From positions 1 to 64,000 of the forward strand of contig JAFQQW010000061.1 of the NCBI GenBank assembly GCA_017410375.1: a DNA stretch of 64,000 nt, written 5' to 3'. A program made the position numbers and the translations under genes. The notes under the pieces are model-generated. The model had not been told where the DNA came from, searched no databases, and was given only the letters and a program-made list of their open reading frames with translations. Each line of letters begins with the position of its first letter. Within the stretch, counting starts at the first letter, position 1. The DNA comes from Clostridia bacterium. GTDB lineage: Bacteria; Bacillota; Clostridia; RGIG6154. This document shows positions 1 to 64,000 of this stretch, one piece after another.

Positions 1-60
1 AGGGGATGTAAAAAAAGTCCGGATCGCAAAAACGCGAGTATAAAGGCAAACAAAGTTTGT
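1..60. repeat. Left copy of terminal inverted repeat
   Basis: Positions 1-60 match the reverse complement of 63922-63981 at 58 of 60 positions (mismatches at 5 and 48). Both copies lie just outside the terminator of an outward-reading gene. They may be a dispersed intergenic repeat at which assembly stopped, or a true long-range inverted repeat. Function is unknown. The CGC-GTTTTT-GCG core could form a small hairpin. Confidence 0.85.
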
Positions 61-87
61 ACAAACTTACAAGAACGACACCAAATG

Positions 88-119
88 AAGAAAACACGCA
101 AAGTTTTGCGTGTTTTCTT
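88..119. terminator. Strong hairpin next to the left repeat
   Basis: A nearly perfect ~14-15-bp stem (AAGAAAACACGCAAA paired with TTTGCGTGTTTTCTT) at 88-119, followed by T-rich sequence on the plus strand and preceded by A-rich sequence. It could terminate a transcript from either side. No gene for it is visible to the left. Confidence 0.5.
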
Positions 120-146
120 TTGATAAATGCGTTTTTGCTATCCCCC

Positions 147-177
147 AAAAAGGAGCTGTAATAAATTTACAGCTCCC
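147..177 (-). terminator. Terminator of the 184-1128 gene
   Basis: The inverted repeat GGAGCTGTA/TACAGCTCC at 152-176 is followed, in the minus direction, by a T-tract at 147-151. It is very similar to the terminator at 63864-63893 at the other end of the window, so the two ends share this hairpin as well as the 60-bp repeat. Confidence 0.75.
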
Positions 178-183
178 TTGTTT

Positions 184-1128
184 TTATTCTGCTTCGTAGG
201 GTTTGGTGGTATCAATGTAAATGGAGCCTGTTGCTTCATCCCAGAGAACCGCAAAGTCAAACACCTCACCTAAATCTCTGAGCATAAAATAGTTGTTGTC
301 CCCGATGGTGTAAGCGGTAAAGCCGATGGGCAATCCGTCTTTATACATGCGCGATGCGGTTGCCTGCGCGGTTTTAACCTTCATTTCTCCCATACTAAGC
401 TCCCCGCCTACCGCTGTGTAAGGGGTAAGGCTCAGCAACTCGATTGCCTGTTTTTCTTCGTCCCATACCACATTATACTGCTTTTCAGTTCTGGAAATAG
501 CCATCGCCACATCCCGAAGCTTAAAGTAATTGTTGTCTGCGATATTATACGCTTCAAATGCCGTTTCCACACCGTTTACATAAACCTTTGACGCGGTGGG
601 CTGTGCATCACCGATAACGTTTAAGTATGCCGCACCAACCCCCTCGTAAACCGCCGGGAACAATGCTCCGATTTCATAGATGCCCGGTTTTGTGATGGTA
701 ATTGTTCCGCCTTTTACAAAGCCGGAAACATCATGAACCTCCGGATTATACGGAACAATCGTTTGGGTTGCCTGCTGTGTCTGTTCGTCATAGCTGTATT
801 CATAAATGTTGCCGACAGGCTCTACAGACATACTGCTGTAATAAAGCTCTCCATCCACCGGAATCAGCTGTCTTGCCGGGAAAAAGCAAATATCGTCAAT
901 CACATTTGTAACGGTTACCGGTGCCTGGCAAAGATAAGACTCGCGCACACCCATCCCCGTATCTACACCGAAAACGGTATCCCAGCCAAGAACATTGGTC
1001 ACCTCTAAAACCGGCTCAGTCAGATTTCCGTACAAAACCTTTGTTTCTGCCGCCATAACCGCCGATGCATTTGCAAAAAGCAACACCAGAACGGTTAAAC
1101 AAACAATCATTCTCTTGTAATTTTTCAT
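184..1128 (-). CDS. Secreted protein with two PF07833-like repeats
   Basis: A 314-aa exported protein of unknown role. The ATG at 1128 is preferred over the upstream GTG at 1137, because the AAGGAG site touches the GTG but lies 9 nt from the ATG. There is an N-terminal signal peptide (K-N-Y-K-R then a hydrophobic run ending near AVMAAE). The middle (residues ~25-170) is unrecognised. The C-terminal half holds two related ~65-residue repeats with the motif VNGVETAFEAYNI...NNYFKLRD and its copy GFTAYTIGDNNYFMLRD, each followed by W-D-E. These resemble the copper amine oxidase N-terminal-like repeats common in secreted Clostridia and Paenibacillus proteins and are not catalytic. They differ in type from the PF07833 pairs in the giant paralogues. 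It is a single gene with its own promoter (TTGACA at 1183-1188, TATAAT at 1160-1165, 17-bp spacer). Confidence 0.8.
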   Translation of the reverse strand: MKNYKRMIVCLTVLVLLFANASAVMAAETKVLYGNLTEPVLEVTNVLGWDTVFGVDTGMGVRESYLCQAPVTVTNVIDDICFFPARQLIPVDGELYYSSMSVEPVGNIYEYSYDEQTQQATQTIVPYNPEVHDVSGFVKGGTITITKPGIYEIGALFPAVYEGVGAAYLNVIGDAQPTASKVYVNGVETAFEAYNIADNNYFKLRDVAMAISRTEKQYNVVWDEEKQAIELLSLTPYTAVGGELSMGEMKVKTAQATASRMYKDGLPIGFTAYTIGDNNYFMLRDLGEVFDFAVLWDEATGSIYIDTTKPYEAE

Positions 1129-1159
1129 GCTAAACACTCCTTTTTGTCATTATGGCGAT

Positions 1160-1188
1160 ATTATATCAAATATACCGTTTTTTGTCAA
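1160..1188 (-). promoter_or_regulatory. Sigma-70-type promoter of the 184-1128 gene
   Basis: Read on the minus strand: TTGACA (1183-1188), a 17-bp spacer and TATAAT (1160-1165), both perfect consensus. The stretch from here to the P1 terminator (1189-1335) holds no gene; it contains a hairpin, GCGAAACAA/TTGTTTCGC, at about 1261-1285. Confidence 0.8.
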
Positions 1189-1335
1189 TCACGTCAAAAG
1201 CTGCGTTTCTTGTTCGGATTCCCATTTGTAATCCACCTTTCTCGCTTGCTTTCTCCTTTTTGCGAAACAAGCCACGGTTGTTTCGCAGATATCGGCTTCG
1301 CCGTTTATGATTACGTCGATGAATTCAAATTTGAA

Positions 1336-1364
1336 AGCACCGCCTATCGGCGGTGCTTTCGAAT
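1336..1364 (-). terminator. Terminator-like hairpin downstream of P1
   Basis: The inverted repeat GAAAGCACCGCC/GGCGGTGCTTTC lies just past the stop codon of P1. The T-run after it is weak, so termination may be partial. Confidence 0.6.
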
Positions 1365-1371
1365 TAAAGCT

Positions 1372-4300
1372 TTATTTTGCAGGATACAACGTCAGATTTT
1401 CCCAGGTGTATTTCTTTTCGCCCTCTGATGTGGAATTGTATTGTGTAGCGCTCTGGTTACCCGAAACCACCAGCACGCAGGTTGTACCGCGGTCTTCGTA
1501 ATCTTCAACCGTGCCTTCAAAATCCAGAGTACTCTGGTCTGCTTTGTGACGGATGATACCTTTAATTACAAGACCCGTTACATTTTCTGCATTGGGTTCA
1601 AAGGGAAGTCCTTCTTTGGCAATTACAAAACGGAATTTACCGTTGTTCTGCCCCTGTGTATTAAGCTTGAGCAATACGGGGTCAAACCGCAACTCACTTA
1701 CCTTCTTTTCTGCCGCTTCAATTTCGCCGCTGCTGCTATAGGGATGAATTGCCATGTTTTCCCAGCTGTGTGCCACATCCCCCTCGGAAGTACTGCTGTA
1801 TGAGCCTACATCTATATTGCCCTTTACCACCAGTACGCAGGTTGTACCGCGGTCTTCAAAGCCTGTGATATAGCCTTTGAACGCTTTCTTGCCCTCACTG
1901 CGGGTAATCAGGTCTGCTGTAATCAGCAAGCCCCTCACATTCTCCGCTGTGGGTGCAAACGGAATGGAATCCTTTGCAACAACAAAGCGGAACTGGTTGC
2001 TGCCCGCGCCTTGGGTATTGAGCTTAATGAAGGTGGGTTCAAACTGAAGTGCCATTGCCTCTGCACTCACGTCTGCCGCTGTGCCTGTATCCGATACAGC
2101 AGGCGCTTCATATTTGATGCCCTTCTGATCCGAAACTTTCTTAGTCATCAGTACGCCTTCGCCCGAATCCTCGGTAGAGCCGTCTGTCTTCTGAACCTTC
2201 AGTTTATAATTGAATTCTGCGTTCACATCATCCACACGAACGATAAACTCGTAAGGATATACGTTGTCAGTTAATGTCTTTTCCTTGCCGTTTACGGTAT
2301 AGGTTAAGGTTGCACTCTTTGCCTGAGACGGCTTGTAGGTGGTGTAAACATACGCAAAGTAGTTGTCGCCCGACATCTGGAGGGTATAACCCTTACCGGT
2401 CTTGTGGTTGGAAATGGTACCGCCGATTTCGGTCTTTTCAGCCGGGTCATAAGCAATAGATGCAAATGCCGGAGCTTTAACGGATGCAATGTTTAATTTA
2501 ACCGCCTGCAGAGATTTGGCAGGGATAGTCAAAGTGAATTTACCGTCTTTAACATCAACTGTACCGATTTTACCGGTCTTGTCATAAAGGGTTGCAGTGC
2601 CGGTATAATTCTTGTCTGCACCGAATTTTTCGCCTAAAGTGATGGTTGTGGTGGTTGCCACTTCGTCCTCGTTCATGAACGCAATACCTGCCACACCGTC
2701 TTTTCTTGCCGCCATCCAGTCAACCTGAATGGAATCGGGATGTACGGTATCCTCAGCCAGCCATGCCCACATGTTATCCTCATCATAGAACTTACCTGCT
2801 TCATGACCGTACTGGTTGGAGTTAAAGTATGCATAACCCTGCTGACGGAGTGACGGGAACGAAATGTTTCTGCCCGACCATGCAAAGGTCTGGTTAATCA
2901 GGAAATCTTCCAGCATTGCCAGGAAAGGCGGAATATGATGCCAGTAGATACCTGTGTAATCAGGACCGTCTACGGGATAATTGCTTTCCTGCTGATAGGT
3001 AATAAATGCATTTCTGTAGTAACCGTCATAGCTTCTGTATCTGCCGATGATGGCATTTCTTGCAGCGGTTGCTAAGAATTCGTTGCCTGTGTATGCAGAA
3101 AGACGCATAAAGTCGCCCACAAAGGACTGCATAACAATGTTCGAGCTTGCGCCAAAGGTGGATGCCTGCTCAACGCCTAAGCCTACACGGGAAGGAATCC
3201 AGCCTTCAACCTCACGGGTTCTTTCGGTGATAATTTCGTTGTTGTGGTCAATATCGGTTAAGGTTTCACGACCGATACGCATCTGCTTAGGACCTGCCCA
3301 CCACATGGATGCAGAAGTCTCAGAACCGTAGTGGAAACGCTTTTTCATTTCAGGCAAATCGTTTGCCATAACGGGTGCAGTTTTCTTTTCACCGTCCACG
3401 CCGGGCACCCAAAGACCGGTCGCCATCCATTCTGCCACGTATTCTGCGGCATCTAAGTATTTCTGATCCTTGGTTACTTCATAAATATCCATCAGGGATG
3501 CCAGGTTCGGATAGTAGGAAATGTAGATAAAGCTGGTCCAGCCGGGGAGTGTATTGCTTTCCGCATAAACGGTTTTTTCTAAGTATGCATCCGCCCCTGC
3601 GATTGCTTTATCCAAGTATGTTTTATCGCCTGTATACTTGTACATAGAAAGGTCATTCACGAATGGTGCAATAGAGCCGTAGGAGTTGGTTACCGCTTTC
3701 TGACCTTTTTCCAATGCATAATCATGTAAGAAAGGCAACGTACCGCGGGTCATGTCATACATACCGCCGATTACGTTTGCGTTAAAGCCGGAAACCGGCT
3801 CGCCAATGGGGTCGGGCGTGGTCTTGCCGCCGCCTTCTGTCCAGTAGGATGCACCGCCCGAAACACCGATACGGTTAAAGTGAATATAACCGCGGGTCAG
3901 CGCGTTTGCCAGGGTCGGGATTGCTCTCTTTTCAAGCATTGCATCGTCTTCGCTTAAAAGATAATCCTGCATAGCAATCATGGAGTTTGCAACAGAGGTT
4001 ACATTCATACCTTCCATGTTGTAATGCGCCATATCTTCACTGTCCCAGCCACCGTATTTGTCATCTAACATCAGGTTTCGGGTGTTGAAGATGGTATCGT
4101 TTAAAGAATTTACATAATTTTTTCTGTAGTCGTTTACATCAAAGAGGTTTGTTACGGTATTGTGGTAGTTATCCGACCAGCTTGCCACGTCGGATACGAT
4201 ACGCACCTGCATATTAAAGGGCGTACCTGCCGTCATTTTAGACTGCTCTGTACCCATGACCGGTGCAAAAGCAGTACCGCGGTACATACCGTCCGCGCTG

Positions 4301-6516
4301 TGCATGGAAATACCTAAAACGCAGTTGTCTTTGTATACCCAGCGCTGGGGAATCCAGCTCGGTTCAAATACAACACCCTTGGTAACAGGAAGTGCATTGT
4401 ACTTGTTGTTTGCATATAAGGTATAGGTACCCATGGGAGTAAACAGATACTGTTCGTTAAAGAGTTCGGGAGCTTCAGGCACACGCTTAAACTGAATTCT
4501 AAAGGGTGCCAAAGCATATTCAAACTCGTCTCTGATGAATTCGCCGCCTTCCCATGCCGCAACGGTGTAATAGCCGTCGGTAGCCGGGGTAAAGTCAATA
4601 GATACCAGCGGATAGGTTTCTTCATCCAAAGACCAGGTTGCTGTAAGCGTACCTGCCTCATTGGCAGAGGTCAAAACAATCTTATCCCCCTCAACCGTGT
4701 AATCAGTAGGTACAAAGTAGTAGGGTATACCCGCTTTATACGGGTCAGAGGTCAGACCACCGAAGGTTCTACCCTCATATTGGTAGCTCATCTTCATGCC
4801 GTATTTGTCCTGAGATACGCTGTAGCTTGCTTCGTCAGCGCGAATGGCAACATAACCTAAATCCTCAGCACGCGCCTTGGTCTGAACCCAGGCACCGTCA
4901 TGCTTGGTATAGATTTCATTCTGTACCACCTGCCCCTTTGAGGTCTGTACCTTGGAAAATACAACCTTTGTGCTGTCATTTTCAATGGTGGTGCTGTCCG
5001 TAACCATTCCTTGTTCCTTTGCATAAGCCGGGAAGGAACGGTTAACCTGCGGTGTATTATTATAAGGAAGCACCAACTGAGAAACGGTATCATAGCTTTC
5101 AGCAGGTACATAGTTTAAATCCTTAGAGAGCAATACCGCGTCAAAACGGGCATAGAAGCCGGAGGTGTCATGCACATAAAGGGTGTTTTCTCCGGCAGGC
5201 AGTTCAACCGTACCGCCTGTTGCCCAGGCATAGCCTGTACCGCCGTGGGTACCGTATTTGTGTTCCATCATGGGCTGGTCGTTAAATGCAAGCTGGAAGA
5301 AACGGTCACCCTGCTGATTGGTTGCATAGTCCTTAGAACGCGCCCATACTCTGTATGTACCGCCCTGATTCAACTGGAAAACAGCCACTGCCGGCTTGTT
5401 GTTTGTGGTATCCGCATCTTCTAATTTTGCTGCCTGCTTTTCGGGCACCGCACCGCGCATTGCCTGTTCTTTAAACGCGCCTTCTGCCGCACCCTCTAAA
5501 ATCCAGGCACCTACATCATTATAGGATTCCTGACCAAACAATACCATTTCGTCCGGAATTGCCGCTAAAATGGTTACGGTCTGTGTGGGATCATCCCATT
5601 TAACCTGTGCACCCAGTGCTTCGGATACGAAACGGAGCGGAACTAATGTTCTGCTGTCCTTTAATACGGCAGGCTGATCCAAATCCAAACCAACGCCTGC
5701 CACCGTTACACGGGTAGAGCCAATGGGCAGACGGATTTCCTTACCGTTTCTTTTGCCGATGGCAACCTGATTTTCATCATCCCAGGAAACAGTACAGCCC
5801 AGGGCTTCAAAAATCGCACGGAAGGGCACCATGGTTCTGTCATTCATCAAAACGGGGTCAACATCAAAGGTCATCCAGTTGCCGTTTAAGCGAACCGCAA
5901 TTTCGGAAGCAGGTCTGCCGGTTACATCGCTCGCGGAGTAGCTTAAATCGCCAACCTTGTACTGATGCTCTTTAATAAGCTTTTCAACCGCATCCTTGTC
6001 GGATGAGGGGTTAAACTCCAGATCATCGGTGATAACAATCGCCGCACATCTGGAATAATTTCCTTTCATGTCAGCCACTTCAAAGGTGTATTCACCGCCA
6101 AAGGTGCCGATTGTATCTGAGCTTTGCCAGAAATACCCCTGCTTGCCGTGGTTACCGGTGTTGCACTTGAAAATATCGCCCAGGCGCACTTCAAAATAAC
6201 GTGTGCCCGGATTTGACATATAATCCTTGGCATAGGTGTAAATTTTATAGTTGCCGTCTTTGGGCAGGCAAATCTGAATGGTTGCCGGGTCGTTCGGCTC
6301 ACCCTTACCGGATTTACCACCCATTAAAATTCTGTGATTGGTTTCCTCATCTGCCTGGGGAATCCACGAACCGGATGCAGTAAATCCGTCAGGTCCCAGA
6401 ACGATGTAGGTTTTGTCTGCTTTAAGCGTGATTTCGCTTCCGGAAGCGGATGCAAAAACAGGCATCATGCCCACAAGCATAACCAATGTGAGCAATAAAG
6501 CAATTGTCTTTTTCAT
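1372..6516 (-). CDS. Giant secreted multidomain protein P1 (probable carbohydrate-active enzyme)
   Basis: 1714 aa. Signal peptide 1-26. Residues 28-170 are a beta-sandwich, CBM-like module with the signature GNHGKQGYFWQSS. 204-318 is a PF07833 pair (DRTMVPFRAIFEALG; DSRTLVPLRFVSEALG). 322-470 is a second CBM-like module (YGTHGGTGYAW). 505-800 is probably beta-rich. 805-1240 looks like an alpha/alpha-toroid, with repeated helix pairs and conserved W, H and Y positions such as YWHHIPPFLAMLEDF. 1240-1345 is a beta domain (FPSLRQQGYAYFNSNQYGH). The C-terminus carries two copies of a ~105-residue module (1488-1593, 1608-1714), whereas the other paralogues carry one. The architecture suggests a glycoside hydrolase or polysaccharide lyase, but I could not assign a CAZy family or a catalytic residue. 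There is no SLH or LPXTG anchor. The start is supported by AAAGGAGG 7-8 nt upstream. It is divergent from the AraC gene at 6700, whose product is its likely regulator. It is closest to P4. Confidence 0.85.
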   Translation of the reverse strand: MKKTIALLLTLVMLVGMMPVFASASGSEITLKADKTYIVLGPDGFTASGSWIPQADEETNHRILMGGKSGKGEPNDPATIQICLPKDGNYKIYTYAKDYMSNPGTRYFEVRLGDIFKCNTGNHGKQGYFWQSSDTIGTFGGEYTFEVADMKGNYSRCAAIVITDDLEFNPSSDKDAVEKLIKEHQYKVGDLSYSASDVTGRPASEIAVRLNGNWMTFDVDPVLMNDRTMVPFRAIFEALGCTVSWDDENQVAIGKRNGKEIRLPIGSTRVTVAGVGLDLDQPAVLKDSRTLVPLRFVSEALGAQVKWDDPTQTVTILAAIPDEMVLFGQESYNDVGAWILEGAAEGAFKEQAMRGAVPEKQAAKLEDADTTNNKPAVAVFQLNQGGTYRVWARSKDYATNQQGDRFFQLAFNDQPMMEHKYGTHGGTGYAWATGGTVELPAGENTLYVHDTSGFYARFDAVLLSKDLNYVPAESYDTVSQLVLPYNNTPQVNRSFPAYAKEQGMVTDSTTIENDSTKVVFSKVQTSKGQVVQNEIYTKHDGAWVQTKARAEDLGYVAIRADEASYSVSQDKYGMKMSYQYEGRTFGGLTSDPYKAGIPYYFVPTDYTVEGDKIVLTSANEAGTLTATWSLDEETYPLVSIDFTPATDGYYTVAAWEGGEFIRDEFEYALAPFRIQFKRVPEAPELFNEQYLFTPMGTYTLYANNKYNALPVTKGVVFEPSWIPQRWVYKDNCVLGISMHSADGMYRGTAFAPVMGTEQSKMTAGTPFNMQVRIVSDVASWSDNYHNTVTNLFDVNDYRKNYVNSLNDTIFNTRNLMLDDKYGGWDSEDMAHYNMEGMNVTSVANSMIAMQDYLLSEDDAMLEKRAIPTLANALTRGYIHFNRIGVSGGASYWTEGGGKTTPDPIGEPVSGFNANVIGGMYDMTRGTLPFLHDYALEKGQKAVTNSYGSIAPFVNDLSMYKYTGDKTYLDKAIAGADAYLEKTVYAESNTLPGWTSFIYISYYPNLASLMDIYEVTKDQKYLDAAEYVAEWMATGLWVPGVDGEKKTAPVMANDLPEMKKRFHYGSETSASMWWAGPKQMRIGRETLTDIDHNNEIITERTREVEGWIPSRVGLGVEQASTFGASSNIVMQSFVGDFMRLSAYTGNEFLATAARNAIIGRYRSYDGYYRNAFITYQQESNYPVDGPDYTGIYWHHIPPFLAMLEDFLINQTFAWSGRNISFPSLRQQGYAYFNSNQYGHEAGKFYDEDNMWAWLAEDTVHPDSIQVDWMAARKDGVAGIAFMNEDEVATTTTITLGEKFGADKNYTGTATLYDKTGKIGTVDVKDGKFTLTIPAKSLQAVKLNIASVKAPAFASIAYDPAEKTEIGGTISNHKTGKGYTLQMSGDNYFAYVYTTYKPSQAKSATLTYTVNGKEKTLTDNVYPYEFIVRVDDVNAEFNYKLKVQKTDGSTEDSGEGVLMTKKVSDQKGIKYEAPAVSDTGTAADVSAEAMALQFEPTFIKLNTQGAGSNQFRFVVAKDSIPFAPTAENVRGLLITADLITRSEGKKAFKGYITGFEDRGTTCVLVVKGNIDVGSYSSTSEGDVAHSWENMAIHPYSSSGEIEAAEKKVSELRFDPVLLKLNTQGQNNGKFRFVIAKEGLPFEPNAENVTGLVIKGIIRHKADQSTLDFEGTVEDYEDRGTTCVLVVSGNQSATQYNSTSEGEKKYTWENLTLYPAK

Positions 6517-6539
6517 ACTGATTCCTCCTTTTTTCTTTT

Positions 6540-6583
6540 ATTATATCAAGAATTCTGCTTTATTTACATAGATTTTTGTTGGT
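6540..6583 (-). promoter_or_regulatory. P1 promoter with conserved activator-type element
   Basis: On the minus strand, TATAAT lies at 6540-6545. A 20-bp element at 6564-6583 starts ACCAACAAAAATC and ends ATGTAA. There is no good TTGACA. The same element (two differences) lies upstream of P4 with exactly the same distance to its -10 box. Position and missing -35 fit an AraC-type activator site overlapping the -35 region. That assignment is inference. Confidence 0.65.
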
Positions 6584-6625
6584 TTTCCGGTCAGAATCAA
6601 AACCCTGAAAAAATACGTTTTTTAG

Positions 6626-6693
6626 TTGACAAACCGATTTTAATCATGTTATAATAAATCTAAACTTAGCATTTTGTTGGTTTAAAAAGGAGG
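6626..6693 (+). promoter_or_regulatory. Promoter and RBS of the AraC gene
   Basis: TTGACA 6626-6631, 18-bp spacer, TATAAT 6650-6655, AAGGAGG 6687-6693. A TTTTGTTGGT copy at 6672-6681, inside the leader, is the complement of the ACCAACAAAA core in the P1 element and could allow autoregulation. Confidence 0.8.
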
Positions 6694-6699
6694 AATGGT

Positions 6700-7515
6700 A
6701 TGCAGAATTTAGGTTATGTGCAGGACGAGGCGCGATTGCAGTTCCGCCCGCTGTATTACGGACATGAAAACTGTATGCCCGGTCACTCCTACGGTCCGGA
6801 TATGCGTGCTAACTATTTAATCCATTATGTGGTATCGGGGTGTGGTGTATTTCAGACCGGGGGCAAAGAATACAACGTCAATCCCGGCGAGCTGTTTGTG
6901 ATTGCCCCGGGCGAAGAAAGCTACTACCGTGCAGACGATAAAAATCCCTGGACCTATATCTGGATTGGCTTTGCCTCCAGCGAGGTGTTGCATTTAGACG
7001 ATGTGATTCCCTGCCCCGGTGCAAGCGAAATTTTCAATGGTATTCAGCGGTGCGAGCGTTTTAAAAACGGCAGAACCGCATATTTAAAAGCAAGGCTCTG
7101 GGATTTGTTCGTCATTCTGATTGACAGCGAAAACTACACCACCAAATATATAGACGAAGCCTTAAAAATCATTCATTCCAGCTACATGCGCGAACTTACG
7201 GTAAACGAAATTGCCCAAGAGCTGAATTTAAACCGCACCTATTTTTCGGTGCTTTTCAAAGAAAAAGTAGGCGTAACACCAAAGGAATATTTAACCAACT
7301 ACCGCATGGACACCGCAGCTTCCCTTTTGAAAATGCACCACAAATCGGTTTCCACCGTGGCACGGTCTGTGGGCTACCCCGACCTTTTCACCTTTTCCAG
7401 AATGTTCAAAAAGCGGTTTGGCGTATCCCCCACCAAATACCTGCAATCCCTGCAGGGCAGAAAACGGGATTTTGAAGAAATCCACTTGAACGGAATCTAT
7501 TTAAAAGAAGAGTAA
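6700..7515 (+). CDS. AraC-family transcriptional regulator
   Basis: 271 aa. Residues ~20-100 form a cupin-like AraC ligand-binding domain (NYLIHYVVSGCGVF..., NPGELFVIAPGE), where sugars or oligosaccharides usually bind. Residues ~165-260 form the double helix-turn-helix domain (ELTVNEIAQELNLNRTYFSVLFKEKVGVTPKEYL; SVARSVGYPDLFTFSRMFKKRFGVSPTKY, here abbreviated). It sits between P1 and P2, divergent from P1. This position and the shared elements in the paralogue promoters suggest that it activates P1-P4 in response to a polymer breakdown product. It has its own consensus promoter and may bind its own leader. The family call is firm; target genes are inferred. Confidence 0.92.
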   Translation: MQNLGYVQDEARLQFRPLYYGHENCMPGHSYGPDMRANYLIHYVVSGCGVFQTGGKEYNVNPGELFVIAPGEESYYRADDKNPWTYIWIGFASSEVLHLDDVIPCPGASEIFNGIQRCERFKNGRTAYLKARLWDLFVILIDSENYTTKYIDEALKIIHSSYMRELTVNEIAQELNLNRTYFSVLFKEKVGVTPKEYLTNYRMDTAASLLKMHHKSVSTVARSVGYPDLFTFSRMFKKRFGVSPTKYLQSLQGRKRDFEEIHLNGIYLKEE

Positions 7516-7549
7516 AAAAGAAACATCGCGTACGCGATGTTTCTTTTTT
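7514..7549. terminator. Bidirectional terminator between the AraC gene and P2
   Basis: GAAACATCGCG/CGCGATGTTTC hairpin with an A-tract before and a T-tract after, between the convergent gene ends at 7515 and 7553. It serves both genes. Confidence 0.85.
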
Positions 7550-7552
7550 TTG

Positions 7553-10500
7553 TTATTTTTCAACAGGACCTAAAATCATGTCCGACCACTCATAAGTGCC
7601 CTGTCCTCTGTTGTCACTGCCGTATTTTGCGGAAGTAACCTTTGCGGTTGGCTCTGTAATGAGTACCATGGTTTCGCCTCTGTCCTCATAGCCGATAACC
7701 ACCGTCTTAAAGTCAATGGTCTCGTTTTCTCTGGTGGTCAGAACACCGCTTAAAGTAAGTCCGACCACATTCTTTTCATCGGGTGTAAAGGAAAGACCTG
7801 CTTTATTCAGTACAAAACGAAGCTTGCCTGTGGAATCACAGCCCTGTGCCTTGTAGGTAAGGGTTGTCGGCTCAAATTTTAATTTCTTCGCCTCAGCGGT
7901 TGCCTGAACCTCCGTCTTTGTTTCTTCCTTGGGTGCTTGCGTAATCGGGTCTTTAATTCCCTTCTTTGCAGAAAGTGCCGCAGTCATGAGTGTGCCGCCG
8001 CCAAGCTCGGTTACCTTGCCGTTTAAATCGGTTTCACTTAAGGTGTAAACAAATTCCGCATTCGGGTCATCCACTTTTACAATAAATTCAAAGGGATATA
8101 CCGTTGCCGTTTCGGTTTTGGTTTCGCCGTTTACCGTGTATGTCAGGGTTGCACTCTGAATCTTCCTCTGATTGGTTGTGGTGTACACATACGCATAGTA
8201 AAAATCAGGTGACATCTGCAAGGTGTAGCCCTTACCGTTCTTGTGTTCGGTTACAGTTGCACCGAGGGTAGACTTTGTTACATCAAAATTTACCGATGCA
8301 AAGGAAGGAGCCTTCACTTCCGGAATGTTCAGTTTAACTGCTCTGAAGCCCTTTGCAGGAACGGTTAACGTAAACTTGCCGTTTGCCACTTCCACTGTAC
8401 CAATCTTGCCGTTTTCATCATACAAAACAGCCGTTCCGCTGTAATTTGCACCGCCCGGCACTTTAGCGCCTAAAGATATAGTCGTTGTGGTATCCACATG
8501 GTCCTCGTTCATAAATGCCACACCCATCACACCGTCTTTTCTTGCCGCCATCCAGTTAATCTGAATGGAATCGGGCAGAACGGTATCTTCTGCAAGCCAG
8601 GGCCACATACCTTCTTCTTCATAGAACTTACCGGGTGCATGCCCGTACTGGTTGGAGTTAAAGTATGCATACCCGTTCTGACGAAGAGACGGGAAATGAA
8701 TGTTTTGGTTAGAATCTGCAAAGGTCTGATTAATGATGAAATCTTCCAGCATTGCCAAATAGGGCGGAATGTGATGCCAGTACAGATTGGTATAGTCAGG
8801 TCCTTCCTTGGGGTAATCCACTTCCTGCTGATAAGTGGTATACGCCGCTCTGTAATAGCCGTCATAATCGCTGAATCTGCCGATAATTGCATTTTTTGCC
8901 ATGGTGGCATAATAATCGTTGCCGGTGTAAGCCGCAAGCTTCATGTAGTCACCTACAAACGACTGCATGATGATGTTCAAGCCATTTTTAAAGGTAGAAG
9001 CCTGCTCAATACCAAGTCCTGTACGGGAAGCCAGCCAGCCCTCTTCCAAACGGGTTCTGTCTGTGATATTCTTTAAGGACTCGGGGTTTTCTGCCAAGTT
9101 TTCTTCACGGCCTGCGCGAAGCTGTTTATCGCCTGCCCACCAGTAGGTTCTGCCGGCTTCATCCCTTGCAATCCACACTCTCTTTTGCATTTCTTCCCAG
9201 TCGTTTACCATGACAATCTTGTCTGTCTTTCTGGTTCCGTCCACACCGGGCACCCAGAACGCAGTAGACATCCATTTTGCGGTTTCTTCTGCGGCATCCA
9301 AGTATTTTTTATCCCCGGTTACTTCATAAATATCCATCAGCGAACCAAGATTCGGATAGTATGAAATCCAAATAAAGGATTCCCATGCAGGCATAGTGGT
9401 ATTTTCATTGTAAACCATGTCTTCCACATACTTGTCGGCAGTTGCCACAGCCTTTTGCAGGTATGTCTTGTCGCCGGTGTATTTATACATGTTCAAATCG
9501 TTTACAAAGGGTGCTACCGCTCCATAGGAATTGGTAACCGCCTGCTGACCCTTTACCAGCGCATGCTGATGTAAAAACGGCACCATACCGCGGGTCATTT
9601 CATACATACCGCCCCAAACGTTTGCGTTAAAGCCGGTAATGGGACCGCTCATCGCTGTCGGATCATCAACCTTTTGGAAATAGTCGGTATCGGTTGTACC
9701 TACACGGTTAAAGAACAAACCGCCACGGGTTAAAGCGTTAACCATAGTCGGAATTGCACGACGCGTAAGCATATCCTCATCTTCGCTCAAAAGATAATCC
9801 TGCATATACTGCATGGTGTTTGCATTGGAGGTTATGTTACCCGACTCCATGTTATAGTGGTTCTTGTCATAAACATCCCAACCTCCGTATTTGTCATCCA
9901 AAGCGGTTTCACGGGTATTGAAAATGGTCTGATTCAACGAAACCACATGATTTTTTCTGTAGTCGGTTACGTCAAACAGATTGGTTACAATATTTTCGTA
10001 GTTAGTAAACCAGTCTGCCACGGTCGAAATCATACGAACCTGCATATTATAGGTCTGTCCTGCAGTCATTTTGGATTCCGCAGAACCCAGAACAGGTGCA
10101 AATACCGCCCCCTGGTGCAAACCGTTCATATCGTTCATGGTAATGCCGAACAGGTTGTTGTCCGCATATACCCATCTTACCGGAATCCAGCTTGGCTCTA
10201 CCGCCACACCCTTGGTTACGGGGAGTGTGCTGTATTCGTTGTTTGCATATAAAGTATGTGTACCCATGGGGGTAAAGAGATACGATTCTGTGAATAACTG
10301 TGCCTCATCGTTTACTCTCTTATAGGCTACACGGAAAGGCGCCAGTGCATATTCAAAACGCTCAAACTCAAAGCCCTTACCTTCGTTTACACCGATGGTG
10401 TAGTAGCCGTCCTTGGCAAAGGTAGTGTCTATAGATACCAAAGGCGCTTTGTTGTCATCTAACGACCACTTCGCGGTCATACTACCCACATCATTTGATG

Positions 10501-12940
10501 CGTGCAGAGTAACCACATTCCCTTCTACGGTATAATCGGTGGGCACAAACCATGTGCCTACACCTGCTTTATAGGGATTAATGGTCGCACCGCCAAAGGT
10601 TTCTCCCTCGTATGAAAAGGTGGTATACATGCTGAGCATTTCTCTGTCTTCGGTATATCTTGCTTCATCGGCACGCATAACAATGTATCCTAACTTCTCG
10701 TCTCTGCCGGTGGTTTTTACCCATGCACCGTTGGATTTAGAGTAAATTTCACGCTGAACAACCTGCCCCTTGGAAGTAGGCACCTTATAGAACACAACCT
10801 TGGTGTGTTCGTTTTCAATGGAATGGGATTCTGTGGGTGCAGCCTGTTCAAGGGCATAATTCGGGAAGTTAAACTTCACGTTAGCCGCCGCATTTATAGG
10901 TGTTGTAAGAGTTAGAAGGTTTGCATACACTTCATCCGGCTTGTATTCGGGGTCTTTTGTCAAAAGCACACCGTCAAAACGGGCATAGAAGCCGGAGGTG
11001 TCATACATTTTCAGCTGATGCTTACCTGCCGAAAGGTCTACCGCGCCCAAAAGCTCCCATCTGTAGCCCTGTGCACCGTGGTCACCCATACGGTTTTCCA
11101 GCATGGGCATATCATCAAAGCCGACATTCATGAAACGGCTGCCCTGGGCATTGGTTGCAAAATCTTTTGCGTGACCCCATACATAATAGGTGCCACCCTT
11201 AACCGAAAAGTTTGCAATGGCAGGTCTTGTGTTGGAAGGATCTGCGTCCTCCGGCTTTGCATTGGGTTTAGCGGGAATCATACCGCGCAACGCGCTGTCG
11301 TTAAACGCATCTGAAGATGCAGGCTCTCTTGTCCAGGTACCCACATCTACAAAGGACTGCATGTTGAAAAAGACCGTTTCCTCCGGAATGATTGCCAAAA
11401 TCACAACCGTCTGGGTTGCATCTATCCATTTTACCTGCGCACCTAACGCTTCCGAAACAAAGCGCAAAGGTACTAGGGTTCTGCCATCTTTTAATACAGC
11501 CGGCTGGTCAAGCACTTTCGCTCTGTTCCCGACCAGTGCATTGGACATACCGATGGGCAATTCGATGCGCACACCATTCCGCTCACCGATGGCGGTCTGA
11601 TTCTCGTCATCCCAGGATACGGTGCAACCGAGCGCTTCAAAAATCGCACGGAAAGGCACCATGGTTCTGTCATTCATCAAAACGGGGTCTACATCAAACT
11701 GCATCCATTCGCCATTTAAATTTACTGCAATTTCAGAAGCCGGTCTGCCCGGAAGGCTTGTTTCATCGTAGGAATAGTCACCCTGCTTATACAAATCCAG
11801 TGCCAAAGACAAGATTTCAGCCTTCGTGCTTTCAGGATTAAATTCCAAGTCATCGGTAATGACAATCATCGCAACACGCGCGCTGTTACCGCTGGAGTCT
11901 TTGATTTCCAGGCTGGTTTCACCGCCGAAATAAGAAAATTCAGGAGAAGCCTGCCAGTTAAAGCCTTCTTCACCGTGATTACCCAGGCGCTGTACTACAG
12001 AATCGCCGATAACCACCTCAAAATGTCTGGTGCCGGGTGCGTTGTTTGCAAAATCCTTTGCAATGGCATAAACCTTATAGATTCCGTTGTCCGGCAAAAC
12101 GATATTGGTCTTGGGGCTACGGGTTGCAGGCTTTGCCGCCGCACCGCCGGTCATATAGGTAATGGAGCTTTCTTTATCCTTTTCAATATGCCAATCGCCT
12201 AAGTCTTCAAAGGAAGAATTGTTAAAAATCAGATAATTCTTGCCTTCCTTTAAAGCTTTTGAGGGTTCAACCGGACCCTCCGGCTCAACAGGCGCAGGTG
12301 TTATCTCCGTTGCAGGCGCATCCTCCTTGTCTTCGGGTGCACCGCCGGTGGATTCACCAATAATAACCGCATCCTTTGAAGGAAGGGTTCCTTGCACATA
12401 CGCAGACTCCGCAAGCGCCTTTACCGATGCATCATCCGCGCCCGGCTTAAAGCTTAAGTCGTCGGTGATCACAATCATCGCACAACGGGGATAGTTACCG
12501 ACTACATCTTTAAAAGAAAAGACCGCTTTACCTGCCTGAACCTTAAGCTCGCCCGAGGACTGCCATGCAAAGCCCATCTGCCCATGGTCACCGGTGCGAT
12601 AGGACACATCGCCCAGATACACATCATAATAACGGGTGCCCGGGGCTGTGGTGTGGTCTTTGGACAGCGCATAAATTTTGTATGTACCGTCTTTGGGCAA
12701 ATTGATTTCAATAGACGGATTCTGCTTTACCGCCTTACCATCCTTACCGCCCAAAAGATACTCATACGCGGCACTACTATCTGTAGTAACAGTCCACGCA
12801 CCGAGATTTTCAAAGGTACGGGGTGTCAGCACGATGTAGGTTTTTCCGCTCTTTAAAGGCGCATCTGCCGCCATTACCCCAAAGGGCATAAGTGCCAAAA
12901 CCATACAAAGTGCCAACAAAAATGCTGTAACTTTTTTCAT
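7553..12940 (-). CDS. Giant secreted multidomain protein P2, two N-terminal CBM-like modules
   Basis: 1795 aa, paralogue of P1. Signal peptide ends near GVMAADAP. It has two N-terminal CBM-like modules (about 27-172 and 236-385; motifs GDHGQMGFAWQSSG and GNHGEEGFNWQ). A Pro/Glu-rich linker (about 205-235) separates them. A PF07833 pair (~400-515), a third CBM-like module (~520-670, MGDHGAQGYRW), the shared beta-rich and alpha/alpha regions, and a single C-terminal ~105-residue module follow. The catalytic region is closest to P3; some stretches are nearly identical in DNA. No enzyme family is assigned. It is probably secreted and acts on a polymer. GGAG lies 7-8 nt before the ATG. Its promoter has TTGACA and TATACT with two upstream CAAC boxes, unlike P1. 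Long plus-strand open frames inside it are antisense shadows. Confidence 0.85.
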   Translation of the reverse strand: MKKVTAFLLALCMVLALMPFGVMAADAPLKSGKTYIVLTPRTFENLGAWTVTTDSSAAYEYLLGGKDGKAVKQNPSIEINLPKDGTYKIYALSKDHTTAPGTRYYDVYLGDVSYRTGDHGQMGFAWQSSGELKVQAGKAVFSFKDVVGNYPRCAMIVITDDLSFKPGADDASVKALAESAYVQGTLPSKDAVIIGESTGGAPEDKEDAPATEITPAPVEPEGPVEPSKALKEGKNYLIFNNSSFEDLGDWHIEKDKESSITYMTGGAAAKPATRSPKTNIVLPDNGIYKVYAIAKDFANNAPGTRHFEVVIGDSVVQRLGNHGEEGFNWQASPEFSYFGGETSLEIKDSSGNSARVAMIVITDDLEFNPESTKAEILSLALDLYKQGDYSYDETSLPGRPASEIAVNLNGEWMQFDVDPVLMNDRTMVPFRAIFEALGCTVSWDDENQTAIGERNGVRIELPIGMSNALVGNRAKVLDQPAVLKDGRTLVPLRFVSEALGAQVKWIDATQTVVILAIIPEETVFFNMQSFVDVGTWTREPASSDAFNDSALRGMIPAKPNAKPEDADPSNTRPAIANFSVKGGTYYVWGHAKDFATNAQGSRFMNVGFDDMPMLENRMGDHGAQGYRWELLGAVDLSAGKHQLKMYDTSGFYARFDGVLLTKDPEYKPDEVYANLLTLTTPINAAANVKFNFPNYALEQAAPTESHSIENEHTKVVFYKVPTSKGQVVQREIYSKSNGAWVKTTGRDEKLGYIVMRADEARYTEDREMLSMYTTFSYEGETFGGATINPYKAGVGTWFVPTDYTVEGNVVTLHASNDVGSMTAKWSLDDNKAPLVSIDTTFAKDGYYTIGVNEGKGFEFERFEYALAPFRVAYKRVNDEAQLFTESYLFTPMGTHTLYANNEYSTLPVTKGVAVEPSWIPVRWVYADNNLFGITMNDMNGLHQGAVFAPVLGSAESKMTAGQTYNMQVRMISTVADWFTNYENIVTNLFDVTDYRKNHVVSLNQTIFNTRETALDDKYGGWDVYDKNHYNMESGNITSNANTMQYMQDYLLSEDEDMLTRRAIPTMVNALTRGGLFFNRVGTTDTDYFQKVDDPTAMSGPITGFNANVWGGMYEMTRGMVPFLHQHALVKGQQAVTNSYGAVAPFVNDLNMYKYTGDKTYLQKAVATADKYVEDMVYNENTTMPAWESFIWISYYPNLGSLMDIYEVTGDKKYLDAAEETAKWMSTAFWVPGVDGTRKTDKIVMVNDWEEMQKRVWIARDEAGRTYWWAGDKQLRAGREENLAENPESLKNITDRTRLEEGWLASRTGLGIEQASTFKNGLNIIMQSFVGDYMKLAAYTGNDYYATMAKNAIIGRFSDYDGYYRAAYTTYQQEVDYPKEGPDYTNLYWHHIPPYLAMLEDFIINQTFADSNQNIHFPSLRQNGYAYFNSNQYGHAPGKFYEEEGMWPWLAEDTVLPDSIQINWMAARKDGVMGVAFMNEDHVDTTTTISLGAKVPGGANYSGTAVLYDENGKIGTVEVANGKFTLTVPAKGFRAVKLNIPEVKAPSFASVNFDVTKSTLGATVTEHKNGKGYTLQMSPDFYYAYVYTTTNQRKIQSATLTYTVNGETKTETATVYPFEFIVKVDDPNAEFVYTLSETDLNGKVTELGGGTLMTAALSAKKGIKDPITQAPKEETKTEVQATAEAKKLKFEPTTLTYKAQGCDSTGKLRFVLNKAGLSFTPDEKNVVGLTLSGVLTTRENETIDFKTVVIGYEDRGETMVLITEPTAKVTSAKYGSDNRGQGTYEWSDMILGPVEK

Positions 12941-12994
12941 ATTTTTTCTCCTTTTCTTTTTTTAATCGGTTTAAGCCAACCTTACTCTATTTTT

Positions 12995-13069
12995 AGTATA
13001 TCATAATTTAAAATTCTGTCAAATGCAAAAAATTGCTCTCTTGTTGTTTAAAATTATCTTTTTGTTGCC
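12995..13069 (-). promoter_or_regulatory. P2 promoter with two CAAC boxes 21 bp apart
   Basis: On the minus strand: TTGACA (13017-13022), 16-bp spacer, TATACT (12995-13000). Upstream, GGCAACAAAAA (13059-13069) and AAACAACAAGA (13039-13049) have CAAC cores exactly 21 bp apart, two helical turns, as expected for the half-sites of an AraC dimer. The first box matches the P1 element at 9 of 11 positions. Confidence 0.6.
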
Positions 13070-13104
13070 TAAAATGCTATTTTTCATTAAAAAAGTTGCA
13101 CTAA

Positions 13105-13140
13105 AAAAAGAAGTGTCGTACTCGACACTTCTTTTGTTTT
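13105..13140 (-). terminator. Terminator of P3
   Basis: AGAAGTGTCG/CGACACTTCT stem. On the minus strand it is followed by a T-run (the AAAAAAAG at ~13102-13110). It lies directly after the P3 stop. Confidence 0.8.
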
Positions 13141-13141
13141 T

Positions 13142-16100
13142 TTATTCTACGGGACTTAATACTACATCCGACCAGCTGTATCTGCCGGAAGAAGTCGCAC
13201 CGTAATTTTGTGCATGTATTGCCTCGGTGGGCGCAACAACCAAAATAATCTGTGTGCTGTTGCGATCCTCAAATCCCAATATTCTGGACTTGAATTTTTC
13301 TTGTTTGCCGTTTGCTGTAATGTTGATTACACCGCTGATGGTAAGACCTACCACATTGTCCGCGTTTGCTTCAAAGGGCATGCCCTCCTTTTCGATTACA
13401 AAGCGAAGCTCGCCCGTTTTACTGCTCCCCTGAGATTTGCAGGTAACAGGAGTCGGGTCAAATTTCAAAGCCTTTGCCGCTGCAGTCGGTTTCACCTCAG
13501 GCACAGGTACCTCTTTTTCAATCTCAACCACAACCGGTTCTTTAATACCTTTCTTTGCAGAAAGGGCTGCGGTCATGAGTGTACCGCCACCCAATTCAGT
13601 TACCTTGCCCTCTAAGTCTGTTTCACTTATTGTGTAGGTAAACTCTGCATCAGGGTCATCCACTTTTACAATAAATTCAAAGGGATATACAGTTGCCGTT
13701 TCGGTTTTGGTTTCGCCGTTTACCGTGTATGTCAGGGTCGCACTCTGAATCTTTCTCTGATTGGTTGTGGTGTACACATACGCATAGTAGAATTCCGGCG
13801 ACAGCTGTAAGGTATAGCCTTTACCGTTGGTATGCTCGGATACGGTTGCACCAAGTGTTGCGGAGGTCGCACTGTAATCCATGGATGCAAAGGCAGGTGC
13901 TTTCACTTCCGGAATGTTCAGTTTAACTGCTCTGAAGCCCTTTGCAGGAACGGTTAACGTAAACTTACCGTTTGCCACTTCCACTGTACCAATTTTGCCG
14001 TTTTCATCATACAAAACAGCCGTTCCGCTGTAATTTGCACCGCCCGGCACTTTAGCGCCTAAAGATACGGTTGTGGTGGTATCCACATGGTCCTCGTTCA
14101 TGAATGCCACGCCCATCACACCATCTTTTCTTGCCGCCATCCAGTTAATCTGAATGGAATCGGGCAAAACAGTATCCTCTGCCAGCCAGGGCCACATACC
14201 TTCTTCTTCATAGAACTTACCGGGTGCATGCCCGTACTGGTTGGAGTTAAAGTATGCATACCCGTTCTGACGAAGAGACGGGAAATGAATGTTTTGGTTG
14301 GAGCTTGCAAAGGTCTGGTTAATTAAGAAGTCCTCCAGCATCGCCAAAAACGGCGGAATGTGATGCCAGTAAATACCTGTGTAATCGGGTCCTTCAACAG
14401 GATAGTTGATTTCCTGCTGATAGGTGGTGTAGCAGGTTCTGTAATAACCGTCATAGTTGCTGAATCTGCCGATAATGGTGTTCTTTGCAAGGGTTGCATA
14501 ATAATCGTTGCCGGTGTATGCCGAAAGCTTCAGAAAATCCCCTGCAAACGACTGCATGATGATGTTCAAGCCGTTTTTAAAAGTAGAAGCCTGCTCAATG
14601 CCAAGGCCTGTACGGGAAGCCAGCCAGCCCTCTTCCAAACGGGTTCTGTCTGTAATATTCTTTAAGGATTCGGGATTTTCAGCAAGGTTTTCCTCACGAC
14701 CGATACGCATTTGCTTGTCGCCTGCCCACCAATAGGTTCTGGTGGTTTCCTGTTTTGCTATCCAGTTGTCCTTCTTCATGGTTTCCCAATCGTTGACCAT
14801 GATGATTTTATCGGTCTTTCTGGTACCGTCCACACCCGGTACCCAGAATGCAGTAGACATCCATTGTGCGGTTTTCTCTGCCGCATCTAAGTATTTCTTG
14901 TCACCGGTAATTTCATAAATATCCATCAGCGAACCTAAGTTCGGATAGTACGAAACCCAGATAAAGGTTGTCCATACCGGCATTTCCGCATTTTCTGCGT
15001 ACACAGATTCTTCTAAATATTTGTCTGCCCCCGCAATTGCCTTATCCAAGTATTGCTTGTCGCCTGAATATTTGTACATATACAAATCATTCACAAAAGG
15101 TGCAATGGAGCTGGATGCGGAATTGGTTACCGCCTGCTGCCCCTTAAGCAATGTCTGCTGGTGCAAAAACGGCATCATACCACGGGACATTTCATACATA
15201 CCGCCCCACACGTTGGCATTAAAGTTTGCAATGGGACTGCCTATCGCAGAGGGATTGCTTACCTTCTCAAAGCCGTCCTCATCGGATGTACCCACACGGT
15301 TAAAGTGGAAGCTTCCGCGGGTCAGCGCATTTGCAACAGAGGGAATGGTACGTTTTTCAAGCATCTCCATATCCTCGGTCAGGAGGTAATCCTGCAGAGC
15401 CTGCATACCGTTTGCGTTAGAAGTACGGTTGCCGTTTTCCATGTTATAGTATGCCTTATCATACACATCCCAACCGCTGTATTTGTCATCCAATGCGGTT
15501 TTACGGGTGTTGAAAATTGCCTGGTTTAAAGAAACCACATAATTCTTTCGGTAGTCGGTTACGTCAAACAGATTGGTTACGGTATCTTCGTAGTTTGCAA
15601 ACCAGTCTGCCACGGTAGAAATCATACGAACCTGAACATTATAGTTCTGTCCTGCAGTCATTTTGGATTCTGCAGAGCCCAGTACAGGTGCAAACAAGGC
15701 TGCCTGATGCATATTGCTTGCATCATTCATGGTAATACCGAACAGATTGTTGTTTTCATATACCCATCTTACCGGAATCCAGCTTGGCTCTGCCACAACA
15801 CCCTTAGTTACAGGAAGTGCCGCGTATTCGTTGTTGGCATAAAGGGTGTGGGCACCCATAGGTGTAAAGAGATAAGATTCGGTATAAAGCTGTGGTTTTT
15901 CACTTACACGTTTATATGCCACACGGAACGGTGCCAGCGCATGCTCAAATCCTTCATACAAAAAGCCCTTACCCTCATGCACACCAACGGTATAATAACC
16001 ATCCTGCGCAAAGGATACATCTACCGAAACCAAAGGTGCAGTATTGTCATCCAATGACCAGGTTGCGGTAAGTGTACCGTATTCATTGGACGCACAGGAA

Positions 16101-19090
16101 AGAATTACCTTGTTCCCGTCTACCGTGTAATCGGTCGGCACAAACCATTTTCCGACACCTGCCACATACGGATTTGTGGTGCTGCCTTCAATGGTTTCAC
16201 CACCATAAGTAAATGTAGTCTGCATATTCAGCAGGTCACGCACTTCGGCATAAGAAGCCTTGTCTGCCCGCACCACATAGTAGCCTAAATCCTCATTTCT
16301 GCCGGTGGTTTTTACCCAAGACCCGTTTGATTTGGAATAAATTTCTCTTTGTACCACCTGTCCGTTGGAGGTGGGTACTTTATAAAATACGACTTTCGTC
16401 TTGTCGTTTTCAATGGAATAAGATTCGGTCGGCACACCCTGCTCATTTGCATAGCCCGGGAAGGGGAATTTAATATCTGCCGCACCCGAAACAGGTACAA
16501 CATCCTGTACAATAAGTTCATAGGATTCGGCAGGAACATACTCAGAATCGGTGGTTAAAAGAATACCGTCAAAACGCGCATAGTAGCCGGAGGTATCATA
16601 TACCTTAAGCTTGTGTCTGCCACGGGTTAAATCCACCGTACCCAAAAGCTCCCACACATAGCCCTGCTTGCCATGGTCACCCATACGGTTTTCCATCATG
16701 GGCATATCGTCAAAGCCGACATTCATAAAGCGAGAGCCCTGTGCATTGGTCGAAAAGTCTTTTGCGTGTCCCCATACATAATAGGTACCGCCGTTCACAT
16801 CAATGTTTGCAATCGCAGGTCTTGTATTTGAAGGATCTGCATCCTCGGGCGTTGATTGTGTGCCCGCAGGTTTTGTACCCTTCATCGCCTGATCATTAAA
16901 CGCATCGGTAGACTTGATTTCTCTGACCCATGTCCCCATGTCCACAAAGGATTCAAAGGTCAAAAATACTTTTTCGGTAGGTACGGATGCAGAAATCGCA
17001 ACGGTCTGGGTATCCTCAAACCATTCCACCTGTGCACCTAAAGATTCGGATACAAAGCGGAGCGGAACCAAAGTTCTGCCATCCTTTAATACGGCAGGCT
17101 GATCCAAAACCTTTGCCACGTTGTTTACAGAAACATTCAAAGAACCGATAGGCAAAACAATTTTCTGCCCGTTTCGCATACCGATGGCGGTCTGATTCAC
17201 ATCATCCCAGGAAACGGTACATCCCAGCGCTTCAAAAATCGCACGGAAAGGTACCATGGTTCTGTCGTTCATCAAAATGGGGTCTACATCAAACTGCATC
17301 CATTCGCCGTTTAAACGAACCGCAATTTCGGATGCGGGTCTGCCGGTCACATCCCCTTTGGTATAGGTATAATCCCCTGCCTTATACAGCTTTTCTTTCA
17401 AAGCAGTCATCTGTCTGTCATTGCATTTGGGATCAAAATCCAAATCGTCTGTAATGACCAGCATTGCCACACGCGGTTGATTCCCGCTGGTGTCTTTTAA
17501 CGTAAGCGCCATTTCACCGCCAAAAACGGTAAAGGCTTCGCTTTTTTGCCATTCAAAGCCGTTTTTACCGTGATTACCAAGTCTTTCGGAAACAATTCCG
17601 TCCCCCAGCACCGCTTCAAAATGACGGCTCCCCGCCTTATTGCGTGCATAATCCTTGGTATAGGCATAGAATTTATAGGTTGCATCCTTAGGCAACACAA
17701 TTTGAATAGCAGGATTGTTCTGTGCAGGATTTTCGTTCGCACCGCCAACCAGATAGGTCACGCCATCTGCCGTCTCAATCTTCCAGTCGCCCAAATCCTT
17801 AAAGGAAGTGGTGTCAAAAACCATATAAGTTTTATCTGCCTTCAGTGCATAGGGCGCAACGTTCTTGTCGCGTACCGCACCGGGCAATTCGCCTGTGGAA
17901 ACGCCTGTAACGGTTGCATCCTTTACGTCTGCGGCAGAAGCCTTTACATTTGCCTTTTCGGCAATGGCAGCCACACTTTCATTGTCAGCGCCGGGATTAA
18001 ACGAAAGATTATCCGTAATTACAATCGCTGCACAACGGGAATAGTTGCCCGATACATCCATAACCGACAAAGTGGTTTTGCCGGCGGTAACCTCTATTGG
18101 CTCGGAAGACTGCCAGCTAAAGCCCTTCTGACCGTGATTGCCTGTACGATAAGCGAATTCGCCCAAAACAATATCATAATAACGGGAGCCTGCCCCCTCG
18201 TTGGAATCCTTGCTTAATGCATAGATTTTATAAGTGCCATCTTCAGGCAGAATCACCTCAACAGAAGGATTCTTTTCTGCAGTAACGCCCGCTTTACCGC
18301 CAATCAGATAGGAATAGGACTGCTCGTCCGTCTTATCCTTTGTAAGCGACCAGTCTTTTAAATCCTTAAATGCGTGGGGCATCACCACCACATAATTCTT
18401 GCCGTCACCAAAATCAGCTTTGCCAACCGCAGAACCGCTTGCAGACGGTTTTGCAGGCTCTGTCGGAGCAATGACTTCGCCCTCTGCATTCGCCTCGCCC
18501 TGAATGGTTGCTTTCTTTGTGGTCTGGATTTCGTCCGGCTTGTACTTAATTTTGCTCAAAGCCGCTACAGCTTCGTTATCCGAACCGGGTGCAAATGTCA
18601 GATCGTCTGTGATAACAATTGCTGCACAACGGGAATAGTTACCCGAAACATCGGTAAGCGTCAGAGTCGTTTTGCCTGCAGTTGCCTGCAATTCTCCCGA
18701 AGATTGCCAGCAAAAGCCGTTCTGACCGTGGTTACCGGTACGATAAGTCACATCCCCTAAAACCACATCAAAATAGCGGGTACCGGGGGCAGAAGTACTG
18801 TCCTTGCCCAATACATAAATTTTATAAGTACCATCCTTCGGGATTTCCACATCCACCGACGGATTTTCGGTAACAGGCGTACCTTTTTTACCGCCCAGCA
18901 TATACCCGAAGGATTGTGCCTGGTCCTTGTCGCTGGTGTGTGACCAACCTGCTTTGTCGCTGAAAACCGCAGGTGTAATTACAATGTAGGTCTTGCCGTC
19001 CTTGATGGGTGCATCTGCCGCAAAAGCCGTAAAAGGCACCAAAGACAGTACCATACAAAGCACCAACAGCAATGCTGTCATCTTTTTCAT
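13142..19090 (-). CDS. Giant secreted multidomain protein P3, three N-terminal CBM-like modules
   Basis: 1982 aa from the ATG at 19090. That start has AAAGGAG about 8 nt upstream; the in-frame ATG at 19120 only adds MIKKKKGERS before a normal signal peptide. Three N-terminal CBM-like modules (about 30-170, 225-365 and 410-560; motifs GNHGQNGFCWQSS, GNHGQKGFSWQSS, GNHGKNGFEWQ) come before the PF07833 pair (~580-695). A fourth such module follows (~700-850), then the shared beta-rich and alpha/alpha regions and one C-terminal module. Length differences among P1, P2 and P3 come mainly from module number (1, 2, 3). The role is inferred as for P1. It lies in the same direction directly upstream of P2, but a terminator and a separate promoter stand between them. 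No CAZy family is assigned. Confidence 0.85.
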   Translation of the reverse strand: MKKMTALLLVLCMVLSLVPFTAFAADAPIKDGKTYIVITPAVFSDKAGWSHTSDKDQAQSFGYMLGGKKGTPVTENPSVDVEIPKDGTYKIYVLGKDSTSAPGTRYFDVVLGDVTYRTGNHGQNGFCWQSSGELQATAGKTTLTLTDVSGNYSRCAAIVITDDLTFAPGSDNEAVAALSKIKYKPDEIQTTKKATIQGEANAEGEVIAPTEPAKPSASGSAVGKADFGDGKNYVVVMPHAFKDLKDWSLTKDKTDEQSYSYLIGGKAGVTAEKNPSVEVILPEDGTYKIYALSKDSNEGAGSRYYDIVLGEFAYRTGNHGQKGFSWQSSEPIEVTAGKTTLSVMDVSGNYSRCAAIVITDNLSFNPGADNESVAAIAEKANVKASAADVKDATVTGVSTGELPGAVRDKNVAPYALKADKTYMVFDTTSFKDLGDWKIETADGVTYLVGGANENPAQNNPAIQIVLPKDATYKFYAYTKDYARNKAGSRHFEAVLGDGIVSERLGNHGKNGFEWQKSEAFTVFGGEMALTLKDTSGNQPRVAMLVITDDLDFDPKCNDRQMTALKEKLYKAGDYTYTKGDVTGRPASEIAVRLNGEWMQFDVDPILMNDRTMVPFRAIFEALGCTVSWDDVNQTAIGMRNGQKIVLPIGSLNVSVNNVAKVLDQPAVLKDGRTLVPLRFVSESLGAQVEWFEDTQTVAISASVPTEKVFLTFESFVDMGTWVREIKSTDAFNDQAMKGTKPAGTQSTPEDADPSNTRPAIANIDVNGGTYYVWGHAKDFSTNAQGSRFMNVGFDDMPMMENRMGDHGKQGYVWELLGTVDLTRGRHKLKVYDTSGYYARFDGILLTTDSEYVPAESYELIVQDVVPVSGAADIKFPFPGYANEQGVPTESYSIENDKTKVVFYKVPTSNGQVVQREIYSKSNGSWVKTTGRNEDLGYYVVRADKASYAEVRDLLNMQTTFTYGGETIEGSTTNPYVAGVGKWFVPTDYTVDGNKVILSCASNEYGTLTATWSLDDNTAPLVSVDVSFAQDGYYTVGVHEGKGFLYEGFEHALAPFRVAYKRVSEKPQLYTESYLFTPMGAHTLYANNEYAALPVTKGVVAEPSWIPVRWVYENNNLFGITMNDASNMHQAALFAPVLGSAESKMTAGQNYNVQVRMISTVADWFANYEDTVTNLFDVTDYRKNYVVSLNQAIFNTRKTALDDKYSGWDVYDKAYYNMENGNRTSNANGMQALQDYLLTEDMEMLEKRTIPSVANALTRGSFHFNRVGTSDEDGFEKVSNPSAIGSPIANFNANVWGGMYEMSRGMMPFLHQQTLLKGQQAVTNSASSSIAPFVNDLYMYKYSGDKQYLDKAIAGADKYLEESVYAENAEMPVWTTFIWVSYYPNLGSLMDIYEITGDKKYLDAAEKTAQWMSTAFWVPGVDGTRKTDKIIMVNDWETMKKDNWIAKQETTRTYWWAGDKQMRIGREENLAENPESLKNITDRTRLEEGWLASRTGLGIEQASTFKNGLNIIMQSFAGDFLKLSAYTGNDYYATLAKNTIIGRFSNYDGYYRTCYTTYQQEINYPVEGPDYTGIYWHHIPPFLAMLEDFLINQTFASSNQNIHFPSLRQNGYAYFNSNQYGHAPGKFYEEEGMWPWLAEDTVLPDSIQINWMAARKDGVMGVAFMNEDHVDTTTTVSLGAKVPGGANYSGTAVLYDENGKIGTVEVANGKFTLTVPAKGFRAVKLNIPEVKAPAFASMDYSATSATLGATVSEHTNGKGYTLQLSPEFYYAYVYTTTNQRKIQSATLTYTVNGETKTETATVYPFEFIVKVDDPDAEFTYTISETDLEGKVTELGGGTLMTAALSAKKGIKEPVVVEIEKEVPVPEVKPTAAAKALKFDPTPVTCKSQGSSKTGELRFVIEKEGMPFEANADNVVGLTISGVINITANGKQEKFKSRILGFEDRNSTQIILVVAPTEAIHAQNYGATSSGRYSWSDVVLSPVE

Positions 19091-19151
19091 ACTTCTCTCT
19101 CCTTTTTTCTTCTTAATCAAAAGTGACTTTTATCACTCTATTCTTTCTTTA

Positions 19152-19215
19152 AGTGTACCATAATTTCAATCATCACGCAACAATGAAAGTTGACCGATTC
19201 ATGTTTAAAGTTGAC
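19152..19215 (-). promoter_or_regulatory. P3 promoter with a 21-bp direct repeat
   Basis: On the minus strand a weak -10 (TACACT, 19152-19157) lacks a clear -35. Upstream, GTCAACTTT occurs twice (19186-19194 and 19207-19215), spaced 21 bp. This looks like an activator-dependent promoter with two half-sites for an AraC-type dimer. Confidence 0.6.
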
Positions 19216-19235
19216 ATTTGCACAAAAAGCATTCC

Positions 19236-19297
19236 CTGCTGAGGGTCGCTGTCATGCTGAATACATGTGAAGCATCTCCTGCACAGAACGCACAAAA
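19236..19297. repeat. Dispersed intergenic repeat fragment
   Basis: The segment GTCATGCTGAATACATGTG and the following CACAGAACGCACA resemble short dispersed repeats seen elsewhere in this window (35619-35657) and in many Firmicute genomes. It is non-coding. Confidence 0.4.
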
Positions 19298-19332
19298 AAC
19301 GGAGCGGAATTCTCTAAGAATTCCGCTCCGTT
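19294..19332 (-). terminator. Terminator of the AGCS symporter gene
   Basis: AACGGAGCGGAATTC/GAATTCCGCTCCGTT stem at 19298-19332. In the minus direction it is followed by a T-run (19294-19299). The same stem sequence recurs at 35664-35700, also as a terminator. Confidence 0.85.
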
Positions 19333-19358
19333 ACTTACTTTTAATATGATTAAAACGC

Positions 19359-20771
19359 TTATTTCTGCAACTTATTGGACTTGGAGGTCTTCACAACAAT
19401 GCCCGCAAGTGCCACAAGGGCAATAACGTTAGGCAAAACCATCAACTGGTTAAACATATCCATCAAAGCCCAAACCAGATCATTTTTCATAACAGTACCT
19501 AAGAAGATACACAAAACGCTGATTACAGAGTACACAATAACTGCCTTTTTGCCGAACAGATACTGTGCATTCACTTTACCAAAGAGATTCCAGCTGAGGA
19601 TGGTAGAAAACGCAAAGAAGAACAGACAAACCGCTACAAAAATTGCACCGATTTTTGCACCAAGATTCCCTGCGAATACAACCTGGAATGCATTTTGTAC
19701 CATATTGGTATTTGCAAGACCGCCTTCTACGGCTACCTTTGCACCGTCAGCAGTAGACAGCACACCGTTGCCTGCATAAAGGGTGGTGATAACAATCAAC
19801 GCAGTCATGGTAAGTACCACAAAAGTATCAATAAACAAGCCTGTCATCGCTACAACACCCTGATCGTGGGGCTTTTCAACCTTTGCCAAAGCGTGCGCAT
19901 GCGGTGTAGAACCCATACCGGCTTCGTTGGAGAACAAGCCTCTCTTTGCACCCTGGCTGATTGCAGCTTTGAGTGCCGCACCAAACGCACCGCCAATGAT
20001 TGCCTGGGGCTGGAACGCATATTTGAAAATCATACCAACTGCTTCGGGCAGATACTGGATTCTTGCAATCACAATCGCCAGACCGCCAAGCAAGTAAATA
20101 ACCGCCATAATCGGTACCATTTTTTCGGTAACGGAAGCCAATCTGCTTACACCACCGATAAAAATAAATGCCGAGATACCTGCAACAACCAGACCCACTA
20201 CAAAGCTCGGAATTGCCGGTGCTGCGGTTGCCACAGAGCCTGCAATAGAATTAGACTGTACCATTACACCGATAAAGCCCAGTGCAATGATGGTTGCAAT
20301 CGCAAAGAAAACAGACAAAAACTTACCAAAGCCGTTCGGGAACGCCTTTTTCATGTAGTAAACAGGACCGCCCTGAATGTTGCCGTCTGCATCCACTTCA
20401 CGGGTTTCCTGTGCCAAAACAGCTTCGGCATAGATGGTTGCCATGCCCAAAAATGCAATAATCCACATCCAGAAAATCGCGCCGGGACCACCTGCTAAAA
20501 TTGCACCGCAGGCACCTACGATGTTACCGGTACCAACCTGTGCCGCAATTGCAGTAGCTAAAGCCTGGAACGAGCTTAAACCGCCCTCCTGCTTACCGCC
20601 TCTTAATGTAAATTTACCAAATACCTTCTTAAAGCCTTCACCAAAGCAACGCACCTGTACAAAGCGGGTTTTAATGGTAAAGAACAAGCCGACACCAACC
20701 AACAGCACAATCAGAATATAGTCTGAAAGATAGGTGTTGACGGTGTTTACAATTTCCAATAATTTGTCCAT
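19359..20771 (-). CDS. Alanine/glycine:cation symporter, AGCS family
   Basis: 470 aa, about 11 membrane segments, the usual length for the sodium:alanine/glycine symporter family (AgcS/AlsT/DagA-like). Family motifs are visible: GPGAIFWMW, QVGTGNIVGACGA in the first third and the conserved block around KRGLFSNEAGMGSTPHAHA. It probably imports alanine or glycine with Na+ or H+ across the cytoplasmic membrane. The start has AAGGAGG upstream. The leader carries a glycine riboswitch and a terminator hairpin, which makes glycine a likely substrate or signal. The plus-strand 267-aa frame inside it is an antisense shadow. Confidence 0.95.
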   Translation of the reverse strand: MDKLLEIVNTVNTYLSDYILIVLLVGVGLFFTIKTRFVQVRCFGEGFKKVFGKFTLRGGKQEGGLSSFQALATAIAAQVGTGNIVGACGAILAGGPGAIFWMWIIAFLGMATIYAEAVLAQETREVDADGNIQGGPVYYMKKAFPNGFGKFLSVFFAIATIIALGFIGVMVQSNSIAGSVATAAPAIPSFVVGLVVAGISAFIFIGGVSRLASVTEKMVPIMAVIYLLGGLAIVIARIQYLPEAVGMIFKYAFQPQAIIGGAFGAALKAAISQGAKRGLFSNEAGMGSTPHAHALAKVEKPHDQGVVAMTGLFIDTFVVLTMTALIVITTLYAGNGVLSTADGAKVAVEGGLANTNMVQNAFQVVFAGNLGAKIGAIFVAVCLFFFAFSTILSWNLFGKVNAQYLFGKKAVIVYSVISVLCIFLGTVMKNDLVWALMDMFNQLMVLPNVIALVALAGIVVKTSKSNKLQK

Positions 20772-20786
20772 TGTTTTTCCTCCTTA

Positions 20787-20821
20787 AAAAATAAAAAAGT
20801 TACTGAAACAGAATCAGCAAC
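20787..20821 (-). terminator. Intrinsic terminator in the glycine riboswitch expression platform
   Basis: In the transcript, GTTGCTGA pairs with TCAGTAAC (20799-20821), followed by a U-rich run (20787-20798) just before the RBS. It can stop transcription before the symporter gene when the aptamer favours it. Confidence 0.75.
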
Positions 20822-20849
20822 TCCGGAAAACACACAAAGACCGCCAAAA

Positions 20850-20992
20850 AAAGTCTTGTGCTACCTCTATCCTTTTGCCTGAGAGATTCGGATTTTAAAA
20901 ATCCTTGCACCTTCGGCACTCAAGTAAGCTTGAGATTCTCCAGAGTTCCCTCCGCAGACGGTCCTTATCGTTCCGAAAGCATCAACGGGGAT
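20850..20992 (-). ncRNA. Glycine riboswitch
   Basis: The minus-strand leader contains the hallmark glycine aptamer sequences GGAGAATCTC, GCCGAAGGTGCAA and AATCTCTCAGGCAAAAGGA in the right order. It appears to be a single aptamer rather than the classic tandem pair. Downstream is a terminator hairpin (20799-20821), then the AGCS symporter gene. Glycine riboswitches upstream of sodium:alanine/glycine symporters are well known; in such cases glycine may turn expression off or on. The direction is not decided here. Confidence 0.9.
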
Positions 20993-21009
20993 ATTCAATT
21001 TCGAATATT

Positions 21010-21038
21010 ACTATACCACACTTTTCTACAAAATGCAA
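21010..21038 (-). promoter_or_regulatory. Promoter of the riboswitch-symporter unit
   Basis: On the minus strand: TTGCAT (21033-21038), 17-bp spacer, TATAGT (21010-21015), ahead of the aptamer. Confidence 0.75.
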
Positions 21039-21049
21039 CCTTTTTTTAA

Positions 21050-21078
21050 AAAAAAGAAGCGTGTAGTTTCCTACACGC
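21050..21078 (-). terminator. Terminator of the 21085-21699 gene
   Basis: GCGTGTAG/CTACACGC stem (21059-21078) followed on the minus strand by a T-rich tract (21041-21055). Confidence 0.85.
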
Positions 21079-21084
21079 AAAAGT

Positions 21085-21699
21085 TTAATTAAAAATAACA
21101 CCAAGAGCACTGATATCCGACTCTGCACAAACCTTCCAGGCGGTTAACCCGTCCTGCTCCTTTTCTTCGGTTAAAAGAAGGGTCACATAAACAGTTTCTC
21201 TGGGTGCGGAAAGAATCACCTCTGTATTGATTTCCGCTTCCTCAGGTGTTTTCCAGCCATTTGACGCAATGATATCCATAAAAGTCTGCAATTTGGGTGC
21301 CGACACCTCACAGCGCACCACACATTGCCCGTCCGAAAACCGCACATTCTCCTTATCCGCCACTACGTTTTTACCGTTTTGCATACAAACCCTGAGAATT
21401 TCTTCGTATAAAGCTAAGCTTTCATCGGTTACACCCCAGTCCGGGCTATTGATACCGGGCATTCTGGTTTCCAACTCCGTTTCCGCCATGGCACATGCCT
21501 CGTCCCATCTTAACTCTGTCAGATTATTCAGAAATTCAATCGCAGCACCTGCCGCATCTTTTCCTTTTTGCTTCTGCTCTTCAAGCTTTGCCTTTTGCAG
21601 ATTGGCTTCTCTTTTTTCCTGTTCTCCGTTTCCCATATCACAGGCAGTAAACGATACCAACAACAACCCTGCAAGGAAAAGCAACCCTATTCTTTTCAT
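21085..21699 (-). CDS. Putative lipoprotein, first of three
   Basis: 204 aa. N-terminus MKRIGLLFLAGLLLVSFTAC fits a lipoprotein signal with the lipidated Cys at position 20, so the protein is probably anchored outside the membrane. Residues ~28-50 are charged and Gln-rich (a possible coiled coil). The remainder (WDEACAMAETELETRMP...; CVVRCEVSAPK) resembles NTF2-like DUF4878/DUF5105 lipoproteins, but this is tentative. The start has AAAAGGAGAAAAGG upstream. The 21719 gene ends 19 nt before it, so the two may be co-transcribed. Confidence 0.75.
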   Translation of the reverse strand: MKRIGLLFLAGLLLVSFTACDMGNGEQEKREANLQKAKLEEQKQKGKDAAGAAIEFLNNLTELRWDEACAMAETELETRMPGINSPDWGVTDESLALYEEILRVCMQNGKNVVADKENVRFSDGQCVVRCEVSAPKLQTFMDIIASNGWKTPEEAEINTEVILSAPRETVYVTLLLTEEKEQDGLTAWKVCAESDISALGVIFN

Positions 21700-21718
21700 T
21701 TTCCTTTTCTCCTTTTTA

Positions 21719-22312
21719 TCAGTATACCTCCAGAATCTTGTCTTCCATGTCGGAAATCAGCCACTTGCCGTCTATATTCTCCAGGCTGAATTTCACATTC
21801 ACGGAATTGGCTGACACCGTTTCCAGTTCCTTTTCCAGTAATTCATAGCTTTTCAAGACAACAGCCCCCTGACTTTCGCTGCCGTATGCCAGAAGAATTT
21901 CTTCACTGGTTAAGATTTTATCCCAGCAGTCTGTCGGGTCCTTTACCGAAAAGACAACGGTTACGGTCGCTTTCTTTCCGTCTGTCTCTGTGTCCATAAC
22001 CTTATAGCTTACAAGCTGTTTATTTACCTCAATGATTTTTTCCGTAATGGCTGTTGCTTCCTTTTGGTCAATGCCCACCTGCTCGTATTCTGCAATCATA
22101 TTCGCACGGTTAAAGTCAAGCTCCGGATTCAGTAACTCCGTCTGCCCGTCTTTTAAGCATTTTTTCGCCGCATCCGCATCTAAGCTTGCCAACGCATCCG
22201 AAAAAGCCACAACCGTATCCCTTGCACCGTCTGCATTCTTCGAACCGCCGCATGCCACAAACGAGAGCATTAAAACAAATGTAAGAAGCAGAAACAGTAT
22301 TTTCTTATGCAT
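21719..22312 (-). CDS. Putative lipoprotein, second of three
   Basis: 197 aa from the ATG at 22312 (MHKKILFLLLTFVLM). GAGAGG lies 8 nt upstream; a TTG at 22330 is a weaker alternative that would add six residues. The lipobox LSFVAC gives the lipidated Cys. The rest reads as an NTF2-like/DUF5105-type domain (AFSDALASLDADAAKKCLKDG; MDTETDGKKATVTVVFSVKDP). The function is unknown. It probably forms a small operon with the gene 19 nt downstream. Similarity in layout to the other two lipoproteins suggests old duplication. Confidence 0.75.
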   Translation of the reverse strand: MHKKILFLLLTFVLMLSFVACGGSKNADGARDTVVAFSDALASLDADAAKKCLKDGQTELLNPELDFNRANMIAEYEQVGIDQKEATAITEKIIEVNKQLVSYKVMDTETDGKKATVTVVFSVKDPTDCWDKILTSEEILLAYGSESQGAVVLKSYELLEKELETVSANSVNVKFSLENIDGKWLISDMEDKILEVY

Positions 22313-22378
22313 ACCAAAGACACCTCTCAATCTTTAAATAGTATACCGCATTTTCAGACAAATGTCAATTCGAAACAG

Positions 22379-22417
22379 AAAAAACGCTTTCCTTTTTTCA
22401 AAGGAAAGCGTTTTTGA
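22379..22417 (-). terminator. Terminator of the 22427-23155 gene
   Basis: AAAAACGCTTTCC/GGAAAGCGTTTTT stem with T-runs on both sides. It separates this gene from the lipoprotein pair downstream. Confidence 0.85.
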
Positions 22418-22426
22418 AAATACAAA

Positions 22427-23155
22427 TTAAAATGCAGACACACCGTTTAATGTATCGAGCACAGATCCGGAAAAACCGCCATCTTCGCTGATTTTCCATT
22501 CACCGTCTTTCAAAACAAGCGGCATTTCATATTCCTCGACAGAAACATCGGCATTTTCCAACGCATCCAGCATAGCCTCTTCCATAACAGGGAGAACCAA
22601 GTCAAAAATTGCGCTCATCAGTTCTTCTTCGGAAGACTCCTCTGTAATGGTTCCGTCTTCAAGTAACCCCATAAGTTTTTCTTCCATGGCAGGATCCGCC
22701 AGCATAGCATCAAAATCAATGTTCTCTAAAGCGGTCGTATCTTTAATGCTCAAAGCAATTTTTGCAACTGCAGTATCGCCATCTTCTTCAACACTCTTGA
22801 CTTCATAGGAAATAGCTGCCGCTACAATCTTTTTAATCAGAGCTTCAAACTCGCCTGTCGAAGCACCAAAATCCTCGCCCATGCCTTCCATAATAACCTT
22901 CAGGTCAGCCTGCTTCAGCTCTTCGGGCAGTTCACCATCCACATATTTGCTCATTTCAGCACTATCCAGGCTCACAACCGCCTGCATAAAGCCCTCTACG
23001 GCATCTGCCACAGGTGCCGCCGTTTCAGACTTTGCTTCATTTGGTGCTTCTGTAACACCGCCTGCCGGTGCTTCCTCTTCACCGCAAGCTGCAAAGGACA
23101 ACGCCATTGCCAGAGCCAGCATCATGCAAAGTAAGATTTTCATTGTGTTTTTCAT
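22427..23155 (-). CDS. Putative acidic lipoprotein, third of three
   Basis: 242 aa. Signal MKNTMKILLCMMLALAMALS followed by FAACGEEE, a good lipobox. The mature part is very acidic. The segment ALENIDFDAMLADPAMEEKL and the repeated VxGFMQAVVSLDSAEMSKYVDGE pattern resemble the two neighbouring lipoproteins and NTF2-like/DUF5105 proteins. The function is unknown. AGGTGA precedes the ATG; an internal ATG four codons later is possible. It has its own terminator. Confidence 0.75.
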   Translation of the reverse strand: MKNTMKILLCMMLALAMALSFAACGEEEAPAGGVTEAPNEAKSETAAPVADAVEGFMQAVVSLDSAEMSKYVDGELPEELKQADLKVIMEGMGEDFGASTGEFEALIKKIVAAAISYEVKSVEEDGDTAVAKIALSIKDTTALENIDFDAMLADPAMEEKLMGLLEDGTITEESSEEELMSAIFDLVLPVMEEAMLDALENADVSVEEYEMPLVLKDGEWKISEDGGFSGSVLDTLNGVSAF

Positions 23156-23226
23156 TTCTCTTCACCTTTTTTCTTAAATATTTGCGTTTATCCGCATCTC
23201 CATTATATGCCTCATTTTCCTTTTTG

Positions 23227-25065
23227 TCAAGCCGAAAGAATTCTCACATTGTACTTTTCAAGCCAGTAATTCACCTGAAGCAGGTACGCAATTCTTTGCG
23301 GTCCCGCCATCAGCTGACCGAACCAGGGCTTGCCGTAATCATAATTGTCCTCGGTCAGCTTGTTTGCATATTCCAAATCAATCAAATCGCGAATCGGTGC
23401 ATTTCTGTCCTGCAGAACCGCCTTTAATTCCTGCTTTACCAGTTTTTCAAAATCGGGGTTGTGGGTTTTAGGGTACGGACTTTTTTTACGGCACCGCACC
23501 GACTCGGGCAGAATGCCTTTTGCCGCTTCTCTTAAAATGTGCTTTCGTTCTCCATCCTTTGCCTTCATATCCCACGGAATATTCCACACATACTGAATCA
23601 GCCGATGGTCGCAAAACGGCACCCGGACCTCCAGACCGCTTGCCATGCTCATTCTGTCCTTCCGGTTCAGCAGGGTTGCCATAAACCAGTATAAATTTAA
23701 AAACCCCACCTCCCGACGACGCGTATCCAACGGATTCCGATAGGTAAATTCGGGCATTTCGGATAAAAAGCTTTCGTATTTTTCCTGCACATATTCCAAA
23801 AGTCCGATTTTTCCCCGAAGTGCAGGTGCCAAAACGGCTTCTCTGCCCGCTACATCGGGACACCAGGGAAAGGTTCCGCAATTTAACATTTCCTCCTTGA
23901 AAAACCACGGATACCCACCAAAAATTTCATCCGCACACTCGCCCGAAAGAGCAACGGTGTGTCTTTGCCGCACCTGCCTCAAAAAGCCCAAAAGCGAAGA
24001 ATCCACATCCGCCATGCCCGGCAAATCCTTGTACTCCACCGCTTTATACAGATTTTCCACCAGCTGTACAGAGTTCTGATACAACACCTTATGGTCGGTC
24101 TTAAAAGTTTCTGCCATAATATTGATATATGCCCCGTCTGCATCGGGCTGAAATTCGGAGGGCTTAAAATAGCGGTCATTTCCCTCGTAATCAAAAGAAT
24201 AGGTACAAAGAGGGGCTTGCTGATTTTTCGCCACAATGGCGGTAATCAGACTGGAATCCAAGCCTCCCGACAAAAAGGTGCAAAGGGGTACATCCGACAC
24301 CGTCTGCCGACGCACCGCATCACAAAGCAGATACCGCACCGTGTCCACCGTTTCCTCATAGCTGTCGGTGTGCAGAGCAGAATGCAGGCGGTAATACGGC
24401 GTTAAACAAAGCGCTTCCTCTGTCAGATATCCTGAATAGCCGGGCTTTACCTCGTGGATATTTTTAAACACACCGACCCCGGGTGATACCGCAGGACCGA
24501 TACCGAAAATTTCGCAAAGCCCCTCCCGGTCAAGCTCTGCCGGCACGCCAAAGGCAAAAAGGGCTTTTATTTCAGAGCCAAACACAAAAAAACCGTCCTT
24601 CATGGTATAGAAAAGAGGCTTTACTCCAAATCGATCCCTACACAAAAACAGCTTTCTTTCCGATTCATCCCAAATGGCAAACGCATAAATGCCATTTAAC
24701 AGATGCACAAAGCCCGGTCCGAAATACATGTATGCCAGAAGCAACACCTCGGTATCCGACTCGGTAGAAAGCGACGCCCCCTCCCGTATCAGCTCGCGAC
24801 GGATTTCCTTGGTGTTGTAAAGCTCACCGTTATAAACCACTGTATATGTCTTTCCGTTTCTGGTTCGGGTCATGGGCTGATTTCCGCCTTCTAAATCAAT
24901 CACCGCCAGCCGTGCATGGGCAAGCACCGCGTTATTGTACGCAACAACCCCTTCCGCATCGGGTCCCCGATGGGAAAGGGTGTGTGCCATTTTTTCGCCA
25001 AGTGCTTTGTATTCGGGCTGATTGAGTGGAATGCTTTGGTGTACAAAGCCTGCAATTCCGCACAT
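23227..25065 (-). CDS. asnB: Asparagine synthase, glutamine-hydrolysing
   Basis: 612 aa from the ATG at 25065. This start is chosen because class II amidotransferases need an N-terminal Cys after Met removal, giving MCGIAGF; the GTG two codons upstream would block that. Residues 1-200 form the glutaminase domain (SHRGPDAEG, YNGELYN). Residues ~230 onward form the synthetase domain with the PPi-loop TFLSGGLDSSLI. It converts aspartate, glutamine and ATP into asparagine in the cytosol. The length is normal for the longer AsnB type. It stands alone between the lipoproteins and a small membrane protein gene. Confidence 0.95.
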   Translation of the reverse strand: MCGIAGFVHQSIPLNQPEYKALGEKMAHTLSHRGPDAEGVVAYNNAVLAHARLAVIDLEGGNQPMTRTRNGKTYTVVYNGELYNTKEIRRELIREGASLSTESDTEVLLLAYMYFGPGFVHLLNGIYAFAIWDESERKLFLCRDRFGVKPLFYTMKDGFFVFGSEIKALFAFGVPAELDREGLCEIFGIGPAVSPGVGVFKNIHEVKPGYSGYLTEEALCLTPYYRLHSALHTDSYEETVDTVRYLLCDAVRRQTVSDVPLCTFLSGGLDSSLITAIVAKNQQAPLCTYSFDYEGNDRYFKPSEFQPDADGAYINIMAETFKTDHKVLYQNSVQLVENLYKAVEYKDLPGMADVDSSLLGFLRQVRQRHTVALSGECADEIFGGYPWFFKEEMLNCGTFPWCPDVAGREAVLAPALRGKIGLLEYVQEKYESFLSEMPEFTYRNPLDTRRREVGFLNLYWFMATLLNRKDRMSMASGLEVRVPFCDHRLIQYVWNIPWDMKAKDGERKHILREAAKGILPESVRCRKKSPYPKTHNPDFEKLVKQELKAVLQDRNAPIRDLIDLEYANKLTEDNYDYGKPWFGQLMAGPQRIAYLLQVNYWLEKYNVRILSA

Positions 25066-25118
25066 ATTCACATCATCCTTTCTCCTATTATTTTATGGAG
25101 AAAAACGGATTTTGTGAC

Positions 25119-25346
25119 TCAGCCGGCTTGTTTTAGCTGGTCTGTCGGAACAAGGTGAAGTCTGCGCTGTCTTCCGCGCTTGGGTGCGGTACACTTTGCA
25201 AAGAATGTACCCAAAACCGCAACACCTGCGCCCAGCAGAATCTGCCGTACCATTTCCCAGTAGGTAATACTTTCTGCATCCGCGGCATCCACCGCCCCTA
25301 AAATCAGAACAATCCCTAAAAAAGCAATGCATTTAAATAATTTCAT
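25119..25346 (-). CDS. Small single-pass membrane protein
   Basis: 75 aa from the ATG at 25346 (MKLFKCIAFLGIVLILG), which has AAGGAAG about 8 nt upstream. The longer frame to 25406 lacks an RBS and would run into the terminator at 25380-25412. There is an N-terminal hydrophobic segment, a second one at ~34-50 (QILLGAGVAVLGTFFA) and a basic tail (APKRGRQRR). I do not recognise a family. It ends 53 nt before asnB, on the same strand. Confidence 0.6.
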   Translation of the reverse strand: MKLFKCIAFLGIVLILGAVDAADAESITYWEMVRQILLGAGVAVLGTFFAKCTAPKRGRQRRLHLVPTDQLKQAG

Positions 25347-25379
25347 ATACAACACTTCCTTTCTTGTTTTCAGTATAAC

Positions 25380-25412
25380 AAAAAGGTTGTCCCATAAAAC
25401 GGACAACCTTTC
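25380..25412 (-). terminator. Terminator of the SGNH hydrolase gene
   Basis: AAAGGTTGTCC/GGACAACCTTT stem with a T-run on the minus strand, between 25430 and the small membrane protein gene. Confidence 0.85.
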
Positions 25413-25429
25413 CAGGAAAGTGTATTTTT

Positions 25430-26071
25430 TTATAAAGCCAGCAGGAAATTATAAATTCTTTCTGCCAAAATTGCATGACCCTTAGAAGAGGGATGCAAGC
25501 CGTCAGGCATTAAGGTTTCCTTAATTTCGGGGATTGCAGGCTGCATACCGCTTACTGCAAACAAATCCAAAACCGGGAACGAATAGTAGGTAGCCACTTC
25601 CTTAATGGCATTTACATATTCCTTTAAAACATGACCGTTCTGGTCAATATTGTCTTCGCCTGTACGGTGAAGCGGTGTTAAAAATACAATGGACTTACCC
25701 ACATATTTTTTGGCAAGACCTTCGCACAAAACGTGCAGCGCACCGTAAAAGGTATAGGGGTCACGGCTTTTAAAGGTGCCCATTTTAGCATCCCCGTGAC
25801 CGTAGTCATTGGTACCGCCAAATACCAAAATTACGTCTGCATTGTCATCCATTTCCGCAAAACGGGAAACATAATCCTGATCGTGTACCGCATTTTCGCT
25901 GGGCACGGTTTTTTTGGCAATACGCGTACCGCCAATACCGTAATTGTTCACTTTTTTTGCCTTGGAAATTTTCTTTAAAACTTCCACATATTTTTCTTTC
26001 GGGTCGGATGCCCCTGCCCCTTGGGTAATACTGTCGCCAAGACAGTTAATGATTTTTCCTTTTAATTCCAT
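25430..26071 (-). CDS. SGNH/GDSL-family hydrolase
   Basis: 213 aa from the ATG at 26071 (MELKGKIINCLGDSITQG), which has AAGGAG 9 nt upstream; the longer frame to 26107 lacks an RBS. Block I GDSIT carries the catalytic Ser, block III GGTNDYG the Asn, and the C-terminal DGLHPSSKGH gives the Asp/His pair. There is no signal peptide, so it is probably cytosolic. Relatives act as esterases, often acetyl esterases on carbohydrates, but the substrate is not known. The family call is firm. Confidence 0.9.
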   Translation of the reverse strand: MELKGKIINCLGDSITQGAGASDPKEKYVEVLKKISKAKKVNNYGIGGTRIAKKTVPSENAVHDQDYVSRFAEMDDNADVILVFGGTNDYGHGDAKMGTFKSRDPYTFYGALHVLCEGLAKKYVGKSIVFLTPLHRTGEDNIDQNGHVLKEYVNAIKEVATYYSFPVLDLFAVSGMQPAIPEIKETLMPDGLHPSSKGHAILAERIYNFLLAL

Positions 26072-26171
26072 TTCAAACCACTCCTTTACCTCAAAATTGT
26101 AACACACTTTTTCACAAAAGTAAAGTCAAAAAACAGAAAGTTTTTATTTTAACTCTGTGGTAAGGTGTATA

Positions 26172-26210
26172 TGTCCTTCTGAGCGAAGCGAAGAATCCCT
26201 TATGCAGACG
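26172..26210. repeat. Dispersed repeat (CTTCTGAGCGAAGCGAAGAATC type)
   Basis: CTGAGCGAAGCGAAGAATCC matches the core of repeats at 35619-35657 and, inverted, at 51676-51705 and 51834-51863. It forms the odd C-terminal tail of the pyrophosphatase-fragment frame. It is a short dispersed repeat common in Firmicutes. Confidence 0.7.
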
Positions 26211-26264
26211 CCTACCTGACGCAGAGCCACGCACCAAAAAACGCAGGGACTCTGTTTCAAATGT

Positions 26265-26339
26265 TGCTACAACCCATTTGTCCTCTATATCGTTTATGCG
26301 ATGTATAATTGCAATAATCTCGCCTTCAAATTTTTCCAA
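26265..26339 (-). pseudogene. Fragment of an inorganic pyrophosphatase-like gene
   Basis: A 25-codon frame reading EKFEGEIIAIIHR...DKWVVA matches, from memory, the C-terminal half of the short Firmicute inorganic pyrophosphatase family (pattern FTGxVIAVIHRxDDVEDKWVVxP). The N-terminal half is missing: the hairpin-ladder array starts immediately upstream, at 26341. After KWVVA the frame runs into repeat DNA and loses similarity. The fragment is therefore truncated on both sides and not functional. The only start is a TTG without an RBS. Confidence 0.55.
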
Positions 26340-26340
26340 T

Positions 26341-26564
26341 AGCTAAATTTTGCAACAAGTTGCAAAGCTAAATTATCTCACTCCGTTCGATAGCTAAATT
26401 GTTTTTTCAAAACAGCTAAATTAAATTCTCTTTTAGCGTGCGAAGCACATTTAGCTGCCGCAGGCAATTTAGCTGAACTTGTTCAATTTAGCTCGCGTTA
26501 GCGAATTTAGCTGAATTCAACTTTGTTGAATTCATTATAAAATCAGTGAACGATTTAGATGCCA
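26341..26564. repeat. Hairpin-ladder array 1 (AGCTAAATT units)
   Basis: Four direct AGCTAAATT units (26341, 26366, 26392, 26414) are followed by four inverted copies (26448 with one change, 26466, 26485, 26504). Between them are short, mostly perfect hairpins with different sequences: TTGCAA-CAAG-TTGCAA, GTTTT-TTC-AAAAC, GCC-GCA-GGC, GAAC-TT-GTTC, CGC-GTTA-GCG. The second spacer (26375-26391) is degenerate. The centre has GTGC-GAA-GCAC (26438-26448). A longer last hairpin, GAATTCAAC-TTT-GTTGAATTC (26513-26533), precedes a ~31-bp tail (26534-26564) shared with array 2. Folded as a strand, the repeats pair into a stem with side hairpins. It is not coding and not a CRISPR. Confidence 0.9.
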
Positions 26565-26565
26565 C

Positions 26566-26789
26566 CAAATTTTAATGAATTGACAACATCCGTTGTCATG
26601 AATTGGCTAAAGCCATGAATTGTTGCTGTCGCAACATGAATTGAATTACCTTTAAATGCACGAAGTGCAATTCATGAGACGTTAGGCTCAATTCATGAAA
26701 TCTTTAGATTTCAATTCACGCCGTAAGGCAATTCATTGATTTCATCTTTGATGAAATCATTATAGAATCAGTGAACAATTTAGATGCCA
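26566..26789. repeat. Hairpin-ladder array 2 (ATGAATTG units)
   Basis: Same architecture and ~224-bp length as array 1 but with a different repeat. ATGAATTG occurs at 26575, 26598, 26615 and 26636, then CAATTCAT at 26668, 26689, 26712 (last base C) and 26729. Spacers are distinct hairpins such as GACAAC-ATCC-GTTGTC, GGCT-AA-AGCC, GTTGC-TGTC-GCAAC, GAAATC-TTTA-GATTTC and GCC-GTAA-GGC. The apex is TGCAC-GAA-GTGCA (26657-26669). The last hairpin is TGATTTCATC-TTT-GATGAAATCA (26737-26759). The tail at 26759-26789 matches array 1 at 29 of 31 positions. After it, 26790-26895 holds no gene. Confidence 0.9.
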
Positions 26790-26895
26790 TATCTTGACTT
26801 AGCAAACATGTATTATAAAAACATCTACTCTAATCGTCATACATCTACTTCATTTCTTTTATTTATTAATTGTTAAATAAATATTAGTGCAATTA

Positions 26896-27732
26896 CTATT
26901 GTTTTTTTCTGAGCAATATTTGAATTAATTTTGGTATAATTCTAAAAAGCAACATTATTACAAACAAAGGCAAAGTTATAGTACTTATTAACATAAAAAT
27001 ATCATCAATATAATACTCAAATATTACGTGTAGCAGTAATATTGCATTATATATACCAATCACAGATAATACTACATAATACAAAATATTAGTTATGTAT
27101 TTTCTTCGCTCTTTTTTGTTCTTAGGCAAATTTAGTGCACATATTCTAATTAAAGGATATAACGACCAAAGAATAACAAAATTACCCAAGACTCTAGTTA
27201 ATGGAAGTACCGATAATATTGCCGATCCAACTGAAATGTATGTAAACATTGACATATATCTTTGCTTTCTTTGTTCTGATAAATAATCAGGCATAATATG
27301 TAATTCAATTTCAGTTAAAATCTCTTCTGGTATATTATTTTCAATTTGCTCAATTTTCTCATATTCGCTTTTTGTATTTTTGTATTTAGTAAAACTTTCA
27401 ATTAAATATTTTTCATCTTCTTTCAATCTATCGAATAATACAGTTCTTCGAGCTTCAAAGGGTATATCCTCTTTAATAATCTTATTTAATCCCATTACTT
27501 TTTGTTGCATTTCATTTTTTTCTTTATGTAACTGTTCTAATTGCTCTTTTGTTAAATCTCTATCAATATTGTTAGCAGCAATTCTAAAAAGATATTCATA
27601 ATTTTTTAATTCTTTTTTAGACTTTTTTGATTCCAACCATCCTCCAATACCAACAATGGTTCCTATTAATGTTGCAACACTTAATATAATGTTGTTTTGT
27701 ATTAAATCTAAAATATATTTTACTATATCCAT
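26896..27732 (-). CDS. Membrane protein with central coiled coil, unknown function
   Basis: 278 aa. An N-terminal membrane segment (~13-32, ILSVATLIGTIVGIGGW) is followed by a long charged, probably coiled-coil region (~35-150) and then about four hydrophobic segments from ~165 on (TYISVGSAILSVLPLTRVLG; NFVILWSLYPL; YYVVLSVIGIYNAILLL; ISTITLPLFVIMLLF). AAGGAGAA lies 5-6 nt before the ATG. I do not recognise a family. It is AT-rich like the rest of the island and is the last gene of the minus-strand run that starts with the TIR gene. A role in defence is only guilt by association. Confidence 0.7.
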   Translation of the reverse strand: MDIVKYILDLIQNNIILSVATLIGTIVGIGGWLESKKSKKELKNYEYLFRIAANNIDRDLTKEQLEQLHKEKNEMQQKVMGLNKIIKEDIPFEARRTVLFDRLKEDEKYLIESFTKYKNTKSEYEKIEQIENNIPEEILTEIELHIMPDYLSEQRKQRYMSMFTYISVGSAILSVLPLTRVLGNFVILWSLYPLIRICALNLPKNKKERRKYITNILYYVVLSVIGIYNAILLLHVIFEYYIDDIFMLISTITLPLFVIMLLFRIIPKLIQILLRKKQ

Positions 27733-27770
27733 AGAAATTCTCCTTATCTGTCGTATATATTTTCAAAAAT

Positions 27771-28086
27771 CTACTCAGGATCCATTGGAAAATGTATTAT
27801 AGGGTTTGCTATACAATTTTTAGTTGTTTCAAGTAATTTTATTAGATTTTCATTGTTTTTTCGTTTATGAAGTTTATGCGAAGAATTGATATATCCAACA
27901 ATGATTTCTTTTTGCTTGACCGAGAAAACAGTTATTGTATTATACTTATACTTCCATTGACTATCACCATAATCATATTTTTATCAAATGCACTTAAATC
28001 TGTAACAAAAAATATTCATATCCTTCATTTATGATATAATTAGGCGACAGGAAAGATGTGCCAATTTTACATGCAAATATTAAGCA
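27771..28086 (-). pseudogene. Decayed gene with frameshifts
   Basis: No intact frame is present, but protein-like pieces lie in three frames in order: KIGTSFLSPNYIINEGYEY, FVTDLSAFDKNMI and then DYGDSQWKYKYNTITVF... ending in HFPMDPE before a stop at 27771. No start codon with an RBS is visible. This looks like a small gene broken by at least two indels. The family is unknown. It lies between the 26896 gene and the 28091 gene on the same strand. Confidence 0.5.
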
Positions 28087-28090
28087 TTAA

Positions 28091-28588
28091 TTACTTCATT
28101 ATCTCTCTTTCGCACCTAGCCATGCACTCTTTCATAGATAGTATTGTTTCTTCATACTTAATATAGAATTTCGCTTCGCCTTCTTTTGAAATCAAGTTGT
28201 TATTATTTTTTCTACATTCAAACAAGATATCAATTATGGATTGTATATTGTCTATACATTTATCAAATCCTATATCTTTCCTTACAATAGTTGATGGATG
28301 TGTATCTGAATAAACAATTAAATCATGAAATTTAGCAACAGCTGGATTCCATAACTGCTCAAATGAATAATCCTTTCCAGATCGTTCCTTATTAAGTGAT
28401 TGAAAACCCAAAAACATATGATAGCATTCTTGTAGTCTTGATAAAAAATCTTTTAAAACATCCTGTTTATATGTATTAGTTCTTTCATTATTTTTTAATT
28501 TCGCCAAATACATTTGTTGAAATACAAACAATATAATACCGTTACAAGTAATAGGTATGGCAAGTAAGAGCCAATCTTTAATTTCCAT
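28091..28588 (-). CDS. Membrane-anchored protein, unknown function
   Basis: 165 aa from the ATG at 28588 (MEIKDWLLLAIPITC), chosen because GAGG lies 5 nt upstream. The longer frame from 28645 has no RBS and would overlap the gene before it. One N-terminal membrane segment (~5-27) is followed by a charged helical region (LKNNERTNTYKQDVLKDFLSRLQE) and a soluble helical domain. It is similar in layout to phage-defence or accessory membrane proteins of unknown function, but I recognise no family. It lies in a run with the TIR gene and two other membrane genes. Confidence 0.7.
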   Translation of the reverse strand: MEIKDWLLLAIPITCNGIILFVFQQMYLAKLKNNERTNTYKQDVLKDFLSRLQECYHMFLGFQSLNKERSGKDYSFEQLWNPAVAKFHDLIVYSDTHPSTIVRKDIGFDKCIDNIQSIIDILFECRKNNNNLISKEGEAKFYIKYEETILSMKECMARCEREIMK

Positions 28589-28637
28589 AAGCACCTCATA
28601 CAAATCCATTTCGATACAAAATTTACATTTGTTCTTT

Positions 28638-29129
28638 TTATGCATTTTTTGTTTTTCTAATAATTTCTTCCTTTTTATTTTGTAGTAGCGACAACGTATT
28701 ATCTATATATATTCTAAAATCTTTGGGGAAGTTAAAACAATAGTAATACTCGTAATAGTTCGGAACATCATTTCTTTTCTGATTATCTAATAATTCCCAC
28801 CCAAGTGCATAATCTAAATATCTATGAAAACATTCTGGCATTTCTGAATTATAGATTAAATGGTGTTTATTACGAATAATTTCAATTATTTTTTTATCAA
28901 TTGGAATTTTATATGTATTCACATAATGAATCCATATCTTTTGTTCATCATCCGTTAAATCACTTATGCGGGTTTGATTTTCCAAGAAAACTTTTCTTCT
29001 TCCAAACATTTCAAGTATCCGTTCAAACAATAATCTTTTCTCGCGCAATAGCATTGATATCGGACCATAAAATTGAGAAATTTGTTCTTCAACAAAATCT
29101 TTCTCCCATTTCATTTTTTGTAAATTCAA
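28638..29129 (-). CDS. Helical protein with QISQFYGPISMLL motif, unknown
   Basis: 163 aa from a TTG at 29129 that overlaps the TGA of the small upstream frame; an ATG five codons later is an alternative. The segment KWEKDFVEEQISQFYGPISMLLREKRLLFERI is like a widespread group of small bacterial proteins in which a membrane segment is followed by a xQLSxFYGPIYxLL region (family from memory). Here the membrane segment is in the separate frame 29126-29260, so the gene may be split by an indel or translated by coupling. The function is unknown. It lies in the TIR gene run. Confidence 0.65.
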   Translation of the reverse strand: MNLQKMKWEKDFVEEQISQFYGPISMLLREKRLLFERILEMFGRRKVFLENQTRISDLTDDEQKIWIHYVNTYKIPIDKKIIEIIRNKHHLIYNSEMPECFHRYLDYALGWELLDNQKRNDVPNYYEYYYCFNFPKDFRIYIDNTLSLLQNKKEEIIRKTKNA

Positions 29130-29260
29130 ATTCTCCCTATTTTTTGTTTTTCTATTTTAATGTTTTGATAATATGGAATTATCCACCCAAACACAATTAA
29201 AATTAGACTAATAAATGTTAATAACAATTCTATTACACTTACACTTTGTTCAAAAGACAT
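29126..29260 (-). CDS. 44-aa membrane peptide or N-terminal part of the next gene
   Basis: ATG at 29260 with a near-ideal GGAGG site 6 nt upstream. It encodes 44 aa: MSFEQSVSVIELLL, then a membrane segment (FISLILIVFGWIIPYY) and a basic end. Its TGA overlaps the TTG start of the 28638-29129 frame. In a -1 frame the reading would pass from the A-rich stretch (~29137-29155) directly into the next protein, which suggests either a one-base indel in a longer gene or tight translational coupling. It is 62 nt after the TIR gene stop. Confidence 0.6.
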   Translation of the reverse strand: MSFEQSVSVIELLLTFISLILIVFGWIIPYYQNIKIEKQKIGRI

Positions 29261-29322
29261 AACTACCTCCATATACAGTAAATACAACACTCAAATTATC
29301 TAAAATAGTATCCACTATAAAA

Positions 29323-30465
29323 TCACTCCATACATGGAGACCAATATGTATCCGTCTTCCAATTCGTTATTCTACAAAAATCAAATTGATCATAATTATC
29401 AATTTGGGATTTGGGAACATCAATAATTATTCTTTTATTCTCCAATCCATATAGTTTATGTTCTCTAAGAACAGGATACTTCACACTAATAAGAACATCA
29501 TTGTTATTTTCATCAGTAATAATAGCGCGTAAATCTTTGCATACAACAACACTTTTACTTGTATTTATAAATCTAAAAATACAATGTATGCTCTCTTCTA
29601 AATCTAATATATCCTCTACCTCAACCCTTTGTACATTGTTTTTTTGGCTTTTTGAAAGAGCTGAAACTGCATCCAAATACTCGTCTCGTATTCGTTCCCA
29701 AATATTATTATCCAACTCGTTTAATTCAAATTCCTCTATTATTTGATCTTTAAAATCATTTAAACGTTCTTTATCATTCATTTTAAACCATATTTTTGAT
29801 GGATCAATAGCCCCTTTTATATCCTGATATCCAAAATTAGGCAACAAGATTGCAGTATGTTGCTTTGCCTTTATCCAAGTTGCTCCCATTTCATTTAAAC
29901 ATGCAGGACTTTTATAATAATTATCCGACAAAAACATAATTACATGAGTGTCGTTTTCAATTTCTTTTTTTAAATATTCATATATAGATTGCCCATTCGG
30001 TATATAATATCCTGATACTGAACTACAAAATATTCCCCCTCTGCCAGCAAACCCTATTCGCTCTAATAGTTTAATAAAAGCATTAATATACTCAATATCT
30101 TTGGATGAATGGCTAATGAAAATCTTTTTTGTTTCGCAAGTACATATATCTGTTGATACCGGAACACAATTTGCATATTCGTCTAATAAAGCTTTTAAAT
30201 ATGACATCATACGATCATAAGCAGCTGTACCATAATCATTATTTCTACCATCAAATGTTTTTATAATTTCATCATATAATGGATGATTCTTTAGCTGATT
30301 CTCTGTGAGAATCTTGATTTTGTTCATCCACAGATTATACTTATCCCCAGCAATATAAGGCAATAAAAACAACCCATCTTCTTGCTTTACATCATGGTAT
30401 TCTTCGCACTTAACTCTTATCCCCTCTTCTATCAATGAATTAATCTTATTATACAATAAAAACAT
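29323..30465 (-). CDS. TIR-domain protein, candidate defence effector
   Basis: 380 aa from the ATG at 30465. This start is chosen because a consensus promoter (30488-30516) overlaps the longer upstream frame, and AGGATGGGAG lies just before the ATG. Residues 1-110 are helical and unassigned. Residues ~113-255 are a TIR domain: KKIFISHSSKD at 113-123, and the conserved acidic residue of NADase TIRs fits E182 in CLNEMGATW. The C-terminal part (~265-380) is beta-rich and unassigned. Bacterial TIR proteins of this type often deplete NAD or make signal nucleotides during phage infection. That this one does so is inference. It is first in a run of minus-strand island genes. Confidence 0.85.
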   Translation of the reverse strand: MFLLYNKINSLIEEGIRVKCEEYHDVKQEDGLFLLPYIAGDKYNLWMNKIKILTENQLKNHPLYDEIIKTFDGRNNDYGTAAYDRMMSYLKALLDEYANCVPVSTDICTCETKKIFISHSSKDIEYINAFIKLLERIGFAGRGGIFCSSVSGYYIPNGQSIYEYLKKEIENDTHVIMFLSDNYYKSPACLNEMGATWIKAKQHTAILLPNFGYQDIKGAIDPSKIWFKMNDKERLNDFKDQIIEEFELNELDNNIWERIRDEYLDAVSALSKSQKNNVQRVEVEDILDLEESIHCIFRFINTSKSVVVCKDLRAIITDENNNDVLISVKYPVLREHKLYGLENKRIIIDVPKSQIDNYDQFDFCRITNWKTDTYWSPCME

Positions 30466-30487
30466 CTCCCATCCTATTTCTTTATTT

Positions 30488-30516
30488 ATTATACCATAAT
30501 TCGCCAAATATTGCAA
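30488..30516 (-). promoter_or_regulatory. Promoter of the TIR gene run
   Basis: On the minus strand: TTGCAA (30511-30516), 17-bp spacer, TATAAT (30488-30493). It decides the TIR start at 30465. Confidence 0.75.
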
Positions 30517-30570
30517 TTGGCAATAGGGAGAAATATATAGGCTGAATTTTAGCATCCTGCAACATAGTGA

Positions 30571-32124
30571 TTAAATTGATTTTGTTATTTCGATTCCGTC
30601 TACATATTTGATTTTAATTTTATTCTGTGAAATTATCAGAACCGATTCAACCGTATTCCTTACAACTGCGTCAAAATATTCAAGCATATTCACTTCATTC
30701 TCATTTATAAAATCTTCAATGTCATTCATTTCACATTTGGTGCACTCAATAAGTTTTGAATTTAGTATTTCAAATTCATTCTCATACTCCTTAATTTTAT
30801 CAAGATACACTTGGTTATCATCTGCTTCATTCACAATTTGATTTAACACTCGAATTTCCTCTTCAAGTTTCTTGACTTTTGATTTTATTGTATATTCATT
30901 CTGCTCATCATTCTTATGAATTACAGTCCCGATTTCATTCTTAACCATTTCGGTTATATTTGAAACATCAAGGGATGCCTGAGATAAGCCTGACAGAATT
31001 GCTTGTTTTAATTTATCTTCAGGAAGTGACGGAGAATTCTTACAATTTTTGATTCCATTTTCAAGCCTCTCTGAGCATCTCCACACAATTCTCTTCTTAC
31101 CATTTCGTGCCCAAGTTACTCTCCTATACCTCGCACCACATTCTGCGCAAAATACAATTCCGGTTAAAGCATAATTAGCGGAAAATGAAATGGACTTGTC
31201 TCCTGTATAGTTTCTTCTTCGTTTTATTTCATCCTGAACCATATCAAAAATTTCTCTAGATACTATTCCCTCATGACTATTTTCAACATAGTACTGTGCA
31301 ACCTCACCTTTATTTCTTGCAACAGTTTTAGTTAGGTAATCAACCGTGTATGTCTTCTGTAACAACGCATCACCTTTATACTTTTCGTTCTTGAGAATTC
31401 CACTTACCGAATTTGAACTCCATCTCTTATTGCCTTTTGGAGATTCTATCTCATTTTCTTCAAGCCATTCGATTATGTCCTTTATAGAATTTCCCTCAAG
31501 ATACAAATAGAATATTTTACGAACTATTGCAGCTTCTTCCGGAACAATTTCAGGTTGTCCATTTTGTCCTCTTTTGTAAGCATACAATGAAAATGGAAAC
31601 GGAAATTTACCTTCCTTGTATCCCATTCTCTTTCCTCTTGTTATATTCATGCTAAGCGATTCACTTTCTGCCTGAGCAAAGGCACTGAACCAGGATAGAA
31701 AAATTTCACTTGATGGATCAAGAGTGTTTATTCTCTCTTTATCAAATCTGATTCCTATATTCTTTAATTTTAATTTCCTTATGTACCCCAAACAGTCAAG
31801 CTGATTCCGTGCAAATCTCGAAATTGATTTTGTTAGAATCAAATCAATTTTACCTTTTTCACACATTTCAATCATTCTCATGAATTCTGTTCTCTTCGTG
31901 TCATTTAAACCACTTACACCGAAATCGACAAAAACATCTACAAGAGTCCAGTTAGGATTCCTTTCAATTTCATTCTTATAATGCATTGTCTGAGTTTCAA
32001 GACTATTTTCCTGTTCTTCCTTTTCTGTGCTTACTCTGCAGTATGCTGCGACATTAAGTCTTGCTTTATCGTCTTTGATTTTAGGAAATATGGTGGCAGG
32101 TATTTCAATTACTTTCTTCATCAC
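30571..32124 (-). CDS. Large serine recombinase
   Basis: 517 aa. N-terminal resolvase domain (1-160) with the catalytic Ser at 32 in YCRVST and the motif SISRFARNQLD. A recombinase domain follows at about 180-290 (KIFYLYLEGNSIKDIIEWLEE), then a zinc ribbon around 330-380 (CAECGARYRR...WRC...NCKNSP) and a C-terminal coiled coil at ~400-480. It is full length for integrases of the large serine family, which insert or excise mobile elements at att sites. It overlaps the KilA-N gene by 20 bp, which indicates translation as a unit. No att site was identified. It is probably the remnant integration module of the island. Confidence 0.95.
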   Translation of the reverse strand: MMKKVIEIPATIFPKIKDDKARLNVAAYCRVSTEKEEQENSLETQTMHYKNEIERNPNWTLVDVFVDFGVSGLNDTKRTEFMRMIEMCEKGKIDLILTKSISRFARNQLDCLGYIRKLKLKNIGIRFDKERINTLDPSSEIFLSWFSAFAQAESESLSMNITRGKRMGYKEGKFPFPFSLYAYKRGQNGQPEIVPEEAAIVRKIFYLYLEGNSIKDIIEWLEENEIESPKGNKRWSSNSVSGILKNEKYKGDALLQKTYTVDYLTKTVARNKGEVAQYYVENSHEGIVSREIFDMVQDEIKRRRNYTGDKSISFSANYALTGIVFCAECGARYRRVTWARNGKKRIVWRCSERLENGIKNCKNSPSLPEDKLKQAILSGLSQASLDVSNITEMVKNEIGTVIHKNDEQNEYTIKSKVKKLEEEIRVLNQIVNEADDNQVYLDKIKEYENEFEILNSKLIECTKCEMNDIEDFINENEVNMLEYFDAVVRNTVESVLIISQNKIKIKYVDGIEITKSI

Positions 32125-32683
32125 TAATAACCTCCATATATTTCTCTATTATTTTCAGCATCATTTCAGCAGAAATCCAACACATGAAATGCATTGCAAT
32201 TTCTTTGTGTGCATAGGTGCCACCGCCCCTGCCTTGCCTTGATACAATACCAATAGCTTTAGTTCTGTCAATCCATATCTTGGGTGTAAGAGTCATTCTT
32301 TTACTCAGAATTAAATCAACAAATTTCTCGTTGTGTTTTTTCTCCCAAAGTGCAAGAAACTTAACTGTATTTTCATCCCTTAACCAATTGTGAATTGTAT
32401 ATCCGGCTTGAATGTTACTACAACCTTTTGCCAATTCTGTCAATGAAATGTACCCGGGATTTTGCTTCGCCATTGTTTGTTTAGGTTCTCGTTTCTTTTT
32501 GTTAAATTCTACTCTTGGATTTTTCATTCTGCCGTATTTCCAGAGTTCGCATTCATCATACAAATTTTCCAACACTTCGTTGTATACTTCAATGCTAATC
32601 TTTCCTGAATTTAATAATGGTTTTAAATATTGTTCATTTGCAATAACATACTGTAGTTGATTTTGAATTGCTGATTTGCTCAT
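32105..32683 (-). CDS. KilA-N domain protein
   Basis: 192 aa. Residues ~65-185 match the KilA-N pattern: YISLTELAKG, a central GYTIHNWLRDENTVKFLALWE, and the ending IAMHFMCWISAEMMLKIIEKYMEVI. KilA-N domains are DNA-binding modules of phage and mobile-element proteins; the roles vary. The N-terminal ~50 residues are unrecognised. AAAGGAG lies 8 nt before the ATG. It overlaps the downstream recombinase gene by 20 bp, and the small recombinase-domain gene is just upstream. It may regulate the recombinase. Confidence 0.85.
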   Translation of the reverse strand: MSKSAIQNQLQYVIANEQYLKPLLNSGKISIEVYNEVLENLYDECELWKYGRMKNPRVEFNKKKREPKQTMAKQNPGYISLTELAKGCSNIQAGYTIHNWLRDENTVKFLALWEKKHNEKFVDLILSKRMTLTPKIWIDRTKAIGIVSRQGRGGGTYAHKEIAMHFMCWISAEMMLKIIEKYMEVISDEESN

Positions 32684-32743
32684 ATATAATTACTCCTTTC
32701 TTATTTATGGAATAATTATATACCAAATCTGCAATTCTACATA

Positions 32744-33154
32744 TCACCATCTTCTTCTGTCGTTTCTTGCCCTAAACATTTTTTCTTTAATCGCAGTACG
32801 ATAATCTTCATCTGATACTATGTAGCAATTATTCACATTATCTATAGTTTTACTAATTGTAACAACAGACCATTCTTCCTTACCAGTAGGAGAATTGATT
32901 CCCATTCTGATTAATTCTGCCTGAATTTGCAATAAACTCAAGCCCTGAATGCACATCTTATACATCCACCTAATTATTTCAGCTTCATCTTCTTTGATGT
33001 ATACCATGCCTTTGTCATCTCTTACAAACCCGTAAGAAATTCTACCGAATGTTCTTGATTCATATAAACCTAATTTTGTCATTTTGCTTTCCTCCATTTC
33101 ATTTGATAAATTGTCCATCATTTCATTGCTATTTTCAAACATATTTCTCATCAT
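32744..33154 (-). CDS. Small protein with a recombinase-like domain
   Basis: 136 aa. Residues ~35-115 (RISYGFVRDDKGMVYIKEDEAEIIRWMYKMC, then GLSLLQIQAELIRMGINSPTG) resemble the recombinase (PF07508) domain of large serine recombinases, but there is no catalytic resolvase domain. Stand-alone versions are found beside serine recombinases in Clostridia and may act as accessory factors. Alternatively it is a remnant of a second recombinase. AAAGGAG stands 6-7 nt before the ATG, so it is probably expressed. It is first or second in the cassette. Confidence 0.7.
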   Translation of the reverse strand: MMRNMFENSNEMMDNLSNEMEESKMTKLGLYESRTFGRISYGFVRDDKGMVYIKEDEAEIIRWMYKMCIQGLSLLQIQAELIRMGINSPTGKEEWSVVTISKTIDNVNNCYIVSDEDYRTAIKEKMFRARNDRRRW

Positions 33155-33265
33155 CTTATCTCCTTTCTACAAACAAAAAAACACATCTTGATTTCACTCA
33201 AAATGTGTTTTGTAATTCTATATTAATTTTTAAATGTTAAGCATACTCATATTTAAACACTTTTT

Positions 33266-33361
33266 TCAACCTTCATAATCACCATTGTCCTTGTGCAATT
33301 CCTCCATTCCTGCCCCTTCGTTTTGTTCAATTTCACTCAATTTCATTCTAAACCTATTCAT
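33266..33361 (-). CDS. Possible 31-aa peptide at the start of the recombinase cassette
   Basis: A short frame, MNRFRMKLSEIEQ to NGDYEG, begins ~28 nt downstream of the cassette -10 box. Codon use is protein-like, but there is no convincing RBS. It could be a small regulatory peptide or chance. No family is recognised. Confidence 0.3.
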   Translation of the reverse strand: MNRFRMKLSEIEQNEGAGMEELHKDNGDYEG

Positions 33362-33368
33362 TCATAGG

Positions 33369-33417
33369 TTAATTAACTATGTTAATTAATTATACCACAT
33401 TTAAATCAAAATTACAA
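33369..33417 (-). promoter_or_regulatory. Promoter and palindromic operator of the recombinase cassette
   Basis: On the minus strand: TTGTAA (33412-33417), 17-bp spacer, TATAAT (33389-33394). A perfect palindrome, TTAATTAAC-TAT-GTTAATTAA (33369-33389), covers the expected transcription start. It probably binds a repressor; the KilA-N protein is a candidate. Confidence 0.7.
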
Positions 33418-33558
33418 CCGTCAAAACAAAAAAAGATTCTCCCTTCCTTCAAATTTCTTCGAAATTCATCTTACTTCGACGTGTCCTACAGAGACACACC
33501 GCAATAAAAGTAGGAACTTTTTACTTTGTGGGCTTTTTTTACAAATTTTTCAAAATCA

Positions 33559-33614
33559 TTGCTTTTTACAAAAGAAACTGGTATAATTTAGTATATGTAT
33601 AATGCATGAGGAGG
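33559..33614 (+). promoter_or_regulatory. Promoter and RBS of the GH127 gene
   Basis: TTGCTT (33559-33564), 17-bp spacer, TATAAT (33582-33587) and AGGAGG (33609-33614). The RBS lies 9 nt before the ATG at 33624, which sets the start. The stretch 33418-33558 holds no gene. Confidence 0.75.
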
Positions 33615-33623
33615 ATGAATGCA

Positions 33624-35507
33624 ATGAATCAGACAGTCAGAGACTATCTTAACAAACATACCCAATACAAACCGCGTTTAGATACCGATATCCTGTTCCC
33701 CTACGGCAGTGATTTTTCCTACAGCGGTATTGTAAACGATATGGCAACCTTTGTTCAGGAACGCCAGCTGAAAGATGTGAGAATGTGGCAACGTTTTGTG
33801 GACGTGTATCGCTCCGATTGCGATGGCGAATCCAGATCCTGGCGCGGTGAATTTTTCGGCAAAATGATGCGCGGTGCCTGTATTACATATCGCTACACCA
33901 AAGATAAAGAATTGTATCGTATTTTGGAAGATGTAATCAAAGATATGCTTACCGCACAGGACGAGTTGGGCAGATATTCTACCTACAGCACCGAAAATGA
34001 ATTTAACGGTTGGGATTTATGGTGCCGTAAATATGTACTTTTGGGCTTTTTACATTTCCACGAAATTTGCAAATGCGACAAATTAAAGAACGAAATTATT
34101 GAAAGCGCGAAAAAACATCTTGATTATATTATAGAACGTATCGGTCCCGAAGAAGAAGGGAAAAAACCCATTACCGAAACCTCCTGGAACTGGGGTGCGA
34201 TTAACTCGGCATCTATTTTGGAACCGACACTTCGCCTTTACAACATCACAGGCGAAAAGAAATATTTTGACTTCGGTGAGTACATTGTGAACATAGGTGC
34301 TTGCAGAGACGGTGACATTTTCACCATGGCATACGAAAACAAAATAGCGCCGTTTCAGTATCCGGTTGTCAAGGCATACGAAATGATGTCCTGCTTCGAG
34401 GGCCTGATTGAATACTACAGAATCACCAAAATTGAAAAATGGAAGCAGGCAGCAATCAACTTTGCCAATGCGGTTATCGAAACCGATATCACGCTCCCCG
34501 GCAGCTGCGGCTGTACCCATGAGCTGTTTGACAACTCTGCGCTGATGCAGACTTTAACGGGCGTGCGTGGCAGAATGCAGGAAACCTGTGTAACCGTAAC
34601 CTGGATGAAATTCCTTACCCACATTCTTTGCCTTACAGGCGACCCGAAATATGCAGAAGAAATTGAAAAATCCGCATTTAATGCCCTTTATGGTGCAGTA
34701 AACACTGCAGACAGCCCGAAAAACGGCGGTCTGACCTTTGACAGCTATAGCCCGCTCTTAAAATTCTACAGAGGCAATGCCATCGGTGGTCTGATGTCTT
34801 TGTGGACTGCAATTTACGGTTGCTGTAATGCCATCGGTGCGGCAGGCACAGGCTTTGTTCCGCAGTTTACCCTGTTCCAGGATAAAGACGGTGTGGTATT
34901 TAACACCTATGCCCCCGGCGAAATTTACACCGTAACCCCGTCCGATAACCCCCTTTATATGGATGTGGAAACCGAATATCCCAAGGGTGACAGCATTTCG
35001 GTTATCGTAACCCCTGAGCAGGCAGAAACCTTTACCGTAAAAATGCGTATCCCGTCCTTTGCAAAATCTGCAACCCTTTCGGTTGAGGGTGAAAGCTTTA
35101 CCGCCCTCCCCGGCACTTATGCGGAAATCACCAGAGCTTGGAATCCGGGCGACGAAATTCAGTTAAATCTTGAAATTGTGCCCGAAATCATCTTTGCAAA
35201 GCCCAATCCCAAGGACGAAAATGCCCAAAAGCATGTGGCAATCAAGCGTGGTGCGCTGGTTTTGGCAAGAGATACCGACATCACGCCCGATGTGGGTGAG
35301 GTGCTGGATTTTGACAAGAAAATTACTTTGCGTGAAATCCACAGTCTGGATGTGGAAAGCCAGTGTCAGTATTTGGTTTCCACCGACAAGGGCTGTGCCA
35401 CCCTTATGGTTGACTATGCTTCGGCAGGTAAAGGTGTTGAACCGCCCGAAATGGAATGCTGGTTCCCCACCGAAGAATTCAAAACCGAAAACATCGAAAT
35501 CATCTGA
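33624..35507 (+). CDS. GH127-family (DUF1680) probable beta-L-arabinofuranosidase
   Basis: 627 aa. GH127 enzymes such as HypBA1 remove beta-L-arabinofuranose. Their Zn site uses Glu338, Cys340, Cys417 and Cys418. Here ETC (E320, C322 from the chosen start) and the CC pair in YGCCNAIG (C400, C401) have almost the same spacing, and HELFD supplies the upstream Glu. The N-terminal ~430 residues form an alpha/alpha-toroid and the rest beta-sandwiches. There is no signal peptide, so it is probably cytosolic, acting on imported oligosaccharides. The upstream ATG at 33606 is rejected because the RBS lies inside that extension. It is a single gene with a strong terminator, next to the mobile island. 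Confidence 0.9.
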   Translation: MNQTVRDYLNKHTQYKPRLDTDILFPYGSDFSYSGIVNDMATFVQERQLKDVRMWQRFVDVYRSDCDGESRSWRGEFFGKMMRGACITYRYTKDKELYRILEDVIKDMLTAQDELGRYSTYSTENEFNGWDLWCRKYVLLGFLHFHEICKCDKLKNEIIESAKKHLDYIIERIGPEEEGKKPITETSWNWGAINSASILEPTLRLYNITGEKKYFDFGEYIVNIGACRDGDIFTMAYENKIAPFQYPVVKAYEMMSCFEGLIEYYRITKIEKWKQAAINFANAVIETDITLPGSCGCTHELFDNSALMQTLTGVRGRMQETCVTVTWMKFLTHILCLTGDPKYAEEIEKSAFNALYGAVNTADSPKNGGLTFDSYSPLLKFYRGNAIGGLMSLWTAIYGCCNAIGAAGTGFVPQFTLFQDKDGVVFNTYAPGEIYTVTPSDNPLYMDVETEYPKGDSISVIVTPEQAETFTVKMRIPSFAKSATLSVEGESFTALPGTYAEITRAWNPGDEIQLNLEIVPEIIFAKPNPKDENAQKHVAIKRGALVLARDTDITPDVGEVLDFDKKITLREIHSLDVESQCQYLVSTDKGCATLMVDYASAGKGVEPPEMECWFPTEEFKTENIEII

Positions 35508-35516
35508 TGAAAATTT

Positions 35517-35543
35517 TGCGAGCGCACACTGCGCTCGCTTTTT
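35517..35543 (+). terminator. Terminator of the GH127 gene
   Basis: GCGAGCG/CGCTCGC hairpin followed by TTTTTT. Confidence 0.9.
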
Positions 35544-35563
35544 TCTGTCATACAGAATAACCG

Positions 35564-35657
35564 GGAAAGCCTTCCCCTTAGAGGGGAAGGTGGCAGTCGG
35601 CAGACTGACGGATGAGGTGTCATTCTGAGCGATAGCGAAGAATCCCCTATACAGAAC
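35564..35657. repeat. Dispersed intergenic repeats
   Basis: CCTTCCCCTTAGAGGGGAAGG and the following TGGCAGTCGGCAGACTGACG (to ~35618) are a widespread short repeat in Oscillospirales-like genomes (from memory). It is followed directly by the CATTCTGAGCGATAGCGAAG repeat (35619-35657). They are non-coding. Confidence 0.75.
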
Positions 35658-35663
35658 ACATAA

Positions 35664-35700
35664 CAAACGGAGCGGAATCCATTGAGGATTCCGCTCCGTT
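35664..35700 (-). terminator. Terminator of the SPFH gene
   Basis: AACGGAGCGGAATCC/GGATTCCGCTCCGTT stem, almost the same sequence as the terminator at 19294-19332. The flank TTACTTAC is also shared, so the terminator itself is part of a dispersed repeat. The T-run after it is short. Confidence 0.7.
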
Positions 35701-35717
35701 ACTTACGTTTCTAATTT

Positions 35718-36614
35718 TTATTTCTCGTTCTTAAAGTCACTCATCAATTCCTTTACCGAAGTTGCAAGCCCTGCCAAGCCCTGCATGTCGGACGGAATGA
35801 TGATTTTGGTCGCCTTGCCGTCTGCAGCCTTTTCAAAGCTTTCTAACGCCTTGATTGCCACATACGCATCCGACGGATTGGCTTCATTAATCTTACGGAT
35901 ACCTTCCGCAATAGCCGTCTGTACTGCCAAAATCGCTTCCGCTTCACCCTCAGCCTGCTTAATGGCAGTCTGCTTAACCGCTTCCGCCTTTAAAATCGCA
36001 GATTCCTTTTCGCCCTCTGCACGCAGTACTGCCGCCTTTTTCTCACCCTCTGCAATCAGAATAGCTTCACGGCGCTCACGCTCTGCTTTCATCTGCTTTT
36101 CCATGGCGTTCTGAATTTCTTTAGGCGGAATAATGTTTTTCAGTTCTACACGGTTGATTTTAATGCCCCAGGGATCCGTTGCATCATCTAAGATAGAGCG
36201 CATCTTTACATTTACGGTATCGCGCGAGGTTAAAGTTTCATCCAGCTCTAAGTCACCAATGATGTTTCTAAGGGTGGTGGCAGTTAAGTTTTCAATTGCC
36301 ATCATGGGACGCTCCACACCGTAAGTAAACAGCTTCGGGTCGGTAATCTGAAAATACACAACCGTATCAATCTGCATGGTTACATTATCCTTGGTAATAA
36401 CCGGCTGCGGCGGAAAATCCACAACCCGTTCTTTTAAATTCACCTTTTTCGCCACGCGGTCAATGAACGGAACCTTAATGTGCAGACCCACATTCCAGGT
36501 AGTGCTGTACGCCCCGAACCGTTCAATAATGTACGCATATGCCTGTGGCACAATCTTAATGTTTGCCACAAAAACAATCACAACAATTGCAAGAATAACC
36601 AATAAAATTTCCAT
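35718..36614 (-). CDS. SPFH/Band 7 domain protein (stomatin/HflC-like)
   Basis: 298 aa. N-terminal membrane anchor (MEILLVILAIVVIVFVANI), then the SPFH domain (~20-180: PQAYAYIIERFGAY, DVNVKMRSILDDATDPWGI) and an Ala/Glu-rich coiled coil (~185-260). It is the usual length for bacterial stomatin-like proteins, which assemble into membrane microdomains and help quality control. It is 12 nt downstream of the NfeD gene, the standard partner. AAGGAGG stands 7-8 nt before the ATG. Confidence 0.93.
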   Translation of the reverse strand: MEILLVILAIVVIVFVANIKIVPQAYAYIIERFGAYSTTWNVGLHIKVPFIDRVAKKVNLKERVVDFPPQPVITKDNVTMQIDTVVYFQITDPKLFTYGVERPMMAIENLTATTLRNIIGDLELDETLTSRDTVNVKMRSILDDATDPWGIKINRVELKNIIPPKEIQNAMEKQMKAERERREAILIAEGEKKAAVLRAEGEKESAILKAEAVKQTAIKQAEGEAEAILAVQTAIAEGIRKINEANPSDAYVAIKALESFEKAADGKATKIIIPSDMQGLAGLATSVKELMSDFKNEK

Positions 36615-36626
36615 TCAAAAACCTCC

Positions 36627-37046
36627 TTACTTTTTAACAACCAACTTAACACCTTCCACGGCAGTAACGGTCACTCTGTCTCCCACAGAAAGCGCCTCTC
36701 CCTTTTCAGGCTTTACCTTCCAGTCCACATCATTGACCGACGCCTTCCCGTCACCGTTTTCCAGAATTTCTTTAACGAAGACCGTCTCGCCGATGATGCG
36801 GTCCAAATTTGTTTTGGTTTTTTCGGGTGTTACATATTTGAGCGCCGCTTTCCGGAGCAACAACGCACAAACCACCGACACCACCAGAAAAATCAGAATC
36901 TGTACCATCGTGCTTGCGCCAAGCAGGTTTGCAATCAATGCCACCAGACTTCCGCCCGCGAACCAGATACACACAAGTGTCGCAGTTGTCGCTTCCAGAA
37001 GCACAAACAGCACAATCGCCACAATCCAGAAAATACTGTTTACCAT
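36627..37046 (-). CDS. NfeD-family membrane protein
   Basis: 139 aa. Two or three membrane segments (~5-75), then a C-terminal OB-fold-like domain (~80-139: IIGETVFVKEILENGDGKASVNDVDWKV; GDRVTVTAVEGVKLVV). It is a short NfeD without the protease domain, as usually found beside SPFH proteins. It is co-transcribed with the SPFH gene (12-nt gap). Confidence 0.92.
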   Translation of the reverse strand: MVNSIFWIVAIVLFVLLEATTATLVCIWFAGGSLVALIANLLGASTMVQILIFLVVSVVCALLLRKAALKYVTPEKTKTNLDRIIGETVFVKEILENGDGKASVNDVDWKVKPEKGEALSVGDRVTVTAVEGVKLVVKK

Positions 37047-37078
37047 GCTTCACCACTCTCCTTTCTTTTCATTACAGT

Positions 37079-38128
37079 TTACTGTTCCCCGACAGCTTTT
37101 ATCGCCTGCACAAATGCTCTCTTGTCTTTTTCGCAAATGCCAAAATTCAGATGTGCCATTTCTTTGTCATACCCACAAAGCATATAGGCATCCCCAAGGC
37201 TCTTTTCCAGACAGAAATAGCGGAATGTATCGGTATCCGTTTCATATACAATCGCCACAAAAGGAGAAATAAGCATTCTGTCCAATTCATCCAGCACCAC
37301 TTTTTCGCCAATATCTGCCATATTCAGCAAAACGCACACATCGGTATCATTAAGCATAAAGAAATCTACTGCAAAATTCTGCTCCGCCCAAAGCTCATAT
37401 TTTTCGGCAACCACGTCAATGCGGTCAAACACATCCTCTGCATCGGTTGAAAAAGTCTTATCAGTCTCCAAAAGATACGCTGCCACCACATTATCTCTGG
37501 CAGGCGTCCATACCTGCTGATCCAGAACGGTCATAATCGATTCCGAATCGTTTAAAATCAATTCTTTAAACACCTCTGTATTTCCAAACAGCAATGTCGG
37601 CAGATAATTTTGCTCAAAGCTTAAGCGCGAGCTGTAATGCAGTTTGCTTTTTGTCCCGTCATCTCCCGTAAAATCAATTTCGGGGGCACCGAAATCAAAA
37701 ATATCCTTTTCTTTTGTAATCAGAACCGTATTGGTATCCCCGTCCCATTGCACATCGCAGTCAAATGCCTCCGAAATGGCACGTACCGGCACTAAAGTTC
37801 TGTCATTTACCACCGTTGCAGGCACATCCAGCAAAAATTCTGTACCGTTTACATACATTGCAGGGGTATCCACACGCAAAGTAACCACCGTATCTCCCAT
37901 AGTGGCGGTGATTTTTTTGGTAGCATCCTCATAGTCAACCGTCGCACCCAAAGCTTCAAAAATAACCCGAAGCGGTACCATGGTGCGATCCTGAATCAGC
38001 ATGGGCGGTACATCAAACACCAGCACCTCTCCGTTCAGCTTCACGGTAATGGGCGCTTCTGCCTGTACAGAAACTATCGCAGGACAAAGTAAAAACATAC
38101 AAAGCAGGAAACAAATTAATCTTTTCAC
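37079..38128 (-). CDS. Secreted protein with an N-terminal PF07833 domain pair
   Basis: 349 aa. Signal peptide (MKRLICFLLCMFLLCPAIVSVQA). Residues ~25-140 are a PF07833 pair (QDRTMVPLRVIFEALGATVDY; NDRTLVPVRAISEAFDCDVQW). The C-terminal ~210 residues are unrecognised (a soluble region with no clear motif). It is probably extracellular. The gap to the NfeD gene is 32 nt, so they may be co-transcribed. Its 5' leader contains a long, branched RNA fold (38146-38237). Confidence 0.8.
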   Translation of the reverse strand: MKRLICFLLCMFLLCPAIVSVQAEAPITVKLNGEVLVFDVPPMLIQDRTMVPLRVIFEALGATVDYEDATKKITATMGDTVVTLRVDTPAMYVNGTEFLLDVPATVVNDRTLVPVRAISEAFDCDVQWDGDTNTVLITKEKDIFDFGAPEIDFTGDDGTKSKLHYSSRLSFEQNYLPTLLFGNTEVFKELILNDSESIMTVLDQQVWTPARDNVVAAYLLETDKTFSTDAEDVFDRIDVVAEKYELWAEQNFAVDFFMLNDTDVCVLLNMADIGEKVVLDELDRMLISPFVAIVYETDTDTFRYFCLEKSLGDAYMLCGYDKEMAHLNFGICEKDKRAFVQAIKAVGEQ

Positions 38129-38145
38129 GCCAAAATTCCTTTCTG

Positions 38146-38237
38146 ATTAGTATCCAACGTACCAAGGCTCCTCAACTATTGAAGCATTCTAACCCCACGC
38201 ACAACGAGAAAACCCTTTAATACGGTCGGCTACTAAC
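38146..38237 (-). promoter_or_regulatory. Structured 5' leader of the 37079-38128 gene
   Basis: In the transcript, GTTAGTAGCC pairs with GGATACTAAT (9 of 10). Inside it, CGTA and AAGG pair with TACG and CCTT, and CTTCAA-TAG-TTGAGG forms a small hairpin. A promoter sits just upstream (TTGCGT 38273-38278, TATACT 38250-38255). The fold ends ~15 nt before the ATG. It resembles a cis-regulatory RNA, but I recognise no riboswitch class. Confidence 0.45.
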
Positions 38238-38324
38238 GTTTTTTTCTTAAGTATACCATAAGGAAAAACAAAACGCAATAGGCAACTGCTCCCATTAAGA
38301 CGCTTTTTTTGGGGTCCAGAGAGC

Positions 38325-38363
38325 AAAAACGATGCGAGCCATCAAAAGCACCCGCATCGTTTA
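38325..38363 (-). terminator. Terminator of the 38376-38759 gene
   Basis: AAACGATGCG/CGCATCGTTT stem with T residues on the minus strand. Confidence 0.75.
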
Positions 38364-38375
38364 TAATCATAACGC

Positions 38376-38759
38376 CTATGAAAGTCTTGTCAGATACTGA
38401 CAATATACATATACATTCTGAATCTTCTTCGCCTCCACGCCGTCGTCTGCCTGAATCACCGGCTGCGTTTCGGAGGGCGTAATGTACAGCTTAAACACCA
38501 AGGCATCTTGCCCGGCACGCATATTGCGAATTCGTTTGTACTCAAAATTTCGTTTTGTGACACCTAAGTAGTCAAAAATCACTGTTTCGATATCTGCATT
38601 GCTGAAACAGCGCAGCACATCTTCCTCTTCATGCACTTCTAAAATGTGCTTTGCATCTTCAAAGGACAGATTACGGCATTTAAATTCGCCTTCGTTCAAA
38701 ACAGACATCATGGAGCTGTTGTCTAACAATAGTAACGGTAAGGATTTCGGATCTTTCAT
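38376..38759 (-). CDS. Possible DUF1874 (STIV B116-like) protein
   Basis: 127 aa from the ATG at 38759, with AAGGAGG 8-9 nt upstream; the longer frame from 38777 is rejected. The order LLLDNSSMMSVL, CRNLSFEDAKHIL, CFSNADIETVIFDYLGV, RNMRAGQDALVFKLYITP and a final YLTRL follows the DUF1874/STIV B116 pattern as I remember it. Viral members (AcrIII-1) are cyclic tetra-adenylate ring nucleases. The His expected in the SxxGHxxT segment is replaced here (SNADIET), so that activity is unlikely. The family is tentative. Confidence 0.5.
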   Translation of the reverse strand: MKDPKSLPLLLLDNSSMMSVLNEGEFKCRNLSFEDAKHILEVHEEEDVLRCFSNADIETVIFDYLGVTKRNFEYKRIRNMRAGQDALVFKLYITPSETQPVIQADDGVEAKKIQNVYVYCQYLTRLS

Positions 38760-38977
38760 GGGGTAAACCTCCTTCAAATATTTTTTTGTTGTCTATATTA
38801 TATCTTATGCATCTTTGTTTGTCAATACCTTTTTTTAATTTTTTGCAAGTTTTTTATTACGAACTTGCAAAATTAATAAAATATAAGCTTTTTTAGCTAT
38901 ATAAAAACCGTTTTTCTGCATCACAAGTTATTTTGAATTGCAAAAAAACTGCCCGAAGGCAGTTTTTTGCGAGAATA

Positions 38978-40276
38978 TTATTTTGAACCGGCTTTGGATT
39001 GCTCCAATTTTGTCTGACGGCGGTTCTTTACCTCGTCGGGCATAGGCTTGATATCGCCGGCTGCGGTCAACGCCTGACGGGTCAGCAACGGACCGACCAG
39101 TTCATAAATCAGCACCGCAAACAAGGTGATGTTCCGAATCAGATTGCCCTGCGCGCCCAATTGCATCGCGGTGGCACACATACCAAGGGCAACACCCGCC
39201 TGGGGCAAAAGGGTAATCCCTAAATACTTGCAGATTTCGGGCGAGCATTTGGAAATCTTTGCACTGAAAAAAGTACCAATATATTTACCCAAAGAACGGA
39301 ACATAATGTAAACCACACCGATAATCACAACAGCCACATCGGTAAACACGCCAAGCTCCAATTCTGCACCGCTGATAACAAAGAACAACGCAAACAAAGG
39401 TGAGGTCCACTTGTCTGCCCGTTCCATCATATCATTAGACAGCGGACAGGTATTACAAAATACCGTACCCAGCATCATGCAAACCAAAAGGGATGAAAAA
39501 CTGATGTGTACCGGACCGATATGGAAATCCAACATAGACAGTGCCGCGGTTAACAGCACAAAGGAAATGGTTACATTCAAACGGTTTGTGTTGGAGTTAA
39601 AAAGCTTTTCAAGCTGGGTAAGTATGTAGCCCATAACCGCACCCAGAGTCAGCGAAGCTACAATTTCCACCAAGGGATTTACAATAATGGAAACCATGTC
39701 TACAGACCCAACAATTAAGGTTTTTGCGATACCGAACGAAACCGCAAACACAATCAGACCCACCGCATCATCCAACGCAACAATAGGAAGCAACAGATTG
39801 GTCAGCGGACCCTTTGCCTTGTACTGACGTACAACCATTAAGGTTGCCGCAGGTGCGGTTGCGGTAGCAATTGCGCCTAAAGTGATTGCCTGCGGAACGG
39901 AAATTTTGCCCGGCATGAGCCAAAGCAATCCAATCAAAGCCAGATCCACAAGAAGCGTTGCGGTAAGTGCCTGCAAAATACCGATGGTAAATGCCTGCTT
40001 ACCGGTTTTTTTCAAATCGGAAAGCCTGAATTCGTTACCAATGGAGAACGCGATAAAGCCCAGCGCCACCTCCGAAATCAGCGAAAGTGCCTCTACCGCT
40101 TCATGGGAATCAAACCCAAGTCCCGGAATTCCGCATCTGCCGAGGCAATAAGGGCCAACCAGAACGCCCGCAATCAGATACGCAGTTACCGACGGAAGCT
40201 TAAAGGGCTTAAAGGCACGGGTCATCAAAAGCCCTGCCAGTAAAGCAATAGAAATAGATAATAATGTACTGCTCAT
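38978..40276 (-). CDS. Cation:proton antiporter, CPA2 (Kef-like) family
   Basis: 432 aa with about 12 membrane segments. Typical CPA2 features include PSVTAYLIAGVLVGP near the N-terminus and ATATAPAATLMVVRQYKAKG with the conserved Asp-containing helix LPIVALDDAVGLIVF. There is no TrkA-N domain. It probably exchanges K+ or Na+ for H+ across the cytoplasmic membrane. AAGGAGG stands 6 nt before the ATG. The leader has a perfect promoter (TTGACA 40409-40414, TATAAT 40386-40391) and a compact RNA structure (40294-40358). Confidence 0.92.
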   Translation of the reverse strand: MSSTLLSISIALLAGLLMTRAFKPFKLPSVTAYLIAGVLVGPYCLGRCGIPGLGFDSHEAVEALSLISEVALGFIAFSIGNEFRLSDLKKTGKQAFTIGILQALTATLLVDLALIGLLWLMPGKISVPQAITLGAIATATAPAATLMVVRQYKAKGPLTNLLLPIVALDDAVGLIVFAVSFGIAKTLIVGSVDMVSIIVNPLVEIVASLTLGAVMGYILTQLEKLFNSNTNRLNVTISFVLLTAALSMLDFHIGPVHISFSSLLVCMMLGTVFCNTCPLSNDMMERADKWTSPLFALFFVISGAELELGVFTDVAVVIIGVVYIMFRSLGKYIGTFFSAKISKCSPEICKYLGITLLPQAGVALGMCATAMQLGAQGNLIRNITLFAVLIYELVGPLLTRQALTAAGDIKPMPDEVKNRRQTKLEQSKAGSK

Positions 40277-40293
40277 AAATCCTCCTTAACCAA

Positions 40294-40358
40294 ACTTCTG
40301 CATAATAAAAGCCCTGTACACAAACCGGCTGGTACCGCGTGTAACAAGGGGTAGAAGT
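40294..40358 (-). promoter_or_regulatory. Compact structured leader before the antiporter; candidate cation riboswitch
   Basis: In the transcript, ACTTCT pairs with AGAAGT. Inside, CCTTGT pairs with ACAGGG (one bulge), TACAC with GTGTA and CGG with CCG around a TACCAG loop. The closing helix lies ~10 nt before the RBS. Location upstream of a cation antiporter suggests ion sensing, possibly related to the DUF1646 (Na+-I) class. I cannot confirm the class from memory. The promoter (40386-40414) is directly upstream. Confidence 0.5.
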
Positions 40359-40472
40359 CGTAAAATTTATTTTCAAACCTTAACTATTATAATGCAACTT
40401 TTCGGGTTTGTCAACTGTTTTTTTTCACTTTTTATAAGGGCTTTCATATACTGTTAAAGGGAGGTGATTTTC

Positions 40473-40889
40473 ATGATGCATTGCGGTTGCGGAGCAAGAG
40501 TTTCCTGCGGTGCAATTGCCTTTGTGGCAAGCCTGATTTTAGGGATTGTGGCAGCGTTTTTACGTTTAAGCGGTGCACTGGTCATCGGCACAGCCTTTTT
40601 CTGGGTCGCTCTGGGCGTTGCCGTGGTTTACCTCGGCATCCTGCTGTTAACATCTGCCTTTTTACAGGGTGCAGGTCCTAGGGGTTGCTCGGTTTGCGGA
40701 ACCATTCCGCTTGTGCTGGCAGGCATATTGGGTACAGCCTTGACCTCAGCTCTGCTTTTGGCATTCACCTTTGTGGCAACCAGTGTTTTAGGCGCGGTGC
40801 TCACAGGGGCATTCATCTTTTTTATCGCATTGATTTTAACCGCTGTCGCCTGCCTGATTCAGTGTATTGCAGGCTGTAACGGGGAGTAA
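40473..40889 (+). CDS. Small four-helix membrane protein with N-terminal Cys pairs
   Basis: 138 aa from the ATG at 40473, which has GGGAGG 8 nt upstream (the GTG at 40464 overlaps the RBS). MMHCGCGARVSCGA begins the protein, followed by four hydrophobic segments. The loop GPRGCSVCG and the end IAGCNGE carry more Cys. It might be oxidised or bind metal; no family is recognised. It has a terminator at ~40906-40940. Confidence 0.7.
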   Translation: MMHCGCGARVSCGAIAFVASLILGIVAAFLRLSGALVIGTAFFWVALGVAVVYLGILLLTSAFLQGAGPRGCSVCGTIPLVLAGILGTALTSALLLAFTFVATSVLGAVLTGAFIFFIALILTAVACLIQCIAGCNGE

Positions 40890-40905
40890 TGCCTGATTCA
40901 TAGAC

Positions 40906-40940
40906 CAAAAGGAGACGGAGGGTTTTTTCCGTCTCCTTTT
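40906..40940 (+). terminator. Terminator of the 40473-40889 gene
   Basis: AAAAGGAGACGGA/TCCGTCTCCTTTT hairpin with a T-rich 3' arm. Confidence 0.85.
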
Positions 40941-41005
40941 CTGAAAACTTGACAAAATCTTAACTTCGTTTTATAATGGAAGCGAAATGATTGGAGGTTT
41001 TGATT

Positions 41006-41953
41006 TTGTTTTGTAGATATTGCGGAAAACAAATAGAAGATGATGCTTTGCGTTGCATGCATTGCGGTAAACTGCAATGGGAAAAGGAAACACCGACGCC
41101 CGATGCACCGAAGGAAAGCAATGGTTTTATGCAGGCACCGTCTCTTGAAGATGCACCGGTCACCGAAAGTCCGCAGGCAGTAGAGCCTGTTGCGGTGCCA
41201 CCCACACAACTGCCGAGAGAGAATGACCGCGTATATCCGCCCCGGAACACGCCTCTACATAATGCAGAGGACTTCTCCGCTTCCGTGGAACAGGACGACG
41301 ATATACCTTCCTTTATACCGTCCGCACAATCCGTCCGTCCGCCCGTTATAGGGTATGTCCCGCCCACAGAAACACCGGCAGAGGACTTACCCACCCGTAT
41401 TGAAAAGAAAAAGAAAAAGGGTGCAGGCAAAAAGATTGCAGGCGTGCTGAGCGCATTGCTGTTTTTAGTCATTATTATTGTGGTGGGCTGGTCCTTTTCC
41501 AACCACAGTCGCTTTGCATTGCAATGGGAGCAGACCGAACGGGATGTGGCAAGTGTTGTATCCGGCAAGTTAGACGGTGAAAAGCTTGATATGAACGACA
41601 CCGAAACCGACCTCTCCATGGGTAGTGCTTTTGTGGAAAACGAGGATGTGGATTCCCGTTATTACCGCTTAGACAGCTTTGAAAACGTAGGCGAAGCCGA
41701 ACTGGTCTGCCATTTTGAAAACAAAAAGCTGAGCGGTGCAGAGCTGTTCTCCACAAACCGCGAAGCCTTAATTGACTACATTTGCGACACCTTTGACATC
41801 GATCCTGCCGTAATGGAAAACCAGGCACAGCTGGAATACGAGGGAACCTATGTGGTGCTTGTCGCAGAAGACAACGGTGCAAGAGCCATGTTTGCCGACA
41901 CCACCTACGGCGGCGCTTGCTCAGTGGCATTAGAACCCTACTTTGGAATATAA
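41006..41953 (+). CDS. Zinc-ribbon membrane protein with extracytoplasmic domain
   Basis: 315 aa from a TTG at 41006, giving MFCRYCGKQIEDDALRCMHCG, the usual start of zinc-ribbon membrane proteins. GGAGG lies 8 nt upstream; the frame extends to TTG 41991-type starts no further than 40991, which overlaps the RBS. A Pro/Glu-rich cytosolic linker (~25-135) leads to KKKKKGAGKK and one membrane segment (~143-163). The rest (~165-315) is probably outside the cell and unrecognised. The role is unknown; such proteins are common in Clostridia. A bidirectional terminator follows. Confidence 0.75.
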   Translation: MFCRYCGKQIEDDALRCMHCGKLQWEKETPTPDAPKESNGFMQAPSLEDAPVTESPQAVEPVAVPPTQLPRENDRVYPPRNTPLHNAEDFSASVEQDDDIPSFIPSAQSVRPPVIGYVPPTETPAEDLPTRIEKKKKKGAGKKIAGVLSALLFLVIIIVVGWSFSNHSRFALQWEQTERDVASVVSGKLDGEKLDMNDTETDLSMGSAFVENEDVDSRYYRLDSFENVGEAELVCHFENKKLSGAELFSTNREALIDYICDTFDIDPAVMENQAQLEYEGTYVVLVAEDNGARAMFADTTYGGACSVALEPYFGI

Positions 41954-41988
41954 AAAAATCTGCTTGATTTCTCAAGCAGATTTTTTTA
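41953..41988. terminator. Terminator after the zinc-ribbon gene
   Basis: AAAAAATCTGCTTGA/TCAAGCAGATTTTTT hairpin. The stretch 41989-42108 holds no gene. Confidence 0.9.
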
Positions 41989-42108
41989 TATTCCGAATAA
42001 GATAGATAGTCATGCGCAGATGATTGTATGCCAAAGCAAGCTTCGCATGCTTTTTATTCTTCTAAAGCTTGTTGCCATACCTGTTTTAGGTTCGCAACAA
42101 ACCGTCTT

Positions 42109-42798
42109 TTACATTTTCTTTAGTGCACACTTATACGGGAATATTTTACATACATCCTCTTCCTTCATGTCGGGAGGCAGTTCAAACAAAAATGCATAAT
42201 CCGAATGCCCCGTTTCGCTGTCATATGTAATATCCACCTCGGTTACATGAATGTGCAGTGCACTAAGCTTCTCCTCGGCAAACCGCTGAAAATCCTCCTG
42301 ATTTACGTTGTAAACCGTCAGCTTTTTATGCTTTAAGGTGCGGAAAAACCGCGCATTCATGTGGAACAGGAACTGCACCAAAAGCATAATCACCGTTGCG
42401 ACAATCCCCATAAAATACATGCCCGAGCCAACTGCCATGCCAATACCTGCCGTACACCAGATGCCTGCCGCAGTCGTTAAGCCTACAATGGTCTGGCGGT
42501 GTACGAAAATCATGCCTGCGCCCAAAAAGCCGACACCTGTTACAATACCCTGCGCCATACGGGACGGGTCAAGACGTACATCCACCCCCGCATAAATGGG
42601 GTCGGAAAGCATATCCTCAAAGGCATACTTTGAAATAATCATCATAAGTGCCGAAGCTAAGCACACAATACAATGGGTACGAATCCCTGCTTCCTTAGAA
42701 CGGTTTTTACGCTCAAAGCCGATAGCAATTCCGCAAAAGCAAGCCACCAGCAAGCGAAGAACATAGTGTAAATCATACTGATAGAAAAATTCTGTCAT
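42109..42798 (-). CDS. MgtC/SapB family membrane protein
   Basis: 229 aa. N-terminal MgtC domain with four to five membrane segments and conserved features: LVACFCGIAIGFERKNRSKEAGIRTH and VTGVGFLGAGMIF, then TTAAGIWCTAGIGMAVG. A C-terminal cytosolic ACT-like region (~150-229) follows. It is the usual length. It affects Mg2+ homeostasis or membrane energetics; transport itself is not established for the family. The promoter is consensus (TTGACA 42912-42917, TATACT 42889-42894). The leader has a GTCGCC-TGAAAAC-GGCGAC-type hairpin at ~42845-42865. Confidence 0.92.
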   Translation of the reverse strand: MTEFFYQYDLHYVLRLLVACFCGIAIGFERKNRSKEAGIRTHCIVCLASALMMIISKYAFEDMLSDPIYAGVDVRLDPSRMAQGIVTGVGFLGAGMIFVHRQTIVGLTTAAGIWCTAGIGMAVGSGMYFMGIVATVIMLLVQFLFHMNARFFRTLKHKKLTVYNVNQEDFQRFAEEKLSALHIHVTEVDITYDSETGHSDYAFLFELPPDMKEEDVCKIFPYKCALKKM

Positions 42799-42844
42799 GC
42801 AAACAAAACCTCCCTTTTAAATATTTCTCTATAAAAAGGCAATG

Positions 42845-42917
42845 TCGCCGTTTTCAGGCGACAACCGAATGGCATTTATGTTATCTATAGTATAGCACTT
42901 TTTAAAAAATATGTCAA
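42845..42917 (-). promoter_or_regulatory. Promoter and leader hairpin of the MgtC gene
   Basis: On the minus strand: TTGACA (42912-42917), 17-bp spacer, TATACT (42889-42894), then a TGTCGCC/GGCGACA hairpin followed by a short T-run (~42838-42843). It could act as an attenuator. No M-box consensus was recognised. Confidence 0.6.
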
Positions 42918-42933
42918 GCAACATAAAAAAGGC

Positions 42934-42989
42934 TTGACATTTTAAGCGATTCATGCTACAATCTATTTAGATAAACGTCTAAATAGATT
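42934..42989 (+). promoter_or_regulatory. Promoter and operator of the SdpR/SdpI pair
   Basis: TTGACA (42934-42939), 17-bp spacer, TACAAT (42957-42962). A perfect palindrome, AATCTATTTAGA-TAAACG-TCTAAATAGATT (42960-42989), covers the -10 box and start site. It is an excellent candidate operator for the ArsR-type repressor it precedes. Confidence 0.85.
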
Positions 42990-43006
42990 GGAAGGATGTG
43001 AGAAAA

Positions 43007-43276
43007 TTGGGTATAAATGAGACTTTAAAAGCCATATCTGACCCGGTGCGTCGGGACATATTGCAGATGTTAAAAAACGGCAAAAAATCCGCAGGCGAAA
43101 TTGCAGAGCGCTTTCAGTTAACCGGTGCAACCGTTTCGTATCATCTGGCAAAGCTTAAAAACGCAGACCTGATTGTAGAACAAAAATACAAAAATTTCAT
43201 CTATTACGAGTTGAACACCTCAGTATTTGAAGAAGTATTAACCTTTATTTACACGTTAGGAGGGAATAAATCATGA
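43007..43276 (+). CDS. sdpR: ArsR-family repressor, SdpR-like
   Basis: 89 aa from the TTG at 43007 (MGINETLKAISDPVRRDIL), which has GGAAGG 11 nt upstream; a GTG at 42998 is an alternative, but its spacing is only 2 nt. It is a winged helix-turn-helix (KSAGEIAERFQLTGATVSYHLAKLKNADLI) with no metal-binding ELCVCDL motif, as in the SdpR autorepressors. It shares a 4-bp ATGA overlap with the SdpI gene. It probably represses both genes through the palindrome in its promoter; SdpI may draw it to the membrane. Confidence 0.88.
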   Translation: MGINETLKAISDPVRRDILQMLKNGKKSAGEIAERFQLTGATVSYHLAKLKNADLIVEQKYKNFIYYELNTSVFEEVLTFIYTLGGNKS

Positions 43277-43887
43277 AATGGATAAAATGGAGAACTCTTT
43301 TAATAACCTGCCTGGTTTGTCTGTCACCCATCGTACTTGGCATCGCCTTATGGGATGCTCTGCCCGATACCATGGCAATCCACTTCAACTTCTACAATCA
43401 GCCCGACAATTTTGCTCCGAAAGCCTTTGTGGTGTTCGTTCTTCCGTTTTTAATGGCCCTTTTGCAAATTATCAGCTGTCTGATTTATGACATCAATGCA
43501 AAAAAATATGGAGAACGCAAAAAGTTTGAACGGGTAACCAAGTGGATTGTTCCGCTTCTTACGGTTGTTTTGCAAGCGATTACCCTTGCCTACGGACTTG
43601 GAAAAAATATTGATATCCGAAAATGCGTACTGCTGATTCTCGGTATTATGTTTCTTGTAATCGGCAACTATCTGCCCAAGCTGGATTATGTAAAGAACGC
43701 CGATATGGACACTGAAAAAGCAAGGAAAATAAACCGTTTTATTGGATTTGAAACGGTGATTTTGGGTATATTAAGCCTTGTAAGTATATTTTTACCACCT
43801 GTTTTCTCCATTGTATGGCTGATTTTGCTGATTCCCTATGCCATAATCAGCATTGTCTACGGCATATATGTCGGGCGTGGGAAATAG
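43273..43887 (+). CDS. sdpI: SdpI-family membrane protein (DUF1648)
   Basis: 204 aa with six membrane segments. The N-terminal part holds the DUF1648 pattern (P-I-V-L-G-I-A-L-W-DALPDTMAIHFN then QPDNFAPKAFVVFVLP) and the C-terminal part the SdpI region (IGFETVILGILSLVSIF). In Bacillus, SdpI gives immunity to the toxin SdpC and signals to SdpR. No SdpC-like toxin gene lies next to it, so it may be a resistance gene against toxins of neighbours. The operon with SdpR is clear. Confidence 0.85.
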   Translation: MKWIKWRTLLITCLVCLSPIVLGIALWDALPDTMAIHFNFYNQPDNFAPKAFVVFVLPFLMALLQIISCLIYDINAKKYGERKKFERVTKWIVPLLTVVLQAITLAYGLGKNIDIRKCVLLILGIMFLVIGNYLPKLDYVKNADMDTEKARKINRFIGFETVILGILSLVSIFLPPVFSIVWLILLIPYAIISIVYGIYVGRGK

Positions 43888-43889
43888 GG

Positions 43890-43918
43890 TTGACAGCAAA
43901 GTAAAAATTTGGTAAAAT
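43890..43918 (+). promoter_or_regulatory. Promoter of the rubrerythrin gene
   Basis: TTGACA (43890-43895), 17-bp spacer, TAAAAT (43913-43918). Confidence 0.75.
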
Positions 43919-43948
43919 AAAGAAAAAACAAAAGGAGGATTTTAAGTT

Positions 43949-44482
43949 ATGGAATTAAAAGGATCTAAAACCGAACAAAATTTAAGAGAAGCATTTGCAG
44001 GCGAAAGCCAGGCAAGAAACAAGTATACCTACTTTGCATCGGTTGCAAAAAAGGAAGGCTATCAGCAGATTGCGGCAATTTTTGAACAGACCGCAAACAA
44101 CGAAAAGGAACACGCAAAATTGTGGTTTAAGGCTTTAGGCGCTTTGGGCGATACTGCACAGAATCTTGAAAGTGCCGCAGAAGGCGAAAACTACGAATGG
44201 ACCGATATGTATGCGCGTTTTGCAAAAGAAGCGGAAGAAGAAGGCTTTACCGCTCTGGCAGCACAGTTTAAAATGGTTGCAGAAATCGAAAAGACCCACG
44301 AAGAACGCTATCGCGCGCTGTTAAACAACGTGGAAATGAAGGCTGTTTTCGAAAAGGCAGAAGAAACCATGTGGGAATGCCGCAACTGCGGTCACCTGGT
44401 AATGGGCAAAAAGGCTCCCGAAATCTGTCCCGTTTGCGCACACCCTCAGGCATATTTTGAAGTCAGAAAAGAAAACTACTAA
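43949..44482 (+). CDS. Rubrerythrin
   Basis: 177 aa, normal length. The four-helix di-iron domain carries the Glu/His ligands ([35 protein letters not shown]). The C-terminal rubredoxin-like domain has CRNCG and CPVCAHP. It reduces hydrogen peroxide with electrons from NAD(P)H via rubredoxin-type partners, protecting an anaerobe. AAAGGAGG precedes the start; its terminator is at 44502-44527. Confidence 0.96.
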
Positions 44483-44501
44483 TCTGAAAACACAAATCAA
44501 A

Positions 44502-44527
44502 AAAGGACTTGCTCGCAAGTCCTTTTT
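44502..44527 (+). terminator. Terminator of the rubrerythrin gene
   Basis: AAAAGGACTTGC/GCAAGTCCTTTT hairpin followed by T-rich sequence. Confidence 0.9.
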
Positions 44528-44581
44528 CTTTATTTTAGAAAGATTTTACGTTTCAAAATAAGCAAAAAAGTGACATTTTTG

Positions 44582-44610
44582 TTGACAAAATTTTGTTTTT
44601 TCAATATAAT
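44582..44610 (+). promoter_or_regulatory. Promoter of the second AraC operon
   Basis: TTGACA (44582-44587), 17-bp spacer, TATAAT (44605-44610). ACAAAATTTTGT inside the spacer is a 12-bp palindrome and may be an operator. Confidence 0.8.
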
Positions 44611-44629
44611 AAAGACAGGAGGTGCAAAA

Positions 44630-45460
44630 ATGAAACAGATAACACTCACCGATTTATATACCATGCGATACATCACCCAATTGAGTGCAGTCACCAAGGA
44701 GCAATGGCGGGACGGATTCAAATGGAGCTTTGGGGACAAAAGAAACGGCAGCGTTTTATTATATGTAAATGCCTGCGAAATTGTGTATACTTTTAACAAC
44801 AAAATTCTGCTTACCGCAAAGCCCGGTGATTTTATATACATCCCGAGTGATTCAAGATACACATGTACGTTTAAAAACTGTGACACTTCTGCTCCCTATC
44901 AGGGTTTAAAAATAGATTTTCTGCTTTATGACATCCACGGTGAGCGTCTCTCGTTTTCGGACAAAATTACAAAGCTGAATGCGTTTTTTACATCAACCAC
45001 CCTGCATCGGATGGAAGAACTGCACCGTTTGCATAACATGCCCGAAAAGCCAGTCACCTGCGCCTGTGCAAAATTAGAGCTTCTGATTCACGAGATGGCA
45101 CTTTTGGAAAAGCAACAGGGCAAGGGCGGTCCGCGGTTTAGGGGCATTGTAAAGGGTATTGAGTATATGGAGCGAGACCCTGACCAGGATTTAAGCATTG
45201 CTGAAGTTGCCGCCATGTGTCCTGCCAGCACCAGCTGTTTTAACCGCTTGTTTAAAGAATACAGCGGTATGACCCCCATAGAATACCGATACGCCAAAAA
45301 AATTGAGCAGGCAAAGGCTTTACTGGCGCTGGATGAAGAAAACGTAAAATCCATCGCATACGCCTTAAAATTTGAGACTCCCTCTTATTTTTGCCGGATG
45401 TTCAAGAAAAAGACAGGCATGACCCCGAAAGCCTATCGGGATAGTTTAAAGAAAGAATAG
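44630..45460 (+). CDS. AraC-family transcriptional regulator, second copy
   Basis: 276 aa from the ATG at 44630, which has AGGAGG 6-7 nt upstream; the longer frame from 44570 overlaps the promoter. The N-terminal cupin-like sensor (GSVLLYVNACEIVYTFN, KPGDFIYIPSDSRYTC) is followed by a C-terminal double helix-turn-helix (DLSIAEVAAMCPASTSCFNRLFKEYSGM; NVKSIAYALKFETPSYFCRMFKKKTGM). It starts an operon with the GH37/63-like gene 4 nt downstream and so probably controls it. Confidence 0.92.
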   Translation: MKQITLTDLYTMRYITQLSAVTKEQWRDGFKWSFGDKRNGSVLLYVNACEIVYTFNNKILLTAKPGDFIYIPSDSRYTCTFKNCDTSAPYQGLKIDFLLYDIHGERLSFSDKITKLNAFFTSTTLHRMEELHRLHNMPEKPVTCACAKLELLIHEMALLEKQQGKGGPRFRGIVKGIEYMERDPDQDLSIAEVAAMCPASTSCFNRLFKEYSGMTPIEYRYAKKIEQAKALLALDEENVKSIAYALKFETPSYFCRMFKKKTGMTPKAYRDSLKKE

Positions 45461-45464
45461 AGAG

Positions 45465-46646
45465 ATGGGTATGCATATACAAAAAGCAAAAGAGCTATAT
45501 AAACACGCAGAGGAAGTCTTATTTACAAAGAATCTAACCACCTTTGCAGGGCATGACGGAAGCCTGCTTCGCATTTCGGACACCTATTCGGGGGTGTGGC
45601 TGGAGCATGCCTATGACCCGGTGGTTTTTGCCTCATTATATCCTGAAAAAAAGGATGTTGCCCTATCCCAGGCACGGATATTTTTGGAAAATCAGACAGC
45701 TGACGGACAGCTCCCTGCTCTGGTACGGGATGCAGGGGATGATTGGAATAGCGGCAAAGTATTTGTAAGCTACAAGCATATTCAGGAATGCGTTTCCTTT
45801 GCCGAATTATGTTATGAAACTTACCTTTTAACTAAGGACAAAGCATTTCTTGCCGAGGCGTATGCTGCCCTTTGCAAATGGGATGCCTGGCTTTGCCAAA
45901 ACAGACAGTCCCAAAATTCAGGACTGATTGAAACCCTTTGCGAATGGGACACGGGGCATGATAATGCTTTGCGCCTTAAAGGTGCTCCGCACGATGTGGA
46001 CGGTTTTTCGGCCGAACATCCCTTTTTACCATTGCTTTCGCCCGACATGAACGCGGTGTTTTACGGTGACCGTATTGCCCTTTCCAAAATGGCAGATTTG
46101 CTTGGGAAGCCCAAGGAAAGCAAGGCGTGGGCTGACAAGGCAAAGACGGTAAAGGAAAAAATGTTTTCTCTGCTGTATGACGAGAAAGACCAGTTCTTCT
46201 ATGACCTGGACAAAAACGGAAATTTCCGCAAATTCAAAAGCATCGGAATCACCAATGTATTCCAGGAGCATCTTTTATCGCAGGAACAGTTTGACGAAAT
46301 TTATAACCGCTATTTCACAGACGAAAAAGAGTTTAAAACCAAAATTCCGTTCCCTGCCCTTTCGGTAAGTGACCCAAACTTTATACAGAATATGACGGGG
46401 AATTCCTGGAATTTCTATGCAGAGGCGTTGGTTGCGCTCCGTGCCGCACGATGGATGCCCCATTACGGAAAACAAGCCGACTATGAGAATTTATTAAAGG
46501 TATGGATTGAGGCATACACCGCATCCGACTTACCTTTTGGGCAGGAATTCCACCCCTTGACAGGTGCCCCGTCCGACAGTTCGCCCAACTATTCGTCTGC
46601 AATGCTGTTTTTCATCCGCGCGATGCGTGAACTGAAATATGTGTGA
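45465..46646 (+). CDS. Alpha/alpha-toroid glycosidase, GH37/GH63-like
   Basis: 393 aa without signal peptide, so cytosolic. A sequence of helix pairs and the motifs GVWLEHAYDPVVFA, LIETLCEWDTGHDNALRL and FNFYAEALVALRAARWMPHYG-like segment (positions ~320-345) are typical of trehalase-like (GH37) or glucosidase/mannosylglycerate hydrolase-like (GH63) enzymes. The exact substrate is unknown. It follows the AraC gene by 4 nt and is probably translated as a pair. The RBS is weak and the ATG at 45471 is a possible alternative start. Confidence 0.75.
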   Translation: MGMHIQKAKELYKHAEEVLFTKNLTTFAGHDGSLLRISDTYSGVWLEHAYDPVVFASLYPEKKDVALSQARIFLENQTADGQLPALVRDAGDDWNSGKVFVSYKHIQECVSFAELCYETYLLTKDKAFLAEAYAALCKWDAWLCQNRQSQNSGLIETLCEWDTGHDNALRLKGAPHDVDGFSAEHPFLPLLSPDMNAVFYGDRIALSKMADLLGKPKESKAWADKAKTVKEKMFSLLYDEKDQFFYDLDKNGNFRKFKSIGITNVFQEHLLSQEQFDEIYNRYFTDEKEFKTKIPFPALSVSDPNFIQNMTGNSWNFYAEALVALRAARWMPHYGKQADYENLLKVWIEAYTASDLPFGQEFHPLTGAPSDSSPNYSSAMLFFIRAMRELKYV

Positions 46647-46749
46647 ACAAAATGATACCAAATGCGGAAGATTTGCTAAAGACATATAAAAAAAGTGTGC
46701 TATACTATACATAGACGTATATTTCATTTAAGTTTAAGGGGGAAACTTC

Positions 46750-48690
46750 ATGAAAATCAGCGTTTCGAATGACAACGAAGCAATCCGTTATGCAAAAGAT
46801 GAGCTTAAAAAATACATTAAATTAATGGGATGCAGCGAAGCGAATGCAGATATCACATTAAAACTGCTTGAAAATCCCGATGTAGAGGATGTATTTTTCG
46901 ATGACCTTTTTGATATTAACATTCAAAACGGTAAAGGGTATATTGCAGGCAGTAACCCCCGAAGCGTGCTTTTTGGTGTGTACGAATATTTAAAATCCTG
47001 CGGTTGCCGTTTCATCCGTCCCGGTAAAGACGGCGATTTTATTCCGCAATTTGATATTTTAAAGCACACTTTTACCTGCACGAAAAAAGCAGAATTAAAA
47101 ATTCGCTGTCAAATGATTGAAGGTGCCATCTCGGTAGAACATACGCTGGATTCTATAGACTTTATGGCGAAAAATTATTATAATTCCTTTTACATTCAAT
47201 TTGTGCATCCTTACTCTTTTTACCGGCGGTGGTACGAACATCAGTACAGCAAAACCAAGCAACCCGAAAATGTTTCTTATGCCGAAATGGAAGAATTTAC
47301 AGACCGCATTGAATGTGCAGTTAAACAAAGAGGACTACTTTTGCACAATTTAGGGCACGGTTATTTGTTTGAGCCTTTCGGCATCCGCCATTATGGTGTA
47401 CAAAACAACCTTTCTCTTCCCGAGGAGGTCAAACAATATGTAGCGTTGGTAGACGGAAAGCGTGACATACACGGCGGTTCCATCAACTACACCCAGCTTT
47501 GTAACTCTAATCCCAAAGTTCGTAAAATATTAGTTGACTATATGGTTCAGTTTTTAAAGGAACGCCCGCGTACCGATGTTTTGCGTGTGCTTTTAGCAGA
47601 CGGTGTCAACAACCAATGTGAATGCGACGAATGCAGAAAGCTTACGCCCTCGGACTATTTTGTTATGTTTATGAATGAATTAGACGAAGCGTTTACCAAA
47701 GAAGGCATACAAACAAAAATCTTTTTCTCCCTTTATGTAGACATTTTGTGGCCGCCTGTTCGGGAATATATTAAAAACAGCAACAGATTTTTTGCAAATG
47801 TTGCTTTTACAAAAAGCAAAGACAAACCCTCTGCCGAGAAAATTCCTGCTTTCGAACTGAATAAATACAATCCGTTCCGTGGCGGGACAGTAACGTCACT
47901 TGATTATATGGATGCCTGGAAGCCGTATTACAAGGGTTTGTTTTCAACCACTTCATACTGTATGTACGCAAGTCATTTTTACGACCCGGGACTTTTTGAA
48001 CTTTCGGAGAACTTTGCATCGGATGTGCCGGAAATGAAAAAATTAAATCTGGTTGGTGTTACTTCCTGCCAGACCATGCGCTATGGGTTCCCTACAGCAC
48101 TTCCCAATGCAACAATGGGTGCCGTAACCTTTGACAACAATTTTGACTTTGAAGGCTTTACCGATGCATATTTTGAGGGTGCCTACGGTAAAGACTGGCA
48201 AAAAGCAAAGGCTTATTTAAAAGAAATTACAAAGCGTTTTTCTCCGTCTTCGCTGAAAATTGACGAAGATGTAGTGCTTCAGGACACAGATCCCGAAACG
48301 GATGCGCCCATTGTCAAAAAAAGCTATGTTGGAAACCCCGAGGTGCAAAAAAACTTAAAGAGCATTTCCTCTTTTGTAGACAGCTTTATGCCAACCGTTG
48401 AAAACCGTTTGAATGAACAAAATCCCTGCCACAAGCTTTCGTGGGAATATTTAAAATACCACGGTGAATTCTGCAAGCGATATGCCCAAATTTTCTATAA
48501 TTTCTCTGAAAAAGATGTGGAAACTGCATACATCAATGTAGAAAATATGATGCAATGGCTTTCCGAAACAGAAGACATTTTTGGCAGACATTTTGATATG
48601 TTCCTGCTCAATCACCGCATTCTGCGTATCACCATTATCCGTATGCGACGGAAATTGGGACTCCCTGATACAATTGAATTAAAGAAATAA
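46750..48690 (+). CDS. DUF4838-type glycoside hydrolase-like protein
   Basis: 646 aa, no signal peptide. The N-terminal ~85 residues (AIRYAKDELKKYIKLMG...VLFGVYEYLKSCGCRF) resemble the N-terminal domains of GH20 and GH67 enzymes. From ~100 the region with SNPKVRKILVDYMVQFL, ADGVNNQCECDECRKLTPSD and KIFFSLYVDILWPP matches DUF4838, seen in many gut carbohydrate gene clusters. The enzymatic role is unproven; an exo-acting glucuronidase- or hexosaminidase-like role would fit. Promoter TATACT lies near 46698. It is a separate unit after the AraC operon. Confidence 0.8.
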   Translation: MKISVSNDNEAIRYAKDELKKYIKLMGCSEANADITLKLLENPDVEDVFFDDLFDINIQNGKGYIAGSNPRSVLFGVYEYLKSCGCRFIRPGKDGDFIPQFDILKHTFTCTKKAELKIRCQMIEGAISVEHTLDSIDFMAKNYYNSFYIQFVHPYSFYRRWYEHQYSKTKQPENVSYAEMEEFTDRIECAVKQRGLLLHNLGHGYLFEPFGIRHYGVQNNLSLPEEVKQYVALVDGKRDIHGGSINYTQLCNSNPKVRKILVDYMVQFLKERPRTDVLRVLLADGVNNQCECDECRKLTPSDYFVMFMNELDEAFTKEGIQTKIFFSLYVDILWPPVREYIKNSNRFFANVAFTKSKDKPSAEKIPAFELNKYNPFRGGTVTSLDYMDAWKPYYKGLFSTTSYCMYASHFYDPGLFELSENFASDVPEMKKLNLVGVTSCQTMRYGFPTALPNATMGAVTFDNNFDFEGFTDAYFEGAYGKDWQKAKAYLKEITKRFSPSSLKIDEDVVLQDTDPETDAPIVKKSYVGNPEVQKNLKSISSFVDSFMPTVENRLNEQNPCHKLSWEYLKYHGEFCKRYAQIFYNFSEKDVETAYINVENMMQWLSETEDIFGRHFDMFLLNHRILRITIIRMRRKLGLPDTIELKK

Positions 48691-48724
48691 AAAAATGCTG
48701 AACGGAAATCCGTTCAGCATTTTT
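48690..48724. terminator. Bidirectional terminator
   Basis: AAATGCTGAACGGA/TCCGTTCAGCATTT hairpin between the convergent ends of the DUF4838 and GH16 genes, A-rich before and T-rich after. Confidence 0.9.
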
Positions 48725-48725
48725 A

Positions 48726-51398
48726 TTAGTAGATACTGTTTATGCCGTTATAAAGTGTGTCGGAGGGCTGATAGATTTTGTTGCCGATGATTACGATATC
48801 ATCCGGCACAAAGGTAACCTTTTGGCCCAGACCCTCAGATACGGCACGGACGGGAACAAGTGTTCTTCCGTTTTCTTCGTATGCAGGGGCATCTAAGGTA
48901 TAGGGCGCACCGTTAATCAGCATTTGGTCGCTTCCGATTTGCAACGCGATGGTATTTTCACCCATGGTAATGGTAATGGCACGGGTTGCATCGTCATAGC
49001 CGACCGTTGCCCCGAGTGCTTCTGCGATAAAGCGGATGGGCACCATAGTGCGGTCATTTAAAAGCTTGGGCATAACATCGGGATTGCTTTCGTCCACCGA
49101 AACCTTTTTGCCGTAGGTCAGCGCTTTGTTGTTGTCAAGCTTTAAGATGAGGGCATCACGCAGGGTAATGGCACTGTCGTCCGCAATTGCTGCTGCAGAG
49201 GCACGGACTAAACCGCCGTATTCGGTATCAATGGTCACGTTGATTGTATCGCCTGCTTTGGCTGTAACTCTGCCAAGCTTAATCCAGCCGCGCGCACCGG
49301 AGGTGTCTACCGTTTTGTCCACCTTCTGTCCGTTGTGCTCATACCAGATATGCACGCCTGTACCCGACTTGGGATGACCCACATTATAGTACAAAACATC
49401 GTACTCGGCATCCTTTTCGGCGGTCATGGTGTAGGTTGCACTTGCGGTTTCGTCGTTAAATTCGTTGGCATACTGGGTTTTTAAGCCATTGTAGCCGGGC
49501 TGACTGCTCTTTTTCCAGGGGCCTTCCAGCACTGCGTTTACCACAGGGTCTTTCGGTTCGCCGTTATAGGATGCAATTTCGCCGAAGGATACGTCGGACA
49601 CATCCATGGAATACCGTCTTGCAGGCTCGGTTTCCCAGCCGGTGGTGCAATAGAAATTCGGGTCGTCGATAAGAATCCACTGGTCCTTGGTTGCTTCGGA
49701 AATGAACTCGATATAAAGCTCGTTATCGGTTACTTCAATATTTTCAAAGGAAAGCTTTACCATTTTATCGGATGCCGGGATGTCCTTTTCCAAAACGGTT
49801 TCACCGTTGAAGCCGGAAAGACGAACCTTTGCGGTTTTCTGTCCGCCCGAGGACATGGCATACACATCAAAGTTATAATTGCCGTTTGCAATATAGTAAA
49901 GGCGCTGGGCGGTGGTTACATTATAATCCTTGTCCGAGCGGTGTGCCAGAACATTGTTGCCTCCAACCGCATGGTCGCTGTATTCTACCGTGCTTGCTTC
50001 CGCGTCGCCGATTTCCATCCAGCAAACGGGGTCCTGCGGGTCGGTGCCCTGACCGAAGTCGGGATTCTGATTGAATTCAAATTCATAACCACTGATTAAG
50101 TTGATGTTTTTCATGGGTGCCGCAAAGAAGCGGAAATAGTCCCAGGTTACATCTGCGGGGAATTTGGATTTGTCAATCTCGATGGTGTTGGACAGGTCTA
50201 AGTTTGCAAGACCTGTAATCCACACATTCTGCTGTGCGTTGTGGAACACGATATCGTCACGGGTTTTGTGCTGAATCAGCTTGCCGTTTAAGTACCAGTT
50301 GATTTCATTGGGCAGCCATTCATAGGCAAACACAAATTCCTGCGAGGTTAAATAGTCGCGTACCGGCTGGAACGCAAAGCTTTTGTGTTCACCGATTTTC
50401 TGTACAGCATTACAGGTAATATCGTAAGGCATATCCGAATCGATTTCATAGCCGTCCAGTTCATACACCAGGTTGTTTTTGGGATAAACCACGCCATCAC
50501 CTTTTCTGCCCATAGACCAGAAAGAGGAGTGTACACCGCCTGTTTCGGAAAACAGTCTGCAGGTGATTTCATAATAGCCGTAGCCGAAAAGGTCTTTGGA
50601 GATGATACCACCGCCCGTAATCATTTCTTTGCCGTCAATGGTATCAAAATAAATGTTTTGTACAAGCTTGCCGTCTTTAATTTCCACATTTTCGGGACGA
50701 TTCATACCGCCAAGTCTTTCACCTGTACGGTAGTTCCATACGTTTTCGTTTAATTTGTCCCCTTCAAACTCGTCTGCAAAAACCAAAACATAGTTTTCGT
50801 TGGGTACGTTGGCATAAACGGACGGGTCAACGGTTGCGGGGTCAATTACAATTTTTTCACCGCGGACAACCGTTTCGGGTTCTTCGGGCTGTTCGGGTTT
50901 CTGCGTTTCGGCAGGCTTGGATTCGGGCAGAACAACGGGCGTACCGTCTGAGGGTACAAGCTTTGCCGCGCCCAAACGGTAGTTAGGCTTAACGGTACCG
51001 CTCAGATAGCTTTCTGTTCCGTCAAATTCGTAAATACCGAGTGAGGTCCAGCCGGTTTCGCCTGTTTTTAAATTAAGGGTTGCAATGGGGGCTGTTTGTC
51101 CGTTCTGGGTAAACAGAATTTCCATGGCATCGGTGCTTTTTTCATGCACGCACTTCCAGAAAAACAGCTCATATTTTCCGGGTGTGGGCACTTTTAAGTC
51201 AATTTTAAAGGTTGCTTTGCCGTCAGAGCTCCAGATGTGTGCCTCTCCGTCATAATTCGGAACGGCTTTGGATTTGCCCCAGGTTCCGGTGGTTTCGGAA
51301 ACCGGGAAAATCAGTTCTGCATCTTCTGCCAGCACGGGCAGAGCGATTGTGGATGCACAAAGCATAATCGCAAGACACAAGCAAAGTAATTTTTTCAT
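48726..51398 (-). CDS. Secreted GH16-family endoglycosidase with C-terminal PF07833 pair
   Basis: 890 aa from the ATG at 51398, with AGGAGGG about 8 nt upstream; the longer frame from 51449 is rejected. Signal peptide 1-24, a CBM-like region 27-150, a Pro/Glu linker to ~180. Residues ~200-430 form a GH16 domain: FADEFEGDKLNENVW, and the catalytic ExDxxE as ELDGYE (E313, D315, E318). GH16 enzymes cut beta-1,3 or beta-1,4 glucans or galactans. A further beta-sandwich (~435-620), an unassigned domain (~630-750) and a PF07833 pair (~755-880; NDRTMVPIRFIAEALG) follow. The exact substrate is unknown. It probably works with P1-P4 outside the cell. Confidence 0.92.
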   Translation of the reverse strand: MKKLLCLCLAIMLCASTIALPVLAEDAELIFPVSETTGTWGKSKAVPNYDGEAHIWSSDGKATFKIDLKVPTPGKYELFFWKCVHEKSTDAMEILFTQNGQTAPIATLNLKTGETGWTSLGIYEFDGTESYLSGTVKPNYRLGAAKLVPSDGTPVVLPESKPAETQKPEQPEEPETVVRGEKIVIDPATVDPSVYANVPNENYVLVFADEFEGDKLNENVWNYRTGERLGGMNRPENVEIKDGKLVQNIYFDTIDGKEMITGGGIISKDLFGYGYYEITCRLFSETGGVHSSFWSMGRKGDGVVYPKNNLVYELDGYEIDSDMPYDITCNAVQKIGEHKSFAFQPVRDYLTSQEFVFAYEWLPNEINWYLNGKLIQHKTRDDIVFHNAQQNVWITGLANLDLSNTIEIDKSKFPADVTWDYFRFFAAPMKNINLISGYEFEFNQNPDFGQGTDPQDPVCWMEIGDAEASTVEYSDHAVGGNNVLAHRSDKDYNVTTAQRLYYIANGNYNFDVYAMSSGGQKTAKVRLSGFNGETVLEKDIPASDKMVKLSFENIEVTDNELYIEFISEATKDQWILIDDPNFYCTTGWETEPARRYSMDVSDVSFGEIASYNGEPKDPVVNAVLEGPWKKSSQPGYNGLKTQYANEFNDETASATYTMTAEKDAEYDVLYYNVGHPKSGTGVHIWYEHNGQKVDKTVDTSGARGWIKLGRVTAKAGDTINVTIDTEYGGLVRASAAAIADDSAITLRDALILKLDNNKALTYGKKVSVDESNPDVMPKLLNDRTMVPIRFIAEALGATVGYDDATRAITITMGENTIALQIGSDQMLINGAPYTLDAPAYEENGRTLVPVRAVSEGLGQKVTFVPDDIVIIGNKIYQPSDTLYNGINSIY

Positions 51399-51593
51399 AT
51401 ATATTTCCCTCCTGCTTTTTGCATTTTCCGAAAAAATGCATTCTTTCAACTACAGAATAGCACTTTTCTTAGAAAAAATCTACTTTTTTCTTTGCAATCC
51501 ATTCCGTTTTTTTGCAAAAGTTAGCGTGGTATGTGAAACAGAGCGTGCATTTTTACCAAAAAATCAAGTAAAAGTCATCTAAGCGCTTCGCAC

Positions 51594-51863
51594 GGCATGG
51601 CGGAAGGAGCAAGCCCCTTCCCTGCACGAAACCCTCTATCCTATATTACGGCGCTATACATATCATCCGCTCAAGCCAGAGATTCTTCGCTTTGCTCAGA
51701 ATGACGCGAGCAAAGTGCTCTTCCCGTAAAAAGTTATCTGCGTGCTTCGTGGGCATGGCGGAAGGAGCAAGCCCCTTCCCTACACGAAAACTTCTATCCT
51801 ATATTACGGTGCTATACATATCATCCGCTCAAGCCAGAGATTCTTCGCTTTGCTCAGAATGAC
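51594..51863. repeat. Tandem duplication of ~112-bp dispersed repeat
   Basis: 51594-51705 and 51752-51863 are near-identical copies with a 158-bp period. Each contains GGCATGGCGGAAGGAGCAAG, CTATCCTATATTACGG and an inverted copy of the GCGAAGAATC repeat. The gene-free stretch 51399-51965 otherwise holds the GH16 promoter region and the SGNH gene terminator. Confidence 0.9.
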
Positions 51864-51911
51864 AAGCATAATTTCAACTTGCGGTTAAGCGACTTTTTTG
51901 ACGGTCTAAAA

Positions 51912-51947
51912 GAAAACAACAACGCATTTTACGTTGTTGTTTTCTTT
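51912..51947 (-). terminator. Terminator of the secreted SGNH gene
   Basis: AAAACAACAACG/CGTTGTTGTTTT hairpin around TATTTTA-like loop, with T-rich sequence in the minus direction. Confidence 0.8.
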
Positions 51948-51965
51948 ACAGTCTCTTTTATTTTG

Positions 51966-54656
51966 TTATTCTTTAACCTCTCCAACAACTAAGAAGTTAC
52001 CGAAATAGAATTCGTTCTTGTCGTATTCGGCTTTGTTCGCCTGGTAGTCACTCATGGAGGTTTTATTGGGTTTTTCGCTGTCAAGTTCAAAGGTTACGGT
52101 ATGCTCGCCATAGGGCAAGGTAGGCGTAAAGATGTACTGATGACGAAGCTTAGAGCTGTGCGGTGTGTGACGGTTTAAGGTAATGGGTGCGTTGTCATCT
52201 ATAGTCACTTTGAGCTGACCTGCATAGGTCCCGCCTAAGTCAAACACACCGATGGAGGTACCGGTAAAGGTTACGGTTACCTTTGCGCCCGGCTGTTTTG
52301 TACCAATCATTTTGGGGAAGATTTTCTGGAAGGTGGTCATGTAACCGCCGGTATAGGGATACGAGGGGTCATAGCCTGTGCCGTTTGCGGTGTATTCTGT
52401 CCACTCGCCTTCAAATTTTCCGATGTTGTAGTCATACATTTTTGCATTTTCCCAGTTATCTGCATGTAAGGGGGATTTTAATTCATGATTACGGGTAGAA
52501 CCGCTGTTGGTATGCTTATCCATGGTGGCAATGGCACGGGCAACTGCACCTGCGTACAAAATAGAGCCGTCCATGGTGGGATGGGTGCCGTCCGAAGAGA
52601 AGTGGATTTTTCCAGGCTCCGCACTACCGCTTAAGGTTATCTGACCTGCATCATAGTATTCTGCAATCTGGTATGCAAAGCTTACAGAGGGTACGCCATA
52701 GTGTTCGGCAACATTTTCATAGCCACGCTCGTAAGTGGGAACTCTGCCCAGGCTGTAATTGGGAATATTGCCTGCGGTTGCCGTGTAAACCAAAATAATA
52801 TCGGTGCTGTTATCCTGCGCCCAGATTTTACGGATGATACCTTCCATATTCTGTTCCGTACCGCCGTTTACCGCATATTCCACAAACACCAGATCGGGGT
52901 TGTGAGCTAAAATTTCACGGTCTGTACGGCATGCTGCAAGGTCTGCGCCTGTTCCGCTCAAAGAGGTGTCTATCTCTACAACGTTTGCTTTGGGGTACTG
53001 GGCACGAATCCAGTCTAAGGTTTTGCCTCTCCAGCCGTCCTGCTGGGTGATGCTGCCGCCTAAGAAGCCGACTACAACCGTTTCGCCGTTTCTTAATTTG
53101 TTGATGGTATTCACCATTCCGTTGCGTTCTTTAAATTCGTTGGGATTGAAATAGTCTAATTTATAATCGTTTTCGCCAACCGTTCCGCTGTAGCCCGAAA
53201 GGTCTTCGTCTACCACAGCAAAATCTAAAATTTCGCCGCCAAAGCCCTGTACGGCACTGTCTATCAAATCTTTGTCTACATCCGCATCAAATTCCAAATC
53301 CGAAATGATGATTAAACCTCTCGAATCCCAGAACACCTTTTTGCCCATGGCTTCCACCATAGCACGAAGCGGGATGAAGGTACGGTCATTATAGGTATTT
53401 GCAGGGGTATCCAGCACAACGGTTTTGCCGTTTACTTTCATTTCTGCCTGACCTAAAACCAAAGAGAGGTCACGATTGCCTGCCTTTACAGTAACCGCCT
53501 GGGTTGCATCGTCCCAGCCTACGGTTGCGCCAAAGCTTTCGGCAATAAAGCGGACGGGAACTAAAGTTCTGTCGTTTTCGGTAAAGGGAACCACTGCGTC
53601 ATTGGTTGTATCTACTTTTGTTTCTTTGCCCATTACATAAGCCTTGGGATTGCCCAAATAGAGCATAACAGCCTTGCCAAGCTTATTTGTGGGCACATTG
53701 ATTTCGATTTTTTTGCCGCCAGTCATTACATATTCAATCTCCTTTGCAGACGGGCCCACAAAATTGGGGTCGTTGGTAATTGCAAAGCCTTCGCATCTTG
53801 CATAAAAGGCAGAGGCATCAATCATGGAAAAAGTGTGTGTGCCTGCTTCCAGCGAAATTTCTCCCAATTTTTGCCAATTCCAGCCGGATTTGCCGTGGGT
53901 ACCGCCCTTTTCAGGCATTTCGGTTTCGTCTATTGCCACCGCAAAGAAACGGATGCCGGGACGGTCATTGGGGAAGTCCAGTCCGCGTGCCCAAACAGAA
54001 TAGGTACCACCCTGCTTGACTTCAAATTCGGCTTTAGCAGGCTGTGCAGAGTCGGGTGCATTGTCGGTTTTGCCGTAGAAAATGGGCAAAATCGAACCGT
54101 TCGCAGGATCTGTAATTTTCCATGTACCCAAATTCTCCGAAAAATCTTCCACCTTTAAGAATACAGCTTCTTTGTCTGCCGCGAGCTTGTACTCGGTTTC
54201 GGTCGGCTTGGGTGTAGGAGCTGGTGTGGGTGTGGTCGGAGCAGGTGTTGTGCCTGCTTTTGCAGGCGAAAGGGTAATGTCGTAGCTGTAGTTTTTATCT
54301 TCGGTGTTGTCCATATCCATTTTAAAACCCTCGGGCACTTTAAAGTCGATGGCGGTCATTCCGTTTCTGACATCACTTTTTAACACAACAACATCCTTAA
54401 AGAGTACTTCTTTGGAAAAATCTTCTGTGCCATTGTAGGTGACAACACCATTGAGCAAACAGCCTGCCAGCTGATTGGCTTCTGTTACTTCAAAGGGGAA
54501 GTTGTCGGTTTTGACCACCCAACGCTTGTTGCCTGCGCTGCCGGTGTTGTTGACCGTGATTTTAAACGGTTCAAAGTCGGTTGCGTCTGCTGCAAAAACG
54601 GGCAGAAAGCTCAGCACCATGCAAAGCACCAGACAGATTGCGATAACTTTTTTCAT
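51966..54656 (-). CDS. Secreted multidomain SGNH hydrolase (probable carbohydrate esterase)
   Basis: 896 aa. Signal peptide 1-22. Residues 25-133 resemble the ~105-residue C-terminal module of P1-P4. A Pro/Thr linker (133-155), a CBM-like module (160-300; GGTHGKSGWNW) and a PF07833 pair (~325-452; NDRTLVPVRFIAESFG) follow. Residues ~520-710 are an SGNH hydrolase domain: GGSITQQ (S535), VEYAVNGG, and DGTHP (D689/H692). The C-terminal beta domain (~760-896) resembles carbohydrate esterase accessory domains. It is probably an acetyl or other ester remover acting outside the cell. The modules are shuffled relative to P1-P4. Promoter TTGACA/TATAAT at 54688-54716. Confidence 0.9.
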   Translation of the reverse strand: MKKVIAICLVLCMVLSFLPVFAADATDFEPFKITVNNTGSAGNKRWVVKTDNFPFEVTEANQLAGCLLNGVVTYNGTEDFSKEVLFKDVVVLKSDVRNGMTAIDFKVPEGFKMDMDNTEDKNYSYDITLSPAKAGTTPAPTTPTPAPTPKPTETEYKLAADKEAVFLKVEDFSENLGTWKITDPANGSILPIFYGKTDNAPDSAQPAKAEFEVKQGGTYSVWARGLDFPNDRPGIRFFAVAIDETEMPEKGGTHGKSGWNWQKLGEISLEAGTHTFSMIDASAFYARCEGFAITNDPNFVGPSAKEIEYVMTGGKKIEINVPTNKLGKAVMLYLGNPKAYVMGKETKVDTTNDAVVPFTENDRTLVPVRFIAESFGATVGWDDATQAVTVKAGNRDLSLVLGQAEMKVNGKTVVLDTPANTYNDRTFIPLRAMVEAMGKKVFWDSRGLIIISDLEFDADVDKDLIDSAVQGFGGEILDFAVVDEDLSGYSGTVGENDYKLDYFNPNEFKERNGMVNTINKLRNGETVVVGFLGGSITQQDGWRGKTLDWIRAQYPKANVVEIDTSLSGTGADLAACRTDREILAHNPDLVFVEYAVNGGTEQNMEGIIRKIWAQDNSTDIILVYTATAGNIPNYSLGRVPTYERGYENVAEHYGVPSVSFAYQIAEYYDAGQITLSGSAEPGKIHFSSDGTHPTMDGSILYAGAVARAIATMDKHTNSGSTRNHELKSPLHADNWENAKMYDYNIGKFEGEWTEYTANGTGYDPSYPYTGGYMTTFQKIFPKMIGTKQPGAKVTVTFTGTSIGVFDLGGTYAGQLKVTIDDNAPITLNRHTPHSSKLRHQYIFTPTLPYGEHTVTFELDSEKPNKTSMSDYQANKAEYDKNEFYFGNFLVVGEVKE

Positions 54657-54687
54657 AGTATCCCTCTTTCTTTATGAATTTAAATTT

Positions 54688-54745
54688 ATTATACACTTTT
54701 TGCATTTGGATGTCAACAAAAAAAGAGACCGCAGTCTCTTTTTTA
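54688..54745 (-). promoter_or_regulatory. Promoter of the SGNH gene and corA terminator
   Basis: On the minus strand: the corA terminator hairpin AAAAGAGAC/GTCTCTTTT (54719-54745), then TTGACA (54711-54716), 17-bp spacer and TATAAT (54688-54693). Confidence 0.8.
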
Positions 54746-55666
54746 AAATAATTTCTTAATTTTTAAGAATATGCCGACTATAGCAGTGGCTACGACCGAT
54801 ATCACAACAGGAATCCAGAGGGGTGCACCCATGATATGGGTAACATTCATGCCGTAGATACTGGCAATCATGGTGGGCACAGTGAGTAAAATGGACAAAG
54901 AGGTTAAGGTTTTCATAACCATATTCAAGTTGTTGGAAATAATGGAAGAAAAGGCGTCCATAGTACGGGACAGAATGCTGGAATAGATTTCGCAGGTTTC
55001 AATCCCCTGACGCACTTCGATGAGTACATCCTCCATTAAGTCCTGGTCTTCCTCGTACATTTTAATCAGTCTGCCACGCATGAGCTTTTGCAATGTGACC
55101 TGATTGGATTTTAAGGATGTGGAAAAGTAAACCAAGGATTTTTCCAAGTCCAGAAGCTGAATCAGCTCTGCGTTTTTCATGGAAGCGCGTAATTTTTTCT
55201 CCACATGGGTTAAGATTTTGTCCATCTGCTTTAAGTATTGCAGGTAGCGGTTTGCCACGGTATAGAAAAGATTCATGGCAAACTGGGTTTTGTGTTCGGT
55301 TTTGTAGTTTTTTGCCGAGCTGTTGGCAAATTCGCGGATAATGGTATTTTCGCGCAGGCAGACAGTCACCACATTTTCCTTGGTGAAAATCATGCCAAAC
55401 GGCATGGTGGAATAAATAACCGCTTCATCCTCGCGCTCAACACGCGGAATGTCGATTAATACCATGGTTACACCCTCGTCGCTTTCCACACGGGACGATT
55501 CTTCTTCGTCCAATGCGGCACGCAGGAAATCGTCTTCAATTTTTAATTCTTCTTCCAAAAAATCAATTTCCTGTTCGGTGGGGTCTACCACGCTTACCCA
55601 ACAGCCGGGTACTCGCTCGTCTAACTGCATGAGCTTGTTGTCTTCGGTCTGATAGTAGTTAATCAT
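54743..55666 (-). CDS. corA: CorA-family magnesium transporter
   Basis: 307 aa from the ATG at 55666, which has AAAGGAGG 8 nt upstream; the TTG at 55687 overlaps that RBS. A large cytosolic N-terminal domain, a long helix (~150-235) and two C-terminal membrane segments with the signature YGMNVTHIMG (the GMN motif). It moves Mg2+ or Co2+ into the cell as a pentamer. The leader has a 13-codon ORF with DPYP and a perfect 20-nt palindrome before the RBS, suggesting translation-based Mg2+ control. Confidence 0.95.
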   Translation of the reverse strand: MINYYQTEDNKLMQLDERVPGCWVSVVDPTEQEIDFLEEELKIEDDFLRAALDEEESSRVESDEGVTMVLIDIPRVEREDEAVIYSTMPFGMIFTKENVVTVCLRENTIIREFANSSAKNYKTEHKTQFAMNLFYTVANRYLQYLKQMDKILTHVEKKLRASMKNAELIQLLDLEKSLVYFSTSLKSNQVTLQKLMRGRLIKMYEEDQDLMEDVLIEVRQGIETCEIYSSILSRTMDAFSSIISNNLNMVMKTLTSLSILLTVPTMIASIYGMNVTHIMGAPLWIPVVISVVATAIVGIFLKIKKLF

Positions 55667-55719
55667 GAAAAAAACCTCCTTTTTCAAAGAGGCAAATCAA
55701 TTATATAAAATAGTTGATA

Positions 55720-55740
55720 TTGCCCTGCATGCAGGGCAAA
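55720..55740 (-). promoter_or_regulatory. Palindromic hairpin in the corA leader
   Basis: TTGCCCTGCATGCAGGGCAA is a perfect palindrome ahead of the corA RBS (approximately 55720-55740). Upstream CAGGG and ACAGGGTAGCACTGT could pair with parts of it, so the leader could switch between alternative folds. Confidence 0.55.
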
Positions 55741-55764
55741 CAAACACAGTGCTACCCTGTCGCA

Positions 55765-55806
55765 TTAAATTTTTAACTTTAAATTAGGGTACGGGTCCGC
55801 ACTCAT
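55765..55806 (-). CDS. Possible corA leader peptide (13 aa)
   Basis: ATG at 55806 with AAAAGGAG 7 nt upstream encodes MSADPYPNLKLKI and a stop. The DPYP segment (acidic residue and prolines) recalls the leader peptides mgtL and corL, where Pro codons and acid/Pro motifs destabilise ribosomes at low Mg2+. It lies 26 nt after the isomerase stop and ~98 nt before the corA start. Homology to known leaders is not shown, and the case is by analogy. Confidence 0.55.
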   Translation of the reverse strand: MSADPYPNLKLKI

Positions 55807-55832
55807 GTTTTCAACTCCTTTTTTGTTTTTAT

Positions 55833-56645
55833 TTATTTAACCAATGTCAAAGGTGCATTGGTAAAAATCTCTTTTGCATTCTTTGCAAAGTCTGCAACCG
55901 TTAAATCACGGCTGCGCGAAAGTGTTTTGGGACAACCAAAGCGAATTTCGTACATAAACACACCATTATAGTTTATGGTTTGCAACGCACTTAAAACCTT
56001 TTCCCAATTGATATTCCCTTCACCCGGCAACCAATGTCTTTCATCTATAAAATCAAAATCAGACACGTGCAAGGTGATAATTTTATCTCCCAATGCCAAA
56101 ATAGCATCTTCGGGTTTTTCAACCGTAATGTGGTTGGTGTCAAAGCAAATTTTAATGCGATCGTCCTCCGCGGTTAAAAATTGCATTTCTGCAATGGAAT
56201 TGCCAAGACAAGTACGAGGCAAATCTTCCACACAAATTTCTGCACCGTTTTTTCCACATATATCTGCAAGAAAAGAGAGCGACTGTCTTGCATACAGCAA
56301 TCTTTCTGTACGGTCGGCATCTGAAACCGGCTCCAAACAAGGATGTACCACAAATTTGGTTACACCAATTTCCGCACCTTTACAAATGATTTCATTAAAA
56401 TGTGCAAGTGTTTTCTCACGGAAATCCTTATCGCAGGAAGCAATATCACAACTCGATACAAAAGGCAGATGCAAAGACCAAAGGTTTACACCGTATTTTT
56501 GGGCAAAAGAATATATCTTTTGATAATCAAAACAATCATATTCCGTTTCGGAAATTTCCATATCCAAAACATTGTTTTGGGCATAATCCCGGAACAACGA
56601 ATCGTTAAGCTCCTTGCCGCAGGAAGAAAGACCAACACGATACAT
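55833..56645 (-). CDS. Sugar phosphate isomerase/epimerase-like TIM barrel
   Basis: 270 aa. A xylose isomerase-like (AP endonuclease 2) barrel: LWSLHLPF, VVHPCLEP, AEICVEDLPR, KICFDTNHITVE, TLHVSDFDFIDERHWLPGEGNINW. The pattern of metal-binding residues (His, Glu, Asp, His, Glu) is intact. It is likely to act in sugar catabolism, but substrate is not known. The promoter is TTGCAT (56705-56710), 17 bp, TATACT (56682-56687). It is divergent from rlmH and directly upstream of the corA unit. Confidence 0.88.
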   Translation of the reverse strand: MYRVGLSSCGKELNDSLFRDYAQNNVLDMEISETEYDCFDYQKIYSFAQKYGVNLWSLHLPFVSSCDIASCDKDFREKTLAHFNEIICKGAEIGVTKFVVHPCLEPVSDADRTERLLYARQSLSFLADICGKNGAEICVEDLPRTCLGNSIAEMQFLTAEDDRIKICFDTNHITVEKPEDAILALGDKIITLHVSDFDFIDERHWLPGEGNINWEKVLSALQTINYNGVFMYEIRFGCPKTLSRSRDLTVADFAKNAKEIFTNAPLTLVK

Positions 56646-56681
56646 AGCTATTTCTTCTTTCTTTTCTTGTTTACACCAAAC

Positions 56682-56748
56682 AGTATACTCCTCTTTTTAA
56701 AAAAATGCAAGCTTTTTTTCTTGACTTTCCCCATTTTTACTATATAAT
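56682..56748. promoter_or_regulatory. Divergent promoters of the isomerase and rlmH
   Basis: Minus: TTGCAT (56705-56710) with TATACT (56682-56687), 17-bp spacer. Plus: TTGACT (56721-56726), 16-bp spacer, TATAAT (56743-56748). The plus -10 ends only 6 nt before the rlmH ATG. Confidence 0.75.
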
Positions 56749-56754
56749 ATAGGT

Positions 56755-57234
56755 ATGAAGATTAAAATGATTGTTTTAGGCAAGCTGAAAGAAAAATATT
56801 TAAAGGACGGAATCGGGGAATATGTAAAGCGTATGTCCCGTTTTTGCGATACCGAAATCATTGAATTAAACGATGAAAAAATTCCCGACAACCCTTCGCA
56901 GAGCGAGGAAAAAACGGTGCTTGCAAAGGAAGCGGAGCGCATCAAAAAGCACATCGGACAAAAAGATTATGTTATCTCCCTTTGTGTGGAGGGCAAACAG
57001 CTTACTTCCGAGGAGCTGGCATCTAAAATGTCCGACATCTCCCTTTCGGGGTACAGCACGGTGGATTTTATCATTGGCGGCTCTCTGGGACTTGACCCTG
57101 AAATCAAACAACTTTCGCATTTAAAGCTCAGCTTTTCTAAATTCACATTCCCCCATCAGCTGATGCGGTTGATTCTGACAGAACAGCTTTATCGGGCGTT
57201 TAAAATCAATAATAACGAAACCTATCACAAATAA
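56755..57234 (+). CDS. rlmH: 23S rRNA pseudouridine-1915 N3-methyltransferase
   Basis: 159 aa, normal for RlmH, a SPOUT methyltransferase that modifies pseudouridine 1915 in helix 69 of 23S rRNA. MKIKMIVLGKLKEKYL at the start, FIIGGSLGLDPEI (SAM-binding knot) and the C-terminal FTFPHQLMRLILTEQLYRA...NNETYHK are diagnostic. There is no RBS: the -10 box ends 6 nt before the ATG, so the mRNA is probably leaderless. Confidence 0.96.
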   Translation: MKIKMIVLGKLKEKYLKDGIGEYVKRMSRFCDTEIIELNDEKIPDNPSQSEEKTVLAKEAERIKKHIGQKDYVISLCVEGKQLTSEELASKMSDISLSGYSTVDFIIGGSLGLDPEIKQLSHLKLSFSKFTFPHQLMRLILTEQLYRAFKINNNETYHK

Positions 57235-57269
57235 AACCAACAAAAAGACAACTTTTTGTTGGTTTTGTT
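57235..57269 (+). terminator. rlmH terminator made of two inverted ACCAACAAAAA boxes
   Basis: AAAACCAACAAAAAG/CTTTTTGTTGGTTTT hairpin. Its arms (57236-57246 and 57253-57263) equal the ACCAACAAAAA core of the P1 promoter element. It may also be a regulator site for P4, ~90 bp downstream. Confidence 0.8.
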
Positions 57270-57338
57270 TTATGTGAAAATCCCTGTGCGCCCTTTTAAA
57301 AACAACAAGCTTTAAATTTTTCTCCAAAATGGAATGAA

Positions 57339-57395
57339 ACCTACAAAAATCCATGTAAAAAGAGTTTTTTTACTGATATAATGAAGAAAAGGAGG
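57339..57395 (+). promoter_or_regulatory. P4 promoter with conserved activator-type element
   Basis: ACCTACAAAAATCCATGTAA (57339-57358) matches the P1 element at 18 of 20 positions. The -10 TATAAT is at 57377-57382, with the same element-to-(-10) distance as in P1. There is no TTGACA. GGAGG (57391-57395) precedes the ATG. Confidence 0.7.
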
Positions 57396-57403
57396 ATTTA
57401 TAT

Positions 57404-60400
57404 ATGAAAAAGTTACTTTCTGTTTTGCTTGCTTTATCTCTTTTGGCAAGCCTGATGCCTATGACGGCTTTCGCAGCTGACGAAATCGTTTTTAAGGCAG
57501 ACAAGACCTACATTGTATTAGGTCCTGACGGATTTACAAGCTACGGCGCGTTTAAATCCGTTGAAGACGGTACCACCGGCTATAAAATCATCACCGGCGG
57601 TATTGACAAAGACATCAACACAAAAGACACCGCAGACATTAAAATTTGTCTGCCCAAGGACGGTGTGTACAAGATTTATGCGCTGTCTAAAGACTTTACC
57701 ACCAACCCCGGCATTCGTTTTTACGATATCCGTGTGGGTGACACAAAGACGTTTCGCACCGGTAACCACGGCAAGCAGGGGTATTTCTGGCAAAGCTCGG
57801 ACGCCTTTTCCTGCTACGGCGGTGAAATGCCCTTGTCTGTGATAGACGCATCGGGCAACTATGCAAGATGTGCGGCAATTGTCATCACAGACGATTTAAG
57901 TTTTAATCCCTCTTCCGCGCCCGAGGCTGTAAAAAAGATGATTGCAGAGCGTCAGTACAAAGAAGGCGATTTAACCTACTCTGCCGTTACTTTAGAGGGC
58001 AGACCTGATTCGGAAATCGCAATCAACTTAAACGGTCAGTGGATGACCTTTGATGTAGACCCTGTTTTGATGAACGACAGAACCATGGTGCCCTTCCGTG
58101 CGATTTTTGAGGCTCTTGGTTGTACCGTTTCCTGGGATGATGAAAACCAGGTTGCAAAGGGACAGAGAAACGGCGTTATCATTGAGCTTCCCATCGGCTA
58201 CACCACCGCAAAGGTTGGGGACATGAGCTACACCTTAGACCAGCCTGCAGTATTAAAGGATAGCAGAACACTCGTTCCGCTCCGCTTTGTATCGGAAGCT
58301 TTGGGGGCACAGGTTAAATGGGACGATCCTACACAAACCGTAAGCATTTTAGCGCCCATCCCGGACGAAATGGTGCTGTTCGGCCAAAAGTCCTACAGCG
58401 ATGTGGGTACCTGGAGTGTGGACACCGCCGCCGGCGTGGACACCCTGATGGGTGAAGCGATGATTGGTACGCAGCCCGGTTCCGGCTCTAAATTAGAGGA
58501 TGCGGACACCACAAACAACAAGCCTGCAATTGCAAACTTCTCGTTAAGTCAGGGCGGTACATACAGAGTATGGGTAAGCTCCCGCGACTTTGCCACCAAT
58601 CAGCAGGGCGACCGTTTCTTCCAGGTTTCTTTTAACGACCAACCCATGATGGAACACAAGTACGGCACCCACGGCGGTACAGGCTATGCCTGGGCATCAG
58701 GCGGTACGGTTGAACTGCCTGCAGGGGAAAACACCCTTTATGTGCATGACACCTCCGGCTTCTTTGCAAGATTTGACGGTATTTTACTTTCTAAGGATTT
58801 AGAGTATGTTCCTTCCAGCAACTATGCGGATTTAAGCAAGCTGGTGCTCCCCTATGACAACACACCGTCTCTGCCCAGAAGCTTCCCGCTTTATGCCAAC
58901 GAGCAGAGCGACCCGACCGAATCTTATTCCATTGAAAGCGAACAGAATAAGGTTGTATTTTATAAAGTTCCCACCTCTAAAGGGCAGGTTATTCAAAACG
59001 AAATTTACGCAAAAGAGGACGGCGCTTGGGTGAAAACCAAAAACCGTAACGAAGATTTAGGCTATATGGTTATGCAGGCGGACAAAGCAAGCTACAGTGT
59101 AGCAGAAGGCAAATTCGGCTTAAACTACAGCTATACCATAAACGGCAAGAGCTACGGAAGCTTGTCCTCCAATCCGTATTTGGCAGGTATTCCGCATCAC
59201 TTTATTCCCACCGATTACACCGTAAACGGCAACAGCGTGACCTTGCTTTCTTCAAACGAAGCAGGTACACTTTCTGCTACCTGGTCTTTCGATGACAATC
59301 CGTATCCGCTGGTTTCCATCGATTTCACACCTGCAAAAGACGGCGTATATTCTGTTGTGGCATGGGAAGGCAAGGGCTTTACCGCAGAGCAGTTTGAATA
59401 TGCCTTAGCACCCTTTAGAATTCAGTACAAGCGTGTACCCGAAGAGCCGCAGCTGATGACCGAAATGTATCTGTTTACCCCCATGGGTACTTATACACTT
59501 TATGAAAACAATGAATACAGCGCAAAACCTGTTACCAAAGGTGTTGTGCTTGACCCGAGCTGGATTCCCAAGCGCTGGGTATACAAGGATAACAATCTGT
59601 TTGGTATTTCCATGAAAACGGTAGACCTTGCCCATCGTGGCACGGTGTTTGCGCCCGTCCTGGGTGCGGAAGAATCGGTTATGCCTGCAGGCGTGCCTTA
59701 CAATGTAAGAGTACGCATGGTATCCGATGTGGCAAGCTGGTCGGACAACTACCACAACACCGTAACCAACCTCTTTGATGTAAACGACTACAGAAAGAAT
59801 TACGAAAATTCTTTAAACGAAGCCATTTTTAACACCAGAAGCTTAATGCTGGACGACAAGTACGGCGGATGGGATCAATATGACAAGGCACATTACAACA
59901 TGGAGGGCATGAATGTAACCTCTGTGGCAAACTCCATGGCGGCTTTGCAGGCATATCTGTTGTCCGAGGACGAGGAAATGCTGGAAAAACGTGCCATCCC
60001 GACCCTTGCCAACACATTAACCCGCGGTCATATTCACTTTAACAGAACCGGTGTTGCAGGCGGTGGCGGCTACTGGCAGCCCAAAACCGAGCCGGATCCC
60101 ATTGGCGAACCCGTTTCCGGTTTTAACGCAAACGTAATCGGCGGTATGTATGAAATGACCCATGGCGGTGTGCCCTATCTTTTAAATTACGGTCTGCAGA
60201 AAGGTAAAACCGAGGTTACAAATTCCTACGGCTCTATCGCCTCTTTCTCCAACGACCTTTCCATGTACAAGTATACCGGTGACAAAAAATATTTGGATAC
60301 TGCCATTGAAAAGGCAGACAAATACTTAGAAAACACCGTTTATGCAGAAAGCACACAGCAACCCGAGTTCAGTCTGTTCATTTACATTTCTTACTATCCG

Positions 60401-62158
60401 AACTTAGCTTCTTTGGTAGACATTTATGAGGTAACCGGTGACAAGAAATACTTGGATGCGGCAGAATATGTAGCAGAATGGATGACCACCGGTTTATGGG
60501 TACCCGGTGTGGACGGCGAAAAGAAACACGCCCCCATCCTGGCGAACGATTTAAGCCAGTTGCAGAAGAATTTCCATTACGGCTCCGAAACCCACGAGCA
60601 TTTCTGGTGGGCAGGGGATACACAGCTTCGTGCAGGCCGTGAAACCTTAACCGACACCGCGCACAACAACGACATCATCACAAGCCGTACCCGTGAGGTT
60701 GAGGGCTGGATTCCGTCCCGTGCAGGGCTTGGTGTAGAGCAGGCATCCACCTTCGGCAACGGCTCGAACATTGTCATGCAGTCGTTTGTAGGCGATTTTA
60801 TGAAGCTTGCGGCATACACAGACAATGAATTCCTGGCAACCGCTGCAAGAAATGCCATTATCGGCCGTTTCAGAAGCTATGACGGCTACTACAGAAACGC
60901 ATACATTACCTATCAGCAGGAAAGCAACTATCCGATAGACGGCCCCGATTACACAGGTATCTACTGGCATCATATTCCGCCTTTCCTGGCAATGCTGGAA
61001 GATTTCATCATTAACCAGACCTTTGCATGGTCGGGCAGAAACATTTCGTTCCCGTCACTCCGTCAGCAGGGTTATGCATACTTTAACTCCAACCAGTACG
61101 GTCATGAAGCAGGCAAGTTCTATGATGAGGATAACATGTGGGCATGGCTGGCTGAGGACACCGTACATCCCGATTCCATTCAGGTTGACTGGATGGCAGC
61201 AAGAAAAGACGGTGTGGCAGGTATTGCGTTCATGAACGAGGACGAAGTGGCAACCACCACAACCATCACTTTAGGCGAAAAATTCGGTGCAGACAAGAAT
61301 TATACCGGCACTGCAACCCTTTATGACAAGAGCGGTAAAATCGGTACAGTTGATGTTAAGGATGGCAAATTTACATTAACCATTCCTGCAAAATCGTTGC
61401 AGGCAGTTAAATTAAACATTGCATCCGTTAAAGCACCTGCGTATGCAGGCATGGACTACAGCAAGACCAGTGCGGAAATCGGCGGTACGATTTCGGAACA
61501 CAAGAGCGGTAAGGGCTATACCCTGCAGATGGCAGAAGACAGCTACTTTGCTTATGTATATACCACCTACAAGCCTGCCGACATCAAGAGTGCAACCTTA
61601 ACCTATACCGTAGACGGCAAAAAACAGACCGAAACCGCTTCTGTATATCCCTTTGAATTTATTGTAAAGGTTGACAATCCCGATGCGGTATTTGAATACA
61701 CCCTTTCGGCAGAGGCGACAAGCGGCGGTACATTGGATTTAGGCAGCGGCAAGCTGATGACTGCGAAAAAATCCGAGGCGCTCGGCATTAAGTACGAGCC
61801 TGCAGAAAGCACCTCCGGAACAGGCTCGGTCGCTGCAGAAGCATTAAAGTTTGAACCAACCGACATTAAGCTGGATTTCCAGGGGTCGGCACAAAATGTA
61901 TTCCGCTTTATTGTGATTCAGGATTCCCTGCCCTTTGAACCGACCGCAGAGAATGTGGTTGGATTAAAGCTTACCGGCACCATCAACAAGGGTGGCGAAA
62001 AAATTGAGTACGCAGGCAACATCCAGAGCATTGAATTCCGCGACGGCGGAAAGTGTGTGCTTGTGGCAGGTGCAGGCAATGTGGGCACGGCAGGATTTGG
62101 CTCTCCCACTGAGGGCGGCTATTCCTGGGAAAAACTCACCATTCATCCGATTGACTAA
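57404..62158 (+). CDS. Giant secreted multidomain protein P4 (probable carbohydrate-active enzyme)
   Basis: 1584 aa, shortest paralogue. Signal peptide ends near MTAFAADE. One N-terminal CBM-like module (~25-170, GNHGKQGYFWQSS), PF07833 pair (~203-318), second CBM-like module (~325-470, YGTHGGTGYAW), beta-rich region, alpha/alpha region with YWHHIPPFLAMLEDF, beta domain and one C-terminal ~105-residue module. It is most similar to P1; ~410 bp (60949-61359) is nearly identical to P1 DNA (2551-2961), while flanking DNA is more different. There is no catalytic family assignment. It is probably expressed with P1 through the shared promoter element. It is followed by a terminator and then the GH110-like gene. 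Confidence 0.85.
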   Translation: MKKLLSVLLALSLLASLMPMTAFAADEIVFKADKTYIVLGPDGFTSYGAFKSVEDGTTGYKIITGGIDKDINTKDTADIKICLPKDGVYKIYALSKDFTTNPGIRFYDIRVGDTKTFRTGNHGKQGYFWQSSDAFSCYGGEMPLSVIDASGNYARCAAIVITDDLSFNPSSAPEAVKKMIAERQYKEGDLTYSAVTLEGRPDSEIAINLNGQWMTFDVDPVLMNDRTMVPFRAIFEALGCTVSWDDENQVAKGQRNGVIIELPIGYTTAKVGDMSYTLDQPAVLKDSRTLVPLRFVSEALGAQVKWDDPTQTVSILAPIPDEMVLFGQKSYSDVGTWSVDTAAGVDTLMGEAMIGTQPGSGSKLEDADTTNNKPAIANFSLSQGGTYRVWVSSRDFATNQQGDRFFQVSFNDQPMMEHKYGTHGGTGYAWASGGTVELPAGENTLYVHDTSGFFARFDGILLSKDLEYVPSSNYADLSKLVLPYDNTPSLPRSFPLYANEQSDPTESYSIESEQNKVVFYKVPTSKGQVIQNEIYAKEDGAWVKTKNRNEDLGYMVMQADKASYSVAEGKFGLNYSYTINGKSYGSLSSNPYLAGIPHHFIPTDYTVNGNSVTLLSSNEAGTLSATWSFDDNPYPLVSIDFTPAKDGVYSVVAWEGKGFTAEQFEYALAPFRIQYKRVPEEPQLMTEMYLFTPMGTYTLYENNEYSAKPVTKGVVLDPSWIPKRWVYKDNNLFGISMKTVDLAHRGTVFAPVLGAEESVMPAGVPYNVRVRMVSDVASWSDNYHNTVTNLFDVNDYRKNYENSLNEAIFNTRSLMLDDKYGGWDQYDKAHYNMEGMNVTSVANSMAALQAYLLSEDEEMLEKRAIPTLANTLTRGHIHFNRTGVAGGGGYWQPKTEPDPIGEPVSGFNANVIGGMYEMTHGGVPYLLNYGLQKGKTEVTNSYGSIASFSNDLSMYKYTGDKKYLDTAIEKADKYLENTVYAESTQQPEFSLFIYISYYPNLASLVDIYEVTGDKKYLDAAEYVAEWMTTGLWVPGVDGEKKHAPILANDLSQLQKNFHYGSETHEHFWWAGDTQLRAGRETLTDTAHNNDIITSRTREVEGWIPSRAGLGVEQASTFGNGSNIVMQSFVGDFMKLAAYTDNEFLATAARNAIIGRFRSYDGYYRNAYITYQQESNYPIDGPDYTGIYWHHIPPFLAMLEDFIINQTFAWSGRNISFPSLRQQGYAYFNSNQYGHEAGKFYDEDNMWAWLAEDTVHPDSIQVDWMAARKDGVAGIAFMNEDEVATTTTITLGEKFGADKNYTGTATLYDKSGKIGTVDVKDGKFTLTIPAKSLQAVKLNIASVKAPAYAGMDYSKTSAEIGGTISEHKSGKGYTLQMAEDSYFAYVYTTYKPADIKSATLTYTVDGKKQTETASVYPFEFIVKVDNPDAVFEYTLSAEATSGGTLDLGSGKLMTAKKSEALGIKYEPAESTSGTGSVAAEALKFEPTDIKLDFQGSAQNVFRFIVIQDSLPFEPTAENVVGLKLTGTINKGGEKIEYAGNIQSIEFRDGGKCVLVAGAGNVGTAGFGSPTEGGYSWEKLTIHPID

Positions 62159-62164
62159 GCTTTT

Positions 62165-62199
62165 AAAGGACTGCGTATGTACGCAGTCCTTTTTTAAAA
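62165..62199 (+). terminator. Terminator of P4
   Basis: AAGGACTGCGTA/TACGCAGTCCTT hairpin followed by TTTTT. Confidence 0.9.
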
Positions 62200-62203
62200 G
62201 TTG

Positions 62204-62238
62204 TTGACTTTTTCATAAAGGTTTGCTATGATTTAAAA
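62204..62238 (+). promoter_or_regulatory. Promoter of the GH110-like gene
   Basis: TTGACT and TATGAT, 17-bp spacer, around 62204-62232, then GAGAGGAGAGGG as RBS before the ATG at 62257. Confidence 0.7.
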
Positions 62239-62256
62239 AGAGAGGAGAGGGTTTTT

Positions 62257-63873
62257 ATGGTAAATTACAAGGATTTTGCAAAGACGGAGGATGTGGCATA
62301 TAACATCCACACCGCTCTTTTATACTGCAAGGAAAAGGGCGAGGACGGTCTTGTTTTTGATAAGGGTGAATACCACATTTTTGCAGAGCGGGCATCTGAG
62401 GGCGTGTATGCCATGTCCAACCATTCGGATGCAGGCTTTAAGCGGTGCTGTTTTTTGTTGGAGGGTTTTGAAAACTTTACAATAGACGGCAACGGCAGTG
62501 ATTTTATCTTTGAGGAAATTTTGACCCCTGTTATCATCAGCAACAGCAAAAATGTAACTGTTAAAGGGTTTTCGTTTACCGCAAAGGAAGATTTGGCAGG
62601 GCAGTTTGATGTGGTACGTGCAGGCGACGGCTGGATGGACATCAAAACCACCCACGGCACGATTTATACCCATGGCGGCGATTTATATGCAGGGCAATTC
62701 AAAGGAGAAACCAAAAAGCTCCGGTACTTTGACATTCACGACAGCCAGGGGCGGATTATAGATGGACCCAGCGAACATTTCTTTGCGGCACATGACAGCG
62801 ACAACCGCATGGTTTTCAAGGCGCTTGAGGACGGTACTTATCATGCAGAGTGTCTGCCTGCACCCGTTTATGAGGGGCAGAAGCTTGTAATGGGTGCCGG
62901 AACAAGAAGGGCAGCAACCATTTTTGTAAACGCCTCTGAAAATACGAAAATTGAAAATGTTACCGTTTACAGCGGTATTGGCATGGGCATTATTGCACAG
63001 AATTCAAAAAATATTGATATTGGTCACTTTAACACAAAATGTAAGGACGGCAGATGCTTCTCCATTAACGCGGACGGCACGCATTTTGTGCATTGCGAAG
63101 GGGATATCCGCATCCATGACTGCTATTTTGAAGGGCAATTGGATGATGCGTTGAATGTACACGGCATTTATCTTAAGATTGTGGATAAAATTGACAACAC
63201 CTTATTGTTAAAGGAAGTGCATCACGAGCAGGTGGGCATTGATGTGGTCAGTGCAGGAGATGTTTTGCAGACCGCAGACCCTGAAACCCTCATCCCCAAC
63301 GGTGAATACAAGGTGAAAAGTGTAAAACGCATCAATTTACAGCTTTTGGAAGTGGTTATCGACGGAGATGCCTCGGACATCCGCATCGGGGATGTGGCAG
63401 ACGAAATTTCCCATGTGCCGGATGTGATATTTGAAAACTGTACCCTTGTAAACAACCGTGCAAGAGGCATGCTTCTGGCATCGGCAGGCAAGATTACCAT
63501 CCGGAACAATCTGTTTAAGACGCCGGGGCCTTCCATTAAGTTTGAATCGGACGGCAAATACTGGTATGAATCGGGTGGCACAAAGGATGTTTTAATTACC
63601 GGAAACACCTTTGAAAACTGCAAATACAGCGGTTGGGGCGACTCGGTAATTGTGGTAACCCCCAGAGAAAAGACGGAAGAAGGCAAATACTATCACAAAA
63701 AAATTGCGGTGGTGGAAAATGAATTTAAAAACTGCAAGGGCTATTTAGCTTCCATTGACAACACCGAAACCTTTGTGTTTAAGGGAAACCGCATCATCGG
63801 TCAGGAACTTAATTTGTACCGTACAACCCATTGTAAAACGGTTGATGTAGATGAACAAAAAAAGGGGCTGTAA
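62257..63873 (+). CDS. Right-handed beta-helix glycosidase, GH110-like
   Basis: 538 aa, no signal peptide, so cytosolic. Repeated short beta coils such as FTIDGNGSDFIFEEI, SNSKNVTVKGFSF, FEGQLDDALNVHGIYLKIVD and NNRARGMLLASAGKITIRNNLF fit a parallel beta-helix. The DALNVHG segment and the order of blocks resemble GH110 alpha-1,3-galactosidases from memory. Those release galactose without retaining metal-dependent lyase chemistry. The exact substrate is unknown. It follows P4 in the same direction with its own promoter, and is probably the intracellular partner for P4 products. Confidence 0.75.
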   Translation: MVNYKDFAKTEDVAYNIHTALLYCKEKGEDGLVFDKGEYHIFAERASEGVYAMSNHSDAGFKRCCFLLEGFENFTIDGNGSDFIFEEILTPVIISNSKNVTVKGFSFTAKEDLAGQFDVVRAGDGWMDIKTTHGTIYTHGGDLYAGQFKGETKKLRYFDIHDSQGRIIDGPSEHFFAAHDSDNRMVFKALEDGTYHAECLPAPVYEGQKLVMGAGTRRAATIFVNASENTKIENVTVYSGIGMGIIAQNSKNIDIGHFNTKCKDGRCFSINADGTHFVHCEGDIRIHDCYFEGQLDDALNVHGIYLKIVDKIDNTLLLKEVHHEQVGIDVVSAGDVLQTADPETLIPNGEYKVKSVKRINLQLLEVVIDGDASDIRIGDVADEISHVPDVIFENCTLVNNRARGMLLASAGKITIRNNLFKTPGPSIKFESDGKYWYESGGTKDVLITGNTFENCKYSGWGDSVIVVTPREKTEEGKYYHKKIAVVENEFKNCKGYLASIDNTETFVFKGNRIIGQELNLYRTTHCKTVDVDEQKKGL

Positions 63874-63893
63874 ATTTATTACAGCCCTTTTTT
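63864..63893 (+). terminator. Terminator of the GH110-like gene
   Basis: GGGCTGTAA/TTACAGCCC hairpin followed by TTTTTT. It is homologous to the hairpin at 147-177 at the other end of the window. Confidence 0.9.
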
Positions 63894-63921
63894 AGGGAAT
63901 AGGAAAAAAAGTTTGGAATGG

Positions 63922-63981
63922 ACAAACTTTGTTCGCCTTTATACTCGCGTTTTTGCGATCCGGACTTTTTTTACATTCCCT
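63922..63981. repeat. Right copy of terminal inverted repeat
   Basis: The reverse complement of 1-60 with two mismatches. The outer 19 bases (63982-64000) have no counterpart on the left because the window begins inside the repeat there. Confidence 0.85.
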
Positions 63982-64000
63982 TTTTTTTAGGCAAAAACGA

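Follow-up and report, generated by a model that had tools for sequence, protein, structure and literature searches.

The two tandem arrays at 26341-26789 of the window (the whole 64,000-nt stretch of Clostridia DNA analysed here) are probably protein-less copies of small mobile units of Clostridia, whose four-helix-bundle (4HB) protein would recognise the unit's own repeats and thereby enable its spread. Each array is a ladder of four direct and four inverted short repeats with hairpins in the spacers, an arrangement proposed by the first-pass annotation and borne out by the repeat coordinates. In array 1, the direct repeats AGCTAAAT, as read from the sequence, start at 26341, 26366, 26392 and 26414, and their reverse complements at 26449, 26467, 26486 and 26505; this is ladder A (26341-26512, minus strand), defined by repeats and covariation. 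In array 2, the direct repeats (TGAATT of ATGAATT) start at 26576, 26599, 26616 and 26637, and the inverse copies at 26669, 26690, 26713 and 26730, the third of which reads CAATTCAC, with one mismatch; this is ladder B (26575-26736, minus strand), defined by repeats, relatives and covariation.

A strict ladder detector, demanding at least three copies of one 7-mer followed by at least three inverted copies, matched only these two arrays in the window and nothing when the whole window was dinucleotide-shuffled 50 times, while a looser rule of at least two plus two copies gave 0.24 matches per shuffle. Relative to shuffles, the minus-strand folding energy has a z of -4.2 for array 1 and -6.7 for array 2. 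The functional orientation of both arrays is the minus strand, on which the order is tail, palindrome, ladder B, tail, palindrome, ladder A and a 75-bp piece of a cargo gene. The tails (26534-26564 and 26759-26789, minus strand) agree at 29 of 31 positions, as the near-identical tail of ~31 bp first described. The longer hairpins reported with them also exist as 5' palindromes, TGAATTCAAC-AAA-GTTGAATTCA for ladder A (26512-26534, minus strand) and TGATTTCATC-AAA-GATGAAATCA for ladder B (26737-26759, minus strand), but tail and hairpin had been misplaced at the end of each array: the tail lies upstream of the ladder, with the hairpin between the two. The arrays had also been placed at the edge of a recombinase island. 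A large serine recombinase gene (30571-32124) does lie ~3.8 kb away, but no link between it and the arrays was found; it adjoins a gene for a TIR-domain protein (29323-30555, minus strand), a possible defence gene of the island. In a search of the window against Rfam 15, the arrays had no match above the gathering score, and the only match was a glycine riboswitch (20857-20953, minus strand) upstream of a gene for a 470-residue membrane protein (19359-20771).

Covariation of the hairpin arms, named beforehand as a refutation test, is clear in both ladder types. In an alignment of twelve A-type ladders, pairing holds in 97% of the cells of the drawn structure and 14 pairs have changed on both sides, a number reached in none of 500 shuffles; when the partners are slid by 1-3 columns, only 2-4 such pairs are left. 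Thirteen B-type ladders yield 8 double-change pairs, again with none of 500 shuffles reaching this. Among 223 distinct spacers of ATGAATT ladders, 85% are complete hairpins, compared with 12% after shuffling, and they include 85 different stems. The same architecture is moreover built from several different repeats, among them CGATATG, GCGATATA, GTGAAATA, ATGATGTT, GTGATATT and CTTCAC, in keeping with the original idea of a conserved shape with changing sequence. One particular ladder hairpin, GGAGC-GAA-GCGAGAA, keeps tandem G-A mismatches in 16 of 76 B-type ladders (including L003, L060, L072 and L117) and occurs in the A-type ladders L018 and L281 as well; it is possibly a protein-binding motif.

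Nucleotide search located further copies, whose absence had been the other refuting outcome named beforehand, in the same genome, in its relatives and in other Clostridia. The genome itself (G000, 69 contigs) holds at least ten AGCTAAATT (A-type) ladders and at least four ATGAATT ladders, all at unrelated sites: copies of array 1 lie on contigs C13, C59, C28 (two), C1, C65, C21, C16 and C19, and copies of array 2 on C58, C48 and C59, where the A-B tandem recurs with a different tail. Five of the six genomes covered for the bacterial family have ladder matches, and the relatives carry many more ladders. When public genomes were scanned for three ATGAATT copies spaced as for hairpins, at least 119 stretches were recovered, at least 75 of them with hairpin spacers, nearly all in Clostridia of animal guts. 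The A-type unit (~0.55-0.6 kb) is 82-89% identical across GTDB families over ~540-620 bp, from 5' palindrome to gene end, and its flanking DNA is unrelated between those hosts. Dispersal to unrelated sites and hosts supports the mobile or cassette-like nature that had been suggested, and window-type arrays have the MITE-like traits of terminal inverted repeats, absence of a gene and dispersed copies. No clear target-site duplication was seen in the flanks read, in genomes that are mostly metagenome bins with one per species. Apparently, the ladders form a large family of small mobile DNA units of gut bacteria that is undescribed in the open-access literature, where nothing fitting was found on hairpin repeats of Clostridia.

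Many units are located directly behind the terminator of a tRNA gene (L216, L217, L221, L303, L304 and L314, and L015-L017 in the same genome as the window), suggesting a target preference. L017 (G000:C16, ~1440-1900) contains two copies of the 3' end of a tRNA-Leu gene with its terminator. Behind each copy comes a ladder, the two ladders being of different repeat types, and a compensatory exchange of C-G for G-C distinguishes one terminator stem from the other. Some ATGAATT ladders are on contigs classified as viral (L192, L203, L210, L195 and L211), three of which have one common flank.

Several ladders directly adjoin an ORF assigned to the Pfam family 23S_rRNA_IVP (PF05635). This gene, absent from the first-pass annotation, encodes in complete units an Avd-like four-helix bundle of roughly 115 residues, with the ladder directly upstream of the gene or split around it. 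Among 62 distinct PF05635 genes of the close clade, taken from the family genomes and from a sample across the class, 22 are preceded by a strict ladder at no more than 400 nt, a number that rises to 31 once ladders split around the gene are included. The corresponding upstream figure is 0 of 35 in the distant PF05635 clade (one split) and 0 of 406 for strict ladders in background windows of the same loci. Many close-clade genes carry other or degenerate repeats, for example GTGATATT/GTGGTATT in L280, L290 and L224, and since the strict rule misses degenerate ladders, the true share of ladder-bearing genes is higher. Approached from the DNA side, among the 75 ladder loci listed, six of seven PF05635 genes lie within 600 bp of an array. 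A model of the 4HB protein (pLDDT 93) matches the S23-like pentamers 2RLD and 2GSC; with Avd alone (4DWL) and in the ribonucleoprotein of diversity-generating retroelements (DGRs; 8UBE, 8UB7) it gives TM-scores of 0.74-0.79, at E-values weaker than for the S23-like structures. We know of no catalytic site in this fold. The homology of PF05635 and Avd has already been noted in print (PMC10053308), and the open-access passages that name PF05635 describe no ladders beside it.

The repeat type follows the protein. In a tree of 28 ladder-bearing proteins, every repeat type corresponds to a single clade (support 100/98 for B-type, 97/97 for A-type and 99/98 for CGATAT), and mapping of the repeats onto the tree needs six changes, the minimum possible, which none of 200 shuffles equalled. 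The hosts of one repeat type nonetheless span different bacterial families. Together, the match and the dispersal are what a mobile unit carrying its own matched recognition sequence would show, although physical linkage could by itself keep a repeat paired with its protein.

The window copies lack the PF05635 gene found in gene-bearing relatives, and array 1 is a remnant of a complete unit. In complete units, the 4HB gene is often followed by a variable cargo gene, and the 75-bp piece at 26265-26339 (minus strand), likewise missed by the first-pass annotation, matches a central stretch of the pyrophosphatase-like cargo gene behind the 4HB gene of L273 at 98.7% identity; L273 belongs to another family's genome. 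The piece begins at 26339, directly beside the end of ladder A at 26341, so the 4HB gene and the start of the cargo have been lost. The only PF05635 gene of this genome, on C48 beside a B ladder, has an in-frame stop, which leaves its AGCTAAATT copies without a visible helper at present. The window arrays are therefore non-autonomous copies.

As we picture it, a complete unit would begin with a promoter and a palindrome located at the start of transcription, followed by the hairpin ladder, the 4HB gene and often a variable cargo gene. The rung repeats, judged from their co-inheritance with the protein, would be what the unit's own 4HB protein recognises; through them the protein may bind the folded single-stranded ladder (DNA, RNA or both) and so let the unit spread. 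Gene-less copies could be helped in trans, much as a transposase acts on MITEs, and host enzymes might conceivably complete the process; no nuclease or recombinase was found travelling with the units. The family, its covariation, its association with the protein, the match of repeat and clade, the dispersal and the remnant nature of array 1 are computed results.

A different role for the ladder is suggested by the DNA upstream of it. The 5' palindrome of A-type units is preceded by TTGNNN-17 nt-TAGAAT or TATAAT (seven cases), or by GCATCT-17-TATAAT or TAGAAT, and these promoter-like modules end exactly at the palindrome, from which transcription of the ladder is expected. Both window tails belong to the GCATCT-17-TATAAT kind, termed T1: in tail 1, GCATCT occupies 26562-26557 and TATAAT 26539-26534, and in tail 2 the palindrome of ladder B begins where TATAAT ends. 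It is conceivable, then, that the ladder is a structured RNA leader controlling 4HB expression, for example through a protein that binds its own messenger, with stand-alone ladders left behind after gene loss. Such a leader would be consistent with the promoters (TTGNNN-17-TAKAAT or GCATCT-17-TATAAT), with the folding of the 220 nt before the gene, whose median z is -4.0 for close-clade and -0.9 for distant-clade genes, and with the fact that Avd works in a ribonucleoprotein (PDB 8UBE). Base pairing and placement make it unlikely. Hairpins delimited by repeats contain 1436 Watson-Crick, 5 G-U and 2 A-C pairs, a count whose rule penalises mismatches, and the fairer G-U figure from A- and B-type structures fixed beforehand is ~1%, against 7.7% in 40 tRNAs from the same loci. 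This share is far below expectation for selection on RNA only, and the palindromes would thus be kept at the DNA level, which points to recognition of single-stranded DNA or to template-switch correction. Between the structured RNA and the single-strand DNA originally offered as alternatives, the near lack of G-U pairs accordingly argues for upkeep as DNA. Decay after gene loss, moreover, does not explain why copies without a gene are more numerous than those with one, or why they lie precisely between operon genes, as at L055 between genes that read as atpG and atpD.

The arrays could also be palindromic DNA that an unlinked transposase of the IS200/IS605 or RAYT type mobilises in single-stranded form. 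The 4HB gene would then be a passenger, and the perfect hairpins would be maintained either by the transposase or by template-switch correction at replication. The near-perfect Watson-Crick palindromes would suit this, as would mismatches without strand bias; G-U and A-C pairs are both nearly absent from the repeat-delimited hairpins, and their comparison names no strand. Yet matches to Y1 transposases of the RAYT/IS200 type are few in these genomes, those in G000 are fragments, and none has ladders alongside, whereas the 4HB gene is the recurring partner and the repeat type tracks its clade, which makes an unlinked transposase a distinctly improbable explanation.

The tails belong to a wider set of T modules, which exist in several sequence versions with GCATC in common. 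The T1 module also follows the cargo genes of the intact units L272, L273, L281 and L283, and T modules stand between single genes unrelated to one another (GrpB, GDSL hydrolase, phosphoesterase and others), all in the same orientation, in clusters of 5, 5, 3, 3, 3 and 2 sites. Such gene arrays occur at L317 (G000:C59), L320 (G004:C20), L319 (G004:C79) and L329 (G001:C89), where a T module (GCATCTAAACCTTATGTGTCGCAAT or a relative of it) stands before each gene and CTAACTTGACACGAACTT often closes the gene, a cassette layout like that of integrons but without an integron integrase. T1, T3 and T4 look like promoters, and the modules may be read as promoters travelling with each module; a promoter scan of the window passed over the T1 modules, as GCATCT does not resemble the TTGACA hexamer. 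The arrangement as single-gene cassettes that all point one way and have common boundary modules might invite the view that tail or ladder is an attC-like site for a tyrosine integrase, which is very improbable given that none of the six family genomes has an integron integrase above the curated TIGR02249 cut-off, that among the tyrosine recombinase regions checked only the one on C28 also has a ladder and none a T site, and that the sites, on reading, have no paired attC R box and resemble promoters, agreeing with the earlier judgement that the arrays are no obvious integron attC.

If the unit is indeed spread by its own 4HB protein, it is tempting to suggest, more tentatively and at somewhat less than even confidence, a new class of mobile element that has neither a reverse transcriptase nor a recognised transposase, in which an Avd/S23-type bundle would read its own rungs, the repeat code would change with the protein, and unit, cargo and protein-less copies would be mobilised together, the intervening sequence (IVS) of 23S rRNA being a branch of the same kind. 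To our knowledge, the function of the S23/IVP protein has been open ever since the IVS was discovered in 23S rRNA, and such a relationship would give it one. The repeat code, dozens of natural variants and the protein-less copies make binding and mobility directly testable. Gut and rumen Clostridia carry the family in abundance; since it lies within operons and brings cargo genes, it probably shapes their genomes.

Several known systems resemble the ladders in part. The arrays are not CRISPR, as had been recognised, for half of the repeats are inverted and the spacers are hairpins. MITEs and modular repeats such as BOX and bcr1 are, like the ladders, small, dispersed, intergenic, foldable and modular, whereas ladder units have no transposase ends and combine a ladder architecture of changing repeats with a linked 4HB gene. 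REP/REPIN-RAYT systems share short palindromes, intergenic positions, non-autonomous copies and a repeat matched to a helper protein, but no RAYT occurs at ladders, the ladder helper is a four-helix bundle, and each unit has many hairpins. The Avd protein of DGRs has the same fold (4DWL, 8UBE) and acts with structured RNA. Avd requires reverse transcriptase, in contrast to ladder units: G000 and the ladder-rich G004 and G005 have no match to RVT_1, and no variable repeat was seen. In a relative, a reverse transcriptase does lie beside a weak PF05635 match (G003:C21:17778-19139; L220, L377), probably a DGR. The 23S rRNA IVS has a PF05635 protein and ORF-bearing and ORF-less forms, and is suspected of spreading horizontally (PMC4990558). 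Ladder units likewise have a PF05635 protein and forms with and without the ORF, and complementary fold-back ends enclose the gene, as in the IVS, in L125 and L088 (repeats, gene, inverse repeats), although mostly the whole ladder is upstream. No 23S motifs were found beside ladder loci; they occurred only beside the distant-clade protein in G205, where equal-scoring copies of the IVP gene adjoin 23S rRNA on C1 (L245, L257-L259, L263) as true intervening sequences. Unlike the IVS, ladder units lie outside rRNA genes, build their stem from repeats and hairpins, belong to a separate protein clade, and occur in many copies per genome together with cargo genes.
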